Source: Flavobacteriales bacterium UBA1494
GTDB lineage: Bacteria > Bacteroidota > Bacteroidia > Flavobacteriales_E > Vicingaceae
DNA: 64,000 nucleotides
NCBI GenBank assembly: GCA_905182175.1
Contig: CAJJAT010000029.1
Location: forward strand, 1-64,000
Reading direction: 5' to 3'
Shown here: one piece after another, positions 1 to 64,000 of the stretch
Position numbering within the stretch: the first letter of the stretch is position 1
How the letters are laid out: the number at the start of each line of letters is the position of its first letter
Program-made: the position numbers and the translations under genes
The notes under the pieces: model-generated
Database searches by the model: none
What the model saw: only the letters and a program-made list of their open reading frames with translations
Told to the model about the DNA's origin: nothing

Positions 1-356
1 TGAACATCGTATTTGTAGGAAGCAGAGGAAATGGATTTACAAGTGACATGTCTATTGATGACATTCGCTTAGACTTTTTGGTTGGTGTAAAAACAATCGC
101 TTCTGAGTTAGGAGGAATTTCTGTCTAGCCAAATCCATCAAATGGATTGTTCACATTGAATATCGAAACTCTTGAAAGAGAGAACTTCAATGTAACTGTA
201 AGAGATGCGCGAGGACGAAATGTATATACTGAGGACTTAAATGTGAATGGTAGATATAAGAACAACCTTGACTTTACATCTTTCACAAAAGGCATGTACT
301 TTATGATTATTCAGAGTGAAACTGGAATGAAAGTTGAAAAACTGATTATTCAATAG
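1..356 (+). pseudogene. 3' end of a secreted MAM-like/T9SS protein, interrupted by an in-frame TAG
   Basis: Frame 3 is open from the window edge and encodes the end of a MAM/jelly-roll-like domain (a stretch reading FVGSRGNGFTSDMSIDDIRL). A TAG stop follows at 126-128. The same frame continues without a shift into PNPSNGLFTLNI and a complete type A T9SS sorting domain that ends VEKLIIQ at 356. In this family the residue before PNPSNG is normally Tyr, so TAT or TAC appears to have become TAG. As written, the product would lose the signal that sends it across the outer membrane. The 5' part lies outside the window. This could be a true nonsense mutation, readthrough, or a base error. The reading frame itself is certain; the functional state is not. 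Confidence 0.8.
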
Positions 357-373
357 AAGTTTAGATTACTTTA

Positions 374-406
374 AAAAAACCTGAGTTGAAAGACTCGGGT
401 TTTTTG
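374..406 (+). terminator. Rho-independent terminator of the T9SS gene
   Basis: An inverted repeat ACCTGAGT / ACTCGGGT (one G-T wobble) with loop TGAAAG is followed by a run of T. It lies 18 bases after the stop at 356. Confidence 0.8.
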
Positions 407-889
407 TTTTTAAGAATCAGTGTTTATTGTAATAGTCGATAGAAATTTCTCAACTAGTCCGGAGATTGGAGGGTATAAAAATCTGTGATATTTTAGGGTT
501 AAATTAGGTTCCTCGTTTAACTTTGCAGCTTACCCTTTAAACTTTGAAAAAGTTGTATACTAACAAGCCTAGCAGAAAAGTCCACTGAGCTTTCATTTTT
601 TTAAATAAAGGATGAAGAGCAGGAATTATATCTTGAGAATTTATTCAGCGATTTCCATTATATTAAAGTCCTTGGAGTTCTTCTGAATCTTCTTCTTAAG
701 CGACACTAGAGAGAGTCTCGCACAGCATGAAATTTAAGGTTTTAAAGAATTATGGTTTGATCAAATCACAGTTCAAGTAAACGGAGGTTACGAGAGACTG
801 CATGAGCTAATAGGGTTTAAACCTTATAAAGTCTTTTGTCTCGTCTTTAGGATATGACCTTTTTAATGTTTCTGGAAAAAGTAAGCAAC
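407..889. other. Gene-free stretch with a possible coding remnant
   Basis: I see no intact gene here. One start-less open frame at 738-857 on the plus strand reads GFKELWFDQITVQVNGGYER and onwards for about 39 residues. It may be the tail of a decayed gene, but I do not recognise the family. A half-copy of the CACTGAGC short repeat sits at 583-590. Confidence 0.3.
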
Positions 890-895
890 AAAAAA

Positions 896-918
896 GGCAC
901 AGTGGGTTCCACTGTGCC
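896..918 (-). terminator. Terminator of the beta-oxidation operon
   Basis: A perfect 10-bp stem (GGCACAGTGG / CCACTGTGCC) with a 3-base loop is followed on the minus strand by T6. It lies 28 bases beyond the acyl-CoA dehydrogenase stop and closes the operon that starts at 6877. A weaker T-rich tail on the plus side could make it bidirectional. Confidence 0.85.
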
Positions 919-945
919 TTTCATTTTTCTAAATAGTCGTAAATA

Positions 946-2724
946 CTAGAAACAATATTTATTTTCTGCTACCATTTTTTGTGCAATAGCTTGTCTATTT
1001 TCTTTCACATTAAGTGGTCCGTGCTTTGTGAAACGCTTAATTCCCATTAGCATTCCCATTTGCTCATCTCCTGTGACAAATGAATTTACAGCATCTTTTC
1101 CATGCTTGTGCATTCTATCAGCAGCATCGTATAAATACGTTTGCATCATTTTTTCCTGAAGTTCAAAATTCAAGCCCATGCTTTTCATTTTTTCAACTCT
1201 CAACAGCATTGATTCGCAGATGTATGTTTCCATCACCATGTCCGCTATGTTCATCAATACTTCTTGTTCTTTTGCCAATGATGCGGCCAATGTTTTTGCT
1301 GCAGCTCCGGCGGTTAATAAAACTGCCTTTTTGAAGTTGCCAATTACTCTTCTTTCTGCCGCGTAATCTGCAGAATCATCAAAGTCAAAATCAGGAATTT
1401 CCATTAATTGTTCCGCTACTTTCATAGCAGGCTCCAATATGTTTAATTCACCTTTCATTGCTCTTTTCAAAATAATATCAACCGTTAGCATTCGGTTAAT
1501 CTCATTTGTTCCTTCAAAAATTCTATTAATTCTTGCATCTCTGTAAGCTCTTTCCATATCTGCTTCAGCAGAATAGCCCATACCCCCATAAATCTGAACT
1601 CCTTCATCAACAACGTAGTCTAACGTTTCGGAACCGTGAACTTTTAAGAGGGCACATTCTGCTGCATACTCTCGTAAACCTTCTAGTGTTGCTTCTTGCT
1701 TGTCCATGCCAGCTGCTTCATGCGCTTCGATGGTATCGGTAATGTTTTGGCTCAATCGGTACAAGGCTGATTCAGTAGCGAAACACTTAATAGCTTGTTC
1801 AGCTAATTTAAAGCGTATAGCGCCATACTTGGATATTGATCTACCAAATTGCTCTCTCTCGTTTGCAAATTGAATAGAACGGCTTACAGCAGCTTTAGAA
1901 GCGCCTAATGCAGCGCCTGCTAACTTTGCTCTGCCAATGTTTAGAATATTTAAGGCAATTTTAAATCCTTCTTGTCTTTTGCCGAGTAAATTATCTTTTG
2001 AAATCTTTACATCGTTAAAGAAGATTTGTCTGGTGGAAGAGCCTTTAATTCCTAATTTTTTCTCTTCAGGATTCATGGTAATACCTGCCATATCTGCGGT
2101 TAATATAAATGCAGATAGATCTTTATCATCTTCGATTTTAGCAAAAACGGTTAATACATGTGCAAAACCACCGTTGGTAATCCACATTTTTTGTCCGTTA
2201 ATAATGTAGTGCTCTCCGTCTGCGGTCGGAATGGCCTTTGTTTTTCCTGAATTTGCGTCAGATCCTGAACTTGGTTCTGTTAGGCAATAACAACCTTTCC
2301 ATTCGCCACTTGCAAGTTTTGGTATAAATTCCTGCTTTTGTGCATCGGTGCCGTAATATAGTATAGGAAGTGTTCCAATTCCTGTATGGGCAGATAGCGC
2401 TACAGCAAAGGAGTAACCTGCACCCGTAACTTCTGCTGTTAGCATGGAGGTTACAAAGTTTTTCCCAAACCCGCCCAGTTCTTCTGGTACAGAAATGCCG
2501 CAAAGACCAAGTTCTCCCGCTTTTGTCAACTTACTTGCCATGAGGCCTTCTTGCATTGCGTCAATTTCCTCTAATTCGGGGTAAATTTCTGTTTCAAGAA
2601 AATCCAGGCAACTTTGAGCAATCATATTTTGCTCTTCGTCATATTGTTCAGGAATGAAAATATCTTTTGATTCGGTTTCAGTAATGAGGAACTCTCCTCC
2701 TTTAATTGTTTTTTTATCGCTCAT
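946..2724 (-). CDS. fadE: Acyl-CoA dehydrogenase, FadE-like (592 aa)
   Basis: This is an FAD-dependent dehydrogenase for the first step of fatty acid beta-oxidation, converting acyl-CoA to trans-2-enoyl-CoA. Visible motifs are the flavin/substrate signature YCLTEPSSGSDANSGKTKA, then NGQKMWITNGG, and the C-terminal signature GGMGYSAEADMERAYRDAR followed by INRIFEGTNEI, whose Glu is the expected catalytic base. At 592 residues it is longer than the 380-residue short-chain enzymes. It matches the FadE/VLCAD-like class with an extra C-terminal helical region (about residues 450-592). It is the last gene of its operon, and its ATG lies 8 bases after the thiolase stop. Length and neighbours resemble the Bacillus fadN-fadA-fadE operon. 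Confidence 0.93.
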   Translation of the reverse strand: MSDKKTIKGGEFLITETESKDIFIPEQYDEEQNMIAQSCLDFLETEIYPELEEIDAMQEGLMASKLTKAGELGLCGISVPEELGGFGKNFVTSMLTAEVTGAGYSFAVALSAHTGIGTLPILYYGTDAQKQEFIPKLASGEWKGCYCLTEPSSGSDANSGKTKAIPTADGEHYIINGQKMWITNGGFAHVLTVFAKIEDDKDLSAFILTADMAGITMNPEEKKLGIKGSSTRQIFFNDVKISKDNLLGKRQEGFKIALNILNIGRAKLAGAALGASKAAVSRSIQFANEREQFGRSISKYGAIRFKLAEQAIKCFATESALYRLSQNITDTIEAHEAAGMDKQEATLEGLREYAAECALLKVHGSETLDYVVDEGVQIYGGMGYSAEADMERAYRDARINRIFEGTNEINRMLTVDIILKRAMKGELNILEPAMKVAEQLMEIPDFDFDDSADYAAERRVIGNFKKAVLLTAGAAAKTLAASLAKEQEVLMNIADMVMETYICESMLLRVEKMKSMGLNFELQEKMMQTYLYDAADRMHKHGKDAVNSFVTGDEQMGMLMGIKRFTKHGPLNVKENRQAIAQKMVAENKYCF

Positions 2725-2732
2725 GATTTTCT

Positions 2733-3911
2733 TTAGTATAACATTTCAAATATTCCGGCAGCGCCTTGCCCAGTTCCAACGCACATAGTAACCATACCGT
2801 ATTTTTTATTTCGTCTTTTTAGTTCATTAAAAATTTGAACAGATAGTTTTGCCCCAGTGCAACCTAACGGATGACCCAAAGAAATAGCTCCGCCATTTAC
2901 GTTCAACTTTTCGGGATCTAGATTTAATTCTCTAATTACTGCTAAAGATTGCGAAGCAAATGCCTCATTTAGCTCAATTAAGTCTATATCGCTTAACTTT
3001 AAACCTGCTTGCTTTAATGCCAGTGGAATAGCTTTTACTGGTCCAATTCCCATAATACTTGGGTCAACACCTGCGGTCGCATAAGAAACCATTCTTGCAA
3101 TTGGTTTCAAATTATGTCGTTTCACCATATCTTCAGAGGCTACCATTACAAAGGCGGCACCGTCTGAAGTTTGTGAAGAGTTACCAGCTGTAATACTTCC
3201 GCCTTGTGCAAAAACAGGTCTTAGCCTAGCCAATGCTTCAACAGATGTGCCTTTTCTAGGGCCTTCATCTTGAGAAAAAGTAAAGCTTCTCGTTTTTCGT
3301 TTTCCGTTTTCATTAACATAGACTTGTTCAACTTCGATAGGTACAATGTCATCTTTAAACGTTCCATTTTCATTCGCTTTTAACGATTTTTCGTGAGACT
3401 CAAAGGCAAATTGATCTTGGTCTTCTCTGCTGATGTTGTACTTGTTCGCCACTTCCTCAGCAGTTAATCCCATGCCCCAATAATAGCTTGGGTTCTCCTT
3501 CGCAACTTTTGCATTCGGTACAATCCTCCAGCCACCCATAGCAACGGGTGACATGGTTTCAACCCCGCCTGCAATAATCAGGTTGCCCATTCCATTTTTG
3601 ATTTTAGAATCTGCAATAGCGATGGTTTCTAATCCTGAAGAGCAATAGCGATTTACTGTCATTCCTGGAACATCAATTGAATTTAGTCCCATGAGGGAAA
3701 CTAAACGACCAATGTTTAATCCTTGTTCAGCTTCAGGTGTCGCATTTCCAACAATTACATCGTCAATTTCTTGAGGGGTAATGCTCGGATTCATTTTCAT
3801 TAAATGCTGAATTACGTTTGCCGCCAAATCATCTGGTCTGGTAAATCGAAGTGAACCTCTTCCAGATTTTCCAACTGCTGTTCTGTATCCTGCTACTATG
3901 TATGTGTCCAT
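2733..3911 (-). CDS. fadA: Acetyl-CoA acyltransferase (3-ketoacyl-CoA thiolase)
   Basis: This thiolase catalyses the last beta-oxidation step, CoA-dependent cleavage of 3-ketoacyl-CoA to acetyl-CoA and a shortened acyl-CoA. It has the nucleophilic Cys90 in NRYCSSGLETI, the NEAFASQ segment, GGAISLGHPLGCTGA carrying the active-site His, and the second catalytic Cys in MCVGTGQGAAG near the C-terminus. The 392-residue length is normal for the family. It lies between the FadN-like gene (109-base gap) and the acyl-CoA dehydrogenase (8-base gap), all in one direction. The sequence alone does not fully separate FadA from biosynthetic acetyl-CoA acetyltransferases. The operon context favours degradation. 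Confidence 0.93.
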   Translation of the reverse strand: MDTYIVAGYRTAVGKSGRGSLRFTRPDDLAANVIQHLMKMNPSITPQEIDDVIVGNATPEAEQGLNIGRLVSLMGLNSIDVPGMTVNRYCSSGLETIAIADSKIKNGMGNLIIAGGVETMSPVAMGGWRIVPNAKVAKENPSYYWGMGLTAEEVANKYNISREDQDQFAFESHEKSLKANENGTFKDDIVPIEVEQVYVNENGKRKTRSFTFSQDEGPRKGTSVEALARLRPVFAQGGSITAGNSSQTSDGAAFVMVASEDMVKRHNLKPIARMVSYATAGVDPSIMGIGPVKAIPLALKQAGLKLSDIDLIELNEAFASQSLAVIRELNLDPEKLNVNGGAISLGHPLGCTGAKLSVQIFNELKRRNKKYGMVTMCVGTGQGAAGIFEMLY

Positions 3912-4020
3912 GTTTTCTTTAATTTTTAGTTCTTAATCTAGAATTTTTAATCTGGCAGAAGTTTTTTTGTTTAAAGCAAAAAGACAATTGCCTACCGTTA
4001 ATTATTCATTGTCAATTAAT

Positions 4021-6429
4021 CTAATTCCTCAATACTTTACCTTTTGTAATCATGCTTTGTAATCGTTGAAGTGTCTTCTTTGTCATACACAATTCAACAA
4101 ATGCTTTTCGTTCTAAGTCCAACAAGTAGCGTTCTGAAACCTCTGTTATCTCAGATAAATCTCCTCCCGCTAAAACATACCCTAGTTTTTCAGATATTAA
4201 TTGATCGTGCTCTGAAATGTACTTTCCACTCTTCATGGTATTGGCTCCAACGTATACAATTCCCAATGCCTCTTGACCTAACACTTTTATATCAGTTCTT
4301 TCCATAGGTTGTGTATACCCTTTTTCGACTAATTCAAGAACCGCTTTTTTGGCTCTTGATAATTGCAATTCTCTACTGACAATCACCTCATCAATTCCTT
4401 TGCGTAAATAACCTAACTCGAAAGCTTCATGTCCACTAGTTGCAACCTGTGCTTGGCCAATGGTTAAAAAACGTTCGCGGAAAGCATTAATTCTGATGTC
4501 TCCAGGTTTTAATTCATCTGATAATCGCAGGGCAAACTCTTTTGAGCCGCCACCGCCGGGGATTACACCAACACCAAACTCAACTAAGCCCATGTATGTT
4601 TCTGCATGTGCAATTACTTTGTCAGCATGCATGGAAAGTTCGCAACCGCCACCTAGTGCCATTTGGTGTGTTGCTACAACAACTGGTACTGAGGAGTAAC
4701 GAACTCTCATCATGGTGTTTTGGAATTGCTTTATGGCGAAGTTTAATTCGTCATATTCTTGTTCCACAGCCATCATGAAAATCATTCCTACATTGGCGCC
4801 TGCAGAGAAATTCCCTCCTGTGTTATAAACGACCAATCCTTCATACTCTTTCTCGGCCAAATCAATGGCTTTGTTAATTGCAGCAACTGTTCCAGCACCA
4901 ATTGTATTCATTTTTGAGTGGAACTCAAGGTTGAGTATTCCATCTCCTAAATCAACAATAGTGGCATCTTTGTTTTTCCAAACCGTATGTTCAGCTCGTA
5001 AATTCTCTAGTATTACTAATTCTTCTGTTCCGGGAATTGCTTTGTAGCTTTTAGAAGGGATGTCGTAATATAATCGAGTTCCTTTCTCGACCTTATAGAA
5101 GCTTTCGTTTCCTGCAGCTACCATTTCTTCAACCCAAGACGCAACCGCTTTTCCGCTTTCTTTCATTTTAGTAAGTACAGTAGAAACTCCGAGTGCATCC
5201 CAGCTTTCGAATGGTCCTAATTGCCAGCCAAAACCGGCCTTTACACCATCGTCAATTCTAAACAGTTCGTCAGATATTTCAGGAATTCTAAAGGAAACAT
5301 AGCTAAATAAATCAGTAAACGTTGCTCTGTAAAAATCGCCGCCTTTGTCTTTGTGATTAAATAAAATTCTTGTTTTCTCAGCTAGGTCATCTATTTCTCT
5401 TGCTTTTCCAATGGAATCGAATTTAACTTTTTCTTGAGCTTTATATTCTAAGGTGTTTAAGTCAAGTGATAAAATTTGACTTTTACCATCATCGTCTTTA
5501 ATCTTTTTGTAAAAACCTTGTCCTGTTTTAGACCCTAGCCAGTTTTGCTCTGCCATGTGTTTTACATAGCTCGGAATTGCAAAAGCTGACTTCTTCTCGT
5601 CATTTGGGCAATTGTCTGCAACGCCGTTTGCAACATGCACTAAAGTGTCTAGTCCAACAACATCGCAAGTCCTAAAGGTAGCAGACTTTGGTCTGCCTAG
5701 AACAGGTCCTGTTAACTTGTCAACTTCTTCGACCGTTAAGCCCATTTCTTTTACCGTATGGAAAAGAGACATAATTGAGAACACTCCAATTCTGTTCGCA
5801 ATAAATGCAGGAGTATCTTTCGCTAGCACCGTTTTCTTGCCTAAATACTTTCTTCCATAATCCAGTAAAAACGCTACCAACTCAGGCTTCGTTTTCGAAC
5901 TTGGAATAATTTCGAAAAGCTCCAAATATCTTGGAGGGTTAAAAAAGTGTGTTCCTAAAAAGTTAGCCTGAAAATCTTCAGATCGACCTTCCAGCATCGA
6001 CTCAATTGGAATACCGGAAGTGTTAGAAGAAATAATTGTTCCTTCTTTTCGGTACTTCTCTACTTTTTCGAAAACTATTTTCTTAATGTCTAGTCTTTCC
6101 ACCACTACTTCAATTACCCAATCTGCACTTGCAATTTTTTCTAAATCGTCATCGAAGTTGCCCAAAGCCACTCTTTTAGCAAATGATTTGGAATAAAGGG
6201 GAGCAGGAGAGGACTTTATAGCAGCGGTAAAGGCTTCATTTACAATTCGGTTTCGAACTGCTTTATCTTCTAAGGTTAATCCTTTCGCTGTTTCTCCGTC
6301 GGTTAATTCTCTTGGAACAATGTCTAATAAAAGTACTTCCAGGCCGATGTTAGCAAAATGGCAAGCAATTCTAGAGCCCATCACTCCGGAGCCTAAAACT
6401 GCTACTTTCTTAATTCTTCGTTTACTCAT
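4021..6429 (-). CDS. fadN: 3-hydroxyacyl-CoA dehydrogenase / enoyl-CoA hydratase, FadN-like (802 aa)
   Basis: This bifunctional enzyme carries the middle steps of beta-oxidation. The N-terminus has an NAD-binding Rossmann motif (VAVLGSGVMGSRIACHFANI, residues about 9-28). 3-hydroxyacyl-CoA dehydrogenase domains fill the first half, including THFFNPPRYLELFEIIP. A crotonase domain follows in the second half, with NTGGNFSAGANVG and the oxyanion-hole region GGGCELSMHADKV and VIPGGGGSKEFALRL. Dehydrogenase-then-hydratase is the reverse of E. coli FadB and is the order found in Bacillus FadN (about 790 aa). The start is 4 bases downstream of the MarR gene, so the two are surely cotranscribed. Confidence 0.92.
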   Translation of the reverse strand: MSKRRIKKVAVLGSGVMGSRIACHFANIGLEVLLLDIVPRELTDGETAKGLTLEDKAVRNRIVNEAFTAAIKSSPAPLYSKSFAKRVALGNFDDDLEKIASADWVIEVVVERLDIKKIVFEKVEKYRKEGTIISSNTSGIPIESMLEGRSEDFQANFLGTHFFNPPRYLELFEIIPSSKTKPELVAFLLDYGRKYLGKKTVLAKDTPAFIANRIGVFSIMSLFHTVKEMGLTVEEVDKLTGPVLGRPKSATFRTCDVVGLDTLVHVANGVADNCPNDEKKSAFAIPSYVKHMAEQNWLGSKTGQGFYKKIKDDDGKSQILSLDLNTLEYKAQEKVKFDSIGKAREIDDLAEKTRILFNHKDKGGDFYRATFTDLFSYVSFRIPEISDELFRIDDGVKAGFGWQLGPFESWDALGVSTVLTKMKESGKAVASWVEEMVAAGNESFYKVEKGTRLYYDIPSKSYKAIPGTEELVILENLRAEHTVWKNKDATIVDLGDGILNLEFHSKMNTIGAGTVAAINKAIDLAEKEYEGLVVYNTGGNFSAGANVGMIFMMAVEQEYDELNFAIKQFQNTMMRVRYSSVPVVVATHQMALGGGCELSMHADKVIAHAETYMGLVEFGVGVIPGGGGSKEFALRLSDELKPGDIRINAFRERFLTIGQAQVATSGHEAFELGYLRKGIDEVIVSRELQLSRAKKAVLELVEKGYTQPMERTDIKVLGQEALGIVYVGANTMKSGKYISEHDQLISEKLGYVLAGGDLSEITEVSERYLLDLERKAFVELCMTKKTLQRLQSMITKGKVLRN

Positions 6430-6433
6430 AATG

Positions 6434-6877
6434 TTATGTGAGTTTTAAATTTTTATAATCTTCTGTAATTTTTGTAATCGAACGCATGGTTTCAAAGTAT
6501 TGTTTTAGGTCGCTTTGATCTATCCTTTCCAACATATATTCGTTGAATTCTAAAACTACGTTTCTTGCAATTTTCTTTTTTTTCAACCCTTTCTCGGTTA
6601 AATGAATTTTTACCGAGCGACCATCGTTTTCACATTTCTTTTTATAAATCAGGTTGTCGCCTTCCATTTTTTTTAGCATTCGACTTAAGCTTGTTGCTTT
6701 CATTCCCATTAATGGGGCAATCTTGGTTGCTGCAACTCCTTCGTTAGAATCAATATTTAACAAGGCATAACCTGTTGCTTGGGTCAAATCAAACTCCTGT
6801 GCAATTTGATTGTACAAGTTGGATATGGAATGCCAAAGGAATTTAATATGATAATCTACTGTTTCGGTCGGTTTCAT
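6434..6877 (-). CDS. MarR-family transcriptional regulator
   Basis: This 147-residue winged-helix protein is of typical MarR length. The helix-turn-helix region (GVAATKIAPLMGMKATSLSR) and the wing (KKCENDGRSVKIHLTEKGLK) are clear. It is the first gene of the beta-oxidation operon, only 4 bases before fadN, and a perfect palindrome overlaps its promoter. I infer that it is an autoregulated repressor of fatty acid degradation, sensing a fatty acid or acyl-CoA as MarR proteins such as aromatic-CoA and FadR-like sensors do. The ligand cannot be read from sequence. This contrasts with the TetR-type FadR that controls the similar Bacillus genes. Confidence 0.88.
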   Translation of the reverse strand: MKPTETVDYHIKFLWHSISNLYNQIAQEFDLTQATGYALLNIDSNEGVAATKIAPLMGMKATSLSRMLKKMEGDNLIYKKKCENDGRSVKIHLTEKGLKKKKIARNVVLEFNEYMLERIDQSDLKQYFETMRSITKITEDYKNLKLT

Positions 6878-6901
6878 TTTTTTGTTTGTCTAATGCTTTA
6901 T

Positions 6902-6909
6902 CAAATATA
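6902..6909 (-). promoter_or_regulatory. Putative -7 box of the marR-fadNAE operon
   Basis: On the minus strand this reads TATATTTG, an exact match to the Bacteroidota -7 consensus TAnnTTTG, 25 bases upstream of the MarR ATG. The -33 region then falls inside the palindrome at 6922-6945. Confidence 0.6.
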
Positions 6910-6921
6910 ACAAAAAAAGTC

Positions 6922-6945
6922 ATTTACTATGCATGCATAGTAAAT
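6922..6945. promoter_or_regulatory. 24-bp perfect palindrome, probable MarR operator
   Basis: The half-site ATTTACTATGCA is followed directly by its exact reverse complement, with no mismatch over 24 bases. It lies 45 bases upstream of the MarR start and covers the -33 position of the predicted promoter, as expected for a repressor dimer site. MarR proteins usually bind such palindromes in their own promoters. That this particular protein binds here is inference. Confidence 0.7.
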
Positions 6946-6952
6946 ATAGTTG

Positions 6953-6960
6953 TATATTTG
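6953..6960 (+). promoter_or_regulatory. Possible divergent -7 box facing away from the fad operon
   Basis: The plus strand reads TATATTTG, again an exact TAnnTTTG match, on the other side of the palindrome. No protein gene follows on the plus strand before the hairpin at 7006-7033. No good TTG -33 element is visible. Confidence 0.35.
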
Positions 6961-7005
6961 TCGAACAAGAGGTAGTAGACTTGTAGATTGGTTAGTAATT
7001 GAATC

Positions 7006-7033
7006 AAAAGGGAGTTCGTAAGAGCTCCCTTTT
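7006..7033 (+). terminator. Hairpin with GTAA loop, possible terminator of a short plus-strand RNA
   Basis: The stem AAAAGGGAGTTC / GAGCTCCCTTTT (12 bp, one G-T wobble) closes a GTAA tetraloop and is followed on the plus strand by GTGCTTTT. It could also act as a third minus-strand hairpin downstream of the M16 gene. Confidence 0.45.
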
Positions 7034-7065
7034 GTGCTTTTAATACCTAACGCTTAATCCGCAAA

Positions 7066-7100
7066 AAAGCCCCAACTGAATTTATTCAGCAAGGGGCTTT
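7066..7100 (-). terminator. Second terminator downstream of the M16 protease
   Basis: The outer stem AAGCCCC / GGGGCTT holds a nested CTGAA / TTCAG stem. On the minus strand it is followed by T6. It lies beyond the terminator at 7124-7155, forming a tandem pair. Confidence 0.7.
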
Positions 7101-7123
7101 ATAGTTTTAGTGCTAGAACGAAA

Positions 7124-7155
7124 AAACCCCTAGCTACCAAAATAACTAGGGGTTT
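7124..7155 (-). terminator. First terminator of the M16 protease gene
   Basis: A perfect 10-bp stem AAACCCCTAG / CTAGGGGTTT, followed by T6 on the minus strand, lies 23 bases after the stop codon at 7178. Confidence 0.85.
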
Positions 7156-7177
7156 CCAATTGGAATAATTCGGTTAC

Positions 7178-10111
7178 CTAATATCCAAATACATCTTCTA
7201 AGCTTAACATGCTTACCGGACCATAATTTTTAAGTGCGTCCATATCTAAACCATCCTTTTTGCCAATTACCATAATGTTGTAATCGCCACCTTGTACATA
7301 TTCTTGGTGAAAAGCTTTAAGATCTTCCATTGTCATGTTCGGAATTGCATCGTAAATGTCTTTTCTCAAATCATGATCAACGCCTCTCTTGAGAGCTGTT
7401 TCATAGTTGAAAATTTTAGACGCTTTTGTGATTCTTTCGGTTCTAATTTTTTCTAAAGCTGCGTTTTTAGCCAATTCAAAGCTTTTTTCAGACTCTGGCA
7501 TGTTGTTTAACAAATCTGTCATGCCTGTCATTGCTTCGGCTAACTTGTCTGCTTGCGTTCCAATGTATGCCATGGTGTAATGAGACTTTGAAGAATCTCC
7601 TGGTGAACGATAGACTGAATAAACTGAGTAAGCTAAAGCTTTCGACTCTCTCATTTCTTGAAAAATAATTGAGCCCATTCCGCCTCCAAAATATTCATTG
7701 AAAATTGCAGCAGCTGCTACAGTTTTAGGATTGTACATTTCTTTCTTTGAAAGCATCATAATTTCTGCTTGCTTCATGTCGTAATCCACAACGTAAACTT
7801 TCGTTCCTTCATTGTCTTGCTCAACAAACTCTATTGCTGCAGGAATTGCCTTCATGCTCTCTGGCATTCTGTGGTTGTCGTTTAAAGCTGAAACCAATTC
7901 CTCTTCTGATCTTGGTCCATAGTACAATACTCTGTGCTGGAAGTTGTTTAAATCCTTAATTAAGGCAACCAATGCGTCTGCATCTAAATTGTTTAAGGCT
8001 TCTTCAGAAAGAATATTTTTGTAAGGAGAGTTTGAACCATATTGTGCGTAAGACTGCATTGCACCAAATAAGATGTTTCTCTTACTTAATTTAGCATCAG
8101 ATCTAGACTTCATTACGTTTGCTACCATATTTACTAAAGCCTCTTTTTCTGCATTCGCATCTTCTAGTAGGTGTTCAAATAATTTAATTCCTTTATCGAA
8201 GTTCTCATCCAATCCATTCATAATTATATACGAACGCTCGTCATTTGCAAATACACTAAAGTCACAACCAATTTTGTAAAACTCTTGCTGAATTTCAGAA
8301 GGAGAATACTTACTCGTTCCTAAAAACGGTAAATAATCTAACGCTAAATCAATTTTAGAATTATTGTTTTTACCCATATCGAATAAATAGTACAAGCTAA
8401 ATAAGCCGTTTGTTTCATTCTTTACTGTTCTTACTTTAGTTCCATTCGCTAATTCTGTTTGGTTAATGTCTGCTGCATAATCCAAAAATCGTGGCTGAAT
8501 TGGGTCAAACTTCATACCTGTAACCTTAGTTAAAAATGGAGAAGCATCTTCTCTATTTACACTTACAGGAGTAATTTTAGGCTTAACAACAGCTACATCA
8601 TTTTCTTTTTCGCCGGTCTTTTTGTAAACAGCAATGTAGTTGTCCTTATACTTCTCATTTGCAAACGTGATAATGTCTTCTTTGCTGAATTTCTTCAATG
8701 CATCAATTTCAGCAACTGCGTCAGACCAGTCTCTTCGCTGAACAAATGCGTCAACCATCATACTTGTTCTTCCTCTATTACTATCGAATTGTCTGATTTT
8801 ACCCAACTTTAAATCGTTGATACAAGCTTCCGGCAACCAATCTGGAAATGCTCCGGCTTGCAAACTATCAATTTGCGCCAATAGCAAATCTTTTACTTCT
8901 TCTAATGTTTGACCTTGCTTTGGACTACCGGTTAGCATGTGAGCGGAATAGTCAGTTAATATGTATGTGAACGAACTAGCTCGTTGCACTGCTTGCGCTT
9001 GATTCAAATTTAAATCGATGATACCTGCTGTAGAGTTTGCTAAAATCATGTCACACAACTGAATCAGTTGAGATTCACGAGTGTCAACGCCTTCAAATCG
9101 GTACGCCATGTACATAAATTCTGCATCAGGACCTGTAACCGATTTAATAATTGGAGTAGCAATTGGAGCTTCTTGCGCTACTTCAAAAATTGGAACTTCT
9201 TTGCTTTCAAATGAGCCAAAGTGCATCTTAATTTGCTGAATCACTGAATCTGGATTGATATCACCTGCTAAACAAATGGCCATGTTATTTGGTACGTAGT
9301 AGGTATTGAAATACTTTTTGATCTCAGTTAAGGAAGGATTCTTTAAATGATCAATTGTTCCAATTGTAGTTTGCTGTCCGTATTGGTGAGTGGGGTAAAG
9401 GTTGTCCATTAACGTTTCAAAAGCGATACTTCCGTCACTGTCTAAACTTCTGTTCTTTTCTTCATAAACTGCTTCTAGTTCAGTATGAAATAATCTCAAT
9501 TGTGGATTTCGGAATCTTTCAGCTTCAAGGTTCAACCATTTTTCCAACTGATTTGTAGGAATATCATTGATATACACTGTCTCCTCTTGAGAAGTATAAG
9601 CGTTGGTTCCTTTTGCGCCCATTTGCGACACCATTTTGTCATACTCATTTGCAATGGCAAATGTTGATGCTAAATTTGAGACACTGTCAATTTGAGCGTA
9701 CAGTTCCGTCCTTATTGCTTCGTCAGTGGTGCCTCTATATACTTCATATAAACTATCAATTTCAATTAATAGGGGACCTTCCTTTGAAAAGTCCAACGTA
9801 CCATAAACATCAGTTCCTTTAAACAACATGTGCTCTAAGTAGTGCGCTAAACCCGTTGCGGTTGAGGGGTCGTTTTTACTTCCTGCACGAACCGCAATGG
9901 AGGTTTGAACTCTAGGAGCTTCTTCATTTACAGATAAATACACTTTTAAGCCGTTGTCTAAGGTGTAAATTCTGGTATTGGTTGGGTCATTTTCAACCGT
10001 TTCGTAGCCTTTGTTGTCGGCGTTAGCTTCAGTATTATTACCGCCGCATGCTACCATGAATAGGATAGAAGCTGCTGTTAATGATCCTGCTAAAATTGAT
10101 TTAATTTTCAT
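7178..10111 (-). CDS. M16 family zinc metalloprotease, lipoprotein (977 aa)
   Basis: This is a pitrilysin/insulinase-like peptidase. The N-terminus is a lipoprotein signal with lipobox residues MVAC and Cys22, then GGNN, so it is likely anchored in an envelope membrane. The inverted zinc motif H90-Y-L-E-H94 sits in GLAHYLEHMLFKG, and the distal zinc Glu is expected in the LEAVYEEKNR segment about 75 residues later. A second, inactive M16 domain fills the C-terminal half, so the length fits the one-chain PtrA/PqqL type. Such proteins degrade peptides in the periplasm; the substrate here is unknown. It is flanked by dnaX upstream and two tandem terminators downstream, and appears monocistronic. 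Confidence 0.9.
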   Translation of the reverse strand: MKIKSILAGSLTAASILFMVACGGNNTEANADNKGYETVENDPTNTRIYTLDNGLKVYLSVNEEAPRVQTSIAVRAGSKNDPSTATGLAHYLEHMLFKGTDVYGTLDFSKEGPLLIEIDSLYEVYRGTTDEAIRTELYAQIDSVSNLASTFAIANEYDKMVSQMGAKGTNAYTSQEETVYINDIPTNQLEKWLNLEAERFRNPQLRLFHTELEAVYEEKNRSLDSDGSIAFETLMDNLYPTHQYGQQTTIGTIDHLKNPSLTEIKKYFNTYYVPNNMAICLAGDINPDSVIQQIKMHFGSFESKEVPIFEVAQEAPIATPIIKSVTGPDAEFMYMAYRFEGVDTRESQLIQLCDMILANSTAGIIDLNLNQAQAVQRASSFTYILTDYSAHMLTGSPKQGQTLEEVKDLLLAQIDSLQAGAFPDWLPEACINDLKLGKIRQFDSNRGRTSMMVDAFVQRRDWSDAVAEIDALKKFSKEDIITFANEKYKDNYIAVYKKTGEKENDVAVVKPKITPVSVNREDASPFLTKVTGMKFDPIQPRFLDYAADINQTELANGTKVRTVKNETNGLFSLYYLFDMGKNNNSKIDLALDYLPFLGTSKYSPSEIQQEFYKIGCDFSVFANDERSYIIMNGLDENFDKGIKLFEHLLEDANAEKEALVNMVANVMKSRSDAKLSKRNILFGAMQSYAQYGSNSPYKNILSEEALNNLDADALVALIKDLNNFQHRVLYYGPRSEEELVSALNDNHRMPESMKAIPAAIEFVEQDNEGTKVYVVDYDMKQAEIMMLSKKEMYNPKTVAAAAIFNEYFGGGMGSIIFQEMRESKALAYSVYSVYRSPGDSSKSHYTMAYIGTQADKLAEAMTGMTDLLNNMPESEKSFELAKNAALEKIRTERITKASKIFNYETALKRGVDHDLRKDIYDAIPNMTMEDLKAFHQEYVQGGDYNIMVIGKKDGLDMDALKNYGPVSMLSLEDVFGY

Positions 10112-10216
10112 TGAATTGAGTTTGTTAAACGATAGGTTACGAAATTATAAAATTATCAGCTTATTTTAACACATTTTCTGTTAAAAGTCACAAATTGAGG
10201 AATTGTGGCTTAGAGT

Positions 10217-12063
10217 TTAAATAAAATCTAAGCCTAGTTCTCTTTTCAAATCGAGTAGAGTTGGGTTTTCTTCAGCCATGCGATTAAACTTTTCTTCGTC
10301 GGTATACGCTTTTCGCTTTGTCTGGTCCTTCTCTACCCGAACAGAGAGTTCGATGCCCCCATTTTTTAAGCTTTTTCTCAAATAATCGTGAATCTCAGTT
10401 CTTCGATCCATTAATTCTTCCGCTTGACTTTTGTTGTCTACAGCTAATTCTATTTGAAAATTTTCTTGCAGTAAGGGCGCTCTGGTAATCATTGCAGCAT
10501 AAACAATCGAGCTTCCTTCAACTTCGCTGTCTCTAATTCGTTCAGCTAATTTTTTCCAAGTAGTTATAAAAGCATCTTGGGTATATTCTTCTCTTGCTTC
10601 AGAAGTGTATGCTTCCGCTTCGATTTCTTCATCTGTTTTTACAACATCTTTGGTCAGTTCATTTATACTTAAGGAAGAGGTCTTTGTTTGTTGTTGTTCT
10701 AGTTTTGCAAACTTGCTTTTGAAACTTGGCTTTTTTTCGCTGACAGCTCTTGAATCGGGCTGTTGCTTGTTTATAATTGCCGCAGGCTCTTCCGCACTTT
10801 GCGTTACTTCTGGATGTAGAGGAGGATTCGATACTAGAGCTTGTGCTTTAGCATCAGGTGGCGCAGGAGTTGAATTGGGAAGACTTGCAACTGCAGAAAT
10901 AGTGTGGCTTGCTTTAACTTCAGCAACCGATTTAATTAACCGTTTTTTTTTTCGCCCTCTAGTTTAGAAGGATTCAGAATAGACGCAATTTGCATCAGCG
11001 ACAGCTCAACTAAAAGTCGTTTGTTTTTACTTGCTCTGTATTCTGTATCACAGTCTCTGCAAATTTCTAATGCTCGAATAATAAAACCTACTGAACAGTT
11101 GGCAGATTGCTCTTTGTACCGTGGCTTTATGCTTTTTCCAACTTCTAGCAAATCCACTGTTTGTGAATCTAAACAAACTAACAAATTCCTTAAATGAGAA
11201 GCTAGGCCATTAATAAACAAATGACCATCGAAGCCATTGTGAATAATTTCATTGAGCAATACTAGGCTAGACGGAATGTCACCTTTTAATAGGGCGTCAG
11301 TTGCTTTGAAATAATAATCGTAATCCAGAATGTTGAGATTCTCAATGGCAGACTCATACGTAAGGTTTTTACCTGAGAAACTAACAAGCTGATCAAAAAT
11401 TGAAAGTGCATCTCGTAATGCGCCGTCGGCTTTTTGTGCAATCACGTGCAATGCCTCTTCTTCTGCTTTTATACCTTCTTTTTCGGCGATAGAGCCTAAA
11501 TGCATGCTAATGTCTTCTACTTCAATTCTGCTAAAGTCAAAAATTTGACAACGAGAAAGAATGGTAGGAATAATCTTGTGCTTTTCAGTCGTGGCTAGTA
11601 TAAAAATAGCGTGCGCAGGCGGTTCTTCGAGTGTCTTCAAAAAAGCATTAAATGCCTGGTTGGAGAGCATGTGCACCTCATCTATAATATACACTTTATG
11701 AGAACCTATTTGCGGTGCGAAACGAACTTGATCAATTAAACTTCTAATGTCGTCGACCGAGTTGTTTGAAGCTGCATCTAATTCATGAATGTTTAGCGAA
11801 GCTCCTTCATTAAAAGAAGTACAAGAATCACATTCGTTGCAGGCTTCAATACTCTCAGTTCTGTTGAAACAATTAATGGTTTTGGCTAAAATTCTAGCAC
11901 AGGTTGTTTTGCCTACACCTCGAGAACCGCAAAACAAAAAGGCTTGCGCCAAATGTTCCGTTTTAATGGCATTCTTTAAGGTGTTTGTAATCGACTTTTG
12001 ACCAACAACAGAGTCGAAGGTGACAGGACGATACTTACGGGCTGAAACAACAAAATTTTCCAT
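10217..12063 (-). CDS. dnaX: DNA polymerase III subunits gamma and tau, with a -1 frameshift at A10
   Basis: This is the clamp-loader ATPase. The zero frame from 12063 encodes 375 residues: Walker A GSRGVGKT (46-53), a four-Cys zinc site (C65, C75, C78, C81), Walker B YIIDEVHML (125-133) and LLVELSLMQIASI near its end. It stops at 10936, a few codons after GGCGAAAAAAAAAACGG. Slipping back one base at the A10 run opens the -1 frame, which continues without a stop through a proline/alanine-rich linker. It then enters a conserved C-terminal domain (FITTWKKLAERIRDSEVEGS to LKRELGLDFI) and ends at 10217. That gives a tau-like product of 615 residues and a gamma-like one of 375. Programmed slippage at A runs is known in E. 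coli and Thermus dnaX. An assembly indel in the homopolymer is the alternative. Confidence 0.85.
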
Positions 12064-12142
12064 AGATACTTACTTCTACAAAGGTAGCACTCTCATATAA
12101 AAAAGTGACGTTGTTCCATAAAATTTAATCAACAATAATTTC

Positions 12143-13360
12143 CTACTGTTTCACAAACTTCTTTTGGATTTTACCTTTTTCGGTAGAGAGCTCCACAAAG
12201 TAAATACCACTTTTAAATTCGCCAATGTTGATGGTGCTTTTAAATCTAGCGCTTTCGTAAACCACTTTTCCGTTCATGTCTAAAAGGCGCATCTCCGTTA
12301 CATTTATTAAATTAGATACGGTAATTTTAATTTTATCTTGAGCTGGGCTTGGGGAAATTTGAACTGCACTAGTTAATGAATTGCCTTTTTCTATAAGCCC
12401 AACAGTACCTCCAGTATTGGTTGATTTATACATTATACCATTTGCACAAAGCGCAAAAAAGGTGCTGTCGTCTCGCTGAAAATAGTTTAGAATGGTTACT
12501 CCTATTGAATCTGAGGTGTACGTATATCCTAAGTTTGTAGAGGTTAGAATTTCTGTATTTAGTCCACTTTTAGTGGCGATTAACTTCTTAGATTTATTGA
12601 AAGGCACGATTTTAAATGGCCTAACAGAGTTGCCAGCAGTTTGAATCCAATTTAATCCTCCATCATTAGGTAATATATTCAAACAAAGGAAAGCCACCCT
12701 TATGAAAAATCAGGGTATCCCCACCAAAATTAAAAACCTGCCTGTAAGGATAATTAACTGTGAACGGAAGTGGTGCTGTCGACCAAGTGATTTCTCTGTC
12801 ATCGCTGTAATGAATATTGGTTGTGGTGCTTGCAGCTAAATACGTTTCTTTCCAAACAGATAAATCATTGTAAAAATGATTTGAGTCTATAGTTCTATAT
12901 TGGTTGTTTCTTTGGGCAATTAAACCTGAGTTAGTAGCACTCCAAATACTATCGTTGAAACTTATTGCTGATATTTCAGTAGTTTGAAGATTATAGCCAT
13001 TTTTTACCTGAACGTTAGTTAAGCCACTCCTAACTTTAACAGTATAATATAATTAGAATCAGTTTGAGAATCATGTGCAAAAAAGAAAACACTATCAGCT
13101 AATCGGTACATATTCGCAAAAACAAAGTTTTGACTTGTGTCTACAGTAAAAAACACATTCCAACTGTCACCTCCGTCTGATGATATAAGTGATTCTCCGT
13201 AAGTGGCAGCATAACCCAATGTATCATTTACAAAGTCCATTTTTAAAAAATGACTCTTTGCGTTGTTGGTGTTTACTCGCCGCCAATTCGGGTTTTGAGC
13301 GAAGGTTGTAACTATTATGAAGAGAGCTATTATTATTATTATTGAGATTAAATTTTTCAT
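12143..13360 (-). pseudogene. Ycf48/BNR-like T9SS secreted protein, frameshifted twice
   Basis: The start at 13360 has a hydrophobic signal peptide ending in TFAQ, then beta-propeller-like repeats with SSDGGDSWNVFF. The frame ends at 13019. The coding sense continues in the -1 frame (SGLTNVQVKNGYNLQ and on to GGFPLFEY). Near 12675 it shifts again into the frame that reads NDGGLNWIQTAGNSVRP and finishes with a T9SS sorting domain (VSNLINVTEMRLLDMNGKV, KGKIQKKFVKQ) at 12143. All three pieces join into one protein of about 400 residues. As written it cannot be made. It starts one base beyond the stop of the degraded tyrosinase gene, so the two probably formed an operon. Confidence 0.75.
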
Positions 13361-13361
13361 A

Positions 13362-15139
13362 TTAATTGCGCATTAGAGTTTTAGAATCAACATTTAATCC
13401 ATCGAAGACTGAAGATACATCTAAAAAGTTAATTTTAACACCAACTTGACCTAAAAAACCCTCATTCATTTCAAGTCCTATAATTTTTGCATTCGTGCTC
13501 GTTACTCGCGTCAAGAGTTCTCCCGTATTTCTTATGTATAATCCTTCAGATTGAAGTCCATTTTCTTCCCCAATACCCCATACATTATCATCTAATTGAA
13601 TACTACCTTCAGCATCCTCTGCAATGTAATTTCCACTTCTACGACTAATATTTTCACAAATAAGATCGAAAGTAATTGTTTCATTAGAGGAACTTCCTGT
13701 GTAAAGAGTAGTTCCATTTGTAACGTTGTTTGGAAATGATGGGTTGTGAAACGCTGGGATATTGTCAATCACCGATAAATTCTTCCAAATGATATTATTG
13801 TTATTATCATTTACGTTCGCACCTAAGTTCCAAATTCCGGTTGCAGCTTCATTGTACATCGGGTCAATTTTGGGTGCATCTATCCGAGCTAAAAGACAGA
13901 AATGATCCGGTTGGTTGTTAAAAGAATTGTAATTTGAGGGATTGGGTGGCATCCAACTAAACTGAAGTATTTTTTGATCCATGGGCTCAATCGAAGGTAT
14001 TTGCAATGTTGAAATTATATTTTCCATTGGGACTGAGCCGTTACCACTGAGGTGTGGCATTGTAATGCTTCCATCCCAGTGTTGAGGCCATGTTAAATTT
14101 GTGGCGGCTTTTGACCAATAGAGTTTTAAGTCTTCCGTTCCTTGACTAACATATTTTCCCCTGTTTCTTACTCTAACATAAACGTAATTTGGATTGATCC
14201 CATCGTTAATTGGATTTTGATGAGTTGCATTTGTTAGTCCATTATTTTGGTTTTGCACCATATATCATAGCTGAGATACTGCGGGCCATTATAAATGCTT
14301 GGTTCATCACCTAAATCTCTCTCAAACATAACTAGGATGGGTGGTCTTTCATAAAAAGGTCAAAGAATTGCGAAGTGGAGTTGGAGCAGTTATCTTTCTA
14401 ATCTTTCCAAATTTGATCAATAGATGCGTGCCATAACCAATGTGCAGGAAAACTTGGCGATAACATATTTATAAAAAGGCCTTCTATTTCACCATGCACA
14501 AAATTGTGATATAAAGAACCTCCTTGCTGTGCTGCTAAAAATGATATAGTTCCAGGAGTGATTGTGGGACCGGGATATCCTTGTTTAGCATCCCTTTCTA
14601 TAACCGCGCTTAAACCTGTTGGGCAGCAGAAAGCTGTAGAAGGTTGAGTGGGGTTCATATGAAAATTTCATAAGTCATTAAAGCTATCTTAAATTGAATT
14701 TAGGATTAAGTAGCTGGCTTTTGGCACATTGGGATTCCAATTAGGTAGGACAGGGTTGTTGCAGCATTTATACAATTAGCTTAAGGGCGTGAAGGGTCGA
14801 TTGCTTGAAAAGGTGCACCTATTGGGAAATTCACGTCCCATTGCTGTAGAGAGACAAATTGTGGGTTCTCACTTAAAACTAAATCGTCTTCCAACCTTTG
14901 AATGTATACTCTGTGGAAGGGCAAGAAGTCAAAGTCTGAATGAATATCAACACTTGCAGTCCGTCTCATATCGCAATGATTAGTCAATATATTAGCGCGA
15001 ATAGGTTGTAAAATTAGATTTGCTAAGGACTGTTGCTCAACCAAAGTGAATGAGCCAACAGCGGGTATATCATTTTATTTTAAGAAGTTATGATGCTTAA
15101 TAAGCAGAGAATAGAAAGTGTAGAAACAAAACATTTCAT
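13362..15139 (-). pseudogene. Tyrosinase-like copper protein, multiply disrupted
   Basis: A signal peptide (MKCFVSTLSILCLLSIITS) starts at 15139. A frameshift follows, then DIHSDFDFLPFHRVYIQRLEDD, which is the CuA-type His region of the tyrosinase central domain. The CuB region appears at 14398-14658 as LYHNFVHGEIEGLF and AHWLWHASIDQIWKD. Lesions between and after these include a TAA after DPSRP (14782), at least one shift near 14700, a TAG after IWKD where a Trp codon is expected, a base lost from a T run near 14360, and a base lost in TGG-GTG near 14262. The C-terminal 299 residues are then open to 13362. Tyrosinases oxidise phenols using two copper ions. This copy looks long dead unless the assembly is poor. 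Confidence 0.75.
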
Positions 15140-15277
15140 ATAGATAGTAGTATTTAATTAGATGATTTTATCAATCATTTAGTCATAAAAATGGACTGAA
15201 AGACTATTTACTTTTTGATTGAAGTTTACAATTAATCTTCTTTAATTGTAAAAAGTTATAATTAATTGAATATTTCG

Positions 15278-15285
15278 TATTTTTG
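15278..15285 (+). promoter_or_regulatory. Putative -7 box of the rpsF operon
   Basis: TATTTTTG matches TAnnTTTG and lies 42 bases upstream of the rpsF ATG. The short leader that follows contains a CCCAA/TTGGG stem-loop (about 15290-15302) directly after GCCGA. It may be a site for S6:S18 autoregulation, which is known for rpsF leaders in other bacteria. Confidence 0.45.
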
Positions 15286-15327
15286 CCGACCCAATTTTGG
15301 GGAGAATAACACATAAACACTTATACA

Positions 15328-15678
15328 ATGAGGAATCATTATGAGACTGTTTTCATTTTAACACCCGTTTTGTCTGCAGATCAGGCAAAGGAAACAGTTG
15401 CAACTTACAAAAAACTGCTCAAAGAAGCCGGAGCAAAAATTCACAATGATGAGCATTGGGGAATGAAAAAATTGGCTTATCCTATCCAGAAAAAGTCAAC
15501 TGGTTTTTACCAACTTTTTCAATACGAAGTAGAAGGCGATTTCATTGCAAAAATGGAATTGGTTTTTAAACGCGACGAGAAAGTGATGAGATTCTTAACT
15601 GTAAAGCTTGACAAGCATGCAGTAGAATATGCTAAAGTGCGTATTGAAAAAGTTAAATCTTTCGCTAAAGCTAAATAG
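15328..15678 (+). CDS. rpsF: 30S ribosomal protein bS6
   Basis: This 116-residue protein begins [19 protein letters not shown], the standard bS6 start, and contains the conserved [20 protein letters not shown] segment. It binds the platform of the 30S subunit as a heterodimer with bS18, which is the next gene but one short spacer. It is first in the S6-S18-L9 operon. No ssb gene intervenes, as is usual in Bacteroidota. Confidence 0.97.
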
Positions 15679-15689
15679 AAGAAGCGTTG

Positions 15690-15709
15690 CACTGAGCATA
15701 GGCGAAGTG
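15690..15709. repeat. Short interspersed repeat, copy 1 (rpsF-rpsR spacer)
   Basis: CACTGAGCATAGGCGAAGTG is an imperfect palindrome. It matches the copy at 48068-48087 at 16 of 20 bases. Such CACTGAGC-N-CGAAGTG units are scattered through many Bacteroidota genomes. Confidence 0.6.
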
Positions 15710-15733
15710 TAAAACCCAAAAAACTTAAAAGAC

Positions 15734-16003
15734 ATGGCTGAAAATTCATCAGAAATTAGATACCTCAATCCTCCATCGATTGACGTTAAAAAAGAGAAAT
15801 ACTGTAGATTCAAGAAAAATAGAATCAAGTATATAGATTACAAAAACCCTGACTACCTATTGCAATTTGTAAACGAGCAAGGGAAATTATTACCAAGAAG
15901 AATCACAGGTACTTCTTTGAAATATCAAAGAAAAGTAGCTCAAGCTGTAAAAAGATGTCGCCATTTAGGGATGATGCCTTACGTAGCAGATTTGTTAAAA
16001 TAA
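15734..16003 (+). CDS. rpsR: 30S ribosomal protein bS18
   Basis: This 89-residue protein has the conserved core IDYKNPDYLLQFVNEQGK and the C-terminal RRITGTSLKYQRKVAQAVKR typical of bS18. It partners bS6 on the 30S platform. It lies 55 bases after rpsF, and that spacer holds a short palindromic repeat. It is followed 15 bases later by rplI. Confidence 0.97.
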   Translation: MAENSSEIRYLNPPSIDVKKEKYCRFKKNRIKYIDYKNPDYLLQFVNEQGKLLPRRITGTSLKYQRKVAQAVKRCRHLGMMPYVADLLK

Positions 16004-16018
16004 ATAGGAGGATAGAAA

Positions 16019-16468
16019 ATGGATATTATACTAAAAGAAGACATCGAAAACCTTGGATTTAAAGATGAATTGGTAAATGTAAAACCTGGTTTTGCAAGAA
16101 ACTTTTTAATTCCTCAAGGAAAGGCAATTGCTGCAACTTCATCAAACAAAAAAGTTTGGGAAGAGAATTTGCGTCAGAGAAGCCATAAAGAAACAAAAAT
16201 CAAAGAAGAAGCTGCAGTAACTGCAAAAGCTTTAGAGTCTGCGAAGATTCAAGTTGGAGCGAAAGTTGGAGAAGCTGGAAAGAAGATTTTTGGTTCTGTA
16301 AACAATATTCAAATTGCTGATTCTATCACCGCGATGGGTCACAAGGTGGATAGGAAGAACATCAAAATCTTAGGTTCTCAAATTAAAGAGGTTGGTACTT
16401 ACCAAGCTGAAATTAGATTGCACAAGGATGTTTCGGTAACTATCGATTTCGACGTTATCGCTGAGTAG
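16019..16468 (+). CDS. rplI: 50S ribosomal protein bL9
   Basis: This 149-residue protein starts MDIILKEDIENLGFKDELVN and has the diagnostic VKPGFARNFLIPQGKA motif of the bL9 N-terminal domain, a connecting helix (about 45-75), and the C-terminal rRNA-binding domain. It is preceded by AGGAGG (16006-16011), one of the few strong Shine-Dalgarno sequences in the window. It ends the operon. Confidence 0.97.
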   Translation: MDIILKEDIENLGFKDELVNVKPGFARNFLIPQGKAIAATSSNKKVWEENLRQRSHKETKIKEEAAVTAKALESAKIQVGAKVGEAGKKIFGSVNNIQIADSITAMGHKVDRKNIKILGSQIKEVGTYQAEIRLHKDVSVTIDFDVIAE

Positions 16469-16491
16469 ACTAGTAGGTTGATTGATAATTA

Positions 16492-16536
16492 AAGTCTCAA
16501 GTGCTTCGAGTAATCGAAGAACTTGGGGCTTTTTTG
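16492..16536 (+). terminator. Terminator of the rpsF-rpsR-rplI operon
   Basis: The outer stem AGTCTCAAGT / ACTTGGGGCT (with wobble pairs) holds an inner CTTCG / CGAAG stem. It is followed by T6 and lies 23 bases after the rplI stop. Confidence 0.85.
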
Positions 16537-16557
16537 TTTAGAAGAAAACAAATCGGA

Positions 16558-16833
16558 TCATCCAACTAATTCCGAAAATAGAATAAGACCTGATATAACA
16601 GAAGCAATCATTGCTTTATAAAATTGCTTTTTTTCTTCAATTTTTTGTGCTCTCAACTTTTCCTTTATGGCTTTTATTTGATGCGGCCATGCTTCTTTAA
16701 AGTCTAATCCTTTTTTTTTGGCGGCTTCTAAAAACGCTGCTTTTAGTTTAAAATAACTTCCTCTTCTCTTTATGCTTTTAGCGTAAAGATTATCTCTATT
16801 CGTTTGTGATCTAGCATGAGATGAAAAACCCAT
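16558..16833 (-). CDS. Small basic protein with a C-terminal membrane helix
   Basis: This 91-residue protein is not recognised. Its first 65 residues are rich in Lys/Arg and mostly helical (KRRGSYFKLKAAFLEAAKKK, AIKEKLRAQKIEEKKQ). The last 25 residues (YKAMIASVISGLILFSELVG) can form one membrane helix, so it may be tail-anchored. It stands alone between the converging rplI terminator and the MacB-like permease. The biased composition without stops supports a real gene, but no function can be given. Confidence 0.6.
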   Translation of the reverse strand: MGFSSHARSQTNRDNLYAKSIKRRGSYFKLKAAFLEAAKKKGLDFKEAWPHQIKAIKEKLRAQKIEEKKQFYKAMIASVISGLILFSELVG

Positions 16834-16971
16834 GATGCCTATAGTTGGAATATGTTAATTTTTTTTGCATTTCTGCGTTATACCGGAGAGTTCGGAGTAA
16901 TGTACATTCTTACATAAGAATGATCATGCGTATGCGTAATTCTTCATTTTACATTTTATCATTCAATAAAA

Positions 16972-18213
16972 CTACTCGTACCGCAAAGATTCAATAGGGT
17001 CTAGTTTAGATGCTTTATACGCTGGGTAGATTCCCGAAAGCAATCCTACCACTAAGCAAAGAAAAACACCTAAAATCATCCAAGCCCACGGTATAATAAA
17101 TTCGCCACCAACAACACTGCCGACTGCATTTCCGAAAATAATGCCCAATATAATTCCTAGAATACCTCCGAACTGACAAATGACGATTGCTTCAATTAGA
17201 AATTGCATTCTTATGGTGGATGAGCTTGCTCCAATTGCTTTTCGTATTCCAATTTCCCTAGTCCTTTCTGTTACAGAAACCAGCATCATGTTCATTAAGC
17301 CAATTGCAGAACCGAGTAAGGTGATAATGGCAATAGCAATTGCTGCAATTCTAACGAAGGCCATGTTTTCTAAAAATAGATTGGCAAAGCTATCACTCTT
17401 CGAAACTTCAAAACTTGCTTCTTTTTTAATTTTATCTTTTCGAATGATTCGGAAAATTCCCATTGCCTCACCAACAGCTCGGTCTAGTTCGCCTTGAGTG
17501 TTTGCTTTAACATTAATTGTAAATGTAGGGTTGGCCTGCGAAAAGTATTGTCGTGCATTGATAATAGGAATGAATGCATTCTTGTCGCCACTGAAGCCCA
17601 TAGAGCTGCCCTTTGATTCTAAGACACCAATAATTCTGTATTTACCCGGGCCGACTGATATTAATTTGTCGATGGGGTTTTCTTTGTTTGGGAAAAGTTT
17701 CTTTTGGATATCTTTTCCAATAATTACGACATGAGACCCATATCTGATTTCAGTCTCAGAGAAGTTCCTACCTCGTTCTATTTCATAACCTGAAGTCTCA
17801 AAGTAATTGTCATCAACTCCGAAAACAAAAATATTAGGGTTGGTTTTTTCCGACTGGTATTTTAAAGTTGCTAAAGAGGAAGCTCTGGTAGACATAGAGA
17901 CGGTTGCTGGAAATTCGTAGCGGGTTTTAAATTCTACTGCTTCATCATAACTAATTCGCTCATAATACTTCCGTTTTCTACCGCCTTTTTGTAGCCCTCC
18001 ACTGAAGCCAAAGTTTCTAATGGTAAAGCTGTTAGACCCCATGCTGCTGAAGTTACTCGAAATAGAACCACTAATTGCATCGATTGAAGTTAAGATGCCT
18101 ACCAAGGCAATAATTCCAATTGCAATAATTAAAACGGTTAGTATTGTTCGCAACAACTGACTGCGAACTGATTTTAAAGCTTCTCTTATGTTTTCTCGAA
18201 TAGAACTCACCAT
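16972..18213 (-). CDS. ABC transporter permease, MacB/FtsX family
   Basis: The 413 residues start with the typical [20 protein letters not shown] cytoplasmic segment. One membrane helix follows (about 20-45), then a large periplasmic MacB-type domain (about 50-270). Three C-terminal helices form the FtsX domain, containing [20 protein letters not shown], the conserved coupling region. Such permeases pair with a LolD/MacB-like ATPase to export peptides, lipoproteins or toxins. The matching ATPase is not adjacent; a LolD-type ATPase lies at 36050-36727 but is not shown to be its partner. The substrate is unknown. Confidence 0.88.
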
Positions 18214-18325
18214 ACCTGTAACAAAATTAAGCAGAGATTAATTGTGATTGAAGCAAATTAAACCGCTTTTCTTTACAATGGTAACTAATATGAGCTGTAT
18301 TGTAAAAATGAATAATGATGAATGG

Positions 18326-18356
18326 TTGAAAAAAATAGCTGAAATGCTTAATTTCG
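18326..18356 (+). promoter_or_regulatory. Predicted promoter of the aconitase gene
   Basis: TTG (18326-18328), a 20-base spacer, then TAATTTCG (18349-18356) fit the Bacteroidota -33/-7 pattern, 37 bases upstream of the ATG. Confidence 0.5.
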
Positions 18357-18393
18357 CTAACCTGTAAAAATTGTAACACCAAAACATAAAATT

Positions 18394-20661
18394 ATGGCAT
18401 TTGACATTGATATGATAAAAGCGGTTTATGCTAGAATGGACGAACGAGTAAATGCAGCTCGAAAGGTCTTGAATAAGCCAATGACGTTAACTGAAAAAAT
18501 TCTTTACTCTCATTTAGATGCTGGTGCAGCAAGTGAAGAGTTTGAAAGAAGTAATTCTTATGTAGATTTTAAGCCAGATAGAGTTGCAATGCAAGATGCT
18601 ACCGCTCAAATGGCATTGTTACAATTTATGCAAGCTGGCAAAAAGAAAGTGGCTGTGCCTTCAACGGCTCACGCAGATCACTTGATTTTAGCAAAGTTAG
18701 GAGCAGACTCGGATTTACAAGATTCAATCAACAAGAACAATGAAGTATTTAACTTTTTGAGTTCTGTTTGCGATAAATATGGAATTGGTTTTTGGAAGCC
18801 GGGTTCAGGTATTATTCACCAAGTGGTATTAGAAAATTACGCGTTTCCCGGAGGAATGATGATTGGAACTGATTCGCATACTGTTAATGCAGGTGGGTTA
18901 GGAATGGTTGCAATTGGTGTTGGTGGTGCTGATGCAGTTGATGTAATGGCAGATATGCCTTGGGAATTGAAATTTCCAAAGTTAATTGGCGTTAAATTAA
19001 CGGGCAAATTGAACGGATGGACTTCTGCAAAAGATGTTATTTTGAAGGTCGCAGGTATTTTAACCGTTAAAGGTGGAACTGGAGCGATTGTAGAATATTT
19101 TGGTGAAGGAGCTAAGAGTCTGTCTTGTACCGGAAAAGGAACAATTTGCAACATGGGTGCTGAAATTGGGGCAACAACTTCAACTTTTGGATACGATGAT
19201 TCAATGAGAAGGTATTTAGCTGCAACGGGCAGAGCAGATGTTGTTGCTTTGGCTGATGAAGTAGCTGATCACTTAACAGGAGACGATGAGGTATATGCAA
19301 ATCCAGAGCAATATTTTGATCAAGTAATTGAAATTAATTTAGACGAATTAACACCTCACTTAAACGGACCGTTTACGCCAGATTTAGCGACACCTGTTTC
19401 AGAAATGAAAGAGAAGGCAGCAGCTAACGATTGGCCGACAGAAATTGAGTGGGCTTTAATTGGTTCTTGTACCAACTCGTCCTATGAAGATTTAACAAGA
19501 GCTGCTTCAATTGTTGAAGATGCATTTAACAAAGGAGTGAAACCAGTTTCTAAATTGGGAATTAACCCAGGTTCAGAACAAGTAAGGTTTACTGCTGAAA
19601 GAGACGGTTTATTTGACACCTTTAGACGGTTTGAATCGGTAAGTATTTTTACAAATGCTTGCGGCCCATGTATTGGACAGTGGGATAGAGAAGGAGCAGA
19701 TAAGCAAGAGAAAAATTCAATTGTACACTCTTTCAACCGAAACTTTTCTAAAAGAGCAGACGGGAATCCAAATACTCACGCATTTGTAACTTCCCCAGAA
19801 ATGGTTGCTGCAGTTGCCATTAGTGGAAAGTTGGATTTTAATCCAATGACAGATACATTAACCAACTCAAAAGGGGAGCAAGTAAAATTAGCAGAACCTA
19901 CTGGTATGGAATTACCTGAAGAGGGATTTGATGTAGCAGACAACGGATTTCAGGCACCTGCTGAAGATGGGAGTGAGATTGATATTAATGTAGCTGTTGA
20001 TTCTAAAAGGTTGCAACTACTAACTCCTTTCGCAGAATGGGACGGTAAAAATATCAACGGAGCTAAGCTGTTGATCAAGGCATTCGGAAAATGTACAACG
20101 GATCATATTTCTATGGCAGGTCCTTGGTTGAAGTACAGAGGTCATCTTGATAATATTTCTGAAAACTGTTTAATCGGTGCTGTAAACGCATTCGGTAAAG
20201 CAACGAATGAAGTTGTAAATCAGTTAAACGGTGAGAAGAGACCAGTTCCTACTATCGCAAGAGCTTACAAAGCGGCAGGAATACCTTCTATTGTTGTTGG
20301 AGATCACAATTACGGTGAAGGTTCCTCAAGAGAGCATGCCGCAATGGAGCCGAGACATTTAGGTGTTTGTGCAGTCATTGTAAAGTCGTTTGCAAGAATT
20401 CATGAAACGAACCTAAAGAAGCAAGGAATGTTAGGGTTAACGTTTTCGATTGAAGCTGATTACGATAAAATTTTAGAAGATGATACGTTTAACTTTTCAG
20501 ATTTAGACGGATTTGCACCAGGAAAGCAATTAACCCTAGATGTTATTCATGCTGACGGAAGTAAGGATGGAATTAAATTAAACCATACGTACAATGCGCA
20601 GCAAATTGGATGGTTTAGAGCAGGTTCTGCGTTGAATATGATTCGTAAGTCAATTGCTTAA
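18394..20661 (+). CDS. acn: Aconitate hydratase (mitochondrial-type)
   Basis: This TCA-cycle enzyme interconverts citrate and isocitrate using a [4Fe-4S] cluster. The cluster Cys are visible as C359 in [11 protein letters not shown] and C423/C426 in [10 protein letters not shown]. The swivel domain carries [17 protein letters not shown]. At 755 residues it matches the mitochondrial ACO2-type enzyme common in Bacteroidota rather than bacterial AcnA (about 890) or AcnB (about 865). A YqeY-like gene follows 19 bases later and ends at the hairpin at 21159-21210, so the two form an operon. Confidence 0.96.
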
Positions 20662-20680
20662 TTAGTTTATAAAAAAAGAG

Positions 20681-21130
20681 ATGGCATTAACAGAAAAAAT
20701 AAACGTCGACCTGAAAGAGGCGATGAAAGCGAAGGATAAAGTAAAATTGGAGTCTTTGCGGGCAATAAAAGCAGCTTTATTAATTGCAGCCACGGAGAAA
20801 GGAGCATCAGAGTCTTCGGAGGAATTGGAGTTAAAGATGCTGCAGAAATTGGTGAAGCAGCGCAAAGACGCAGCAACAATCTACACTGAGCAGGGAAGAG
20901 ATGATTTGGCTCAGCCGGAATTAGAGCAAGTTGCGATTATTGAAAAGTACTTGCCAGAACAAATGGGCGATGATGAGGTAAAAGCAATTGTTAGTGCACT
21001 GGTTGCTGAATCAGGAGCTAGTTCAATGGCCGATATGGGAAAAGTAATGGGAATTGTAAACCAAAAACTAGCAGGTAAAGCCGATGGAAAGTTAATCGCA
21101 GGCTTTGTTAAGGCTGCATTGGTAGGTTAG
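20681..21130 (+). CDS. GatB/YqeY domain protein
   Basis: This 149-residue protein starts MALTEKINVDLKEAMKAKDK and contains the YqeY core (RAIKAALLIAATEKG, QRKDAATIYTEQGRDDLAQ, EKYLPEQMGDDEVKAIV). YqeY resembles the tRNA-binding tail of the amidotransferase subunit GatB. In bacteria the free-standing protein is often next to rpsU or dnaG; its precise role is unsettled. Here it is 19 bases downstream of aconitase and ahead of a strong hairpin. Confidence 0.92.
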   Translation: MALTEKINVDLKEAMKAKDKVKLESLRAIKAALLIAATEKGASESSEELELKMLQKLVKQRKDAATIYTEQGRDDLAQPELEQVAIIEKYLPEQMGDDEVKAIVSALVAESGASSMADMGKVMGIVNQKLAGKADGKLIAGFVKAALVG

Positions 21131-21158
21131 ACTTAGCCGTAATTTTAAAATTAAATTT

Positions 21159-21210
21159 AAAACGCTTAACTTTAGTTTACTGTAACTAACGTTAAGCGTT
21201 TTGTTTTTTT
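21159..21210 (+). terminator. Strong terminator-like hairpin overlapping the comEC start
   Basis: A perfect 12-bp stem AAAACGCTTAAC / GTTAAGCGTTTT (21159-21170 and 21191-21202) is followed by G and T7. It terminates the acn-yqeY transcript. The best comEC start, TTG at 21201, lies in its 3' arm and U-tract. Confidence 0.85.
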
Positions 21211-23204
21211 GGAGTTCTTTTCCTTTTATCAGACTTGTTATTCCTTTCGGAGTAGGGATTTATATTGCTTCTACTTTTTCTATCAATTTTAGAAATAATT
21301 CGCTCATCGCTATAGAGTTAACTTTACTTTTTCTAGGGATACTTTTTTATTTTTTTAATCCAAAGTTTAAGCATTCCTTTCTAGGAGGGTTATTCATCAG
21401 TGCTCTGTTTTTAGCATTGGGAGCATCTCATTTCTCTTTGAACAAAGCGAGTGAATACAAGGTGTTAAAAATTCCATCGACCCCTGTTGAATGGTTTGGA
21501 GAGGTAGTAAACGTAAGGAAAGAAGCAGAGAATGTCCGTTCGTTTTTAGTAGTTGTTAAAAAAATATACCAAAACAAAACTTGGGGGGATGAGAACTTCA
21601 AGTTGCTGGTTTTTAACAGGGATAGCACCTTCAATGTAAATATTGGAGACTTAATTGGCGGTAAAAGTCTAATAAAGCCCACAATGGCCCCTCAAAATCC
21701 AGCTCAGTTTAATTATCAAATTTTCTTGAGTCAAAATAATGTATTTTTCTCAACTTACGAAGACTCTTATATAAAAGTAGATAGCGGCAAAAATTCATTG
21801 CTGAGGTTGGCCGAAAAATGCAGAGCCGCTGTAATAGCTGTGTACAGGGAGTTAGGAATTGAAGGGGATAATTTTGCAGTATTGGTTGCGCTTACTTTAG
21901 GCGATAAAACATTTTTAGATTTTGACCTTCAGGAAAAGTATGCTGGAGCAGGGGCCATGCATATTTTGGCTGTCTCCGGCTTGCATGTAGGAATTGTATT
22001 CTTAATATTCAGTACGTTGCTAACCAAACTACCCGATCGTTTAGTTTATAGGATTGTTAAAAGTGTGCTGTTACTTCTAGTTATTTGGGCTTTCGCCTTT
22101 TTGGCAGGTCTATCTCCTTCCGTTCAGCGAGCAGGGTGGATGTTTTCATTCGTCATACTATCAAAGTTGGTTAAGCGAAATTCAAACATTCTAAATTCAA
22201 TTGCTGTTTCAGCTTTCTTTTTGTTGCTCATAAACCCAAACAATATTTTTCAGGTTGGTTTTCAATTGTCATATTCTGCTGTTGTTGGAATTGTTCTGAT
22301 TCACCCTCCACTTTATAAGTTAGTGTGTGTTAAATATTGGCTATTTGATAAAGCTTGGAGCTTGTTGGTTGTTTCTGTTGCAGCTCAGGCGGCAACCTTG
22401 CCTTTCACAATGGCATATTTTCATCAGTTTCCAAACTATTTTCTACTGGCAAACCTCTTCGTAATTCCACTTGCTTTTGCTATTGTAATGGGAGCTGTAA
22501 TTGTGGTTCCGTTATCTCTAATTTTTGGATTTAATTTTTTATTACCTGTTCTATTAAGTTCTGTCCTCTCATTGCTTAATGGAGGAATTGAAGTTGTCAA
22601 CGAATTGCCATATGCTGTATCTCAAGGCCTCTGGTTTCATGCGATTTCAATTGGGCTGATTGTAGGTGTAATCTTTTTAACTGTGTGTTACTTGCATTTT
22701 AAAACAGTCGGATTGTTAGCTTTCGCTTTGGTATTATTAATCGGTGTTCAATTAGTGGAGCTATATGTCTCAATAAAAGCTCTTGGCCGCAATCAAATTA
22801 CATTTTATGCATTAGCGAACCCAACTTGGAGCGTTATTAAGGGAAATACTGCGGACGTATTCTTTTTAGAGGAAGGTAGAGCGTATGATAAAAAAATAGT
22901 TCGGGAGCATCTGCAATCAATCCATGTTAGCAATGTTACTTGGAATGAGATAAAAAATGAACCAAATAAAGTTCTTGCTGTCGGCGGAAAAGCGGTTTTA
23001 GTATTTCCTAGTCGTCATATATTGAAGAGAATTCCTCCTCAGGTGAGCTATGTTATTACGAGTAAATATTCTGACGTATATGAGCATGAGACAGCAATAC
23101 TATTTGACTACTACTATCGAACGAAAGAGGATCTTAAATTGCTAAAAGAACAAGGGGTGTATTATAATTTTAGAAGTGATAAAGCCTTTGTTGCTGAATA
23201 TTAA
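21201..23204 (+). CDS. comEC: ComEC/Rec2-family DNA uptake protein
   Basis: This 667-residue multi-pass membrane protein is of the competence channel family. An N-terminal group of helices (about 5-70) is followed by a DUF4131/OB-like region. The competence domain then has the signature GAGAMHILAVSGLHVGIVF and a run of helices to about residue 530. The C-terminus lacks a clear metallo-beta-lactamase domain, common in Bacteroidota. No ATG is available near the start. The TTG at 21201 gives FFWSSFPFIRLVIPFGVGI, the usual beginning for this family in related bacteria, and a TAA lies 18 bases upstream in frame. It probably imports single-stranded DNA during transformation. Confidence 0.88.
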   Translation: MFFWSSFPFIRLVIPFGVGIYIASTFSINFRNNSLIAIELTLLFLGILFYFFNPKFKHSFLGGLFISALFLALGASHFSLNKASEYKVLKIPSTPVEWFGEVVNVRKEAENVRSFLVVVKKIYQNKTWGDENFKLLVFNRDSTFNVNIGDLIGGKSLIKPTMAPQNPAQFNYQIFLSQNNVFFSTYEDSYIKVDSGKNSLLRLAEKCRAAVIAVYRELGIEGDNFAVLVALTLGDKTFLDFDLQEKYAGAGAMHILAVSGLHVGIVFLIFSTLLTKLPDRLVYRIVKSVLLLLVIWAFAFLAGLSPSVQRAGWMFSFVILSKLVKRNSNILNSIAVSAFFLLLINPNNIFQVGFQLSYSAVVGIVLIHPPLYKLVCVKYWLFDKAWSLLVVSVAAQAATLPFTMAYFHQFPNYFLLANLFVIPLAFAIVMGAVIVVPLSLIFGFNFLLPVLLSSVLSLLNGGIEVVNELPYAVSQGLWFHAISIGLIVGVIFLTVCYLHFKTVGLLAFALVLLIGVQLVELYVSIKALGRNQITFYALANPTWSVIKGNTADVFFLEEGRAYDKKIVREHLQSIHVSNVTWNEIKNEPNKVLAVGGKAVLVFPSRHILKRIPPQVSYVITSKYSDVYEHETAILFDYYYRTKEDLKLLKEQGVYYNFRSDKAFVAEY

Positions 23205-23289
23205 TCGTAAGCAAAACGACATTGGGCGAGTAAATGAACAAATTCTTAAGCTTTATAGTTATCTTTAAGGTTTAAAATATTAATTGTAG

Positions 23290-26200
23290 ATGAAATTTTC
23301 TTTAATAACTACTGCTATCTTGTTAGCAGCAAACTTGGCTTTTGCAGGGCAAGACTCTCAGTATTCATTAACAAAGGAGCGCCACTCGCTTGAAACGAGT
23401 GATATTCCAACTTATTTTGAGTATTCCAACGAAAAAAGGCCTCAACTTTCAGAGCTAAAAGCGCAATTTCAAAATTATTGGAAGGGTATTGATGGCTTTG
23501 ATTTTGTCGAAATTGGTCAAGAGGTGGATCAAATAGGGTTCGTTCACTTCCGATACGAACAAACATACCAAGGTGTTCCAATTGAGTTTGCGGAATGGAT
23601 TGTTCACACAAAGAACAATGAAATTTATTCAATGAACGGGAAATTAGTGGATCAAATTCCTGGTTCAATACAGAACAGACTGTCTAAGAAAGCTGCATTT
23701 TCAGCGGCTAAAAAGTTTGTTGGAGCGAAACAATACAAATGGGAAATTCCTGCTGAGGAAAAGCATTTAAAATCAGAAACTGGAAACCCATTTGCAACCT
23801 ACTATCCTGCTGCAGAAATGAAGTATGTCGGCGGGAATACTATTTTAAATTCTGGAGATCTTAAGTTAACCTATAAATACAATATTTATGCTCAAGAACC
23901 CTTAAGCAGGCAAGAAGTATACGTAGATGCAGCAAGCGGAGATGTCGTTTTCGTGAACAACTTAATCCATACTGCAAATACTAGCGGAACGGCTCAAACG
24001 GCTTACAGCGGAACTCAAATTATAAAAGTTGATAGTCTAGCGCCAGGATCTTTTCGATTAAGACAAACAATAAATGGCAATGGAGTTAACACGTATGATT
24101 TGCTAAGAGGAACGAGTTACGCGAATTCTGTTGACTTTACAGATGCTGATAATAATTGGAACAATGTGAATACGTTAAGGGATGAGTATGCAACTGATGC
24201 ACATTGGGGGGCAGAAAATACACATGAATATTTTCAAGTGAAATTTGGAAGAAATTCTATTAACAATGCAGGTTTTGCTTTGAACAGTTACTTGCACTAT
24301 TCGGTAAATTATAACAATGCATTTTGGGATGGTCAGAGAATGACTTATGGAGATGGTTCAGGAACCTCAACTCCGTTAGTTGCGCTAGATATTGCCAGTC
24401 ATGAAATTACTCATGGGCTCACAACTTTTACCGCTAATTTAATTTACGCCAACGAATCAGGAGCATTAAATGAGTCTTTTTCTGATATATTTGGAGCTGC
24501 TGTTGAATTCTTTGCGAGACCTAATAGAGCCAATTGGTTGTTGGGAGAAGATATCGGTGGAGCTTTCCGTTCTCTATCTAATCCAAGACAATATGGAGAT
24601 CCTGATACGTACGATGGAACCAATTGGAGACAAACAATTGGTTGTGCACCAACGCAGCAGAATGATCAATGTGGTGTGCACTCCAATTCCGGTGTTCAAA
24701 ATAAATGGTTTTACTTATTAACTGTTGGTGGCTCGGGTACTAATAACGCACCAACCCCTCAAGCTTACAATGTTGTCGGTTTGGGAATGGATACTGCGGC
24801 TGCGATTGCTTTCAGGAATCTAACGATATACTTAACTCAGTCTTCAAACTTCTCAGACGCCAGATTTTATTCAATTCAATCGGCTGTTGATTTATACGGA
24901 GCTTGTTCTCCTCAGCATATATCTGTAACAAATGCTTGGCATGCTGTTGGTGTCGGAAGTGCATATACTCCGGGAGTGAGTTCTAATTTTGTAGCAGATT
25001 TAACACAATCTTGTGCTCCTGGGTTAAGAACTAGTTTTACAAATAACTCCAACAATGCAACAAATTTCACTTGGAACTTTGGTGATGGAACTTTTAGCAC
25101 GGTTAGAAACCCTTCACACACGTACAACTCTTTTGGGCAGTATGATGTTTCGTTAATCGCAAACGGCGGTGCTTGCGGAATTGATACTATTTTAAAGGCA
25201 GCATTTATTGACATTGATAGCACCTTAGCCTGCGTTGTAATTCTTGATGATGGGAGAAATTCAGTTGAAACAGAATGTAGCGGAAAAATTTATGACAGCG
25301 GCGGAGCAAATGGAAATTATTCAGCAAATGAAAATGGTGTCGTTACAATATCTCCGGCTAATGCAGCTAGTATAACCCTTACTTTCCCGTTTTTTGACAT
25401 AGAGTCAGGAACAGGTGGTACTCTTTGTGATTACGATGTGCTTAGAATATTTGATGGTCCTACAAGTAGCTCTGCATTATTGGGAGAGTACTGTAATAAT
25501 AATTTACCAACTTCAATTACTTCAACAAGAGGAAATATTACTATCGAATTTGAGTCAGATGGAGGATTAGAGGAGGCAGGATTTGAGATAGATTGGCAGT
25601 GTAATTATCCAACGGTATCTCCTGCAACTGACTTTTTAGTAAGTGAATTGACGACGTGCGATGGAGAAATTACATTTACGGATATTTCTACACAACTACC
25701 AACTTCAAGAAGATGGGATTTCGGTGATGGAAATGGGTCGACTTTAGAAAACCCAATACATAACTATACGGCTAATGGCACTTACTCAGTAAAGCTGGTT
25801 TCAACAAATGCGTTTGGATCAGATAGCCTAACGAAATCAAATGTAGTAAGTGTCACTAGGCCCAATGGTCCGACCATTGGGAACGATACAGTTTGTGCAG
25901 GTGTAACGGCTACTTTAACAGCTTCAGCCTCTGGAGCTGTAAATTGGTATGCGAATGAGTTCGGTGGCAATTCTATTGGCACAGGAAATAGTTATTCTTT
26001 GCCAAACCTTACAGCTAACACTCAGGTATGGTCTCAAAATTTAATTGCAGGTGCAATACAAATTGTTGGTCCGGTAGCTAACACAATAGGAGGAGGAGCG
26101 AATTTTAATAATTTTCAATACCTAATATTTGATGTATTAGATAAAATGGAATTAGTTTCAGTTTTGGTCTATTCAGGACTTGCTGCAAATAGGACGATAG

Positions 26201-26799
26201 AGCTTCGAGATGCAAATGGTGTTGTATTACAAAGTTTGTCTCGATTTATTCCTGCAGGTCCTTTTAGAGTTAACTTGAACATGACCATTGACCCAGGAAC
26301 GGACTACCAACTGGGAGTTACAGCAGGGACACAACCAAATTTATACAGGAATAATACCGGCGTTAGTTATCCTTATACTATTGCAAACATTCTCTCTATT
26401 AAAAGTAGCAGTGCAGGTACAAATCCAGGAGGGTTTTATTACTTCTTCTACAACTGGAGAGTGAAAAGTCCTGATTGTGTTAGTCCGAGAACTTCGGTTA
26501 GTGCCATAATAGATAGTAATTGTAATGTTACCTCCGTAAAAGAGGTTGCAAGTAATCAAGCTGAGATTAAAATTTTTCCAAATCCGTCAGATCGCAGTTT
26601 TACATTAGAAGCTATCAATCAAACTGTAACTGTATTGGAAGTCTTGGACCTTTCTGGGAAACTTATGTATGCTATCCAAAAGAATGATTTTGAATCGAAA
26701 ACACTGATCAATACCGCGAATTGGGAGTCTGGAGTATACTTTATCCGAATAAGTTCGGACCAAGGTATTAAATACAAAAAGGTTATTGTAACTCATTAA
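23290..26799 (+). CDS. Secreted M4 (thermolysin-family) metalloprotease with CUB, PKD and T9SS domains, copy A
   Basis: This is a 1169-residue secreted protease. In order it has a signal peptide (1-19), an FTP/PepSY-type propeptide (about 40-220) and the M4 catalytic domain. That domain carries zinc ligands His371 and His375 (HEITH) and Glu395 (NESGALNESFSDIFG), with a later catalytic His in CGVHSNSGVQNKWFYLL. Then come a PKD domain (WNFGDGTFSTVRNPSHTY), a CUB-like domain (CSGKIYDSGGANGNYSANEN to FEIDWQC), a second PKD (RRWDFGDGNGSTLENPIHNY), an Ig-like/CHU_C segment (NDTVCAGVTATLTASASGAV), a jelly-roll segment, and a T9SS sorting domain (IFPNPSDRSFTLE to KKVIVTH). It probably degrades external protein after export through T9SS. 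A paralogue follows 4 bases later. Confidence 0.93.
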   Translation: MKFSLITTAILLAANLAFAGQDSQYSLTKERHSLETSDIPTYFEYSNEKRPQLSELKAQFQNYWKGIDGFDFVEIGQEVDQIGFVHFRYEQTYQGVPIEFAEWIVHTKNNEIYSMNGKLVDQIPGSIQNRLSKKAAFSAAKKFVGAKQYKWEIPAEEKHLKSETGNPFATYYPAAEMKYVGGNTILNSGDLKLTYKYNIYAQEPLSRQEVYVDAASGDVVFVNNLIHTANTSGTAQTAYSGTQIIKVDSLAPGSFRLRQTINGNGVNTYDLLRGTSYANSVDFTDADNNWNNVNTLRDEYATDAHWGAENTHEYFQVKFGRNSINNAGFALNSYLHYSVNYNNAFWDGQRMTYGDGSGTSTPLVALDIASHEITHGLTTFTANLIYANESGALNESFSDIFGAAVEFFARPNRANWLLGEDIGGAFRSLSNPRQYGDPDTYDGTNWRQTIGCAPTQQNDQCGVHSNSGVQNKWFYLLTVGGSGTNNAPTPQAYNVVGLGMDTAAAIAFRNLTIYLTQSSNFSDARFYSIQSAVDLYGACSPQHISVTNAWHAVGVGSAYTPGVSSNFVADLTQSCAPGLRTSFTNNSNNATNFTWNFGDGTFSTVRNPSHTYNSFGQYDVSLIANGGACGIDTILKAAFIDIDSTLACVVILDDGRNSVETECSGKIYDSGGANGNYSANENGVVTISPANAASITLTFPFFDIESGTGGTLCDYDVLRIFDGPTSSSALLGEYCNNNLPTSITSTRGNITIEFESDGGLEEAGFEIDWQCNYPTVSPATDFLVSELTTCDGEITFTDISTQLPTSRRWDFGDGNGSTLENPIHNYTANGTYSVKLVSTNAFGSDSLTKSNVVSVTRPNGPTIGNDTVCAGVTATLTASASGAVNWYANEFGGNSIGTGNSYSLPNLTANTQVWSQNLIAGAIQIVGPVANTIGGGANFNNFQYLIFDVLDKMELVSVLVYSGLAANRTIELRDANGVVLQSLSRFIPAGPFRVNLNMTIDPGTDYQLGVTAGTQPNLYRNNTGVSYPYTIANILSIKSSSAGTNPGGFYYFFYNWRVKSPDCVSPRTSVSAIIDSNCNVTSVKEVASNQAEIKIFPNPSDRSFTLEAINQTVTVLEVLDLSGKLMYAIQKNDFESKTLINTANWESGVYFIRISSDQGIKYKKVIVTH

Positions 26800-26803
26800 T
26801 TTT

Positions 26804-29800
26804 ATGAAAAAAATAGTAGTGATTTTACTTTGCGCTTGTTCTCTCGGAGTTCAAGCGCAATTTTTTGTTTTGAAAGGGGATCAAGCCGCTAAAGTATTCT
26901 CATTAGCAATTGAGGTTAAGCTTGAAGAGTCAAATGAATTTCCATCCTATATTGAGTTAAAACCTCAATCAAACCTATCGGAGGAGTTATTTTTTAATTT
27001 GATACGAAGTGAATTTGAATTAAGCACGAGTTGGAACTTTAAGTTGCTAAATACGAGCTCAGATAAGTTAGGTTTTACCCACAATCGTTACAGACTTTCC
27101 TATAGTGGAATTGACGTTGCATATTCAAGTTTGTCTGTTCACTCTAGTAATGGGAGTGTAGTTTCCGCTTCAGGTAACTTGAAAATAAAAGAACCAAAAA
27201 CGACATCTGTTGGTATTGATGAGAATAACGCTCAACTCAAGGCTATGAATTTCGTAGGAGCGCAAGAATACATGTGGGATATCGATATGCCACTTCATCC
27301 AACAAAAAGTCAATTTTATCCTAGTCCAAATTTGGCATATTTGCCAAATTACTTTGAAGGGGAAAATAAACTTACTCTAGCGTATGTGTTTAATATTTAT
27401 GCGACTATACCATTAATTCGTGAGTTAATTTTTATTGATGCTAAAGATGGAAGTGTCGTATTTCACGAAAATTTAATCCATTCGGGAGGAGATTCTAAAG
27501 GAACTGCAATTACAGCATATAGCGATACCCAAAAAATAATAACAGACAGCTTGCCTAGTGTTTTTAGATTGAGAGATTCAGTGCGAGGAAACGGAATTAC
27601 AACTTTAAACTCTCAAGGGTTAAGAAACTACACAGGGGCTGTTGATTTTTTAGATTCTAATAATTTTTGGAATAATTTCAGTGCAAGTTTAGATGAATAT
27701 GCGGGAGATACTCATTGGGGAACTGAAGCTACCTATGATTATTTGCTGAATGTACACAACAGAAATAGCATTGATGATAGTGGATTTGCATTGACCAGTT
27801 TTATCCATTACGATCAAAATTATGTCAATGCATTTTGGAATGGCTCAGTGATGACGTATGGTGATGGGAATAATATTAATGGACCGTTAACTACCTTAGA
27901 TATCGTAGGGCATGAGATCACGCATGGCTTAACCGACTTTACATCAGATTTAATTTATGCCAACGAGTCGGGAGCATTGAACGAGTCTTTTAGTGATATT
28001 TTTGGAACTGCTTTAGAATTTTATGCAAGGCCTTCTCGCGCCAACTGGACGGTTGGTGAGGACATTGGAGGAGCATTTCGAAGTATGTCGAGCCCTAAAA
28101 ATAATGGAGATCCTGATACGTATGACGGATTAAACTGGATAGATCAAAATTGTGCTCCAACAGCTGGGAACGATCGTTGTGGAGTGCACACAAACAGTGG
28201 TGTTCAAAATCACTGGTTTTATTTGCTGGTAACTGGGGCCATTGGAGTAAATGATCTTGCTGACAGTTTTACAGTAGTAGGACTGGGAATGAATAAAGCA
28301 GAGAAAATTGCTTTTAGAAATTTAACTGTTTACTTAAATGCTTCTTCTAATCATGATGAGGCAAGGTTTTATGCTATAAAATCGGCAATAGACTTATATG
28401 GGGCATGCTCTCCTGAGGTAGAGGCTACTACTAATGCTTGGTATGCTGTTGGTGTTGGAGGTGAATATCAGAATGTTGTTTCAGCTTCTTTTTCGGCAAT
28501 ACAAGATACTGCATTTTGTTATTTTCCGGTAACCTTAGATTTCTCTAGTGTTGGATCCAATGTACAAAATTTTAATTGGGATTTTGGCAATGGAACAACA
28601 AGCACATCAAGAGCTCCTGTTGCTTTTTATAGCACACCAGGAACATTTACTGTGGAACTAATTGCTGGTGGAGGTACTTGTGGCTCTGATACCGTTTTAA
28701 AAACAAACTACATTATAGTAGATACTTCAAATGTACCTTGCTCCTTTACACTTGACAACTCAACGAACATACTTTTAACCGATTGCAATGGAAGGTTATT
28801 TGATTCAGGTGGTTTTGGTAACGACTATGGTACGAACGAAAATGGAACAGCAACAATTACCGTCAGTTCTGCAGATTTTATCGAACTGGACTTTACTTCA
28901 TTAGCGATAGAGGCAGGGGACGGATTTAATTGCAATAAAGATTTTGTAGAAGTTTATGACGGTCAAGACGTTAACTCTCCGTTAATCGGAAGGTTTTGTA
29001 CCAACTTCCCTCCGTTCAATAATAAAGTAACATCAAGCTCTAACTCAGTTACGGTAAGAATGATTTCTGATGCAGCTGCAAATGATGCAGGCTTTTTGAT
29101 CAATTGGGAATGTAAAACGGCAGTCGCTGCTCCCGTAGCAAATTTAATTCCGAATGCAGATACGACTTGTAGTGGGGAGATTTCTTTTGTGAATACCTCC
29201 ACAGGCGGATACTCTGCAGCCTCATGGGGTTTTGGTGATGGAACATCCTCGTCAGACTTTAATCCTATTCATACTTATTACCTCGACGGAACTTATAATG
29301 TTACTTTAACAGTAATCAATAGTTCGGGCTCTAATACAATCACAAAAGCCAATGCAGTTACTGTCGCCAAATTAGCCACTCCGACCTTTGTGAACGATAC
29401 GGTATGTATTGGAGAACAGGCTGGCCTCAAATTAAATGGAGCCACGAATGCAAGGTGGTATCGAGATTCGACCTTGAGTTCTGTTTTTAGTGGTGATTCG
29501 CTCAGTTTTTTGAATGTGAGAAGGGATACTACTTTGTTTGTGAAGAAGGTAAGTGTGCCGCAAACTTTTTCAGGTGGCCCATTGAATAACATTGGAGCAG
29601 GAGCTTATTCTACCAGTAACGATTACATAACATTTGATGTGCACAAGCCAATTTTGTTGAAGACAATGATTTTGTTTTCGAACAAGGCGGCTACAAGAAG
29701 AATGGATATTTGGAGTCGTCTAGGAGTTCTAGTAGCATCTAGAGATGTATATGTTCCTTCTAGCGCACTGCGGGTAAACTTAAATATTGCATTACAACCT

Positions 29801-30298
29801 GATTCTAATTATAGAGTTTCTTTTAGCGATAGAGACATTAGCATGTATAAGAATTCTGCAGGAGCAAATTTTCCCTACGCCATCTCCAATTTAGTAACCT
29901 TAAAAGGCTCAAATACTACTGGAGAATACCCGTATTTTTATCGTTGGGGAGTATCTGAGTTGCCATGTGAAAGTAACTTTGCTACGATTAAAGCAGTGGT
30001 GGATTCCTCTTGTACGTTGGTGGGGATTAGTGAGGTAAGCAGCACTTCTAGTAAAATAAAAATTAGTCCTAATCCATTTTCTAATCAGGTTACTATAACA
30101 GCAGATTTAGCAAAAGAGAAGAAATATGAGTTAGTTGTTAGATCCGTTAGCGGACAAGTAGTTTACAAGATAAATATGGATTCTAATAACAAATCAGAGC
30201 ATGTAATAGAGTTAGGTTTTCTTTCTAAAGGAGTTTATATTCTGAACGTGGTTGGCGACAACGAAGTGCATACGAAGAAGCTTATCAAGTCCAACTAA
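26804..30298 (+). CDS. Secreted M4 metalloprotease with CUB, PKD and T9SS domains, copy B
   Basis: This 1164-residue paralogue of the preceding gene has the same domains in the same order: signal peptide ending VQAQ, propeptide, M4 domain (HEITH from residue 370, Glu394 in ALNESFSDIFG, CGVHTNSGVQNHWFYLL), PKD (WDFGNGTTSTSRAPVAFY), CUB-like (CNGRLFDSGGFGNDYGTNEN), PKD (WGFGDGTSSSDFNPIHTYY), an Ig-like segment and a sorting domain (ISPNPFSNQVTITAD to TKKLIKSN). All catalytic residues are present. The N-terminal prodomain is much less similar to copy A than the catalytic domain is. The 4-base spacing means the two are cotranscribed. The pair arose by tandem duplication. Confidence 0.93.
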   Translation: MKKIVVILLCACSLGVQAQFFVLKGDQAAKVFSLAIEVKLEESNEFPSYIELKPQSNLSEELFFNLIRSEFELSTSWNFKLLNTSSDKLGFTHNRYRLSYSGIDVAYSSLSVHSSNGSVVSASGNLKIKEPKTTSVGIDENNAQLKAMNFVGAQEYMWDIDMPLHPTKSQFYPSPNLAYLPNYFEGENKLTLAYVFNIYATIPLIRELIFIDAKDGSVVFHENLIHSGGDSKGTAITAYSDTQKIITDSLPSVFRLRDSVRGNGITTLNSQGLRNYTGAVDFLDSNNFWNNFSASLDEYAGDTHWGTEATYDYLLNVHNRNSIDDSGFALTSFIHYDQNYVNAFWNGSVMTYGDGNNINGPLTTLDIVGHEITHGLTDFTSDLIYANESGALNESFSDIFGTALEFYARPSRANWTVGEDIGGAFRSMSSPKNNGDPDTYDGLNWIDQNCAPTAGNDRCGVHTNSGVQNHWFYLLVTGAIGVNDLADSFTVVGLGMNKAEKIAFRNLTVYLNASSNHDEARFYAIKSAIDLYGACSPEVEATTNAWYAVGVGGEYQNVVSASFSAIQDTAFCYFPVTLDFSSVGSNVQNFNWDFGNGTTSTSRAPVAFYSTPGTFTVELIAGGGTCGSDTVLKTNYIIVDTSNVPCSFTLDNSTNILLTDCNGRLFDSGGFGNDYGTNENGTATITVSSADFIELDFTSLAIEAGDGFNCNKDFVEVYDGQDVNSPLIGRFCTNFPPFNNKVTSSSNSVTVRMISDAAANDAGFLINWECKTAVAAPVANLIPNADTTCSGEISFVNTSTGGYSAASWGFGDGTSSSDFNPIHTYYLDGTYNVTLTVINSSGSNTITKANAVTVAKLATPTFVNDTVCIGEQAGLKLNGATNARWYRDSTLSSVFSGDSLSFLNVRRDTTLFVKKVSVPQTFSGGPLNNIGAGAYSTSNDYITFDVHKPILLKTMILFSNKAATRRMDIWSRLGVLVASRDVYVPSSALRVNLNIALQPDSNYRVSFSDRDISMYKNSAGANFPYAISNLVTLKGSNTTGEYPYFYRWGVSELPCESNFATIKAVVDSSCTLVGISEVSSTSSKIKISPNPFSNQVTITADLAKEKKYELVVRSVSGQVVYKINMDSNNKSEHVIELGFLSKGVYILNVVGDNEVHTKKLIKSN

Positions 30299-30314
30299 TG
30301 GGAGGCTTTTCTGT

Positions 30315-30482
30315 AGATATATAATAGTTTTAGCAGCAGGTATTGTCCCTGCTGCTCTTGTTTACGGGCAGTATTCATAAATCTTAGCTCAAAAAAAGAA
30401 GAGAACGGGGATTTATTCGGCTGCAGTGTTTGGAATCGGTTTATTTCTGCTAGATCATCTTCGGCATAAAGGCTACTAGAAT
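30315..30482 (+). pseudogene. Remnant of a small two-helix membrane protein
   Basis: The plus-strand frame beginning at 30315 reads RYIIVLAAGIVPAALVYGQY, then a TAA, then ILAQKKKRTGIYSAAVFGIG and on to DHLRHKGY before a TAG. Hydrophobic-charged-hydrophobic order on both sides of the stop suggests a once intact membrane protein. No start codon remains. I do not recognise the family. The hairpin at 30332-30362 lies within it, so the stretch could equally be simple downstream sequence of the protease operon. Confidence 0.3.
30332..30362 (+). terminator. Probable terminator of the M4 protease pair
   Basis: A perfect 9-bp stem AGCAGCAGG / CCTGCTGCT with a 7-base loop is followed by CTTGTTT. It lies 34 bases after the stop of copy B. 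The T tract is weak. Confidence 0.55.
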
Positions 30483-30929
30483 AGTGATCTGCATTTTTTC
30501 AGCTACAGCGTTCAATAGATTCAAACGTATAAGATTGGACATTTTTACTCGACTTATACATGATTTAAATTGTCATTTTAATTATACCATAACAACTACG
30601 AAAAGTCTTGTCTCGATTTATTTAATTGTATAAACTTCGCTCGTTAACAACAGTTGAGTTATACAACTGCTATAGCAAGGAGTGGTTTTTTTTGGAGAGA
30701 TTTTGTAGCGAATACATCCTGTATAGTACTTTTTGCACTTTAGGAGCAATTCTTAAAAAGGCAAGTAGTGCAATTGAAATATAATTTTTTTAAAAATTTA
30801 TGCTACTTTAAGACCAAAGACATTGGGCCTAGTTTGTCAAACTAGGCTATTAAAATTGTAAACTTTATTAAAATATCTGCGCAAAGCCTGATTTTCGAGA
30901 AGGGAGATTCAATTTAGACCCTTATATTT
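30483..30929. other. Gene-free stretch
   Basis: No open frame of note is present. A perfect 9-bp inverted repeat GCCTAGTTT / AAACTAGGC lies at 30827-30847 without a T tract on either strand. The rest is AT-rich and uninformative. Confidence 0.5.
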
Positions 30930-31487
30930 TTAAGTAAAAAGCTCTGGTCTGTCGCAATGAAGTCTTAGTATGCCTGAGATGGATAAGCTGTCTGTTATTT
31001 CTTCTGCTTTTATCATTTGTAACACCTCTTTTAAGGAAATTCTTTTCACTTCAAGCTCTTCATCAGCATCTGGTTCAGGTTCGAAGTAAGATAAACCTTC
31101 CGCTGTATAAATAATACCAAACTCATCTGTTACAGAATTACTGGTGTGTATTGTTTGCAGTTGATTCCAAATTGTTGCAACTATGCCAGTTTCTTCTTTT
31201 AGTTCTCTTTTAGCTGCAACTAGAGGATCGGATTTTAATTTGCTCCCACCTTCAGGTATTTCCCAAGAGTAGTCGTTCAGAGGAAATCGGAATTGCCCAA
31301 CTAAGAAGGTACTGTTATCGGCATCAATTGGAATAATGCCAACGGCTAAATTCTGGAAAGATACAGTGCCATACACTCCGGGTTGGTTGCTTGGGTTCAG
31401 TACTTCATGGTGTTCTAATTTAATCCATGCGTTCTTGTATACGAGTTCTTTTCTTAAAGTCTTCCAAGGGTTTTCTTTCTGTGTCAT
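30930..31487 (-). CDS. NUDIX hydrolase, ADP-sugar pyrophosphatase-like
   Basis: This 185-residue protein has a Nudix fold. The Nudix box runs from WEIPEGGSKLKSDPLVAAKR to ELKEETG; the metal-binding RELKEE core is intact. The first Glu of the box (the E in G-x5-E) is replaced by Ser. The IPEGG context and position resemble ADP-ribose/GDP-mannose pyrophosphatases (NudF/NudK-like) that clean up nucleoside diphosphate sugars. The substrate is not certain. It is divergent from the Smr gene, with a 36-base intergenic region that must hold both promoters. Confidence 0.88.
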   Translation of the reverse strand: MTQKENPWKTLRKELVYKNAWIKLEHHEVLNPSNQPGVYGTVSFQNLAVGIIPIDADNSTFLVGQFRFPLNDYSWEIPEGGSKLKSDPLVAAKRELKEETGIVATIWNQLQTIHTSNSVTDEFGIIYTAEGLSYFEPEPDADEELEVKRISLKEVLQMIKAEEITDSLSISGILRLHCDRPELFT

Positions 31488-31523
31488 TTGCTCTAATTAC
31501 TTTTGTGTCACAAAGCTAAAATA

Positions 31524-32084
31524 ATGAATCTAATCGTTGGAGATAAAATATTTGTTACAGATGAAAATCTGGAAGGTACATTGCTCTACTTTTCGGAAGA
31601 GACTGTTACAATTGAGTGTTCCGATGGCTTTGAGTATAGCTTTCCGATTAACAAGGTATTTAAGATTAACAAAGAAGGTGAAGTTGAAAATAAGCCCAAG
31701 GCTAATTTGTTAGTTGAAAAAAGTAAGCTGAAATCAAAGTTTTCCGTTCCAAGTTCTTACTCTGAGCAGGTAGAACTGATATTTAATTCTAAAAATGTAG
31801 CAGTAGATTTACACTTAGAAATTCTTTTACCATCCACTCATTATTCTTATTCTGATGCTGAAGCTTTAAGTTTTCAGCTTCAAGTAGTACGACAAGTCAT
31901 TGCAGAAGCGAATCGGCAGCGTTTGCGAAAGTTTGTTCTAGTGCACGGAGTTGGTAAAGGAAGGTTAAGAAGGGAGATTAGACAAATGTTATCAAGTGCT
32001 TATGCCGATATTGAGTATTTCGATGGGAGTTATCAAAAATATGGGGGCGGAGCAACTGAATTAATTATTCATCAATTTGATTAG
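31524..32084 (+). CDS. Smr-domain protein with N-terminal DUF2027-like region
   Basis: This 186-residue protein has a short N-terminal beta domain (VGDKIFVTDENLEGTLLYFS, residues 5-24). A linker and a C-terminal Smr domain follow, with VDLHLEILLP, the helix AEALSFQLQVVRQVIAEANR and the signature FVLVHGVGKGRLRREIRQML. Smr domains are found in MutS2 and in ribosome-collision nucleases. In Bacteroidota, free-standing Smr proteins of this shape are common and uncharacterised. I chose ATG 31524 rather than an upstream TTG because the family starts there. It runs into rnpB, whose first base is about 20 bases on. Confidence 0.85.
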   Translation: MNLIVGDKIFVTDENLEGTLLYFSEETVTIECSDGFEYSFPINKVFKINKEGEVENKPKANLLVEKSKLKSKFSVPSSYSEQVELIFNSKNVAVDLHLEILLPSTHYSYSDAEALSFQLQVVRQVIAEANRQRLRKFVLVHGVGKGRLRREIRQMLSSAYADIEYFDGSYQKYGGGATELIIHQFD

Positions 32085-32104
32085 AGAATAGCCTTACTTT
32101 TGTG

Positions 32105-32441
32105 GTAATAAACCGTTCTATCGTGCCAATTTTTTTTGGTAAGGAAAGTCCGGACAGCATAGAGTACCATACCTTATGAAAATGAGGGTTCTGATTTTGT
32201 CGGAAACAGCTAGTGCAGCAGAAAATAAACCGCTTTAATTTATTAGAGTAAGGGTGAAAAGGTGGGGTAAGAGCCCACCGCTCCAAAGGTAACTGAGGGG
32301 GCATGGCAAACCTTATGGGCTGCAAGGTCAAATAAACCGGAACTGGAGTTACTCGCTCTTCCGGAGGGTAGACTGCTTAGATAAATGATAGAATATTCTA
32401 ATTCGTTAGAATAACAGAATCTGGCTTATAGGTTTATTTAT
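32105..32441 (+). ncRNA. rnpB: RNase P RNA (class A)
   Basis: This is the catalytic RNA that matures tRNA 5' ends. Conserved elements appear in order: GGAAAGTCCGGACA (CR-I), the AGGGTGAAAAGGTGGGGTAA and GAGCCCACCG block of P10-P12, AACTGGAGTTACTCGC, GGAGGGTAGACTGCTTAGATAAATG and ACAGAATCTGGCTTATAGG (CR-V). P1 is formed by AATAAACC (32107-32114) and GGTTTATT (32431-32438), which sets the ends to within a few bases. It follows the Smr gene in the same direction and ends just before a perfect terminator. Confidence 0.95.
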
Positions 32442-32444
32442 TAT

Positions 32445-32480
32445 AAAAGCCCCACCTCTTCCAAAGTGGGGCTTTTATTT
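32445..32480. terminator. Bidirectional terminator between rnpB and the T9SS MAM protein
   Basis: A perfect 11-bp stem AAAAGCCCCAC / GTGGGGCTTTT is present. It ends rnpB on the plus strand. On the minus strand it stands just past the stop at 32497, with a shorter T tract. Confidence 0.88.
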
Positions 32481-32496
32481 TACGTGTTACAGTTAA

Positions 32497-35400
32497 TTAC
32501 TGTAGAATTAACTTTTCAATTTTAGAACTGTTCCCGTTGCTAATTTTAACAAAATAAACTCCTTTTGCATTTTTGCTTAAATCAATGCTGGTGATTCTTG
32601 CACTTCCGGCAGTCATTACCCCATTGTAAATTAACTGTCCTTTGGTATCTAAAACCTCAATGTTAATTGATTCTTTAGACTTCGGGGCAACTAGAGTGAA
32701 TGCGCCTGATGATGGGTTTGGGTAAATACTGAATGCAAGAGTTTCAGAAGTAGTATGAGTTAATGACGTAGTTACGTCAATGGAAACACTGTCAACTCCA
32801 AATCCTTCTTCTATGATAGAACCGTCAGAAGAAAATGCAATTCTAACTTTAACAGATGACTGACCTGCAGCTCCAGTAAGAACATTGGAAACAGTGTCCC
32901 ACACTCCTAAACCACCCTGGTTGTCGCCATTCCAGTATTGGTTAATAATATTGTTGTACCAATTGAAAGCGCCACCGTTGTCAATTAATTTATTCCAAGT
33001 TACTCCACCATCCAACGATAGCTCAACCCAACCTTCATCGCAACAAGATTCTGTGTTGTAAACTTGAAGATACCTTAAAGTAGGATCATTTGACTGGGTA
33101 CCAAAATCCATGCAGGGAGACTCTAAATAAGAATTTTCAGAATTATTGTACACTCCTGTTAAGTTAGTTACCCATGCTTGAGTTCCGCTACCTGCTGTGT
33201 TAATTACAGTTCCTGCAGGAGTTCCCCATGCCCATGAAGAATTATTGCCGTATGCAGACCATCCACCATTTGAAGTTTCAAAATTTTCAGTGTAAGGAAT
33301 TGAAACAACCGGTACATTTACAATTGAGGTAGCTATTGTATCATTGTTTCTATCACCATCCGTAAGTAAGTCTGAGTAAGTAAGTATGTTATATGTGCCA
33401 GGTATTGAGAAGTTTACTGTAGTGTTAAAAGTAAACTCTATCGTATCTCCAACATTCAACAAACCAAAGCTGGTGTCAATTACTACATTACCTCTCTCTT
33501 CGTAAACAACAGGAATACTATCAACAGCAGCAGTTCCTACATTTACGATTAAAACTTTAACTGCTTCTGCTGCACTTAATCCGCAGTTAGATTTAGGCGC
33601 AGTGATGTCAATTAAAGATACATCACTTGCAGATGGTTCAAAAATTCTGAAGTCGTCAATGGATACATCTCCTCCGAAGCTCGTTTTAAAAGTTCTAAAA
33701 CGAATTGAGATATTTCCGCCTCCTAAATAGTTTGCTAAATTTATAACGCGAAGGTTAAAAGGATCAGTAATTGCAGCTTGTTGCTGCCCGACAATGGAAT
33801 CAATAATGAACAAGCCATTGTCATTTAATAATTCAATATACAGGGTATTAATGTCTGCTCCCGTCATGTGGTAATAAAACTGTAAAGATGCTCCTGTTAA
33901 AGCTGAAACGCCAATACAAGGAGAAGTTAGTGAAGTAACGTCTCCACTAGACCCGTTACTAGCCTCAGTGTATATGTAGTTTGCAGATCCCGTGGTATTG
34001 TCACCGACTGGACCGGTAGCAAACGAACCAGTTTGTCCTGAGTTTACCTGCCATAAATAAGATCCAAATCCACCACTCGGTGTTGTTGTTGTGCTAGTCC
34101 AACCATTTTGAAGAGCCGTGCCTAAATTAAAGGCATCAAAGTTTTCTGTATAAGGTGCTGTTTTTAATGAATTTTCCACAATTGCCGAAGTAGAATTATT
34201 TGAAATGTTACCGTCACCCTGCAAGGTACTGTAGATACTCAAATTATAGATTCCAGGAAGTGAAAGATTTACTGTCCCTGTAGTAAAAGTAAATAAAGAG
34301 GTATCACCTGGATTTATAGTTGAGCTAACAGTGTCTAAAACTGGAGCGAATCCAAAAAGTTCAAATTCAACAGGAATGTTATTTATTGCAACCGAGCCTA
34401 AGTTAGCTATTGCAATAACAATTGAATCAGTTGTGCCAAAGCCGCAACTGTTTCCCGGAGATACTAGTGAGGTAACTCCAACATCTATTGCCGGAGCATC
34501 TTGAATTAACACATCATCAAAACCAATTCCTTCGCTTGTTATTGATCCGTCTGAGCCAAACACAAGTCTCAGTCTTACTGAGGGCTGATTCGCAGCGCCG
34601 GGTAAGTCATGTTCAGCAAGAACCCATCCCAGGGATCCAAGATTATTTGCGTCTCCGCTCCATCCTTCGCCTGTTAAACCTTGATTGGTAAGGCCATTAA
34701 TTGTTCCGTCTGTGTACCAATTATTAGGATCCCCTAAAGCTCCAACTTGGGACCAGGTAATTCCATCATCAAGGGACATTTCTAAAACAGCTCCATCCCA
34801 GGAGTTCTCAACTTCCCACCAAATATTCATTTTAAATTGAGGAGCATTTAAGCTAGAAAAATCAAAACAAGGTGAGAGAACAAATGATTCTTCATTGTTA
34901 CTGTAATCGCCGGTTAAGTTTGTAACGTAAGCGTTTACGCCTGTAGCTGCGGAGGTAATTATAGTGCCCGCAGGAGACCCATTTGCCCAAGTACTCCCTG
35001 TACCACCCGTTGTCCAGCCTCCGTTTCCAGTTTCAAAACCTTCAGAATACGGGTAGCTTGCAATTGCAGATATTAATGAAGTTGTCCAAAATGCAGAATC
35101 GTTAGCACTGATAACATCTCCTCTAACACCTGTAAAGATTGCTATGTTATAGGTCCCAGCTGCTGAAAGATTAGCTGTTGTGTTGAAACAATAGATCAAT
35201 GTATCTCCCGGTAATATGGAGTCGGCGATTGTCTCTGGAATTATTGAACCACCATTAATGGTGTATCTAATTGGAATGTTTCTTAATGTAGTAGAGCCTG
35301 CATTAACAATTGTAGCACAGATAGACTCGTTTGTATCCAATGAACAAGCTACATCTGGAAGAGAGTTAACTGACACCACTGAGGCATCATCGGGCGTTGG

Positions 35401-35988
35401 CTGGAAAATCGTGACATTGTCTATTGCCCAATACCAGCCCCAACCTGGATCAATAAATCTAAATCGCACTTGAGCGTTAGGCACTCCTGCAACATACTGA
35501 GAAATATCTATTACCTCATGAGTTGAAGGAAATGGCTGTGTTGTGACACCTCCTGCAGTAGTGACCGTGTAAATGGTATCTGAAATCCAATTTACCCCAT
35601 CAAAAACTTGAATTTCTCCACCACCTGTCCCAATCGCTCTATAGTAATGATCAAACTCTAAAACGACCACTAAGGCAACAGAAGCATCAAAGTTGGTACT
35701 TGATAAATAAGTATCATCAAGAAACCCTGTACCAGTCCAGTCTCCATCTGCAATTGCAAAGGGAGCTGTTATAGGAAGCGAGAATGTCCTTGCTGGTATT
35801 CCAGGATTGTCAAATCTCCAAATCGAATCAGACATTCTGTTTGGAATGCTGTCTACACTTTTCCATCCTGATGCTAGAGGAGGTAAAATCGGATTAATAA
35901 AGGTGCTAAAGTCTTCATTTATATACGTTTGAGAAAACCCTGAGAATGCAATTATAATTGCACTAACAAGTGTAATTATTTTTTTCAT
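32497..35988 (-). CDS. Large T9SS secreted protein with MAM-like and CARDB-like repeats (1163 aa)
   Basis: This is a predicted surface or secreted adhesin-like protein with a signal peptide (about 1-19, ending SGFSQ). Four MAM/jelly-roll-like domains follow; two share the pattern SYPYSEGFETGNGGW / SIPYTENFETSNGGWS. Three intervening CARDB/APHP-like domains each carry the phrase PGTYNI or GIYNLSIYS and a variant of VNVGTAAVDSIPVVYE. A T9SS sorting domain (IYPNPSSGAFTLVAPKSKES to SKIEKLILQ) ends it. No enzyme motif is visible. It is monocistronic, with its own promoter and a shared terminator. The function is probably binding to polymers or cells, which is inference only. Confidence 0.88.
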   Translation of the reverse strand: MKKIITLVSAIIIAFSGFSQTYINEDFSTFINPILPPLASGWKSVDSIPNRMSDSIWRFDNPGIPARTFSLPITAPFAIADGDWTGTGFLDDTYLSSTNFDASVALVVVLEFDHYYRAIGTGGGEIQVFDGVNWISDTIYTVTTAGGVTTQPFPSTHEVIDISQYVAGVPNAQVRFRFIDPGWGWYWAIDNVTIFQPTPDDASVVSVNSLPDVACSLDTNESICATIVNAGSTTLRNIPIRYTINGGSIIPETIADSILPGDTLIYCFNTTANLSAAGTYNIAIFTGVRGDVISANDSAFWTTSLISAIASYPYSEGFETGNGGWTTGGTGSTWANGSPAGTIITSAATGVNAYVTNLTGDYSNNEESFVLSPCFDFSSLNAPQFKMNIWWEVENSWDGAVLEMSLDDGITWSQVGALGDPNNWYTDGTINGLTNQGLTGEGWSGDANNLGSLGWVLAEHDLPGAANQPSVRLRLVFGSDGSITSEGIGFDDVLIQDAPAIDVGVTSLVSPGNSCGFGTTDSIVIAIANLGSVAINNIPVEFELFGFAPVLDTVSSTINPGDTSLFTFTTGTVNLSLPGIYNLSIYSTLQGDGNISNNSTSAIVENSLKTAPYTENFDAFNLGTALQNGWTSTTTTPSGGFGSYLWQVNSGQTGSFATGPVGDNTTGSANYIYTEASNGSSGDVTSLTSPCIGVSALTGASLQFYYHMTGADINTLYIELLNDNGLFIIDSIVGQQQAAITDPFNLRVINLANYLGGGNISIRFRTFKTSFGGDVSIDDFRIFEPSASDVSLIDITAPKSNCGLSAAEAVKVLIVNVGTAAVDSIPVVYEERGNVVIDTSFGLLNVGDTIEFTFNTTVNFSIPGTYNILTYSDLLTDGDRNNDTIATSIVNVPVVSIPYTENFETSNGGWSAYGNNSSWAWGTPAGTVINTAGSGTQAWVTNLTGVYNNSENSYLESPCMDFGTQSNDPTLRYLQVYNTESCCDEGWVELSLDGGVTWNKLIDNGGAFNWYNNIINQYWNGDNQGGLGVWDTVSNVLTGAAGQSSVKVRIAFSSDGSIIEEGFGVDSVSIDVTTSLTHTTSETLAFSIYPNPSSGAFTLVAPKSKESINIEVLDTKGQLIYNGVMTAGSARITSIDLSKNAKGVYFVKISNGNSSKIEKLILQ

Positions 35989-36007
35989 AAAAATTATTAA
36001 TAGAATT

Positions 36008-36038
36008 GAAAGATAAAGTTAATAATATTTCTAAACAA
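36008..36038 (-). promoter_or_regulatory. Predicted promoter of the T9SS MAM protein
   Basis: On the minus strand TTG, a 20-base spacer and TATCTTTC approximate the -33/-7 pattern, 20 bases upstream of the ATG. Confidence 0.45.
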
Positions 36039-36049
36039 CGATTTTTTTA

Positions 36050-36727
36050 TCAGTGGGTGTCTTCAAACTTCCCGTCGTTCATATAAAGCGAACGATCACA
36101 AATTTTTGCAAGTGCTTTGTCGTGAGTAACAATAACAAAGGTTTGATTAAACTCTTCTCTTAAATCAAAAAATAATTGGTGTAATTCGTCTGCATTTTTA
36201 CTATCGAGGTTCCCCGAGGGTTCGTCTGCGAAAATAACTTTTGGAGAGTTAATTAGCGCTCTCGCTGTTGCTACTCGCTGTTGCTCGCCGCCGGATAACT
36301 CATTGGGTTTGTGCGTTAATCTATGGCCTAAGCCCAATCTGTTTAACAATTCTTTTGCAGCCCTTTCTGCTTCCTTCTTCGTTGTTTTGGCAATAAAAGC
36401 AGGTATGCAGACATTTTCAAGAGCAGTGAATTCCGGTAATAAATGGTGAAATTGAAAAATAAAACCAATGTTTTGATTTCTAAAGCGTGCTAATTCTTTC
36501 TCTTTTAGTTCGGAAATATTGGTGTTTTCGTAAAATATTTCGCCTTGATCAACATTTGTTAACGTACCTAATGTTTGTAAAAGGGTTGTTTTTCCTGCGC
36601 CTGAAGAGCCGGTGATGGATATAATTTCAGCTTTTTCAATTTGTAAGTCAACTCCCTTAAGAATATGAACGTCATCGAAAGACTTGTGTATGTTTTTTCC
36701 TGTTATCAATTTTTCTGCTTTTAACAA
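36050..36727 (-). CDS. lolD: ABC transporter ATPase, LolD-like
   Basis: This 225-residue ATPase has Walker [19 protein letters not shown] (near 40-57), the Q-loop [16 protein letters not shown], the ABC signature [15 protein letters not shown], and Walker [14 protein letters not shown]. The signature and the phrase [16 protein letters not shown] are typical of LolD, which powers release of lipoproteins from the inner membrane. No LolC/E permease is adjacent. MacB-type partners cannot be excluded. Confidence 0.85.
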
Positions 36728-36829
36728 CGAATTTATGATTTCTTTACCATGAAATTGATACCCGATTGAGATGCGATTGGCTTAGAATAATAATATTCTG
36801 AAAGGCTTTTTATTCCGAGGTCAAAAATT

Positions 36830-36837
36830 TAACTTTG
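36830..36837 (+). promoter_or_regulatory. Putative -7 box of sucC
   Basis: TAACTTTG matches TAnnTTTG and lies 27 bases upstream of the sucC ATG. No TTG -33 element is evident at the right distance. Confidence 0.45.
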
Positions 36838-36864
36838 GGTCTGAAAAAATTAAATAAATATCGA

Positions 36865-38055
36865 ATGAATATTCACGAATATCAAGCAAAAGAAACATTG
36901 AAAGGATTTGGTGTTGCCATACAAGAAGGTATTGTTGCCCAAACTCCCGACGAAGCAGTTGAAGCGGCAAAAAAGTTGACTGAGCAAACTGGAACAGAAT
37001 GGTGGGTAATTAAAGCTCAAGTTCATGCAGGTGGTCGTGGCAAAGGCGGCGGTGTTAAATTGGCGAAGTCGCTAGAAGAAGTTCGATCAATTTCAAATGA
37101 TATCATCGGGATGGATTTGGTAACTCCTCAGACTTCTGCAGAAGGAAAGAGAGTTCACCAAGTATTGGTTGCACAAGATGTATATTATCCCGGAGAAAGT
37201 GAGTTGGAAGAATTTTACATGAGTGTTTTGTTGAATCGTTCAACTGGACGAAACATGATTATGTACTCTACTGAAGGTGGAATGGATATTGAAGCGGTGG
37301 CTGAAGCTACACCGCATTTAATATTTCATGAAGAAATAGATCCAAAAGTTGGGTTACAAGGATTTCAGGCAAGAAAGATTGCTTTTAATTTAGGTTTGTC
37401 AGGAATGGCATTCAAGCAAATGACAAAATTTGTATTTGCGTTGTACAAAGCATACGAATCTATAGATGCGGCTTTATTCGAAATTAACCCGGTCTTAAAA
37501 ACATCAGACGATAAGATTATTGCTGTAGATTCAAAAGTAACGTTAGATGGAAACGCATTGTACAGACATAAAGATTTGGCTGCAATGAGGGATGTTCGTG
37601 AAGAAGATGCAACAGAAGTAGAAGCTGGAGAAGCAGGATTGAACTTTGTGAACCTAGACGGTAATGTTGGTTGCATGGTTAACGGAGCAGGTTTAGCAAT
37701 GGCGACAATGGATATTATTAAGTTAAGTGGTGGAAATCCTGCTAACTTTTTAGATGTCGGAGGTACTGCAAATGCGGAAAGGGTTGAAAAGGCTTTTAGA
37801 ATTATTTTAAAGGACAAAAATGTTAAAGCAATTTTAGTTAATATTTTTGGTGGAATTGTTAGATGTGATAGAGTGGCGCAGGGCGTGGTTGATGCTTACA
37901 AGAACATTGGAGAAATTCCAGTTCCAATCATCGTTCGTTTACAAGGAACCAATGCTGTAGAAGCAAAACAAATCATTGATGAATCAGGATTGAAGGTTCA
38001 TTCAGCAATCTTATTACAAGAAGCTGCTGACAAGGTAGCCGAAGTATTAGGGTAA
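36865..38055 (+). CDS. sucC: Succinate-CoA ligase [ADP-forming] subunit beta
   Basis: This 396-residue TCA-cycle subunit converts succinyl-CoA to succinate with ATP formation, together with SucD, which is not in this window. The start MNIHEYQAKETLKGFGVAI is the family's usual one, so I use ATG 36865 rather than an upstream TTG. The ATP-grasp domain (KAQVHAGGRGKGGGVKLAKS, residues about 45-65), LFEINPVLKT, and the CoA-ligase domain (NVGCMVNGAGLAMATMD, VNIFGGIVRCDRVAQGV) are intact. It is monocistronic, with its own terminator. Confidence 0.96.
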   Translation: MNIHEYQAKETLKGFGVAIQEGIVAQTPDEAVEAAKKLTEQTGTEWWVIKAQVHAGGRGKGGGVKLAKSLEEVRSISNDIIGMDLVTPQTSAEGKRVHQVLVAQDVYYPGESELEEFYMSVLLNRSTGRNMIMYSTEGGMDIEAVAEATPHLIFHEEIDPKVGLQGFQARKIAFNLGLSGMAFKQMTKFVFALYKAYESIDAALFEINPVLKTSDDKIIAVDSKVTLDGNALYRHKDLAAMRDVREEDATEVEAGEAGLNFVNLDGNVGCMVNGAGLAMATMDIIKLSGGNPANFLDVGGTANAERVEKAFRIILKDKNVKAILVNIFGGIVRCDRVAQGVVDAYKNIGEIPVPIIVRLQGTNAVEAKQIIDESGLKVHSAILLQEAADKVAEVLG

Positions 38056-38061
38056 TATAAA

Positions 38062-38095
38062 AATATGCCCCGAAGTTATTCGGGGTATATTTTTA
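38062..38095 (+). terminator. Terminator of sucC
   Basis: The 12-bp stem ATATGCCCCGAA / TTCGGGGTATAT (one wobble) closes a GTTA loop and is followed by T5. It lies 8 bases after the stop. Confidence 0.88.
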
Positions 38096-38149
38096 TTTAT
38101 TTAGTTTACAATATAAACTTATTTATATTATTGGAATTTTTACAAAAAA

Positions 38150-38713
38150 ATGAGCGAAGTAGAAAAGCAAATTCAGTACATAGAAGAAATGATCGCGACA
38201 ACTAAAGGAAACTTGTTGGATGGCAGTGTGCACTTTTTACTTCGGGGTTGGTTGGTTTTGCAGCAGCTGTTACAAACTACATCTTATTAAACATTGTTGA
38301 GTGCAACAATCATTGGATTTGCTTGGGCTATTCTACTAATTTTAGGTAGTGTGCTTGCAGTAGTGATTGATCGCAGGCAAGGAAAGCAGCAAATTGTGGT
38401 TACTAAAATTGACAAGATGTTAATTCAGCTGTGGTCAGGTTTTGGTGGTACTATGTTCGTTTTCCTCATAGCAATGGCTGCAGTAAAACCTGTGATTGTT
38501 TATCCAATGCTGATCTTCCTTTATGGTTTTGGGACGTTTGTAAGTGGAGGAATATTTGATTTTAAGCCTTTTAAAGTAGGTGCTATAGCTGCTTGGGTGT
38601 GTGCAATCTTTGGTTTCTTTCAGCTTGATCTTGACATGCAACTAATCTTACTTGCAACTGCAATATTATTGAGTTACATTATTCCTGGTCATTTATTGGC
38701 TGCCAAAAAGTAA
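38150..38713 (+). pseudogene. Small multi-pass membrane protein, two frameshifts
   Basis: ATG 38150 opens MSEVEKQIQYIEEMIATTKG and LLDGSVHFLLRGWLV, then stops out of frame at 38290. Restoring one T in the run near 38257 leads to FAAAVTNYILLNI. A second shift near 38295 leads to the frame that runs SATIIGFAWAILLILGSVLA to LLAAKK at 38713. Together they form a protein of about 188 residues with a helical N-terminus and five or six membrane helices. It is the first of three adjacent genes whose order (membrane protein, winged helix, 2TM) is familiar in Bacteroidota. The last 139 residues alone could be made from an internal TTG. A sequencing error in two places is possible. Confidence 0.6.
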
Positions 38714-38718
38714 ATATT

Positions 38719-39000
38719 ATGTTCAAGAGTTTAGACCCATTGCTGCACTCTCAACTTCGACTAGGAGTAATGTCAATACTTATTGGTGCAGAGCAGGCAG
38801 ACTTTACCTTTCTAAAAGAAAAAACAGGAGCAACGGCAGGTAATATTAGTGTTCAAATTGATAAACTGGAAAAGGCAGGGTATATAGCAGTAGAGAAGTC
38901 ATTTAAAGGAAAAAGACCTTTAACCACCTGTAAAGTCACTAAAAAAGGAATTGTAGCATTTGAAACATATGTTAATCACTTAAAAACATATATAACATGA
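38719..39000 (+). CDS. Winged-helix transcriptional regulator (MarR/ArsR-like)
   Basis: This 93-residue protein is almost entirely one winged-helix domain: LHSQLRLGVMSILIGAEQAD, LKEKTGATAGNISVQIDKLE (recognition helix), GYIAVEKSFKGKRPLTTCKV (wing), TKKGIVAFETYVNHL. It is like the small DNA-binding proteins that precede 2TM-domain genes. It starts 5 bases after the frameshifted membrane gene, and its stop overlaps the next ATG (ATGA at 38997-39000). It likely controls this small operon. Confidence 0.88.
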   Translation: MFKSLDPLLHSQLRLGVMSILIGAEQADFTFLKEKTGATAGNISVQIDKLEKAGYIAVEKSFKGKRPLTTCKVTKKGIVAFETYVNHLKTYIT

Positions 39001-39275
39001 TCCATATAGGAGAACAAAAACTACGCAATGAAGCGAAGGCAAGGGTTGCCTTCAAGGCACATGCAAAAAACTACTTAGTAGTGAATATAACCATTTGGTT
39101 AGGATGGTTTATTTTACGTGCACGACATGGACAATATGATAGTTTTTGGCCAGTATACCCAACATTAGGCTGGGGATTAGGATTGGTTATGCACTATTTA
39201 GGGGTTTACTATAACTCGGAAAAAGCTATAAATAAAGAATTAGAAAAATTGAAAAAGGAGAGAGGGTTACACTAA
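38997..39275 (+). CDS. 2TM domain-containing protein
   Basis: This 92-residue protein fits the 2TM family: a basic amphipathic start (EAKARVAFKAHAKNYLVVNI), a membrane helix with ITIWLGWFIL, a loop RARHGQYDSFWPVYPTLGW, a second helix GLGLVMHYLGVY, and a charged tail. 2TM proteins in Bacteroidota often sit with winged-helix or histidine kinase genes and may sense membrane state. It is translationally coupled to the regulator by a 4-base overlap. It converges with the methyltransferase gene, overlapping its 3' end by 9 bases. Confidence 0.88.
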   Translation: MIHIGEQKLRNEAKARVAFKAHAKNYLVVNITIWLGWFILRARHGQYDSFWPVYPTLGWGLGLVMHYLGVYYNSEKAINKELEKLKKERGLH

Positions 39276-40073
39276 CTCCTCTTTCTGAATCATATAATAA
39301 ACGCAGGTAGTTAAAAAGTTTCGCAACACAGGAACTTTGCCAACTAACGTGTTCTGAACTCTAGGCTCAAGGTTAAACTTGTACTTGTAAATTGGATTAA
39401 AGAGATAAAATTCCTTTGATGGGATGCTAAATTTATTTTTAGCTGCAAGCTTTTCAAAACGCTCAATACTTATTCCTGTATCCTTTATTTCAACCATCCC
39501 CTCAATCTTTTTATCACTTTCTCCCGCAATCTTTAACAAGCTTTTGTATATTCTCATTGGCAGCATGTGGTAGTATGGGATTTTGCTGAGTAATTTATGG
39601 TCCACTAGTTGTTGATGTCCGCCAAATGGCATTTGCCAAGGAGGAAACCCAAAAAAGACGTGACCCTTAGGTTTTAAGAAGGAGCGAATATAGTGTAGAA
39701 ATTTGTCTTGGTCGTAGATGTGTTCAATCACATCTTTTAGCAGAATGAGGTCAAACTTTTCGTCTATGTCTTTTTCAAGATCCATGTCATAAATGTCTTT
39801 GCCCATTAACTTAACTCGGTCTTCAGTAAGTTCTTTTTCAAATACCTTTTTAGCCAATTCTAGTCTTGATTCTTGTAGTTCAACGCCAAAGCCAAAACAT
39901 CCTCTGTCTGTAAAGGCTTTTAAAACACCTCCTTCGGCACACCCTACTTCCATTATTCTTAACTCTTTTGTAATAGGTAGGGTTTTTTCAATAAAAGGAA
40001 TTACATAATTAGTAGCATTTTCGTACTGCCACTTAATGTATTTGTCTTTATTTTTATGAAATTCGAAGGCCAT
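39267..40073 (-). CDS. Class I SAM-dependent methyltransferase
   Basis: This 268-residue protein has motif I as RIMEVGCAEGGVLKAF (about 39-54), an acidic strand-2 end FGVELQ, and the motif II region FDLILLKDVIEHIYDQDKFL, like UbiE/Coq3-type Methyltransf_11/23 members. An insert QMPFGGHQQLVDHKLLSKIP follows strand 5. The substrate is not predictable. Related proteins occur in glycan and polyketide loci, but no such locus is here. It is divergent from the epimerase gene. Confidence 0.82.
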   Translation of the reverse strand: MAFEFHKNKDKYIKWQYENATNYVIPFIEKTLPITKELRIMEVGCAEGGVLKAFTDRGCFGFGVELQESRLELAKKVFEKELTEDRVKLMGKDIYDMDLEKDIDEKFDLILLKDVIEHIYDQDKFLHYIRSFLKPKGHVFFGFPPWQMPFGGHQQLVDHKLLSKIPYYHMLPMRIYKSLLKIAGESDKKIEGMVEIKDTGISIERFEKLAAKNKFSIPSKEFYLFNPIYKYKFNLEPRVQNTLVGKVPVLRNFLTTCVYYMIQKEELV

Positions 40074-40117
40074 AACTGCTAAAAAAATTGAAGTTTAAAA
40101 TTAAGTGAATTTTTGAG

Positions 40118-40909
40118 ATGAAAAGAATCTGTATTGTAGGATTAGGTTGGTTGGGATTGGAACTAGCAAAAGAGCTTAAAAAGAAAGGATATTACACAAT
40201 TGGAACTACAACTTCTGAAGTAAAGAGTCAGCAATTTCGAACTGAGCTAGACGAAATTTATCGAATGGAAATTGGACTTGGTGAAAATTTGAACGTATCC
40301 GCTGATGTTCTTATTTACACAATTCCACCGTCAGGTAGCAATAATTATGTTAAAGGTTCAAGCGCTTTTTTAAATCAGTTCAACAATAGCAATCCACATG
40401 CTTCCGTTTTTTATACCAGCTCTACTTCTGTTTACGGAAATGAGTCGAGAGAAATAAATGAAGAAAGTGATGTTAGACCAGAGACCAAGTCAGCAAGAAA
40501 AATTGTTGAGGTGGAGCGATATATTCAGTCACATTTTAAGAACCGATACATTATTATTCGATTGGGAGGACTGGTAGGAGGAAAGCGTCACCCTGTTAAA
40601 TACTTGCAAGGGAAGGTTGGAGTTGCTAAACCTTTTGCCCCCGTTAATTTAGTGCACCGGGAAGATGTTATTCGAGCAATTATTCTTCAGATTTCTTCTT
40701 TCACAGCTGGGATTTTTAATTTATGTAGTGGAGATCACCCTTCAAAAAAAGAGTTTTATACTAAACTCGTAGAACAATTTGGTTTAAAAAAGGTAGAGTT
40801 TAATGAAAGGGATAAACTCCAAGATAAAGTAGTAACTTGCATTGCTATAAAGCAATTTAATTTTGAATTCAAGTATAAATCTGTATATGACTTTGTTTTT
40901 GAGCTTTAG
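40118..40909 (+). CDS. NAD(P)-binding SDR/epimerase-like protein (YeeZ-like)
   Basis: The 263 residues begin with a Rossmann motif IVGLGWLGLELAKELKKKGY. SSTSVYGNES (the epimerase Ser/Tyr region), RLGGLVGGKRHPVKYLQGK and a C-terminal NLCSGDHPSKKEFYTKLVEQ follow. GxGxxG-type binding and the short length fit the atypical extended SDRs of the YeeZ group. The substrate is unknown. The next gene starts inside its last 23 bases, so it heads a four-gene run (epimerase, barrel protein, Usp, SulP). Confidence 0.85.
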   Translation: MKRICIVGLGWLGLELAKELKKKGYYTIGTTTSEVKSQQFRTELDEIYRMEIGLGENLNVSADVLIYTIPPSGSNNYVKGSSAFLNQFNNSNPHASVFYTSSTSVYGNESREINEESDVRPETKSARKIVEVERYIQSHFKNRYIIIRLGGLVGGKRHPVKYLQGKVGVAKPFAPVNLVHREDVIRAIILQISSFTAGIFNLCSGDHPSKKEFYTKLVEQFGLKKVEFNERDKLQDKVVTCIAIKQFNFEFKYKSVYDFVFEL

Positions 40910-41603
40910 AAGAGTTTTTATACTGCTTTTATGGTTGTGTTCAGCTGTTCATTTAAATGGGCAAGTAGTAAAAATAGGAGCTCATTCTGGTGTTAATATT
41001 TCTAGATTGACAATTGACCAAAATAAGTTGAGTGATGCAATTTTTTTAAGAGCTGGAAAACCTTTTACTGCTTTAAATTTTGGAGTGCAATTAATGGTAA
41101 GTCCTGCTCGTAATCAGAGTTCACCGTACTGGAAATGGAAACCTGCAATTTTATTTGAAGCCAATCTTTGCAGATGTGGTGGTTTCATGGAATTATCGCT
41201 TACCTCACCCAACGGAATTAGAACTTTTAGTGAATTAAAGTACAGAATTTATCGCGGCGAATATAGTGCAAAACTTGTGGGAGGATTTGGACCTTTTGAG
41301 TTCATGGCAGGGCCGACTATTTCAAATCGTTTTTATTCAGGTGTTCAGATTGGAGTTAACGAAGGCTGGAAGTATGCAGGAGATCAGTTTAAAGTCTTGG
41401 CATTTGCTTATGAATTAGGTGCTGGGATTAAATTAAACACAGTTCATTTATCTGCTCGGTTTCAACGATTTGTTGGAGGCTATGGAAGAAAGAGTGAACT
41501 CATTCCAATTGTGTTTGATCACTATCAGTTGCGTTTTATGATGCATTATTACTTTTTACGAAGAGAGAGAGGGAAGAACTGGGACAGCATTCAATGGGAT
41601 TAG
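40887..41603 (+). CDS. Outer-membrane beta-barrel-like protein, PorT-family-like
   Basis: This 238-residue protein has a signal peptide (FILLLWLCSAVHLNGQ). Alternating hydrophobic strands such as KIGAHSGVNISRL, AGGFGPFEFMAGPTIS and ELGAGIKLNTVHLSARFQRF, with aromatic strand ends, suggest a small outer-membrane barrel like the PorT/OMP_b-brl_2 group. I use ATG 40887, because the signal peptide then has normal length; an earlier start at 40863 would add eight polar residues. It overlaps the gene before by 23 bases and the gene after by 10. The role is unknown. Confidence 0.65.
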   Translation: MTLFLSFRRVFILLLWLCSAVHLNGQVVKIGAHSGVNISRLTIDQNKLSDAIFLRAGKPFTALNFGVQLMVSPARNQSSPYWKWKPAILFEANLCRCGGFMELSLTSPNGIRTFSELKYRIYRGEYSAKLVGGFGPFEFMAGPTISNRFYSGVQIGVNEGWKYAGDQFKVLAFAYELGAGIKLNTVHLSARFQRFVGGYGRKSELIPIVFDHYQLRFMMHYYFLRRERGKNWDSIQWD

Positions 41604-42469
41604 CTCAATCTAAAATAGAGGTCATTAGGCCATTTAAAAGTATCGCCACAGCATTAGCGTTTTCGCCAACAGCAGAAGCACTTCTTTTTGAAGCAAAGCG
41701 TATAAGTGAGCGTTTAAATGCATCATTAACCTTAATTCATGCAGGTGTTAAAAATAGTGCAAACGAATCAAGGGTTCATGAACTTTTAGAAAAGGTAGGT
41801 CTCCAAAAAAAATCTATTAAGCTCATTTGGAAAGAGGGAAAGCCAGAAAAAGTATTGTTGGAAGTATGTCTTTTAGAGAAGGTAGACTTGTTGATTTTAG
41901 GTGCAATTAAACACGAAACTTTAGTGAAGCATTATACTGGCTCTGTGGCTCGAAAAATATCCCGTAACCCACCTTGTTCGCTCTTATTGATAACTAATCC
42001 TCAAAAGAGCACACAAGGTTTACGAAAAGTAGTGATAAATGGTTTAAATCATCTAAAAACTAAAAACACCATAGAAAAGGCCTGTTACTTTGCACTTTCG
42101 TTTGACGTGAAGAAAATTACAGTTGTAGAAGAAATTCGACCAACTGAGGTGAAAACAAAGATTGATGATAACCTCACACTAGAGCAAGCTTATCACGAAA
42201 AACAAGAGCTTCGAAGACGAGAAGATAAACGAATATTTGAAATTTTAAAACCAATTCCAATTCCAAGTCAGACCGAAATTTCTGTTAGAGCTGTATTTGG
42301 CAAGGAAGGGTATTCAATTAGCCACTATGCAGAGGTTAAAAAGGCAAATTTGTTGGTAATGAATAGTCCTGACAACAAGCTTGGCTTTCTAGACCGGCTG
42401 TTGCCGCATGATTTAGAATATGTGCTTTCGGATATGCCCTGCGATTTATTGATTGTTCATCAGAAATAG
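41594..42469 (+). CDS. Universal stress protein, two UspA domains
   Basis: The 291 residues hold two Usp folds. The first (about 10-137) runs from SIATALAFSPTAEALLFEAK through LIHAG to LLILGAIKH and SVARKISRNPPCSLLLIT. The second (about 145-290) includes KVVINGLNHLKTKNTIEKAC and ANLLVMNSPDNKLGF. The ATP-binding G-x2-G-x9-G-S/T pattern is partial in the first domain (GAIKHETLVKHYTGSVARKI). It overlaps the barrel gene by 10 bases and is one base before the SulP transporter. This points to a joint role in ion transport or stress, as Usp domains are found fused or linked to several transporters. Confidence 0.9.
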   Translation: MGLAQSKIEVIRPFKSIATALAFSPTAEALLFEAKRISERLNASLTLIHAGVKNSANESRVHELLEKVGLQKKSIKLIWKEGKPEKVLLEVCLLEKVDLLILGAIKHETLVKHYTGSVARKISRNPPCSLLLITNPQKSTQGLRKVVINGLNHLKTKNTIEKACYFALSFDVKKITVVEEIRPTEVKTKIDDNLTLEQAYHEKQELRRREDKRIFEILKPIPIPSQTEISVRAVFGKEGYSISHYAEVKKANLLVMNSPDNKLGFLDRLLPHDLEYVLSDMPCDLLIVHQK

Positions 42470-42470
42470 A

Positions 42471-44681
42471 ATGATGGAACTGTTAAAAGGTATAAAGGGC
42501 TTCAAGCAGTCGGGTTTTAGAAATTTACTTTCAGGCTTTGTTGTATCTTTAATTGCTTTGCCATTGGCCTTGGGCTTGGCAATAGCTTCTGGCGTGCCGC
42601 CTATGGCAGGTATTATTTCAGTCGTTATTGGTGGAATTATCGCGGCACTTTTAGGAGGGTCTCATGTTACCATTGCTGGCCCCGGTAATGGACTAGTTGT
42701 TGTTGTATTAACTTCTGTCGTAGCACTTGGCGATGGCAATTTGCTTGTAGGTTACACGTATACTTTGGCAGCTATTGTTGTTTCAGGTGCATTGATAACT
42801 ATTTTAGGAATTCTTCGATTGGGAAACCTGTCAAACTTCTTTCCTTCTGCCACAATTCAAGGCATGTTATCAGCAATAGGCCTTATAATAATTGCTAAAC
42901 AAATTCATGTTATGCTGGGCGAAAGTGGTGTAGAAGCAGCTAATAATTTGATGTTATTAGCTGAGGCTCCAAGCTCAATTTGGGCAGTATTCCATTCTGC
43001 TGAGGTCCCTTGGGTTGCTATTATTGGAATTATGAGTTTGGGAATCATGGCTTTTTATTCTAAGATTAATAACAGCACATTTCAAGCAATTCCTGCCCCT
43101 ATGTGGATTATATTGATCACTGTTGGGTTTTATTATTACTTTCAATTCTTTTCGATAACATCGTTTCCCATTTCAACCTCTTTTTTGATTCAAATTCCTG
43201 AAAACATTAAGGAAAGTATTGTATTTGCTGATTTTTCTAAATGGAACAATTATAATTTTATAATTGCAGTAATGTCCATTACTTTAATTGCTACTATAGA
43301 ATCTTTACTGAGTATTAAAGCGGTAGATAAATTGGATGTTTACAGAAGAAGATCCAACACAAACAAAGACTTAAAAGCATTGGGATTAGCGACTATTTTA
43401 TCAGGACTTGTTGGTGGGTTGCCGGTAGTTGCAGTGATTGCTCGTAGTTCCGTAAATGTAAACCAAGGCGCTACTTCCAGATTGTCTAATTTTTTTCATG
43501 CTTTTTTTGTTTTGCTATTTGTTTTATTGTTTGGTGACATGCTAAACAAAATACCCCTTTCAGCGCTAGCAGGAATTTTAGTTTTTACCGGTTACAAATT
43601 AGCCTCTCCGGCAAAGTTTAAGTTGATGTATCGGTTTGGGAAGGATCAGTTCGCAATTTTCTTTGTGACATTATTGGCTACTTTGTTACTTGGTTTAATA
43701 AATGGCATTTTAATTGGCATTGTAACTACTTTTTTAATTCAATTTTACTTGATGGAAGATCGAGTTGAGTTTTTAAGAACATTGACTCGGCCAAATACCT
43801 TGCTCTATGAAGAAGAGGATGGCTCATTGCACTTGAGTGTAAAAGGACACTCGAGTTTTATTAACTATCTAAAGTTGAAAGAGAGCTTAGACTCGATCCC
43901 TGCGAATAAATCACTCATATTAGATTTTTCTCTCACTACTTTTGTGGACAATTCAGTAATGGAGCACATTCATCATTACAAGGATGATTTTAAGAAAAAG
44001 AACAGTACACTCGAGGTAATTGGGCTAGATATTCATGATTCTACTTCGGCACATCCGTTTGCTGCTAGACGAATGATGAGGCTTACTTCCTTTATGAAAA
44101 AAGGTGGATTTCTTACTGCCCGACAATATCGATTGAAAGATTTTGCGAATGAAATTGATTGGAAATTTAGAAGTAAATCTATTCAAGAATTGCCCTTATT
44201 AGAGGCATTTCCGTTTTTTAGGCGCAAAACAATTGATCATGCTTACAATGTGTTTAGAGGCGAACACATGGGGGTTCAAATGAAGTTGATGGATGTTGAG
44301 TTTTTTGAAGGGGAGTTTATTGCAAAAGAGGTTTACAAACATTCGGTTTTAATCATTTCTCCCACTATTGAAATTCCTAGATTTAGGTTAGACAAGGAGC
44401 GAATATTTGATCGAATTGCAGGGATGGCAGGTTTTGAAGATATTGAAATTGAGGGGCATGTAGATTTTTCGCGCAGATTTAAGTTGAAGGGTAAAAATGT
44501 GAATAAGATCAAATCCTTTTTTTCTAATGAATTGGTGCTGTTCTTTGAAAGCCATCCTTACTACCATTTAGAATCTGATGGTAAGAACATCCTAATCTTA
44601 AAAGGTAATCGAATCTCTTCCATCAGTGAAGTGAAAGCATTGGCAATGTACGGGAAAGAATTAGTGGAAAGGTTGGTTTAA
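42471..44681 (+). CDS. SulP-family anion transporter with STAS domain and long C-terminal extension (736 aa)
   Basis: The transporter core (about 1-440) starts with NLLSGFVVSLIALPLALGLA, SGVPPMAGIISVVIGGIIAA and SHVTIAGPGNGLVVVVL, the SulP signature region, and has about 12-14 membrane helices. A STAS domain follows (about 455-525: LSVKGHSSFINYLKLKESLD, LILDFSLTTFVDNSVMEHIH). The last 195 residues or so (from SFMKKGGFLTARQYRLKDFA) are an extra soluble domain not usual for SulP proteins. SulP members move sulfate, bicarbonate or other anions; the substrate cannot be told. I use ATG 42471, one base after the Usp stop, rather than the upstream TTG. Confidence 0.88.
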   Translation: MMELLKGIKGFKQSGFRNLLSGFVVSLIALPLALGLAIASGVPPMAGIISVVIGGIIAALLGGSHVTIAGPGNGLVVVVLTSVVALGDGNLLVGYTYTLAAIVVSGALITILGILRLGNLSNFFPSATIQGMLSAIGLIIIAKQIHVMLGESGVEAANNLMLLAEAPSSIWAVFHSAEVPWVAIIGIMSLGIMAFYSKINNSTFQAIPAPMWIILITVGFYYYFQFFSITSFPISTSFLIQIPENIKESIVFADFSKWNNYNFIIAVMSITLIATIESLLSIKAVDKLDVYRRRSNTNKDLKALGLATILSGLVGGLPVVAVIARSSVNVNQGATSRLSNFFHAFFVLLFVLLFGDMLNKIPLSALAGILVFTGYKLASPAKFKLMYRFGKDQFAIFFVTLLATLLLGLINGILIGIVTTFLIQFYLMEDRVEFLRTLTRPNTLLYEEEDGSLHLSVKGHSSFINYLKLKESLDSIPANKSLILDFSLTTFVDNSVMEHIHHYKDDFKKKNSTLEVIGLDIHDSTSAHPFAARRMMRLTSFMKKGGFLTARQYRLKDFANEIDWKFRSKSIQELPLLEAFPFFRRKTIDHAYNVFRGEHMGVQMKLMDVEFFEGEFIAKEVYKHSVLIISPTIEIPRFRLDKERIFDRIAGMAGFEDIEIEGHVDFSRRFKLKGKNVNKIKSFFSNELVLFFESHPYYHLESDGKNILILKGNRISSISEVKALAMYGKELVERLV

Positions 44682-45256
44682 AACTTCTCTATTGCTTCGT
44701 AAACTAATTTGGCTGGAAAGCCCATTACGTTATAAAAAGATCCCTCGATTTTGTCTACGCCAACTAATCCAATCCATTCTTGAATGCCGTATGCTCCTGC
44801 CTTATCAAAGGGTTTGTATTGATTGATATAATAATTGATTTCCCCTTCTTTTAATTTCTTAAAGAAAACTGTTGTTGATACAGAGAAGGAAACTGTTTTT
44901 TTGGCTGATTTTAAACAGACCCCTGTAATTACCTCATGTTGCTTCCCCGACAGTTTTGAAATCATTTCAAATGCTTCTTTGTGGTCTGCAGGTTTATTTA
45001 AAATCTCATTTTCAATTAAAACAATAGTATCCGAAGCAATTATTAAATCGTTGGGCTGAATTTCGCTTTCAAATGCTGCAGCTTTTTTGTTGCTGAGGTA
45101 TTCTGCAACTTCTCGCTGCGGCATTTCTGCAGAGAAGTTTTCGTCTGTGTTTTTAGATTTTTGAGTAAAGGAATAACCCAATTGCTCTAATAGTTGCTTT
45201 CTTCTCGGAGATTGAGAAGCTAAAATGATGTTCCAGTTTTGAGAGTTAAGTTGCAT
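44678..45256 (-). CDS. maf: Maf-family nucleotide pyrophosphatase
   Basis: The 192 residues begin with ILASQSPRRKQLLEQLGYSF, the Maf signature, then DTIVLIENEILNKPADHKEA and the conserved KAGAYGIQEWIGLVGVDKIE segment. Maf proteins hydrolyse dTTP/UTP or modified nucleotides and can slow septum formation. The start overlaps the UbiA stop (TAATG), so they are coupled. Its 3' end overlaps the SulP 3' end by 4 bases. Confidence 0.94.
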   Translation of the reverse strand: MQLNSQNWNIILASQSPRRKQLLEQLGYSFTQKSKNTDENFSAEMPQREVAEYLSNKKAAAFESEIQPNDLIIASDTIVLIENEILNKPADHKEAFEMISKLSGKQHEVITGVCLKSAKKTVSFSVSTTVFFKKLKEGEINYYINQYKPFDKAGAYGIQEWIGLVGVDKIEGSFYNVMGFPAKLVYEAIEKF

Positions 45257-46236
45257 TAAAAAGTGTATATAATTGCTGTATATAAGATACCAACCAGCAT
45301 AATCACTTTAATAACTTGACTTATTATAAAAAAATGCTTTTTAGTTTTCGCCTTTCTGATTTTATTCATTAACCAAATTAATGGCAACGATATTAACACT
45401 AAAAAGTAGGTGAATGAAATCCAGTCTTCAGAATTAACTTGGATAAACTCTAAAAAGGTAATCAGGACTAATAAAAAAGCAACTGTATAATTAGCAGCTT
45501 TTTTTGCTTTCGATATACCGTAAACGATGGGGAAAGTCTTGCAACCAAAAGCTTCGTCTCCTTCAATATCCTCGCAATCTTTTATTATTTCTCGAATAAA
45601 AGTCAAAATAAAAGCAAAGGCAGAGTAGCCAACTACCCAATATAGCAAATACTTTATGCTAAACAGCAGACTCCTAATACTTTCAGTTTCTATTGTTGAA
45701 TTAACTTGTTTTTGGCTCAAATTATCAAAGAGTACGACAATTTCATAATAACCGGCAGTAAAAGGCACCAAAGCAGTAAGAGCTGCAATAATTACGTTGC
45801 CAATTAAAATCTGCTTTTTGAAATTAACTGAATAAAACCACAATAACCCCGCACTTATTAGTTGTATTAAAACCAAAAAAGGATGACCTATGGCAAAAGC
45901 AACATAAGCAGCTATAAAAATTCCAGAAACATTTACCAAAGTATGCATAAACATTGCTTGTCTTCTAGAGATCATTTTCCCAACTATCATTTGTTTGGGC
46001 TTATTTACATGGTCTAGTTTAACATCAAAATAGTCGTTTATAATGTAACCTGAAGCAGCTATTAAAACTGTTGCGCCAACCAACAAGCCAAATAGTTTTT
46101 CCGAAAGAAAAAGGTCTAAACCTGCTTGGTTTAAAAAGGGGTAAATAATTCCAAACCGGATAGCGTACTGCGTTAATGCAATTATCACCAAGTTGGGAAA
46201 TCTGATGAGGCGTAAAAAGTGAAAAATGAATTTCAT
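45256..46236 (-). CDS. UbiA-family prenyltransferase (geranylgeranylglycerol-phosphate synthase-like)
   Basis: This 326-residue membrane protein has about eight or nine helices. The two Asp-rich motifs of UbiA enzymes are present: NDYFDVKLDHVNKP (N-D-x2-D-x3-D) and IKDCEDIEGDEAFGCKTFP. In Bacteroidota such genes are usually annotated as (S)-2,3-di-O-geranylgeranylglyceryl phosphate-like synthases and sit beside maf, as here. The true substrate is not known. I use ATG 46236; a longer reading from 46365 would overlap the divergent M61 gene by 66 bases and adds a non-family sequence. Confidence 0.88.
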   Translation of the reverse strand: MKFIFHFLRLIRFPNLVIIALTQYAIRFGIIYPFLNQAGLDLFLSEKLFGLLVGATVLIAASGYIINDYFDVKLDHVNKPKQMIVGKMISRRQAMFMHTLVNVSGIFIAAYVAFAIGHPFLVLIQLISAGLLWFYSVNFKKQILIGNVIIAALTALVPFTAGYYEIVVLFDNLSQKQVNSTIETESIRSLLFSIKYLLYWVVGYSAFAFILTFIREIIKDCEDIEGDEAFGCKTFPIVYGISKAKKAANYTVAFLLVLITFLEFIQVNSEDWISFTYFLVLISLPLIWLMNKIRKAKTKKHFFIISQVIKVIMLVGILYTAIIYTF

Positions 46237-46299
46237 AGTGTTGTTATAGAATCTCAAATTTAAAGCTAGAAAGTGAATAAAGCAGATTAAATTTACATT

Positions 46300-48012
46300 A
46301 TGAAGTATGCCGTTTCCTACCAAAATCCAAATAGTCATTACATTGACATTCAGGTTGAAACTCAATCAACCAACCGTTCACAAGTAAAATTGCAATTGCC
46401 TGCTTGGCGTCCCGGAAGGTATGAGTTAGCAAACTTTGCTAAAAACATTCAGAAATGGTCTGCAAAAGACCAAAATGGAAACGTTTTGTTATCGCAAAAA
46501 TTGTCTAAAGATTTATGGGAGGTGGAATGTAAAGGCACATCAAAAGTTGTTGTTGACTATACTTATTTTGCAAATGACTTGAATGCAGGGTCTACTTTTT
46601 TAGATGAGAAGCAATTGTATATGAACCCGGTCAACTGTCTGTTGTATGATGTAGATAATCAGCAAGCAGAAAGTCAATTGGTTTTGCAATTGCCCGAAGA
46701 TTACAAAGTTGCAATCGCTTTACCGGAAACAGCTAAAAATACATTTGTTGCAAAAGACTTTGATGAGTTAGTAGACAGTCCATTTATCGCTTCGCCTTAT
46801 TTAAAGCATCATTCGTTTGAATTGAGTGGGACTATATTTCATTTATGGTTTCAAGGCGAATTTAAGCCGGATTGGGATTTATTGGAGAAAGATTTCGTCG
46901 GATTTACAAAGCCTCAAATTGAGTTGTTCGGAGATTTTCCGACAAAGGAATTTCACTATCTATTTCAAATTCTACCTCACTCTGCGTACCATGGAGTAGA
47001 GCATTCTGCTTCCACAGTAATTGCTTTAGGGCCGTCTTACAATGTCTTGAAAAGAGAGGGACGATACGAAGACCTCTTAGGTGTTTCTTCTCACGAATTA
47101 TTTCATACGTGGAATGTAAAGCGCATCCGACCAATAGAAATGCACCCGTATGATTTCTCGAAAGAGAATTACTCTAAGTTAGGTTATTTGTCGGAAGGAG
47201 CGACTACTTGGTATGGTGATGTGATGCTATATAGAGGAAAAGTGTTTGACGACGCTGCTTTTTTTAGAACGTTCAATCAAATCTTAGATCGACATTACAA
47301 TAACCCAGGATCATCTAATATGTCTGTTGCAAGTTCGTCTTATGATACATGGTTAGATGGTTATGTTATGGGTGTGCCAAATAGAAAGGCTTCTATTTAC
47401 ACTGAGGGTGCACTAATTACTTTTATGTTGGATGTTGAAATTCGAAAATTAACCAAGAATGAACAGTCGTTTGACGATGTAATGTGCTCTTTTTACAATG
47501 ATTATTATAAAAATGGCAAAGGGGTGTCAGAAGCTGACTATAAGTCTGTAGTGGAACATTTCGCATCTAAAAATTTAGACGTATTCTTCTCGGATTTCAT
47601 AAATGGCTCAAAAGACTTTAGCGAGAATTTAGAGCAATGTATGGAGTACTTTGGGCTGGAATTTCAAATGACTCCTTCCGCAACTTTTCATGAGGCATAT
47701 TTGGGTGTTAGAATCTTCGATAATAAAGTGATAACAGTGTTCCCCAATTCACATGCAGATTTAGCAGGAATTTCAGTGGGGGATGAAATTGTCATTTTAA
47801 ACGGCTTTAAAATTAACGATGACTTATCTCAATGGTTAGACTATTTTAAAGATGCACCAATCTCTATGGGAGCGTTTGACCAACATGGCAGTGCAAAACG
47901 AATTATGGTAACATTAACAGAAGACGTTTACTATTCAAAAAATGAGGTTTATTTTGTTGATGAATTAACTGAAGGACAAAAGAAGAATTTGAAAGCTTGG
48001 AGGAAATATTAA
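46300..48012 (+). CDS. M61 family peptidase (glycyl aminopeptidase-like) with PDZ domain
   Basis: The 570 residues have no signal peptide, so it is probably cytoplasmic. An N-terminal beta domain begins MKYAVSYQNPNSHYIDIQVE. The zinc motif is HELFHTWNVKRIRP (HExxH, about residue 266), with a third ligand expected in LSEGATTWYGDVML (Glu about 24 residues later). A PDZ domain near the end is seen in GVRIFDNKVITVFPNSHADL and AGISVGDEIVILNGFKI. M61 enzymes remove N-terminal Gly or Ala. It is divergent from the UbiA gene. Confidence 0.92.
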   Translation: MKYAVSYQNPNSHYIDIQVETQSTNRSQVKLQLPAWRPGRYELANFAKNIQKWSAKDQNGNVLLSQKLSKDLWEVECKGTSKVVVDYTYFANDLNAGSTFLDEKQLYMNPVNCLLYDVDNQQAESQLVLQLPEDYKVAIALPETAKNTFVAKDFDELVDSPFIASPYLKHHSFELSGTIFHLWFQGEFKPDWDLLEKDFVGFTKPQIELFGDFPTKEFHYLFQILPHSAYHGVEHSASTVIALGPSYNVLKREGRYEDLLGVSSHELFHTWNVKRIRPIEMHPYDFSKENYSKLGYLSEGATTWYGDVMLYRGKVFDDAAFFRTFNQILDRHYNNPGSSNMSVASSSYDTWLDGYVMGVPNRKASIYTEGALITFMLDVEIRKLTKNEQSFDDVMCSFYNDYYKNGKGVSEADYKSVVEHFASKNLDVFFSDFINGSKDFSENLEQCMEYFGLEFQMTPSATFHEAYLGVRIFDNKVITVFPNSHADLAGISVGDEIVILNGFKINDDLSQWLDYFKDAPISMGAFDQHGSAKRIMVTLTEDVYYSKNEVYFVDELTEGQKKNLKAWRKY

Positions 48013-48280
48013 GTATTTTAATTCCTAGTTATAAATTCGGGAATTACGAGTGTTTCTCAATTTATCTTACTGAGCGGAGTCGAAGTGCAGTCAAATTGAA
48101 CCGAGTGGCTAATTTTAAATTAAATTAAATTAAATTGATTGGCAAAACTATATCCGCGTCTTCTAGGTGCAGTAGGTTGTCAAGATTAACGAAAAGCACT
48201 TTTAGGGCTTCGACTTTGTGAAGCCTTCAAATTGCTAGGGGTGAAGCAGGAATTGCTATCCGTAATCTTTTCACTTTTAA
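48013..48280. other. Intergenic stretch with short repeats
   Basis: Apart from the interspersed repeat copy at 48068-48087, it holds four TTAAA pentamers in tandem (48115-48134) and a stem-loop GGCTTC / GAAGCC (48207-48226). No gene is seen. Confidence 0.5.
48068..48087. repeat. Short interspersed repeat, copy 2
   Basis: TACTGAGCGGAGTCGAAGTG matches the copy at 15690-15709 at 16 of 20 bases, in a 268-base gene-free spacer. Confidence 0.6.
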
Positions 48281-49420
48281 TTAATCCTCCTTAAAGAAAT
48301 CTAATGCTGATAAGTCAATAATATGAACTCCACTGTAATAGAAGTGAAGTATTTCGGAATAGTTGTATCCAAGTGCGGCCATTTCCATGGCTCCAATTTG
48401 GCATAGTCCAACTCCGTGACCAAAGCCACGACCTTTTAAAAGTACCTTATTTTCTGTTTCCTGAATGTTGAAATAGGTAGAACGTAGTCTGAACTTTCCC
48501 CTTAACTCTTCAAATGACAGGTTAGATTCAGGGAAGTATTTTAAGCGGTCTGCTAAATGAAAGTTCATATATTGCTTTTCCGATATTGTATTGGGTAGGC
48601 GGGCAGTCAAGTATTTTTTCCATTGATTTTTATCAATTTCTTTTTGCCAGGTAGCATCTTTGTGAGTTAAGCAAAAGGTATCTTTCACCGATCTTAAATA
48701 GTAGAGAGACTTGCTCCAGACATCTTCTGAATTGACTGTTTGTCCGCCACATGAGGAGTGAAATGCTGCTGTAATTAATTGAATATCTGAATCAACAATT
48801 ACGGCTCCTCTTGTTTGCATCGCCGCTTCAATAATGTTGTTAAAAAAGGTCTTTCCATGATATGCTTGACAATGAACTTCGTCACACAAATTATACCCTT
48901 CAACAACATGCTTTTCTGTATTTGCTAAAGCGTAGGTTCTGCAGATGATAGCCTGCAATTTAAAATACTCCTTTCGTGGTTTGCGGCCAACTTCTGCTTC
49001 AACTACACCGGCAACGTAATTATCTAAATCTATGTTGTTGATTAGTTGCATCTTGTTTCGTTGTGCCACAATTTTTAAATTGTCATCAAACCTTCGTTCT
49101 AGTCCCGTTGGATTAGTGCTTTTAACCATAAAATGATTGTACCAGCCAACGCCCATGAGGTTTACTTTTCGATATTTACCTATAATTTGCCCGTTCTCTT
49201 TAACTTCCACAAAACCATCAATGTACTTGATTGATAAACTCGATTTTGAGTCTAATTCTTTTATTTTTCCTGATTCAGAAAAGAGCGCATATTTTCCTGC
49301 TCTAACTGAAAAGTCAAAACTATTGACCGTCTTAGATGCAAATACTCCAATATTAATAAATTCAGCGTGAGCCGATAGAAAAAATACTAAAGTGACAAGA
49401 AGAGATAGTAGTTTACGCAT
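48281..49420 (-). CDS. SpoIID/LytB-domain protein
   Basis: This 379-residue exported protein has a signal peptide (MRKLLSLLVTLVFFLSAHA). The SpoIID domain has NNIDLDNYVAGVVEAEVGRK, LQAIICRTYALANTEKH, HCQAYHGKTFFN, TRGAVIVDSDIQLITAAFHS-SCGG and GRGFGHGVGLCQIGAMEMA. SpoIID is a lytic transglycosylase in sporulation; in non-sporulating Bacteroidota this domain presumably acts on peptidoglycan. Its start overlaps lpxB by 8 bases, so it is the last gene of a surE-lpxB operon. Confidence 0.92.
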   Translation of the reverse strand: MRKLLSLLVTLVFFLSAHAEFINIGVFASKTVNSFDFSVRAGKYALFSESGKIKELDSKSSLSIKYIDGFVEVKENGQIIGKYRKVNLMGVGWYNHFMVKSTNPTGLERRFDDNLKIVAQRNKMQLINNIDLDNYVAGVVEAEVGRKPRKEYFKLQAIICRTYALANTEKHVVEGYNLCDEVHCQAYHGKTFFNNIIEAAMQTRGAVIVDSDIQLITAAFHSSCGGQTVNSEDVWSKSLYYLRSVKDTFCLTHKDATWQKEIDKNQWKKYLTARLPNTISEKQYMNFHLADRLKYFPESNLSFEELRGKFRLRSTYFNIQETENKVLLKGRGFGHGVGLCQIGAMEMAALGYNYSEILHFYYSGVHIIDLSALDFFKED

Positions 49421-50540
49421 GGTTCAGGTCTTCAATCAATAATTCGGCCGTTGTAGCTGAAGCGCCTCCACTGCCCAACGCATTAATTAGTTCTTCAAAT
49501 TTATTGATCATCTTCAAGCGTTCGGGCGTATCGCTTAGCAGTTTTCCCAACTCTTGTTTTAATAACTTTTCGTTCAGCTTAGCTTGAATAAGTTCAGTCA
49601 CCACTTCCTGATCCATTATTAAATTCACCAAGGAGATGTACTTGATGTCTACAATTCGTTTTGCAATTTGATAAGATATGGCATTGGCTTTATAACAGAC
49701 CACCTCAGGTACTTTAAATAGAGCAGTCTCTAGGGTTGCAGTTCCTGAAGTAACCAAAGCTGCATGTGAAATCTGCAGCAAATCATAGGTCCGATTTGAA
49801 ATGATATTTAAGCTTGGGTATTTCTCGGTGAAAGGTTTGAAATAACTTAAATCAAAACTTGGTGCAGCAGCAATTACAAATTGATGTGATGGAAAGTTCT
49901 TAATTTGTCTGAGCATGATGGGAAGCATTACACCAATTTCTTGTTTTCTGCTTCCAGGTAAAATGGCAACAATGGGTTTGTTAGTTAACTCAAACTCTTT
50001 TCTTAGCGTTGCTGCTTTGGTTTCAGATTCATCTCTTTTACCAATAGCATCGAGTAGGGGGTGCCCAACAAAATCTACTTTATAACCATATTTGGCGTAG
50101 AATTCTTTCTCGAAGGGTAGAATAACAAATACCTTGTCAGTAAATTTTGCAATGTGGTGTACCCTTCCCTTCTTCCAAGCCCAAATTTGCGGAGAAATAT
50201 AATAGTAAACTTTTATTCCTAAGTTTTTTGCAAACTCAGCAATGCGTAAATTAAAACCGGGGTAGTCAATTAAAATAACAGCGTCTGGTTTGTAGTTTTT
50301 AATGTCCTTCTTGCATTCTCTTATGTTCCTAAGAATTGTTCTAAGGTTCATTATCACCTCTGCGAACCCCATAAAAGCCAAATCCCGATAATGCTTGACA
50401 ACATTAGCATCAGCTGCTTCCATTAAATCTCCGCCCCAAGCCCTAATTTTTGCTTGACTATCTTTTTTGTGAATAGCTTTAATTAGATTACTTCCATGAA
50501 GATCACCAGAGGCTTCACCTGCTATTATGTAGTATTTCAT
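49413..50540 (-). CDS. lpxB: Lipid-A-disaccharide synthase
   Basis: This 375-residue glycosyltransferase of family 19 joins UDP-diacylglucosamine to lipid X. Motifs include YYIIAGEASGDLHGSNLIKA at the start, AVILIDYPGFNLRIAEFA, YYISPQIWAWKKGRVHHIAK, AILPGSRKQEIGVMLPIML and ALVTSGTATLETALFKVPEV. It acts at the inner face of the inner membrane. It overlaps the next gene by 8 bases and the small membrane gene before it by one base. Confidence 0.96.
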   Translation of the reverse strand: MKYYIIAGEASGDLHGSNLIKAIHKKDSQAKIRAWGGDLMEAADANVVKHYRDLAFMGFAEVIMNLRTILRNIRECKKDIKNYKPDAVILIDYPGFNLRIAEFAKNLGIKVYYYISPQIWAWKKGRVHHIAKFTDKVFVILPFEKEFYAKYGYKVDFVGHPLLDAIGKRDESETKAATLRKEFELTNKPIVAILPGSRKQEIGVMLPIMLRQIKNFPSHQFVIAAAPSFDLSYFKPFTEKYPSLNIISNRTYDLLQISHAALVTSGTATLETALFKVPEVVCYKANAISYQIAKRIVDIKYISLVNLIMDQEVVTELIQAKLNEKLLKQELGKLLSDTPERLKMINKFEELINALGSGGASATTAELLIEDLNHA

Positions 50541-50842
50541 TACAGACTCCCTTTCATAAATTTATCAACGACAACAACAAAAGCCAAAACCATGGTAGCC
50601 AAAATGACTCCTTTAGCTGCTTTGTCGAGCTCAGCTCTGTAAAAAAGAAAAAATGCACCCAAGTTAATAACGGCACATAAGCTTAGCAATTTTAAGATGA
50701 TTGAAGCAAACACCATCTTTCGTAGAAACTGAGGGACAGTTAAATAGCCATAAGAAGAGAAGTAGACTATGCCCATAACAATAAACGGTAACACAATTCC
50801 TGCAAGTGTTCCGACCCAAATTTTATCGAATTTTTTCGTCAT
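50540..50842 (-). CDS. Small membrane protein between surE and lpxB
   Basis: This 100-residue protein has three predicted membrane helices (VGTLAGIVLPFIVMGIVYFS, IILKLLSLCAVINLGAFFLF, GVILATMVLAFVVVVDKFM). I do not recognise a named family. It overlaps surE by 4 bases and lpxB by one, so it is made with them. An envelope role is likely. Confidence 0.8.
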   Translation of the reverse strand: MTKKFDKIWVGTLAGIVLPFIVMGIVYFSSYGYLTVPQFLRKMVFASIILKLLSLCAVINLGAFFLFYRAELDKAAKGVILATMVLAFVVVVDKFMKGSL

Positions 50843-51609
50843 TCTTCTAGTTGTTTAATTTCTTTTAGAACGGGGTAAGCTGTTATATCGTATTGCACGG
50901 GGACTACAGAAATATAATTGTGTTTTAAGGCCCACTCATCTGTATCAGTAGCCTCTTCCTCGTGGTTTACAAACTTGCCGGTTAGCCAATAGTAAGGGTT
51001 TCCTGAAGGATCTTCTCGCTCTTGAAAATTCTCTTCCCACATTGCATTGGCTTGTCTACACACTTTAATTCCTTGAATTAAATCCGCGTTTACCGCAGGA
51101 AAGTTGACGTTCAAACAACAATTGCCCTCTAAGTGATGATTTAATGTGTAGCGAATAATTTTCTCAACGTATTCTTTAGTCGGTTCGAAGTTGGCATCAA
51201 TTCTCATGTCGTTCAATGAAAAACCAATAGAAGGAATACCTTCAATTGAACCCTCAACGGCTGCAGACATAGTGCCAGAGTAAATTACATTAATACTTGA
51301 ATTTGAACCGTGATTAATTCCTGAAACAATTAAATCAGGCTTTTCTTCGGCAACTTTTGCGGTAGCTACTTTAACACAATCAACAGGAGTTCCACTACAG
51401 CTGTATGCAGTAACTCCTTCTATTTCGAATTTCTTTATTCGAATCATCGCATTAATGGTAATTGCATGTCCCATTCCTGACTGCGGTTTGTCGGGTGCCA
51501 CCACTACTATTCTATTGGTAATTTTTTTAACGACTTCAATTAAGGTTTGGATTCCCGGTGCGGTAATTCCATCGTCGTTTGTGATTACTATAAGTGGGTT
51601 CTTCTTCAT
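50839..51609 (-). CDS. surE: 5'/3'-nucleotidase SurE
   Basis: This 256-residue protein begins MKKNPLIVITNDDGITAPGI, where the NDDG motif holds the metal-binding Asp pair. Further SurE motifs are VVAPDKPQSGMGHAITIN, SGTPVDCVKVA, GINHGSNSSINVIYSGTMSA and AAVEGSIEGIPSIGFS. It is a divalent-metal phosphatase of nucleoside monophosphates. I use ATG 51609 rather than 51681 because the family starts just before the first strand. It heads the surE-lpxB-SpoIID operon. Confidence 0.95.
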   Translation of the reverse strand: MKKNPLIVITNDDGITAPGIQTLIEVVKKITNRIVVVAPDKPQSGMGHAITINAMIRIKKFEIEGVTAYSCSGTPVDCVKVATAKVAEEKPDLIVSGINHGSNSSINVIYSGTMSAAVEGSIEGIPSIGFSLNDMRIDANFEPTKEYVEKIIRYTLNHHLEGNCCLNVNFPAVNADLIQGIKVCRQANAMWEENFQEREDPSGNPYYWLTGKFVNHEEEATDTDEWALKHNYISVVPVQYDITAYPVLKEIKQLEE

Positions 51610-51833
51610 AAAATTACTTTCAAAAATCAAAATTACTTGAATTGGGTTGGCATAAGTAGAATTCTTAGGAAGGTTTAACACATGGGGTTGTCAATAAAAG
51701 GAGAAGAGGTTTTCGATATCATCATGGCGAAGTACAGGGCAATATCTTTTAAAGTATTGGCCATAAAATAGTGACATCCTTTTTTAGATTAACGAATTGA
51801 ATTTGATGTAGATTGAAGCATTTTCTTTGAAAA

Positions 51834-53065
51834 ATGAATGGAGCAAAGGTTGTAGCTGTAATCATGTTTTTATTGCTGTCTAGCATTGCAAGTGCTCAAT
51901 TTCCTAACTGTTTGGTGTTCGACAAAGATCAATCTCAAAGCTTTGGAGCTGAGAATGGGATCACGCTTCATAAATCCCTGTATGAAAAGTCAGATGAATT
52001 TATTCCTTTAAAATGTAAATATGAAAACACATTTTGGAAGAAAAATTCTGGAATTGGGTATCGATTTATGAAAGTTGCTTTACTTCATGCGCAGGTTGAT
52101 TGGTTGACTTTTTTAGTCCAGCATGAAGCGTTTGGGCATGGGGCGAGGTATCGTTAATTTGGTTACAGTGATAACAGATTTATTCTGGATCCATTACCTC
52201 CTTTTGGTAGTGGTGGAGGAGGGATTTCTGCTGGGTTTTTTGAATGTTATGAGTTTTATTCGGATGACGAAGATGTGACAGAAACGCTTGGCGGGAATGG
52301 AGCAATTAGTATATTTTTAGAAAAAATTACTTCGAGAATTATTTTACAAAATGACATCCATTATCGTCAAGCTATTTTGAACATTTTAACCAAGAATAAT
52401 TTAGCATTTTATCTGCGGCAGGAAAATAGTGACTTTGTGGTGAATATATTAGCAGTTATGCAGATAAGCTAAACGATAGACATCAAAACATATTTCAGTA
52501 AATAAATTGGCGAAACAAAGCTTAGTCTCATTACTTCATCCTTTTCAGTGGTTTTCGGCTTAGGTGTTGGTAAATGATTACTTAATTGAGGGAAATACCT
52601 GAGGTATAAAAATGCCATCAATCCACTTTTCTAAATTTAACTACCTACCTTCAATGTGATATTATATAACCCCTTTTGGTTCGGAGTTTATCTCTACAAA
52701 TTATTTTTTCACTGACGAACAGTCTCTTCAAGTAAATTTAAAGTACGAAGATTAAACTTTTTTTGATTTTTACAGTGCAGGTAGAAAGGCTCTTAATTTA
52801 CTCCCAACACAAAAAAGTATATGTTGGGTCAGAAATGCAAGCTTGCTCTCAACCAGAGTTGCAGCTAGAAGATAGGACGTTAGTTGAAAATGAACCTCAA
52901 TTGGGTTATTTACTTCGGGCTGATGTTTCTTACTTTCCTTTCAAAGAGTCTATAGACTTCGGTTTGTTTGTGCAATTAGGGTATAAAAAGAAACGGTATG
53001 TGTTAGGCGAGAGGTTAGATAAAGGACTCTTATTGCAGTTTGGTATTTCTTTGAGAGGAAGGTGA
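51834..53065 (+). pseudogene. Exported protein gene, multiple stops and frameshifts
   Basis: ATG 51834 gives a signal peptide (MFLLLSSIASAQ) and a sequence to HEAFGHGARYR. A TAA at 52155 follows, and the same frame continues FGYSDNRFILDPLPPFGSGG and on to NFVVNILA near 52450. Then a shift leads to YADKLNDRHQNIFQ-TAA. Later pieces read NDYLIEGNT, MPSIHFSKFNYLPS, YITPFGSEFISTNYFFTDEQ with TGA, TGA and TAA codons between. A final frame KKVYVGSEMQACSQPELQLE to QFGISLRGR ends at 53065. The pieces make a single protein of about 400 residues with a barrel-like C-terminus. The family is not identified. HEAFGH is HExxxH, not the HExxH zinc motif. Confidence 0.7.
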
Positions 53066-53081
53066 ATTTTTACGGTGAATT

Positions 53082-53978
53082 TTATCGGATGTATCCGTCA
53101 TCGAAGAGTCTGCTCTTTTTAAGATAGAGCTTTTTGTTTTCAAGGTCTAAAAGAAGATTGAAACGTTTCAAAATATCCATTCCTAAAACACTCATTTTCT
53201 GTCTGCCAATTGCACCTTCAAAGAATGAAATGGGTAAATTAGAAAAGCTGATTGCTCCAACATTAAAGCTATCGACTTCTGATTTCTTAGTTTTTAAGAT
53301 GTTTCCAAAGGAGTCCTTCAGCTCACTTTCACTTAATAAAGGTAATTTCTTGTTTAGTAAATTATTCACTGCAAATTCATCATCAAAAAGTAAAGCTGCG
53401 GAATAGCCTGAGTGCAACAAGTATCTATTGTTAATTAGTTCATTTTCGATTTTAATTTTTGCTTCTATAAAGTAGAGGCCATTCTCAACTAGCAAGGGAA
53501 TCACTTCATATTCCTCAATAAATAATGGTAAGGAATTGTAAAGGTTTATGTTTAATTCATCAAAGTTTATCTCAATGAAATGCGACTTGAAAAGGTTTGG
53601 GCCAAATTTGCCGTCCGTTTCGTGTCCTGAATGCATGTTCTCTGCAACAAGGATTGAATCAAACTGCAAGGAGCCAATTTGAACCGTATTGTTTGCGCTC
53701 ATTTGTGACAAGCTATTGCCTCCCCAGCTTCCAACAGTATCTGTTACATTCCATTTAATGGAAGCTAACTTTTTAGAAGAGTTAGTAATTGTGCTAACTC
53801 CTCCAACTGCCAAGTGAAACATAAGGTGTGCTGTGTCAGAGGTATTGAAAATGGCTTCTACAGAAATGTTATTGTGATTGGTTAAAACGAAAGGAATACT
53901 GGTAACTGAATCTTGTCTGTTTTGAGCACTAACAATAGAGCTAATCAAGAGTAAAATTAAAAGGGATCTTGTCTTCAT
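53082..53978 (-). CDS. Retropepsin/pepsin-like (aspartyl protease fold) secreted protein lacking catalytic Asp motifs
   Basis: The 298 residues have a signal peptide ending VSAQ. The sequence resembles the two-lobed Asp_protease_2-like family of Bacteroidota: LMFHLAVGGVSTIT where a DTG is normally seen, IGSLQFDSILVAENMHSGHE and TDGKFGPNLFKSHFIEINFD, then YLLHSGYSAALLFDDEF in the second lobe, VGAISFSNLPISFF, and MSVLGMDILKRFNLLLDLEN at the end. Neither lobe has D-T/S-G; the second has H-S-G. It is thus probably not an active aspartic protease. It converges with the pseudogene at 51834-53065. Confidence 0.7.
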   Translation of the reverse strand: MKTRSLLILLLISSIVSAQNRQDSVTSIPFVLTNHNNISVEAIFNTSDTAHLMFHLAVGGVSTITNSSKKLASIKWNVTDTVGSWGGNSLSQMSANNTVQIGSLQFDSILVAENMHSGHETDGKFGPNLFKSHFIEINFDELNINLYNSLPLFIEEYEVIPLLVENGLYFIEAKIKIENELINNRYLLHSGYSAALLFDDEFAVNNLLNKKLPLLSESELKDSFGNILKTKKSEVDSFNVGAISFSNLPISFFEGAIGRQKMSVLGMDILKRFNLLLDLENKKLYLKKSRLFDDGYIR

Positions 53979-54128
53979 ATTAAAACAAGGTTACTGATTT
54001 TAGCTAGCTAGCTCAATAGATTTGGGATGGCTGGTTGAGTAGGTAAATTTTCAATCGAATTTTATGTGACAACTAAGAATAAAATATAAAAGGCACTTTC
54101 TGAAAGCTTAGCTAAACCCTTTTTAAAT
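53979..54128. other. Gene-free stretch
   Basis: No gene is seen. It contains the tandem GCTAGCTAGCT (54003-54013) and otherwise AT-rich sequence. The remaining part of this spacer, up to 54459, holds the VOC-like remnant and a short AT-rich leader. Confidence 0.4.
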
Positions 54129-54325
54129 TCATAATTCACTCCCCAATGGATCAATAAATTGAAAGCGTTCTATTCCGGGAAAGGAAAAAGGATCTTTAGA
54201 AATAGCAATACCTGTAGCGATAGTATTCTTTTGATTTGTGGTGCACTTTGATGCACTTAAATTATCAACGGCCCATCTACAATTTTATAGACTGCAGGTT
54301 CAAATTCATCGGAAATTCCAATATC
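54129..54325 (-). pseudogene. Remnant of a VOC/glyoxalase-family protein
   Basis: On the minus strand, ISDEFEPAVYKIVDGPLII is followed by a stop. The neighbouring frame then reads CTTNQKNTIATGIAISKDPF and FPGIERFQFIDPLGSEL before a TGA at 54129. The end FQFIDPLGSEL resembles the C-terminal strand of vicinal-oxygen-chelate (glyoxalase/bleomycin-resistance) proteins. Only the last 60 or so residues remain, in two frames, without a start. The family call is tentative. Confidence 0.4.
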
Positions 54326-54459
54326 TTATAAGTAATGTAAGTCGGTTTATCGTTTGTAATTATTCAATTAAAACAGACAGAGTAAAGCTTTACAATGTTT
54401 TCTAAGTTACTTTATTTGAAATTGATGCAGTTGTAGTGGTCGTGGGTTGGTTTTATGAC

Positions 54460-55140
54460 TTAGGCTTCTTCATGAAATTGAATTGAGCTTGAAAACTCTG
54501 CTGTTAAAAACTCTTCTCTTGAAATCCAATATTCTGAAGTAGTTACCTGATAATTGTGATCTCCTAAATCCTTCAATATCCAAATAATGTTTTCAGCTTC
54601 ATTAAATTCTGCTTCGCCTTTTAATTGCTTCTCAAACAAACGGTGTAATAGGTTGTGGTCATTCAAGCCTGCGGCTAAAGATTTTAAAACAATCTCTTTA
54701 GTTACTTTTACCTCGTGGTCTGCTTTTATAGACAGATTAATAGAAAACGTAACTGCCTCAGTATTTGGGAATTTTCCATTGTAAGCGCTGTAAAGCAATT
54801 GGTTAATGTTAAAAAGTATGTAATGGAAAGAAATGTCAGGATACTCTTCTGCTAACTTATCAGTCTGTAGTTCATTAGAAATATTCTCAATTTGTCCTCT
54901 ACTTAAATGGCTTCCTAATTTATAGTTAAGCAGAATTTCTGCTGATTCGTTAGGCTCGAAATCTGAAATCGCCATTTGTAACATTTCCCAGAGTTCCTCT
55001 GGTTTAGAATTTACAGCGTCCGGAAAGTCAAATTTTACCAATAATTTGATGTAATCATCATTGGTCCAGTAACCTTTAATTTTGTTAATCGTCTTAAGAT
55101 CAGATATAATTACAGTGCTTTTCATGGTGGAGTGGTTCAT
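54460..55140 (-). CDS. Hypothetical protein (226 aa)
   Basis: This intact, 226-residue, acidic, soluble protein has no signal peptide. Recognisable features are only general: DDYIKLLVKFDFPDAVNSKP, EELWEMLQMAISDFEPNESA, AEILLNYKLGSHLSRGQIEN, FHYILFNINQLLYSAYNGKF. I do not know the family. A second in-frame ATG at 55125 could be the start. It is flanked on both sides by decayed sequence. Confidence 0.72.
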   Translation of the reverse strand: MNHSTMKSTVIISDLKTINKIKGYWTNDDYIKLLVKFDFPDAVNSKPEELWEMLQMAISDFEPNESAEILLNYKLGSHLSRGQIENISNELQTDKLAEEYPDISFHYILFNINQLLYSAYNGKFPNTEAVTFSINLSIKADHEVKVTKEIVLKSLAAGLNDHNLLHRLFEKQLKGEAEFNEAENIIWILKDLGDHNYQVTTSEYWISREEFLTAEFSSSIQFHEEA

Positions 55141-55844
55141 TAATTGACTGTGAAGGTAAATGAAGTAAGCACTATATTGTCAAAACCTGAGGTTAAGATT
55201 TCATAAAGTTTATCCGTGTTTTTAATGGGCTTTATGTCGCGCTGGTTTAAAAAATTCTGTCGGGCAATTTAAAATACTCAGAACCGCATATGGAGTTAAA
55301 GCTAGCCTTCTCAATTTATTAATGGCAACAATGCGATAGCTTCCTACCTTGTTATCATTTTTTTGGTCACAGGTAAAAGCAAGCCGCTAGATCAGTTCCG
55401 ACCAATTCTAGCGCCGTTGTTTTACACTTTTATTCTGCATTATGAAGGTTGGTGTCTGTTAACAGAGCTTCATCTATAATTCTGGTGAAGTAATGTAAGG
55501 ATTGGCGCTAGGGAATACGGTTACGTTTTTAAAATATGTAACATGACTTCTTTCATGTTTGGGCATGTCTTCATCAAAAACCATAGTAAGCACCGAAAGC
55601 AATGTCATTATACCTCTGAAACTAGAAAGTCCTTGAGCGAGATGTCCATTCCTTCCGTAAATTGTACCACTACTCTAAAGAATATGAGCTCGGAAAATGC
55701 TATGACGGTTGGCTAGATTGAAATTTTTCGTTTGTCATCATTATTAAAATGTTAACTAGCTTTATTGTAAACAGGCACTAAGCCAATTGGGCTAGTGCCT
55801 GTAATTAAGAACAGGAAACCTTTGATGAGCGCCTAAATAATGCT
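55141..55844. other. Gene-free stretch with a coding remnant
   Basis: No intact gene is present. The minus-strand frame from about 55720 to 55474 reads NLANRHSIFRAHIL, a TAG, then SSGTIYGRNGHLAQGLSSFR and on to FPSANPYITSPEL before TAG. This looks like the tail of a lost gene of an unidentified family. The remainder, 55141-55470, is uninformative. Confidence 0.3.
55772..55801 (-). terminator. Likely terminator of the LRR protein gene
   Basis: A perfect 9-bp stem CAGGCACTA / TAGTGCCTG with an inner GCC / GGC stem lies 44 bases past the stop at 55845. The minus-strand T tract is weak (TTTA). Confidence 0.5.
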
Positions 55845-56477
55845 TTAAAACTTTATGGTGATATTACTATACAAGTTTTTACGATTCCAATTTTTGGGAT
55901 CAATTTCGTTCTCATGCATATCAATGAATTTTATATTCTGAATTTTCAATACCTGTTCTGGTACTTCTTTTAATTTATTGTTATTGATGTACAAAAATTC
56001 TAGATTAGCTAATTTTGAGATATCGGAAGGGATGGTTCTGATTTGATCATTTTCTAGGTGCAAAGATTTCAATTTCGGAAGTTTAACGAGAACTTGAATC
56101 GCAGATTCTAAGTTTAGGTTTTTTTCATCGTTCAAATACAACTCCTCCAAATTCAGCAGTTTAAAGAAGTCTACTGGTAACTGAGTGAAATTATTACTAC
56201 TTAAATCAAGTATTTTTAAATTTTGTAGATCGGTTAAGCCAAGTGGCAACTCCGTTAGGCCGTCGTTCACCAAGCTTAGGTATTCTAAGTTTATGAATTG
56301 TTTCCAAATGGCAGGGGCAATTTCTATTTTTTGGTTATTAAGGTTAAGATGAACTACTTTTTCTGGGTTTAATAATGCGCTGTCAATAGAGTTGTACTCC
56401 TTCGATGTATTTTCCTGACTAAAAAGAATGTTGGTAACAATAGTAAAGAGTATGCTAAGTGTAATTTTTTTCATCAT
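55845..56477 (-). CDS. Exported leucine-rich-repeat protein
   Basis: The 210 residues have a signal peptide (ITLSILFTIVTNILFSQ) and about six LRRs of 22-24 residues. Consensus units are LEYLSLVNDGLTELPLGLTD, LKILDLSSNNFTQLPVDFFK, LKSLHLENDQIRTIPSDISK and LEFLYINNNKLKEVPEQVLK. The form is close to bacterial Ran-GAP-like/SDS22-type repeats. LRR proteins bind other proteins; no enzyme domain is present. It follows the SPFH gene by 48 bases and may be cotranscribed with it. Confidence 0.87.
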   Translation of the reverse strand: MMKKITLSILFTIVTNILFSQENTSKEYNSIDSALLNPEKVVHLNLNNQKIEIAPAIWKQFINLEYLSLVNDGLTELPLGLTDLQNLKILDLSSNNFTQLPVDFFKLLNLEELYLNDEKNLNLESAIQVLVKLPKLKSLHLENDQIRTIPSDISKLANLEFLYINNNKLKEVPEQVLKIQNIKFIDMHENEIDPKNWNRKNLYSNITIKF

Positions 56478-56525
56478 TTAGTTTTTAGTGAGACGGATTA
56501 CAAGTAACATGCAGGCCGTCTGATT

Positions 56526-57302
56526 TTAAGGTTCCATTAGTATTGGTTGTTGGCCGCTTCCAATAATTAGCTTTGCATTTGGAGATTTTGATAACTCCCG
56601 ATAGGCTTCAATTGTTTTGTATTGAAGTATTTGGGGTGTTAGTCCTTCAGAAATGAGTTTGTTAGCATCTCTAATTCCTTCAGCTTCTATAGTCCTTCTG
56701 GAAGCTTCCTGGCGTTCCTTTTGAAGTATAAATTCCATTCTTTGGGCATCTTGTTCAGCCTGTAACTTTTCTTCTATCGCACGGTATAAACCATCAGGTA
56801 GAGAAATACTCTTCATAAGAACTGACTCAATTTCAAATCCTCTAGCGCCTATTATTTTCATCATTTGCTCTTTTATTGCAGATTCAATCTCAAATCTATT
56901 GCCGGTATGCATGTCTTTTGCCATATACCTTGCAGTTACGTCGGCCGCCGATGCTCTAAAAACCGGCATAATTACAGTAGATTCATAATCCATTCCTATT
57001 TCACCAATAATTGTCGTCGCTTTCGTTTTATCAACGTGATAAAGTATTGAAATGTCTGCTTTCACATTTAGGCCTTCCTTTGACGGCAATACCAAAGATA
57101 CTTCTATGTTCTCAGTTCTTATGGGTACAATAATTATTTTTGTGGCAAATGGATTGTATAAACGTGCACCTGGTTCGATTATTTTTGTATCAATTTTTCC
57201 AATAGTTCTCTTTACTCCAACATTTCCTTGTCGAATAGTTACGCAGCTTACCGTGGCCATTGCAAGTGCAAGAACACCTAGTTTTATCCCTAATTTTTTC
57301 AT
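56526..57302 (-). CDS. SPFH/Band 7 (prohibitin-like) family protein with lipoprotein-like signal
   Basis: The 258 residues begin MKKLGIKLGVLALAMATVSC, a hydrophobic segment ending in a lipobox-like TVSC. The SPFH domain then runs from QGNVGVKRTIGKIDTKIIEP through GLNVKADISILYHVDKTKAT and RASAADVTARYMAKDMHTGN. A C-terminal coiled coil rich in Glu/Gln/Arg (EEKLQAEQDAQRMEFILQKE) follows. Prohibitins form ring assemblies that organise membranes and regulate FtsH-type proteases. A Cys-anchored rather than transmembrane SPFH protein would face the periplasm. The -3 Thr makes the lipobox imperfect, so a simple membrane anchor is also possible. Confidence 0.87.
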   Translation of the reverse strand: MKKLGIKLGVLALAMATVSCVTIRQGNVGVKRTIGKIDTKIIEPGARLYNPFATKIIIVPIRTENIEVSLVLPSKEGLNVKADISILYHVDKTKATTIIGEIGMDYESTVIMPVFRASAADVTARYMAKDMHTGNRFEIESAIKEQMMKIIGARGFEIESVLMKSISLPDGLYRAIEEKLQAEQDAQRMEFILQKERQEASRRTIEAEGIRDANKLISEGLTPQILQYKTIEAYRELSKSPNAKLIIGSGQQPILMEP

Positions 57303-57496
57303 GGCTTTTTATTTAGTGAACCATAAAATTACTTAATGATATCTAGTTTGAGTATTATTTTTTTTTATGCTAATTATTAATCTATTTTACCTTGAAGAGT
57401 TGGTACTATAATGTATTGAAAAATAAACGTATAAAACACGTAGGTTGTTGTTATATAGAAAGTTGTTTATTATTTTTAATTAAAGTATTAAACAAA

Positions 57497-57530
57497 AAAG
57501 AGCCATTCACTTTACAGCGAATGGCTCTTT
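57497..57530 (-). terminator. Terminator of dnaK
   Basis: A perfect 12-bp stem AAAGAGCCATTC / GAATGGCTCTTT is followed on the minus strand by a T run. It lies 22 bases past the dnaK stop. Confidence 0.9.
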
Positions 57531-57552
57531 CTAAACTAATTTAAAAGGAGGC

Positions 57553-59478
57553 TTACTTTTTACCTTCTTCCACTTCTTCTTCCACTTCTTCGAAGTCAAC
57601 ATCTGTCACTTCATCATCACCAGTTTGGTCAGATCCTGAATCCCCTGCAGGCTGTCCTTGCGCAGCGCCGTCGGCACCGCCTTGGGCGTACATGTCTTGA
57701 GATGCAGCTTGGAATACTGTGTTTAACTTTTCCATTGCAGGGTCCATTGCATCAAAATCCTTTGCTTCGTGAGCTTTTTTCAATTCAGCTAAGGCACTTT
57801 CAATGGTTTCCTTTTTGTCAGCAGGAAGTTTATCTCCAAATTCACTCATTTGCTTTTCTGTTTGGAAAATCAAACTATCTGCGCCATTCAACTTATCAAC
57901 TTCTTCTTTTGCTTTGTTATCAGCATCAGCATTCTCTTCTGCTTCACGCTTCATTTTGGCAATTTCTTCTTCGCTTAAGCCAGAAGATGCTTCAATTCTA
58001 ATTGTTTGCTCTTTACCTGTCTTTTTGTCTTTTGCAGCAACATTCAAAATACCGTTAGAGTCAATGTCAAAGGTCACTTCAATTTGTGGATCGCCTCTTC
58101 TTGATGGAGGAATACCATCTAGGTGAAAACGACCAATTGTTTTGTTTCCATTTGCCATTGGGCGCTCTCCTTGTAAGATGTGAATCTCAACAGAGGGCTG
58201 GTTGTCAGCAGCCGTTGAGAACGTTTCAGATTTCTTAGTAGGTATCGTTGTATTTGCTTCGATTAACTTGGTCATTACACCACCCATCGTCTCAATACCT
58301 AAAGATAGAGGAGTGACGTCTAATAAAAGAACATCTTTTACTTCACCTGTCAATACACCACCTTGGATAGCTGCTCCAATTGCAACAACCTCGTCAGGGT
58401 TAACACCTTTTGAAGGCTCTTTTCCGAAAAATGCTTTTACAGCATCCTGAATTGCAGGGATTCTTGTAGAACCACCAACTAAAATTACTTCGTCAATCTC
58501 AGAAACTTTCATTCCTGCAGATTCTAATGCCTTTCTACATGGCTCAATAGTTCTTTTTATTAAGCTATCTGCCAGTTGCTCAAACTTTGCTCTGCTTAAA
58601 GAACGTACTAAGTGCTTTGGGCCTGAAGCAGTCGCGGTAACGTAAGGCAAGTTAATTTCTGACTGACTTGAACTAGAAAGTTCAATTTTGGCCTTTTCAG
58701 CAGCTTCTTTTAATCGTTGAAGTGCCATTGGATCTTTTCTCAAATCAATGCTCTCCTCGTTCTCAAATTCTTTTGCTAACCAATCGATAATTACATCATC
58801 AAAGTCATCTCCACCAAGGTGCGTATCACCATCTGTGGATTTTACTTCAAAAACGCCATCTCCTAACTCTAAGATAGAAACATCATGTGTACCACCACCA
58901 CAGTCAAAAACAGCGATGTTTACATCATTAGATTTCTTATCCATACCGTAAGCTAATGCAGCTGCAGTTGGTTCGTTAATTATTCTTTTTACTGTTAAAC
59001 CTGCAATTTCGCCAGCCTCTTTTGTTGCTTGTCTTTGTGCATCGTTGAAGTAAGCAGGAACGGTAATTACTGCGTCAGAAACAGAAGTTCCTAGGTAATC
59101 TTCAGCTGTCTTCTTCATTTTCTGGAGAACCATAGCTGAGATTTCTTGAGGAGTGTACATTCTGTCGTCAATCTTTACTCTTGGAGTATCGTTGTCGCCT
59201 TTTACAACCTTGTAAGGTACTCTCCCTAATTCTTTCTCAACTTCTGAAAATTTACTTCCCATAAATCTTTTTATGGAATAAATCGTTTTCTCTGGATTTG
59301 TAATAGCTTGTCTTTTTGCAGGGTCTCCTACTTTTCTTTCGCCACCTTCAATAAAAGCAACGATAGAAGGGGTAGTTCTTTTTCCTTCGCTGTTAGGAAT
59401 TACCACTGGTTCATTTCCTTCCATTACAGAAACACATGAATTGGTAGTTCCTAAATCGATTCCAATTATTTTACTCAT
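57553..59478 (-). CDS. dnaK: Molecular chaperone DnaK (Hsp70)
   Basis: This 641-residue chaperone has [20 protein letters not shown] at the start, [33 protein letters not shown] (phosphate loop 2), [17 protein letters not shown], the linker [19 protein letters not shown], a substrate-binding domain, and an acidic tail [12 protein letters not shown]. Its ATPase cycle needs DnaJ and GrpE, neither of which is in the window. The gene stands alone, with a terminator after it. Its upstream region has an inverted repeat discussed separately. Confidence 0.98.
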
Positions 59479-59541
59479 ATCTATTGTTATTTAATTTCAA
59501 TTTATTTTTAACCTTAAACACTGTAGTCAATGAATATGCCA

Positions 59542-59580
59542 ATCAAAAAAAAATGACAAATTGTGAAAATTTGTCATTTT
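59542..59580 (-). terminator. Terminator of the DUF4249 gene
   Basis: A 13-bp stem AAAATGACAAATT / AATTTGTCATTTT with a 5-base loop is followed on the minus strand by a long T run. It lies 53 bases after the stop at 59633 and 72 bases before the dnaK start. Confidence 0.75.
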
Positions 59581-59601
59581 AAACGTCTTTCGGAAAGTAA
59601 G

Positions 59602-59620
59602 CTGTCAAGTATTATGACAG
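59602..59620. promoter_or_regulatory. CTGTCA-N7-TGACAG inverted repeat upstream of dnaK
   Basis: CTGTCA (59602-59607) and TGACAG (59615-59620) form a dyad 124 bases upstream of the dnaK ATG. A TGACA/TGTCA pair lies in the nearby terminator stem. A chaperone regulator site is possible; a CIRCE element is absent. Confidence 0.3.
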
Positions 59621-59632
59621 AATGGCAAGTTG

Positions 59633-60652
59633 TTATTCTGATTCGAAACCTCTGTACTTAGAAAGGTTGTCTGAATCTCCGAATAATGCGACAATAAGGT
59701 TTTTAGTATCTCCACTCAAACTTACCTTATTTACTATTGTACTTCGTGAAGCGAAAAGGCCAATGCCGTTTGTGATGTTGGTGTACTCAGGTCTTGTTTG
59801 TGCTAAACCGTCAATAGGACCATTTATATCTCTGAATAAGGTGTAGTCTGCGTCTGCAGCTTCTATAATTATATCAATACCATCAGTAAGAAATAAACGT
59901 CTTGGAGGGTTGATTTCTGCTGGTATACTGTCTGTAATTGCAGTAAAGAATCGTTGTCCTTCGAAGTTGAATACGTGGTCTATTGAGCTTAATGTTGGGT
60001 TTAAAATTGAAGTAATTGGGATCTCTATAGATTGTGGAGTACTATCAATGTTAACAATTTCTAAGTAGTTAAAAACCATTCTGACTGAGAACTCCCCGGC
60101 TGGATCTATTTTTGGTGTCTCAAATTCAAATCTGTAGCTCAATATAGTCTCTCTATCGTCAGCTAAATTTAATTTGCCATTAACTCTAGGCTTAATTAAC
60201 CTAACCCCCTTGGAGGTTTTTGCTGCACCGCTTGTTACATTGGATCCATCAAATTTGGTAACATTCAGCCGGTAATTTATATTTTCCTTTAGTTGCTCAC
60301 CTAAAGCGTAAGCTTCGTTTCTCTCTGTGGTAAAAAGACCATTATTTTTAGCCCGTATTATTTTGTTTAATTGAAGTGTATTAACTTTGTTGTTATTATT
60401 GTCAAGTTCGTTGAGAGTAACATTTAAACTATCGTAGTAGAGGTTATTTGGGTCTTGTGCCAATTGTACTGCACCTGTCTTGTTGTCAAGAAAAGTTCGA
60501 GTTATTTTTACAAATTGAGAATCTGCACCTGCATCGATTAAACCTAGAACATATGTTTTTTCTTCAAAGTCAGCATTAATTTCAACTTCATTTTCGCAAG
60601 AAAACAAACTTGAGATTAGTCCAATACCTAAAATTGCTTTTATTATTTTCAT
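59633..60652 (-). CDS. DUF4249 family lipoprotein
   Basis: The 339 residues have a lipoprotein signal with the lipobox LFSC at Cys19, followed by ENEVEINADFEEKTYVLGLI, the usual DUF4249 beginning. The family is restricted to Bacteroidota and usually lies beside a TonB-dependent receptor, suggesting a role in outer-membrane uptake. No receptor is adjacent here. Strand-rich sequence with RVNGKLNLADDRETILSYRF and DIIIEAADADYTLFRDINGP fits the family. It ends at its own terminator ahead of dnaK. Confidence 0.85.
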   Translation of the reverse strand: MKIIKAILGIGLISSLFSCENEVEINADFEEKTYVLGLIDAGADSQFVKITRTFLDNKTGAVQLAQDPNNLYYDSLNVTLNELDNNNNKVNTLQLNKIIRAKNNGLFTTERNEAYALGEQLKENINYRLNVTKFDGSNVTSGAAKTSKGVRLIKPRVNGKLNLADDRETILSYRFEFETPKIDPAGEFSVRMVFNYLEIVNIDSTPQSIEIPITSILNPTLSSIDHVFNFEGQRFFTAITDSIPAEINPPRRLFLTDGIDIIIEAADADYTLFRDINGPIDGLAQTRPEYTNITNGIGLFASRSTIVNKVSLSGDTKNLIVALFGDSDNLSKYRGFESE

Positions 60653-60693
60653 GTTTGTAAAATTACCAATTATTCATTATCACTTTCTATTTG

Positions 60694-60701
60694 TAGTTTT
60701 G
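60694..60701 (+). promoter_or_regulatory. Putative -7 box of the panB operon
   Basis: TAGTTTTG matches TAnnTTTG, 23 bases upstream of the panB ATG. The -33 element is unclear. Confidence 0.4.
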
Positions 60702-60724
60702 TATAGACAACATACATTGTAATT

Positions 60725-61546
60725 ATGTCTACCGCAAAAAGCTTAAAAGAAAAAAAAGTTACTACTCATGTTCTTCAGGAAATGAAGAGTAGGGGTGAAA
60801 AAATCTCAATGTTAACGTCTTACGATTTTTCTATGGCACGCATTGTAGATGCTGCCGGTATTGATGTAATTCTCGTAGGTGACTCTGCATCAAATGTAAT
60901 GGCGGGTCACGAAACAACTTTGCCGATTACACTAGATCAAATGATTTACCATGCTTCATCTGTTGTTAGAGCAGTAAGCCGTTGTTTGGTTGTAGTTGAT
61001 TTGCCTTTTGGTGCGTACCAAGGTAATTCAAAGGAGGCACTAACCTCTTCTATTCGAATTATGAAAGAGTCTGGAGGACATGCAGTTAAAATGGAAGGTG
61101 GCGAGGAAATTATTGAATCTGTGGAGAGAATATTATCTGCAGGCATTCCGGTTATGGGCCACTTGGGGTTAACACCACAATCTATTTATAAATTCGGAAC
61201 ATACGCAGTTAGAGCCAAAGTAGAAGCTGAGGCGGAAAAGTTAATGGAAGATGCTATTGCATTAGAGGAAGCGGGGTGTTTTGCAATTGTTTTGGAAAAG
61301 ATACCTTTTGAGTTGGCTAAAAAAGTAGCAGAAAGAGTTCATATTCCAGTTATTGGTATTGGAGCTGGTAATGGAGTGGATGGACAAGTTCTCGTAATTC
61401 ACGATATGTTAGGGATAAATAATGAGTTTAGCCCTCGGTTTTTGCGACGCTACAATGATTTGTATTCGGGAATTAAACATTCGGTTGAACAGTATATAAC
61501 GGATGTTAAGTCGACAGACTTTCCAAATGAGAAGGAACAATATTAA
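60725..61546 (+). CDS. panB: 3-methyl-2-oxobutanoate hydroxymethyltransferase
   Basis: This 273-residue enzyme makes ketopantoate for pantothenate and CoA synthesis, transferring a hydroxymethyl group from methylene-tetrahydrofolate. Signatures are [80 protein letters not shown] and [20 protein letters not shown]. It is the first of three close genes (5 and 6 base gaps) with a PD40 protein and an RNA pseudouridine synthase. Confidence 0.97.
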
Positions 61547-61551
61547 CAGGT

Positions 61552-63111
61552 ATGAGAGAGTTGTTATTCGTTTTATTGTGCTGCATTTCAGTTTCAGTAA
61601 GGGCACAATATCTTGAACAGTATCCAATAAGTAGAGGCAATGGCGATCAAATGATGGATTTTAAGAATTGGCCTGAGGCAGTTCGCCAATTCTCTGCATT
61701 GTTAGAGGAAAATCCAGATGATTTAGAGCTTAGGTATAAGCTTGGTAAAAGTTACATTTATGCAGACATAAATAAAAAGAAAGCAGTGGCTTATCTAATG
61801 GACTTGGGGCACTATGAAGATAACGAAAATGACTTTTACGAAACATTAGCAAAGGCTTACTTTGTAAATTACGAATTTGATAAAGCGAAGGTTCTTTATA
61901 AAACTATGGGGGATTCTGCTTTGACAGAAACAAAACAAAATGAGTATAATAAATTTATTGCTCAGTGCGATATTTCCAAAAAAATGATGGGCAGCCCAGT
62001 GAAGGTGTCTTTTGAAAACTTGGGAAAAAATGTAAATTCAAAAGCACCGGACTTTTTTCCAATCGTTACCCTCGATGAATCCTCTGTGGTGTTTAGTACA
62101 AAGAGAGATGGAGTGGTTGGTAACTTATATTCTTACGATGGATATAAGACTTCTGATATTTATGTAACAAAGCATAAACGCAATAAATACAGCAAAGCCC
62201 GATCAGTTGGAAATCCAAATACTTATGGTGACGAATATAGTGCAGGTCGTTCAAGTTTAGGTAGTTTTATTACCTACACCGTAAATAGCGAAGATCAATT
62301 TAATGATATTTTTGTCAGTGAAAAAGGAAGAAGATCTTACATGCCCCCAAAAGAGTTTGATAGTGAGGATGTAAACGGTAAAAAAGATGAATTAGGCTCT
62401 ACCCTTTCTGATGACGGAAGAGTAATGTATTTTGCGAGTAACCGAGAAGGTGGGGAGGGTGGTTTTGATATTTATTATTTGCAACGTTTACCAAACGATA
62501 GTTGGAGTGCAATTAAAAATATTGGAGCACCGATAAATACCTCTGGTGACGAAATGTATCCTTGTTTTGGTAAAGGAGAGAATGTGCTGTACTTCGCATC
62601 AAATGGACATGAAGGAATGGGAGGCTTAGATTTGTTTAAATCCAATGCAGGGAATAGACCAAACACTTGGGAAATTCCAACAAATTTAGGCTATCCAATT
62701 AATACCCCAAATGATGACAAAAATATTTCTTTTGCTGAAAACGAACGTTATGCATATATGTCGAAACGTTTCGATGATTCCTTTGGTGATTTGGATATTT
62801 ATCGGTTAACTTTTTTAGATAAAAAAGATGCCTATACCTTAGTGTCAGGTAGAGTTTTAAACCAAGATTCAGTAGCATTAAACTCGGAAGTTCAAATTGA
62901 AGTGTTTTACGAAGAAACAGGGCACTTTGCAGGGAGATACATTATGAACAAAACGAACGGGAAGTACTCCGCAATTTTAGCTCCTGGCAGGTATTCGATA
63001 CAAATAAGTAATGTTGGAGGATACAAGGATTACAGCGAGCTTTTAATTGTTCGAGGGAAAAATGATCAAGCAAGGAAAACATTAATGGACATTGTATTAG
63101 AACCCCAATAG
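61552..63111 (+). CDS. Exported TPR and PD40 (WD40-like) repeat protein (519 aa)
   Basis: The signal peptide (MRELLFVLLCCISVSVRAQ) is followed by TPR-like helices (about 30-145: FKNWPEAVRQFSALLEENPD, AKAYFVNYEFDKAKVLYKTM). PD40 beta-propeller units come next (about 165-400: FFPIVTLDESSVVFSTKRDG, ELGSTLSDDGRVMYFASNRE, MYPCFGKGENVLYFASNGHE). A carboxypeptidase-regulatory-like domain ends it (SGRVLNQDSVALNSEVQIEV). The order resembles the PorE type that also carries an OmpA domain, but none is present. It may be an envelope scaffold or T9SS-related. It is cotranscribed with panB. Confidence 0.82.
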   Translation: MRELLFVLLCCISVSVRAQYLEQYPISRGNGDQMMDFKNWPEAVRQFSALLEENPDDLELRYKLGKSYIYADINKKKAVAYLMDLGHYEDNENDFYETLAKAYFVNYEFDKAKVLYKTMGDSALTETKQNEYNKFIAQCDISKKMMGSPVKVSFENLGKNVNSKAPDFFPIVTLDESSVVFSTKRDGVVGNLYSYDGYKTSDIYVTKHKRNKYSKARSVGNPNTYGDEYSAGRSSLGSFITYTVNSEDQFNDIFVSEKGRRSYMPPKEFDSEDVNGKKDELGSTLSDDGRVMYFASNREGGEGGFDIYYLQRLPNDSWSAIKNIGAPINTSGDEMYPCFGKGENVLYFASNGHEGMGGLDLFKSNAGNRPNTWEIPTNLGYPINTPNDDKNISFAENERYAYMSKRFDDSFGDLDIYRLTFLDKKDAYTLVSGRVLNQDSVALNSEVQIEVFYEETGHFAGRYIMNKTNGKYSAILAPGRYSIQISNVGGYKDYSELLIVRGKNDQARKTLMDIVLEPQ

Positions 63112-63117
63112 CTGACT

Positions 63118-63816
63118 ATGATAAAAAATCAATTTCAAGTTATATTTGAAGACAATCATTTATTAGCAGTTAATAAACCTTCAGGTATGCTATCGCAAGG
63201 TGATCGCACGAAAGATGCGCCTATAAGCGAACTAGCGAAGCAGTACATAAAGGAGAAGTATAAAAAGCCTGGTGAGGTTTACCTCGGGTTACCTCACAGA
63301 ATAGATAGGCCTACAAGTGGTCTGTTACTTTTGGCGAAGACCTCAAAAGCATTGGTTCGGTTGAACAAGATGTTTCAAGACAAAGAAATTCAAAAAACAT
63401 ATTGGGCAGTAGTAAAGAATAGACCTGAAAAGGATGAAGACACTTTAGTTCACTTTTTAGTTAGAAACTCTGAACGAAATAAGAGCACTGCGCATAATAA
63501 AGAAATAGAGGGCTCTAAAAGGGCCGAACTCAGCTACAAAGTTAAGTTGAGTTTAGACAACTATCATTTACTCGAAATTTACCCAAAAACCGGACGTCAT
63601 CACCAAATTCGGAGTCAATTGGCTGCTATAGGTAGTCCAATAAAAGGAGATATAAAATATGGTTTTGACAGAACGAATAGCGATGCTTCCATTCATTTGC
63701 ATGCGCGATCTATAGAGTTTATTCACCCAGTTTCAAAAGAGAAGCAAAAAATTTCAGCCCCGGCTCCAAAGTCTGATGCGGTATGGAAAGCTTGTTCTAA
63801 ATTGTTAAAAGGCTAA
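63118..63816 (+). CDS. RluA-family RNA pseudouridine synthase
   Basis: The 232 residues have the RluA core: VIFEDNHLLAVNKPSGMLSQ, then GLPHRIDRPTSGLLLLAKTS, in which the Asp of HRID is the catalytic residue, then KTYWAVVKNRPEKDED and the C-terminal LLEIYPKTGRHHQIRSQLAA. The short length without an S4 domain fits RluA/TruC-like single-domain members. The target site on rRNA or tRNA cannot be given. It starts 6 bases after the PD40 gene. Its stop overlaps that of arfB. Confidence 0.93.
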   Translation: MIKNQFQVIFEDNHLLAVNKPSGMLSQGDRTKDAPISELAKQYIKEKYKKPGEVYLGLPHRIDRPTSGLLLLAKTSKALVRLNKMFQDKEIQKTYWAVVKNRPEKDEDTLVHFLVRNSERNKSTAHNKEIEGSKRAELSYKVKLSLDNYHLLEIYPKTGRHHQIRSQLAAIGSPIKGDIKYGFDRTNSDASIHLHARSIEFIHPVSKEKQKISAPAPKSDAVWKACSKLLKG

Positions 63817-64000
63817 TAATCGAATTTTCGATTTTGTTTGATTTCTGCCCGGTGTTTCTTGGATTTTAGTCGTTTTCGGATGGCTGCTTTAGATGGTTTG
63901 GTGCGTTTCCTTTTTTTTTGAGACGCTAAGCTTTCAAACAAGATAAAATAGAATTTTTGGACACACATGTCTTTATTTCTCAATTGCGAACGAGATGCTT
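63813..64000 (-). CDS. arfB: Alternative ribosome-rescue factor ArfB (3' end)
   Basis: The minus-strand frame from the window edge reads ASRSQLRNKDMCVQKFYFIL and ends in a very basic tail (KKRKRTKPSKAAIRKRLKSK, KHRAEIKQNRKFDY). It is the last 61 residues of a YaeJ/ArfB-like peptidyl-tRNA hydrolase. Its GGQ domain lies outside the window; the basic tail enters the empty mRNA channel of stalled ribosomes. The stop (63813-63815) overlaps the RluA stop on the other strand. Confidence 0.88.
   Translation of the reverse strand, partial: ASRSQLRNKDMCVQKFYFILFESLASQKKRKRTKPSKAAIRKRLKSKKHRAEIKQNRKFDY

Follow-up and report, generated by a model that had tools for sequence, protein, structure and literature searches.

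A candidate small RNA gene facing a marR-fadNAE operon across a predicted MarR operator in the Vicingaceae

We have analyzed the marR locus in a window of 64,000 nucleotides (64 kb, the whole stretch of DNA considered here) from Flavobacteriales bacterium UBA1494, a member of the family Vicingaceae. The minus strand carries the gene for a MarR-family regulator, followed by fadN-like, fadA-like and fadE-like genes in that order. Across a palindrome upstream of marR lies a short unit that is predicted to be transcribed from the plus strand, divergently from this operon, into a non-coding RNA. The features of the locus are listed in Table 1. Between the RNA and the gene for an M16 peptidase there are two further hairpins (7065-7100 and 7124-7155), which on the minus strand resemble tandem terminators of the peptidase gene.

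Table 1. Features of the marR locus, with positions in the window
Feature	Position	Strand	Basis or remark
fadE-like acyl-CoA dehydrogenase	946..2724	-	profile search
fadA-like thiolase	2733..3911	-	profile search
fadN-like 3-hydroxyacyl-CoA dehydrogenase / enoyl-CoA hydratase	4021..6429	-	profile search
marR, MarR-family regulator, 147 aa	6434..6877	-	PF01047, 43 bits
-7 box TATATTTG, promoter of the marR-fadNAE operon	6902..6909	-	sequence match; TAnnTTTG at the marR side in relatives
Palindrome, putative MarR operator, flanked by two divergent promoters	6922..6945	.	core TATGCATGCATA; 24 bp, perfect
-7 box TATATTTG, predicted small RNA promoter	6953..6960	+	TAnnTTTG-type in 12 copies
Predicted non-coding RNA, ~77 nt	6965..7041	+	model R1 match 6961-7042, 100.2 bits; ends predicted
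5' hairpin ACAAG/CUUGU, loop AGGUAGUAGA	6965..6984	+	98.2% of cells paired over 11 sequences
Conserved linker ATTGGTTAGTAATTGAA	6987..7003	+	the same in 11 of 12 copies; L004 has one change
Intrinsic terminator: hairpin 7005-7034 and U-rich tail	7005..7041	+	covariation, 10 of 13 pairs

The 24-bp perfect palindrome reported in a preliminary description of this DNA is real. It consists of two 12-nt arms, ATTTACTATGCA and TGCATAGTAAAT, that are 100% complementary with no spacer, and it is the only perfect palindrome of at least 20 nt in the window; none of 100 dinucleotide shuffles of the window contained a perfect palindrome of at least 24 nt. A MarR fold and a palindromic operator in the regulator's own promoter are the marks of a local autorepressor, and both are present. 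A protein search with marR gave matches in 33 of 41 genomes. Conservation of the operator was scored at 30 of the best marR matches (L001-L030) less L005, which was left out because its contig starts at the gene. The motif TATGCNNGCATA is found no more than 150 bp upstream of marR in 23 of these 29 orthologs, and near-matches could be recognised by eye in five of the other six (L017-L020, L025), so that the operator accompanies marR well beyond the family. At L026, in a genome of another family, two complete TATGCATGCATA sites lie upstream of marR, 30 bp apart. Within the window's own genome (G000) the 18-mer TACTATGCATGCATAGTA occurs at a single site when up to 3 of 18 mismatches are allowed. 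At that stringency MarR therefore has no other site there, and its direct control is probably limited to the marR-fadNAE operon and the small RNA. A wider scan of 9 genomes for TATGCNNGCATA gave 27 sites, 9 of them marR operators; all 11 that were examined among the remaining 18 are within reading frames or on a start codon.

Copies of TATATTTG face outward on the two sides of the palindrome. They had been described as mirrored, which is correct as to orientation but not as to exact spacing: the marR-side box is 24 bp from the palindrome centre and the plus-strand box 19 bp. This sequence occurs 4 times in the window against 4.63 expected, so that taken by itself it is no rarer than random expectation. 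Among the 12 copies of the RNA described below, the small RNA box is TAnnTTTG in 11 and TACTTTAG in one, and the distance to it from the operator centre is 16-19 bp in all 12. At the marR side, 10 of 12 loci have TAnnTTTG, at a distance of 15-26 bp from the operator centre; the exceptions are L014, with none in the scanned stretch, and L033, where the contig ends. Promoter boxes of the TAnnTTTG type are described as covering -12 to -5 in Flavobacterium psychrophilum (PMC9723704). By this rule the first nucleotide of the small RNA is expected at 6965, and box positions put it 1-2 nt earlier in other copies. The operator centre would then be at about -31 of the small RNA and about -36 of marR, over the -33 regions of both, and transcription from either promoter should therefore be blocked by a MarR dimer bound there. 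The geometry fits the earlier suggestion that a single dimer could repress the two transcription units.

As had been noted, the plus-strand box leads to a hairpin with a U-rich tail, with no ATG between box and hairpin. The RNA had been put at about 70 bases; a short divergent unit is borne out, and its predicted length is ~77 nt instead. The arms of the terminator hairpin are 92% complementary over 13 nt and are followed by TGCTTTT, a tail that is only moderately U-rich. The 5' hairpin hardly varies among relatives and so is a putative element; when the copy in the window is folded, the minimum-energy structure does not contain it.

A covariance model, R1, was built from 11 copies of the RNA. 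Of 46 genomes of the family, 12 have a strong match, each a single one, with scores from 86.2 to 104 bits; the order-level search covered these same 46 genomes. Among 395 genomes of the class there were five strong matches, all in the family, and nine weak ones of 35-43 bits. The 11 weak matches (two in the family and nine outside it) were rejected as distant relatives: they are terminators after long reading frames and have neither box nor operator. The RNA is thus confined to part of one family, its bearers representing six genera. In the window's own genus and the five others, the unit beyond the operator consists of a TAnnTTTG-type box, a few bases, ACAAGAGGTAGTAGACTTGTTAATTGGTTAGTAATTGAA with few changes, the hairpin and the U-rich tail. 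An IUPAC pattern of the body found 11 stretches in a named genome collection, all from records with Flavobacteriales, Bacteroidia, Bacteroidetes or Vicingaceae in the title, and had no match in viral contigs.

The 39-nt body shares 97.3% identity between genera (50 pairs, minimum 89.7%); the corresponding value for marR DNA is 66.7% (44 pairs, maximum 70.8%). Columns 1-4 of the alignment are variable; the conserved part starts with column 5, corresponding to 6965 in the window, the predicted first nucleotide. Genomes differ in the sequence of the terminator stem, yet 10 of its 13 pairs have changes on both sides that keep the pairing (11 sequences); its covariation score was reached by none of 500 shuffles. 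No conserved short reading frame was found in the RNA copies. Judged from these alignments, selection is acting on the RNA body and on the terminator fold, and there is strong evidence that 6953-7041 (plus strand) is the gene of a free-standing non-coding RNA. Conservation in relatives had been set beforehand as a test of the locus, and box, body, terminator fold and operator do recur together in 12 genomes of six genera. This joint recurrence, along with the single change required on the MarR tree, supports the proposal of a short RNA divergent from marR-fadNAE.

The RNA is closely associated with marR. In 11 of 12 cases one contig carries both; in the twelfth (G004, locus L033) the contig ends just past the operator. 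The contig ends of this genome (the end of L033 and the start of L005) carry what we take to be sequencing-adapter remains, and the break adjoins the marR operator. L005 was counted as RNA-bearing on the MarR tree because its genome has L033. The tree has 30 sequences; those with the RNA cluster together (support 88/88), and a single change accounts for the distribution of the RNA. The nearest relatives that have no RNA (genus g11) retain the operator upstream of marR, so the RNA most likely joined an operator that already existed. L014 has its promoters further apart and possesses two operators, separated by 101 bp; one is 18 bp from the RNA box and the other is by marR. The position of the operator and this genome with one operator per promoter argue strongly that MarR controls transcription of the RNA.

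We propose the following explanation, which as a whole we regard as fairly probable. A MarR dimer on the 24-bp palindrome would cover the -33 regions of the two divergent promoters and repress both. An inducer, presumably acyl-CoA in view of the function of the operon, would relieve the repression, and marR-fadNAE and the ~77-nt RNA would be switched on together. The RNA, with a 5' hairpin exposing the loop AGGUAGUAGA, the conserved linker AUUGGUUAGUAAUUGAA and an intrinsic terminator, would base-pair in trans with mRNAs elsewhere, independently of Hfq, by way of the loop or the linker. A regulator with a single site would thereby adjust distant genes during growth on fatty acids. We infer the transcription, the MarR binding, the repression and the inducer; base-pairing through loop or linker is a putative step, proposed as the most likely mode of action. 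Since the operator is unique in G000, the RNA is the only route seen for MarR to reach other genes. A more specific version, which we offer tentatively and hold to be somewhat doubtful, is that the only target of this local MarR besides its own operon is an Hfq-independent RNA, added once, which turned a single-operon switch into a genome-wide fatty acid response with recognition through the exposed 10-nt loop.

A search for Hfq (PF17209) found no match in 6 genomes; of the 14 genomes that served as control, 5 gave a match. The exact complement of the loop, TCTACTACCTC, had 36 matches in the 12 genomes, of which 12 are the RNA gene itself, compared to 69 for the reversed control; among 19 of the 24 other matches that were examined, no gene could be recognised as hit in two genomes. 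For CTACTACC followed by ATG within 30 nucleotides there were 237 matches in 6 genomes against 394 in the control. Of twenty start-like cases picked by eye from the matches listed, three are plausible as start regions (L147, L149, L150); they belong to a single genome, and none is shared. The complement of the linker, TACTAACCA, followed by ATG within 28 nucleotides and judged from the matched strings, occurred 51 times in 7 genomes (once as the RNA gene itself), compared to 127 in the control. Duplex energies at gene starts reached p<=0.05, relative to single-base shuffles, for one of ten fadD, one of nine fadN and none of 11 marR genes; the sole fadD (L171) is from a genome that does not have the RNA.

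These results bear on an alternative that is possible, if unlikely, in which the RNA is real and controlled by MarR but uses its invariant loop or linker to bind or titrate a protein, or to act as a sponge for another RNA. Near-invariance of loop and linker would be expected of a protein site too, and the searches found no shared mRNA target. However, the searches are weak tests, because they required exact complements or covered few genes, and no result points to a protein partner.

In a second alternative the RNA is real but outside MarR control, the operator serving marR alone and the RNA promoter merely being across from it. The operator upstream of marR does predate the RNA, being present in relatives that have no RNA. 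We nevertheless consider this improbable, given the 16-19 bp between operator and RNA box in every one of the 12 copies and the second operator that L014 retains at its RNA promoter, 101 bp from that of marR.

The surroundings of the gene are relevant to a further reading, that the unit is the leader or attenuator of a downstream gene, or a bidirectional terminator with antisense noise that limits read-through into marR from the gene next to it. The marR side of the locus is constant while the gene beyond the RNA changes: it is a convergent M16 peptidase gene in g1, a convergent FadD gene in g9 and g15, and differing same-strand frames in g3 and g8, and in g6 the contig ends. At L007, L008 and L011 the convergent FadD gene has its end 87-91 bp from the core, and the hairpin may therefore serve to terminate the FadD transcript as well. 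A leader is nonetheless hard to reconcile with a downstream gene that is not the same in all genera and that in g1, g9 and g15 is convergent, and a simple terminator or antisense region would not account for a 39-nt body that is 97% identical between genera; we judge this reading more improbable still. Lastly, a tiny peptide gene was ruled out as highly improbable: a TTG-started frame is found at the same place in all copies because its start lies in the conserved body, but this frame runs into the variable terminator and differs in length and sequence, there is no ATG, and the double changes in the stem preserve pairing rather than codons.

In a search of the window with Rfam 15 at gathering scores only RNase P reached the threshold (a class A bacterial RNase P RNA at 32105-32444, plus strand, 220.5 bits), and the small RNA matches no family. 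Identity with BTnc231 was rejected, with 22.2 bits against a gathering score of 80.4, and searches with two homologs did not list this family at E values of up to 2. No published description of the RNA was found in the literature, mainly open-access, that was searched. Absent from Rfam 15 and from the reports found, it is therefore treated as a new RNA family, though its kind is known: the layout of a divergent small RNA beside its own regulator occurs in SgrS-SgrR and GcvB-GcvA. As in those systems, the RNA described here has, from its sequence, its own promoter directed away from the regulator gene and an intrinsic terminator. It has no reading frame that would explain its conservation, a feature to which SgrS is an exception. 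Unlike the hosts of Hfq-dependent small RNAs, its host has no Hfq match.

Three described RNAs are comparable in part. Bns1 of Neisseria is transcribed divergently to an operon that includes regulators of the GntR and DeoR families (PMC4423775), and like it the RNA here would be a free-standing small RNA transcribed away from a local regulator gene. It differs in the MarR-family regulator, the one shared palindrome, the fatty acid degradation operon and the lack of a detected Hfq; the comparison implies no relation in sequence. FarS of Vibrio cholerae, according to a review (PMC9438474), is cut from the 3' end of the fabB mRNA by RNase E and acts with Hfq on fadE, under FadR. It is likewise a small RNA tied to a regulator of fatty acid metabolism, whereas the RNA here has its own predicted promoter and no target was found. 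Rfp18 of F. psychrophilum affects metalloprotease mRNAs and, with the other Rfp RNAs, is a free-standing small RNA of Flavobacteriales; the TAnnTTTG promoter box is in use in that species (PMC9723704). As far as the available text of that report goes, and comparing by description rather than by sequence, the link to MarR and fatty acid degradation is seen only here. What is unusual is that a shared MarR operator and fatty acid degradation are combined with a lack of Hfq.

For this small RNA, sequence can thus be read to name a controller, a promoter and a likely signal, in a lineage in which Hfq was not found, and the use of small RNAs by such bacteria becomes a testable question. The presence of the operator in relatives that have no RNA suggests that a local repressor may gain distant reach when a small RNA is acquired at the side of the operator that had been free.

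The position of fadD also varies among these genomes. It ends directly upstream of marR in g9, g11 and g15 and is nearby upstream in g3 and g8 (L007, L008, L010, L011, L012), so fadD-marR-fad may be the older gene order. In g1 fadD is elsewhere, and the M16 peptidase gene takes its place beside the marR locus. In several genera (L163-L171, L173) the start of fadD is immediately preceded by a similar A/T-rich block (such as TTTTTAGTTTTATATTTACT), perhaps its promoter or a leader.
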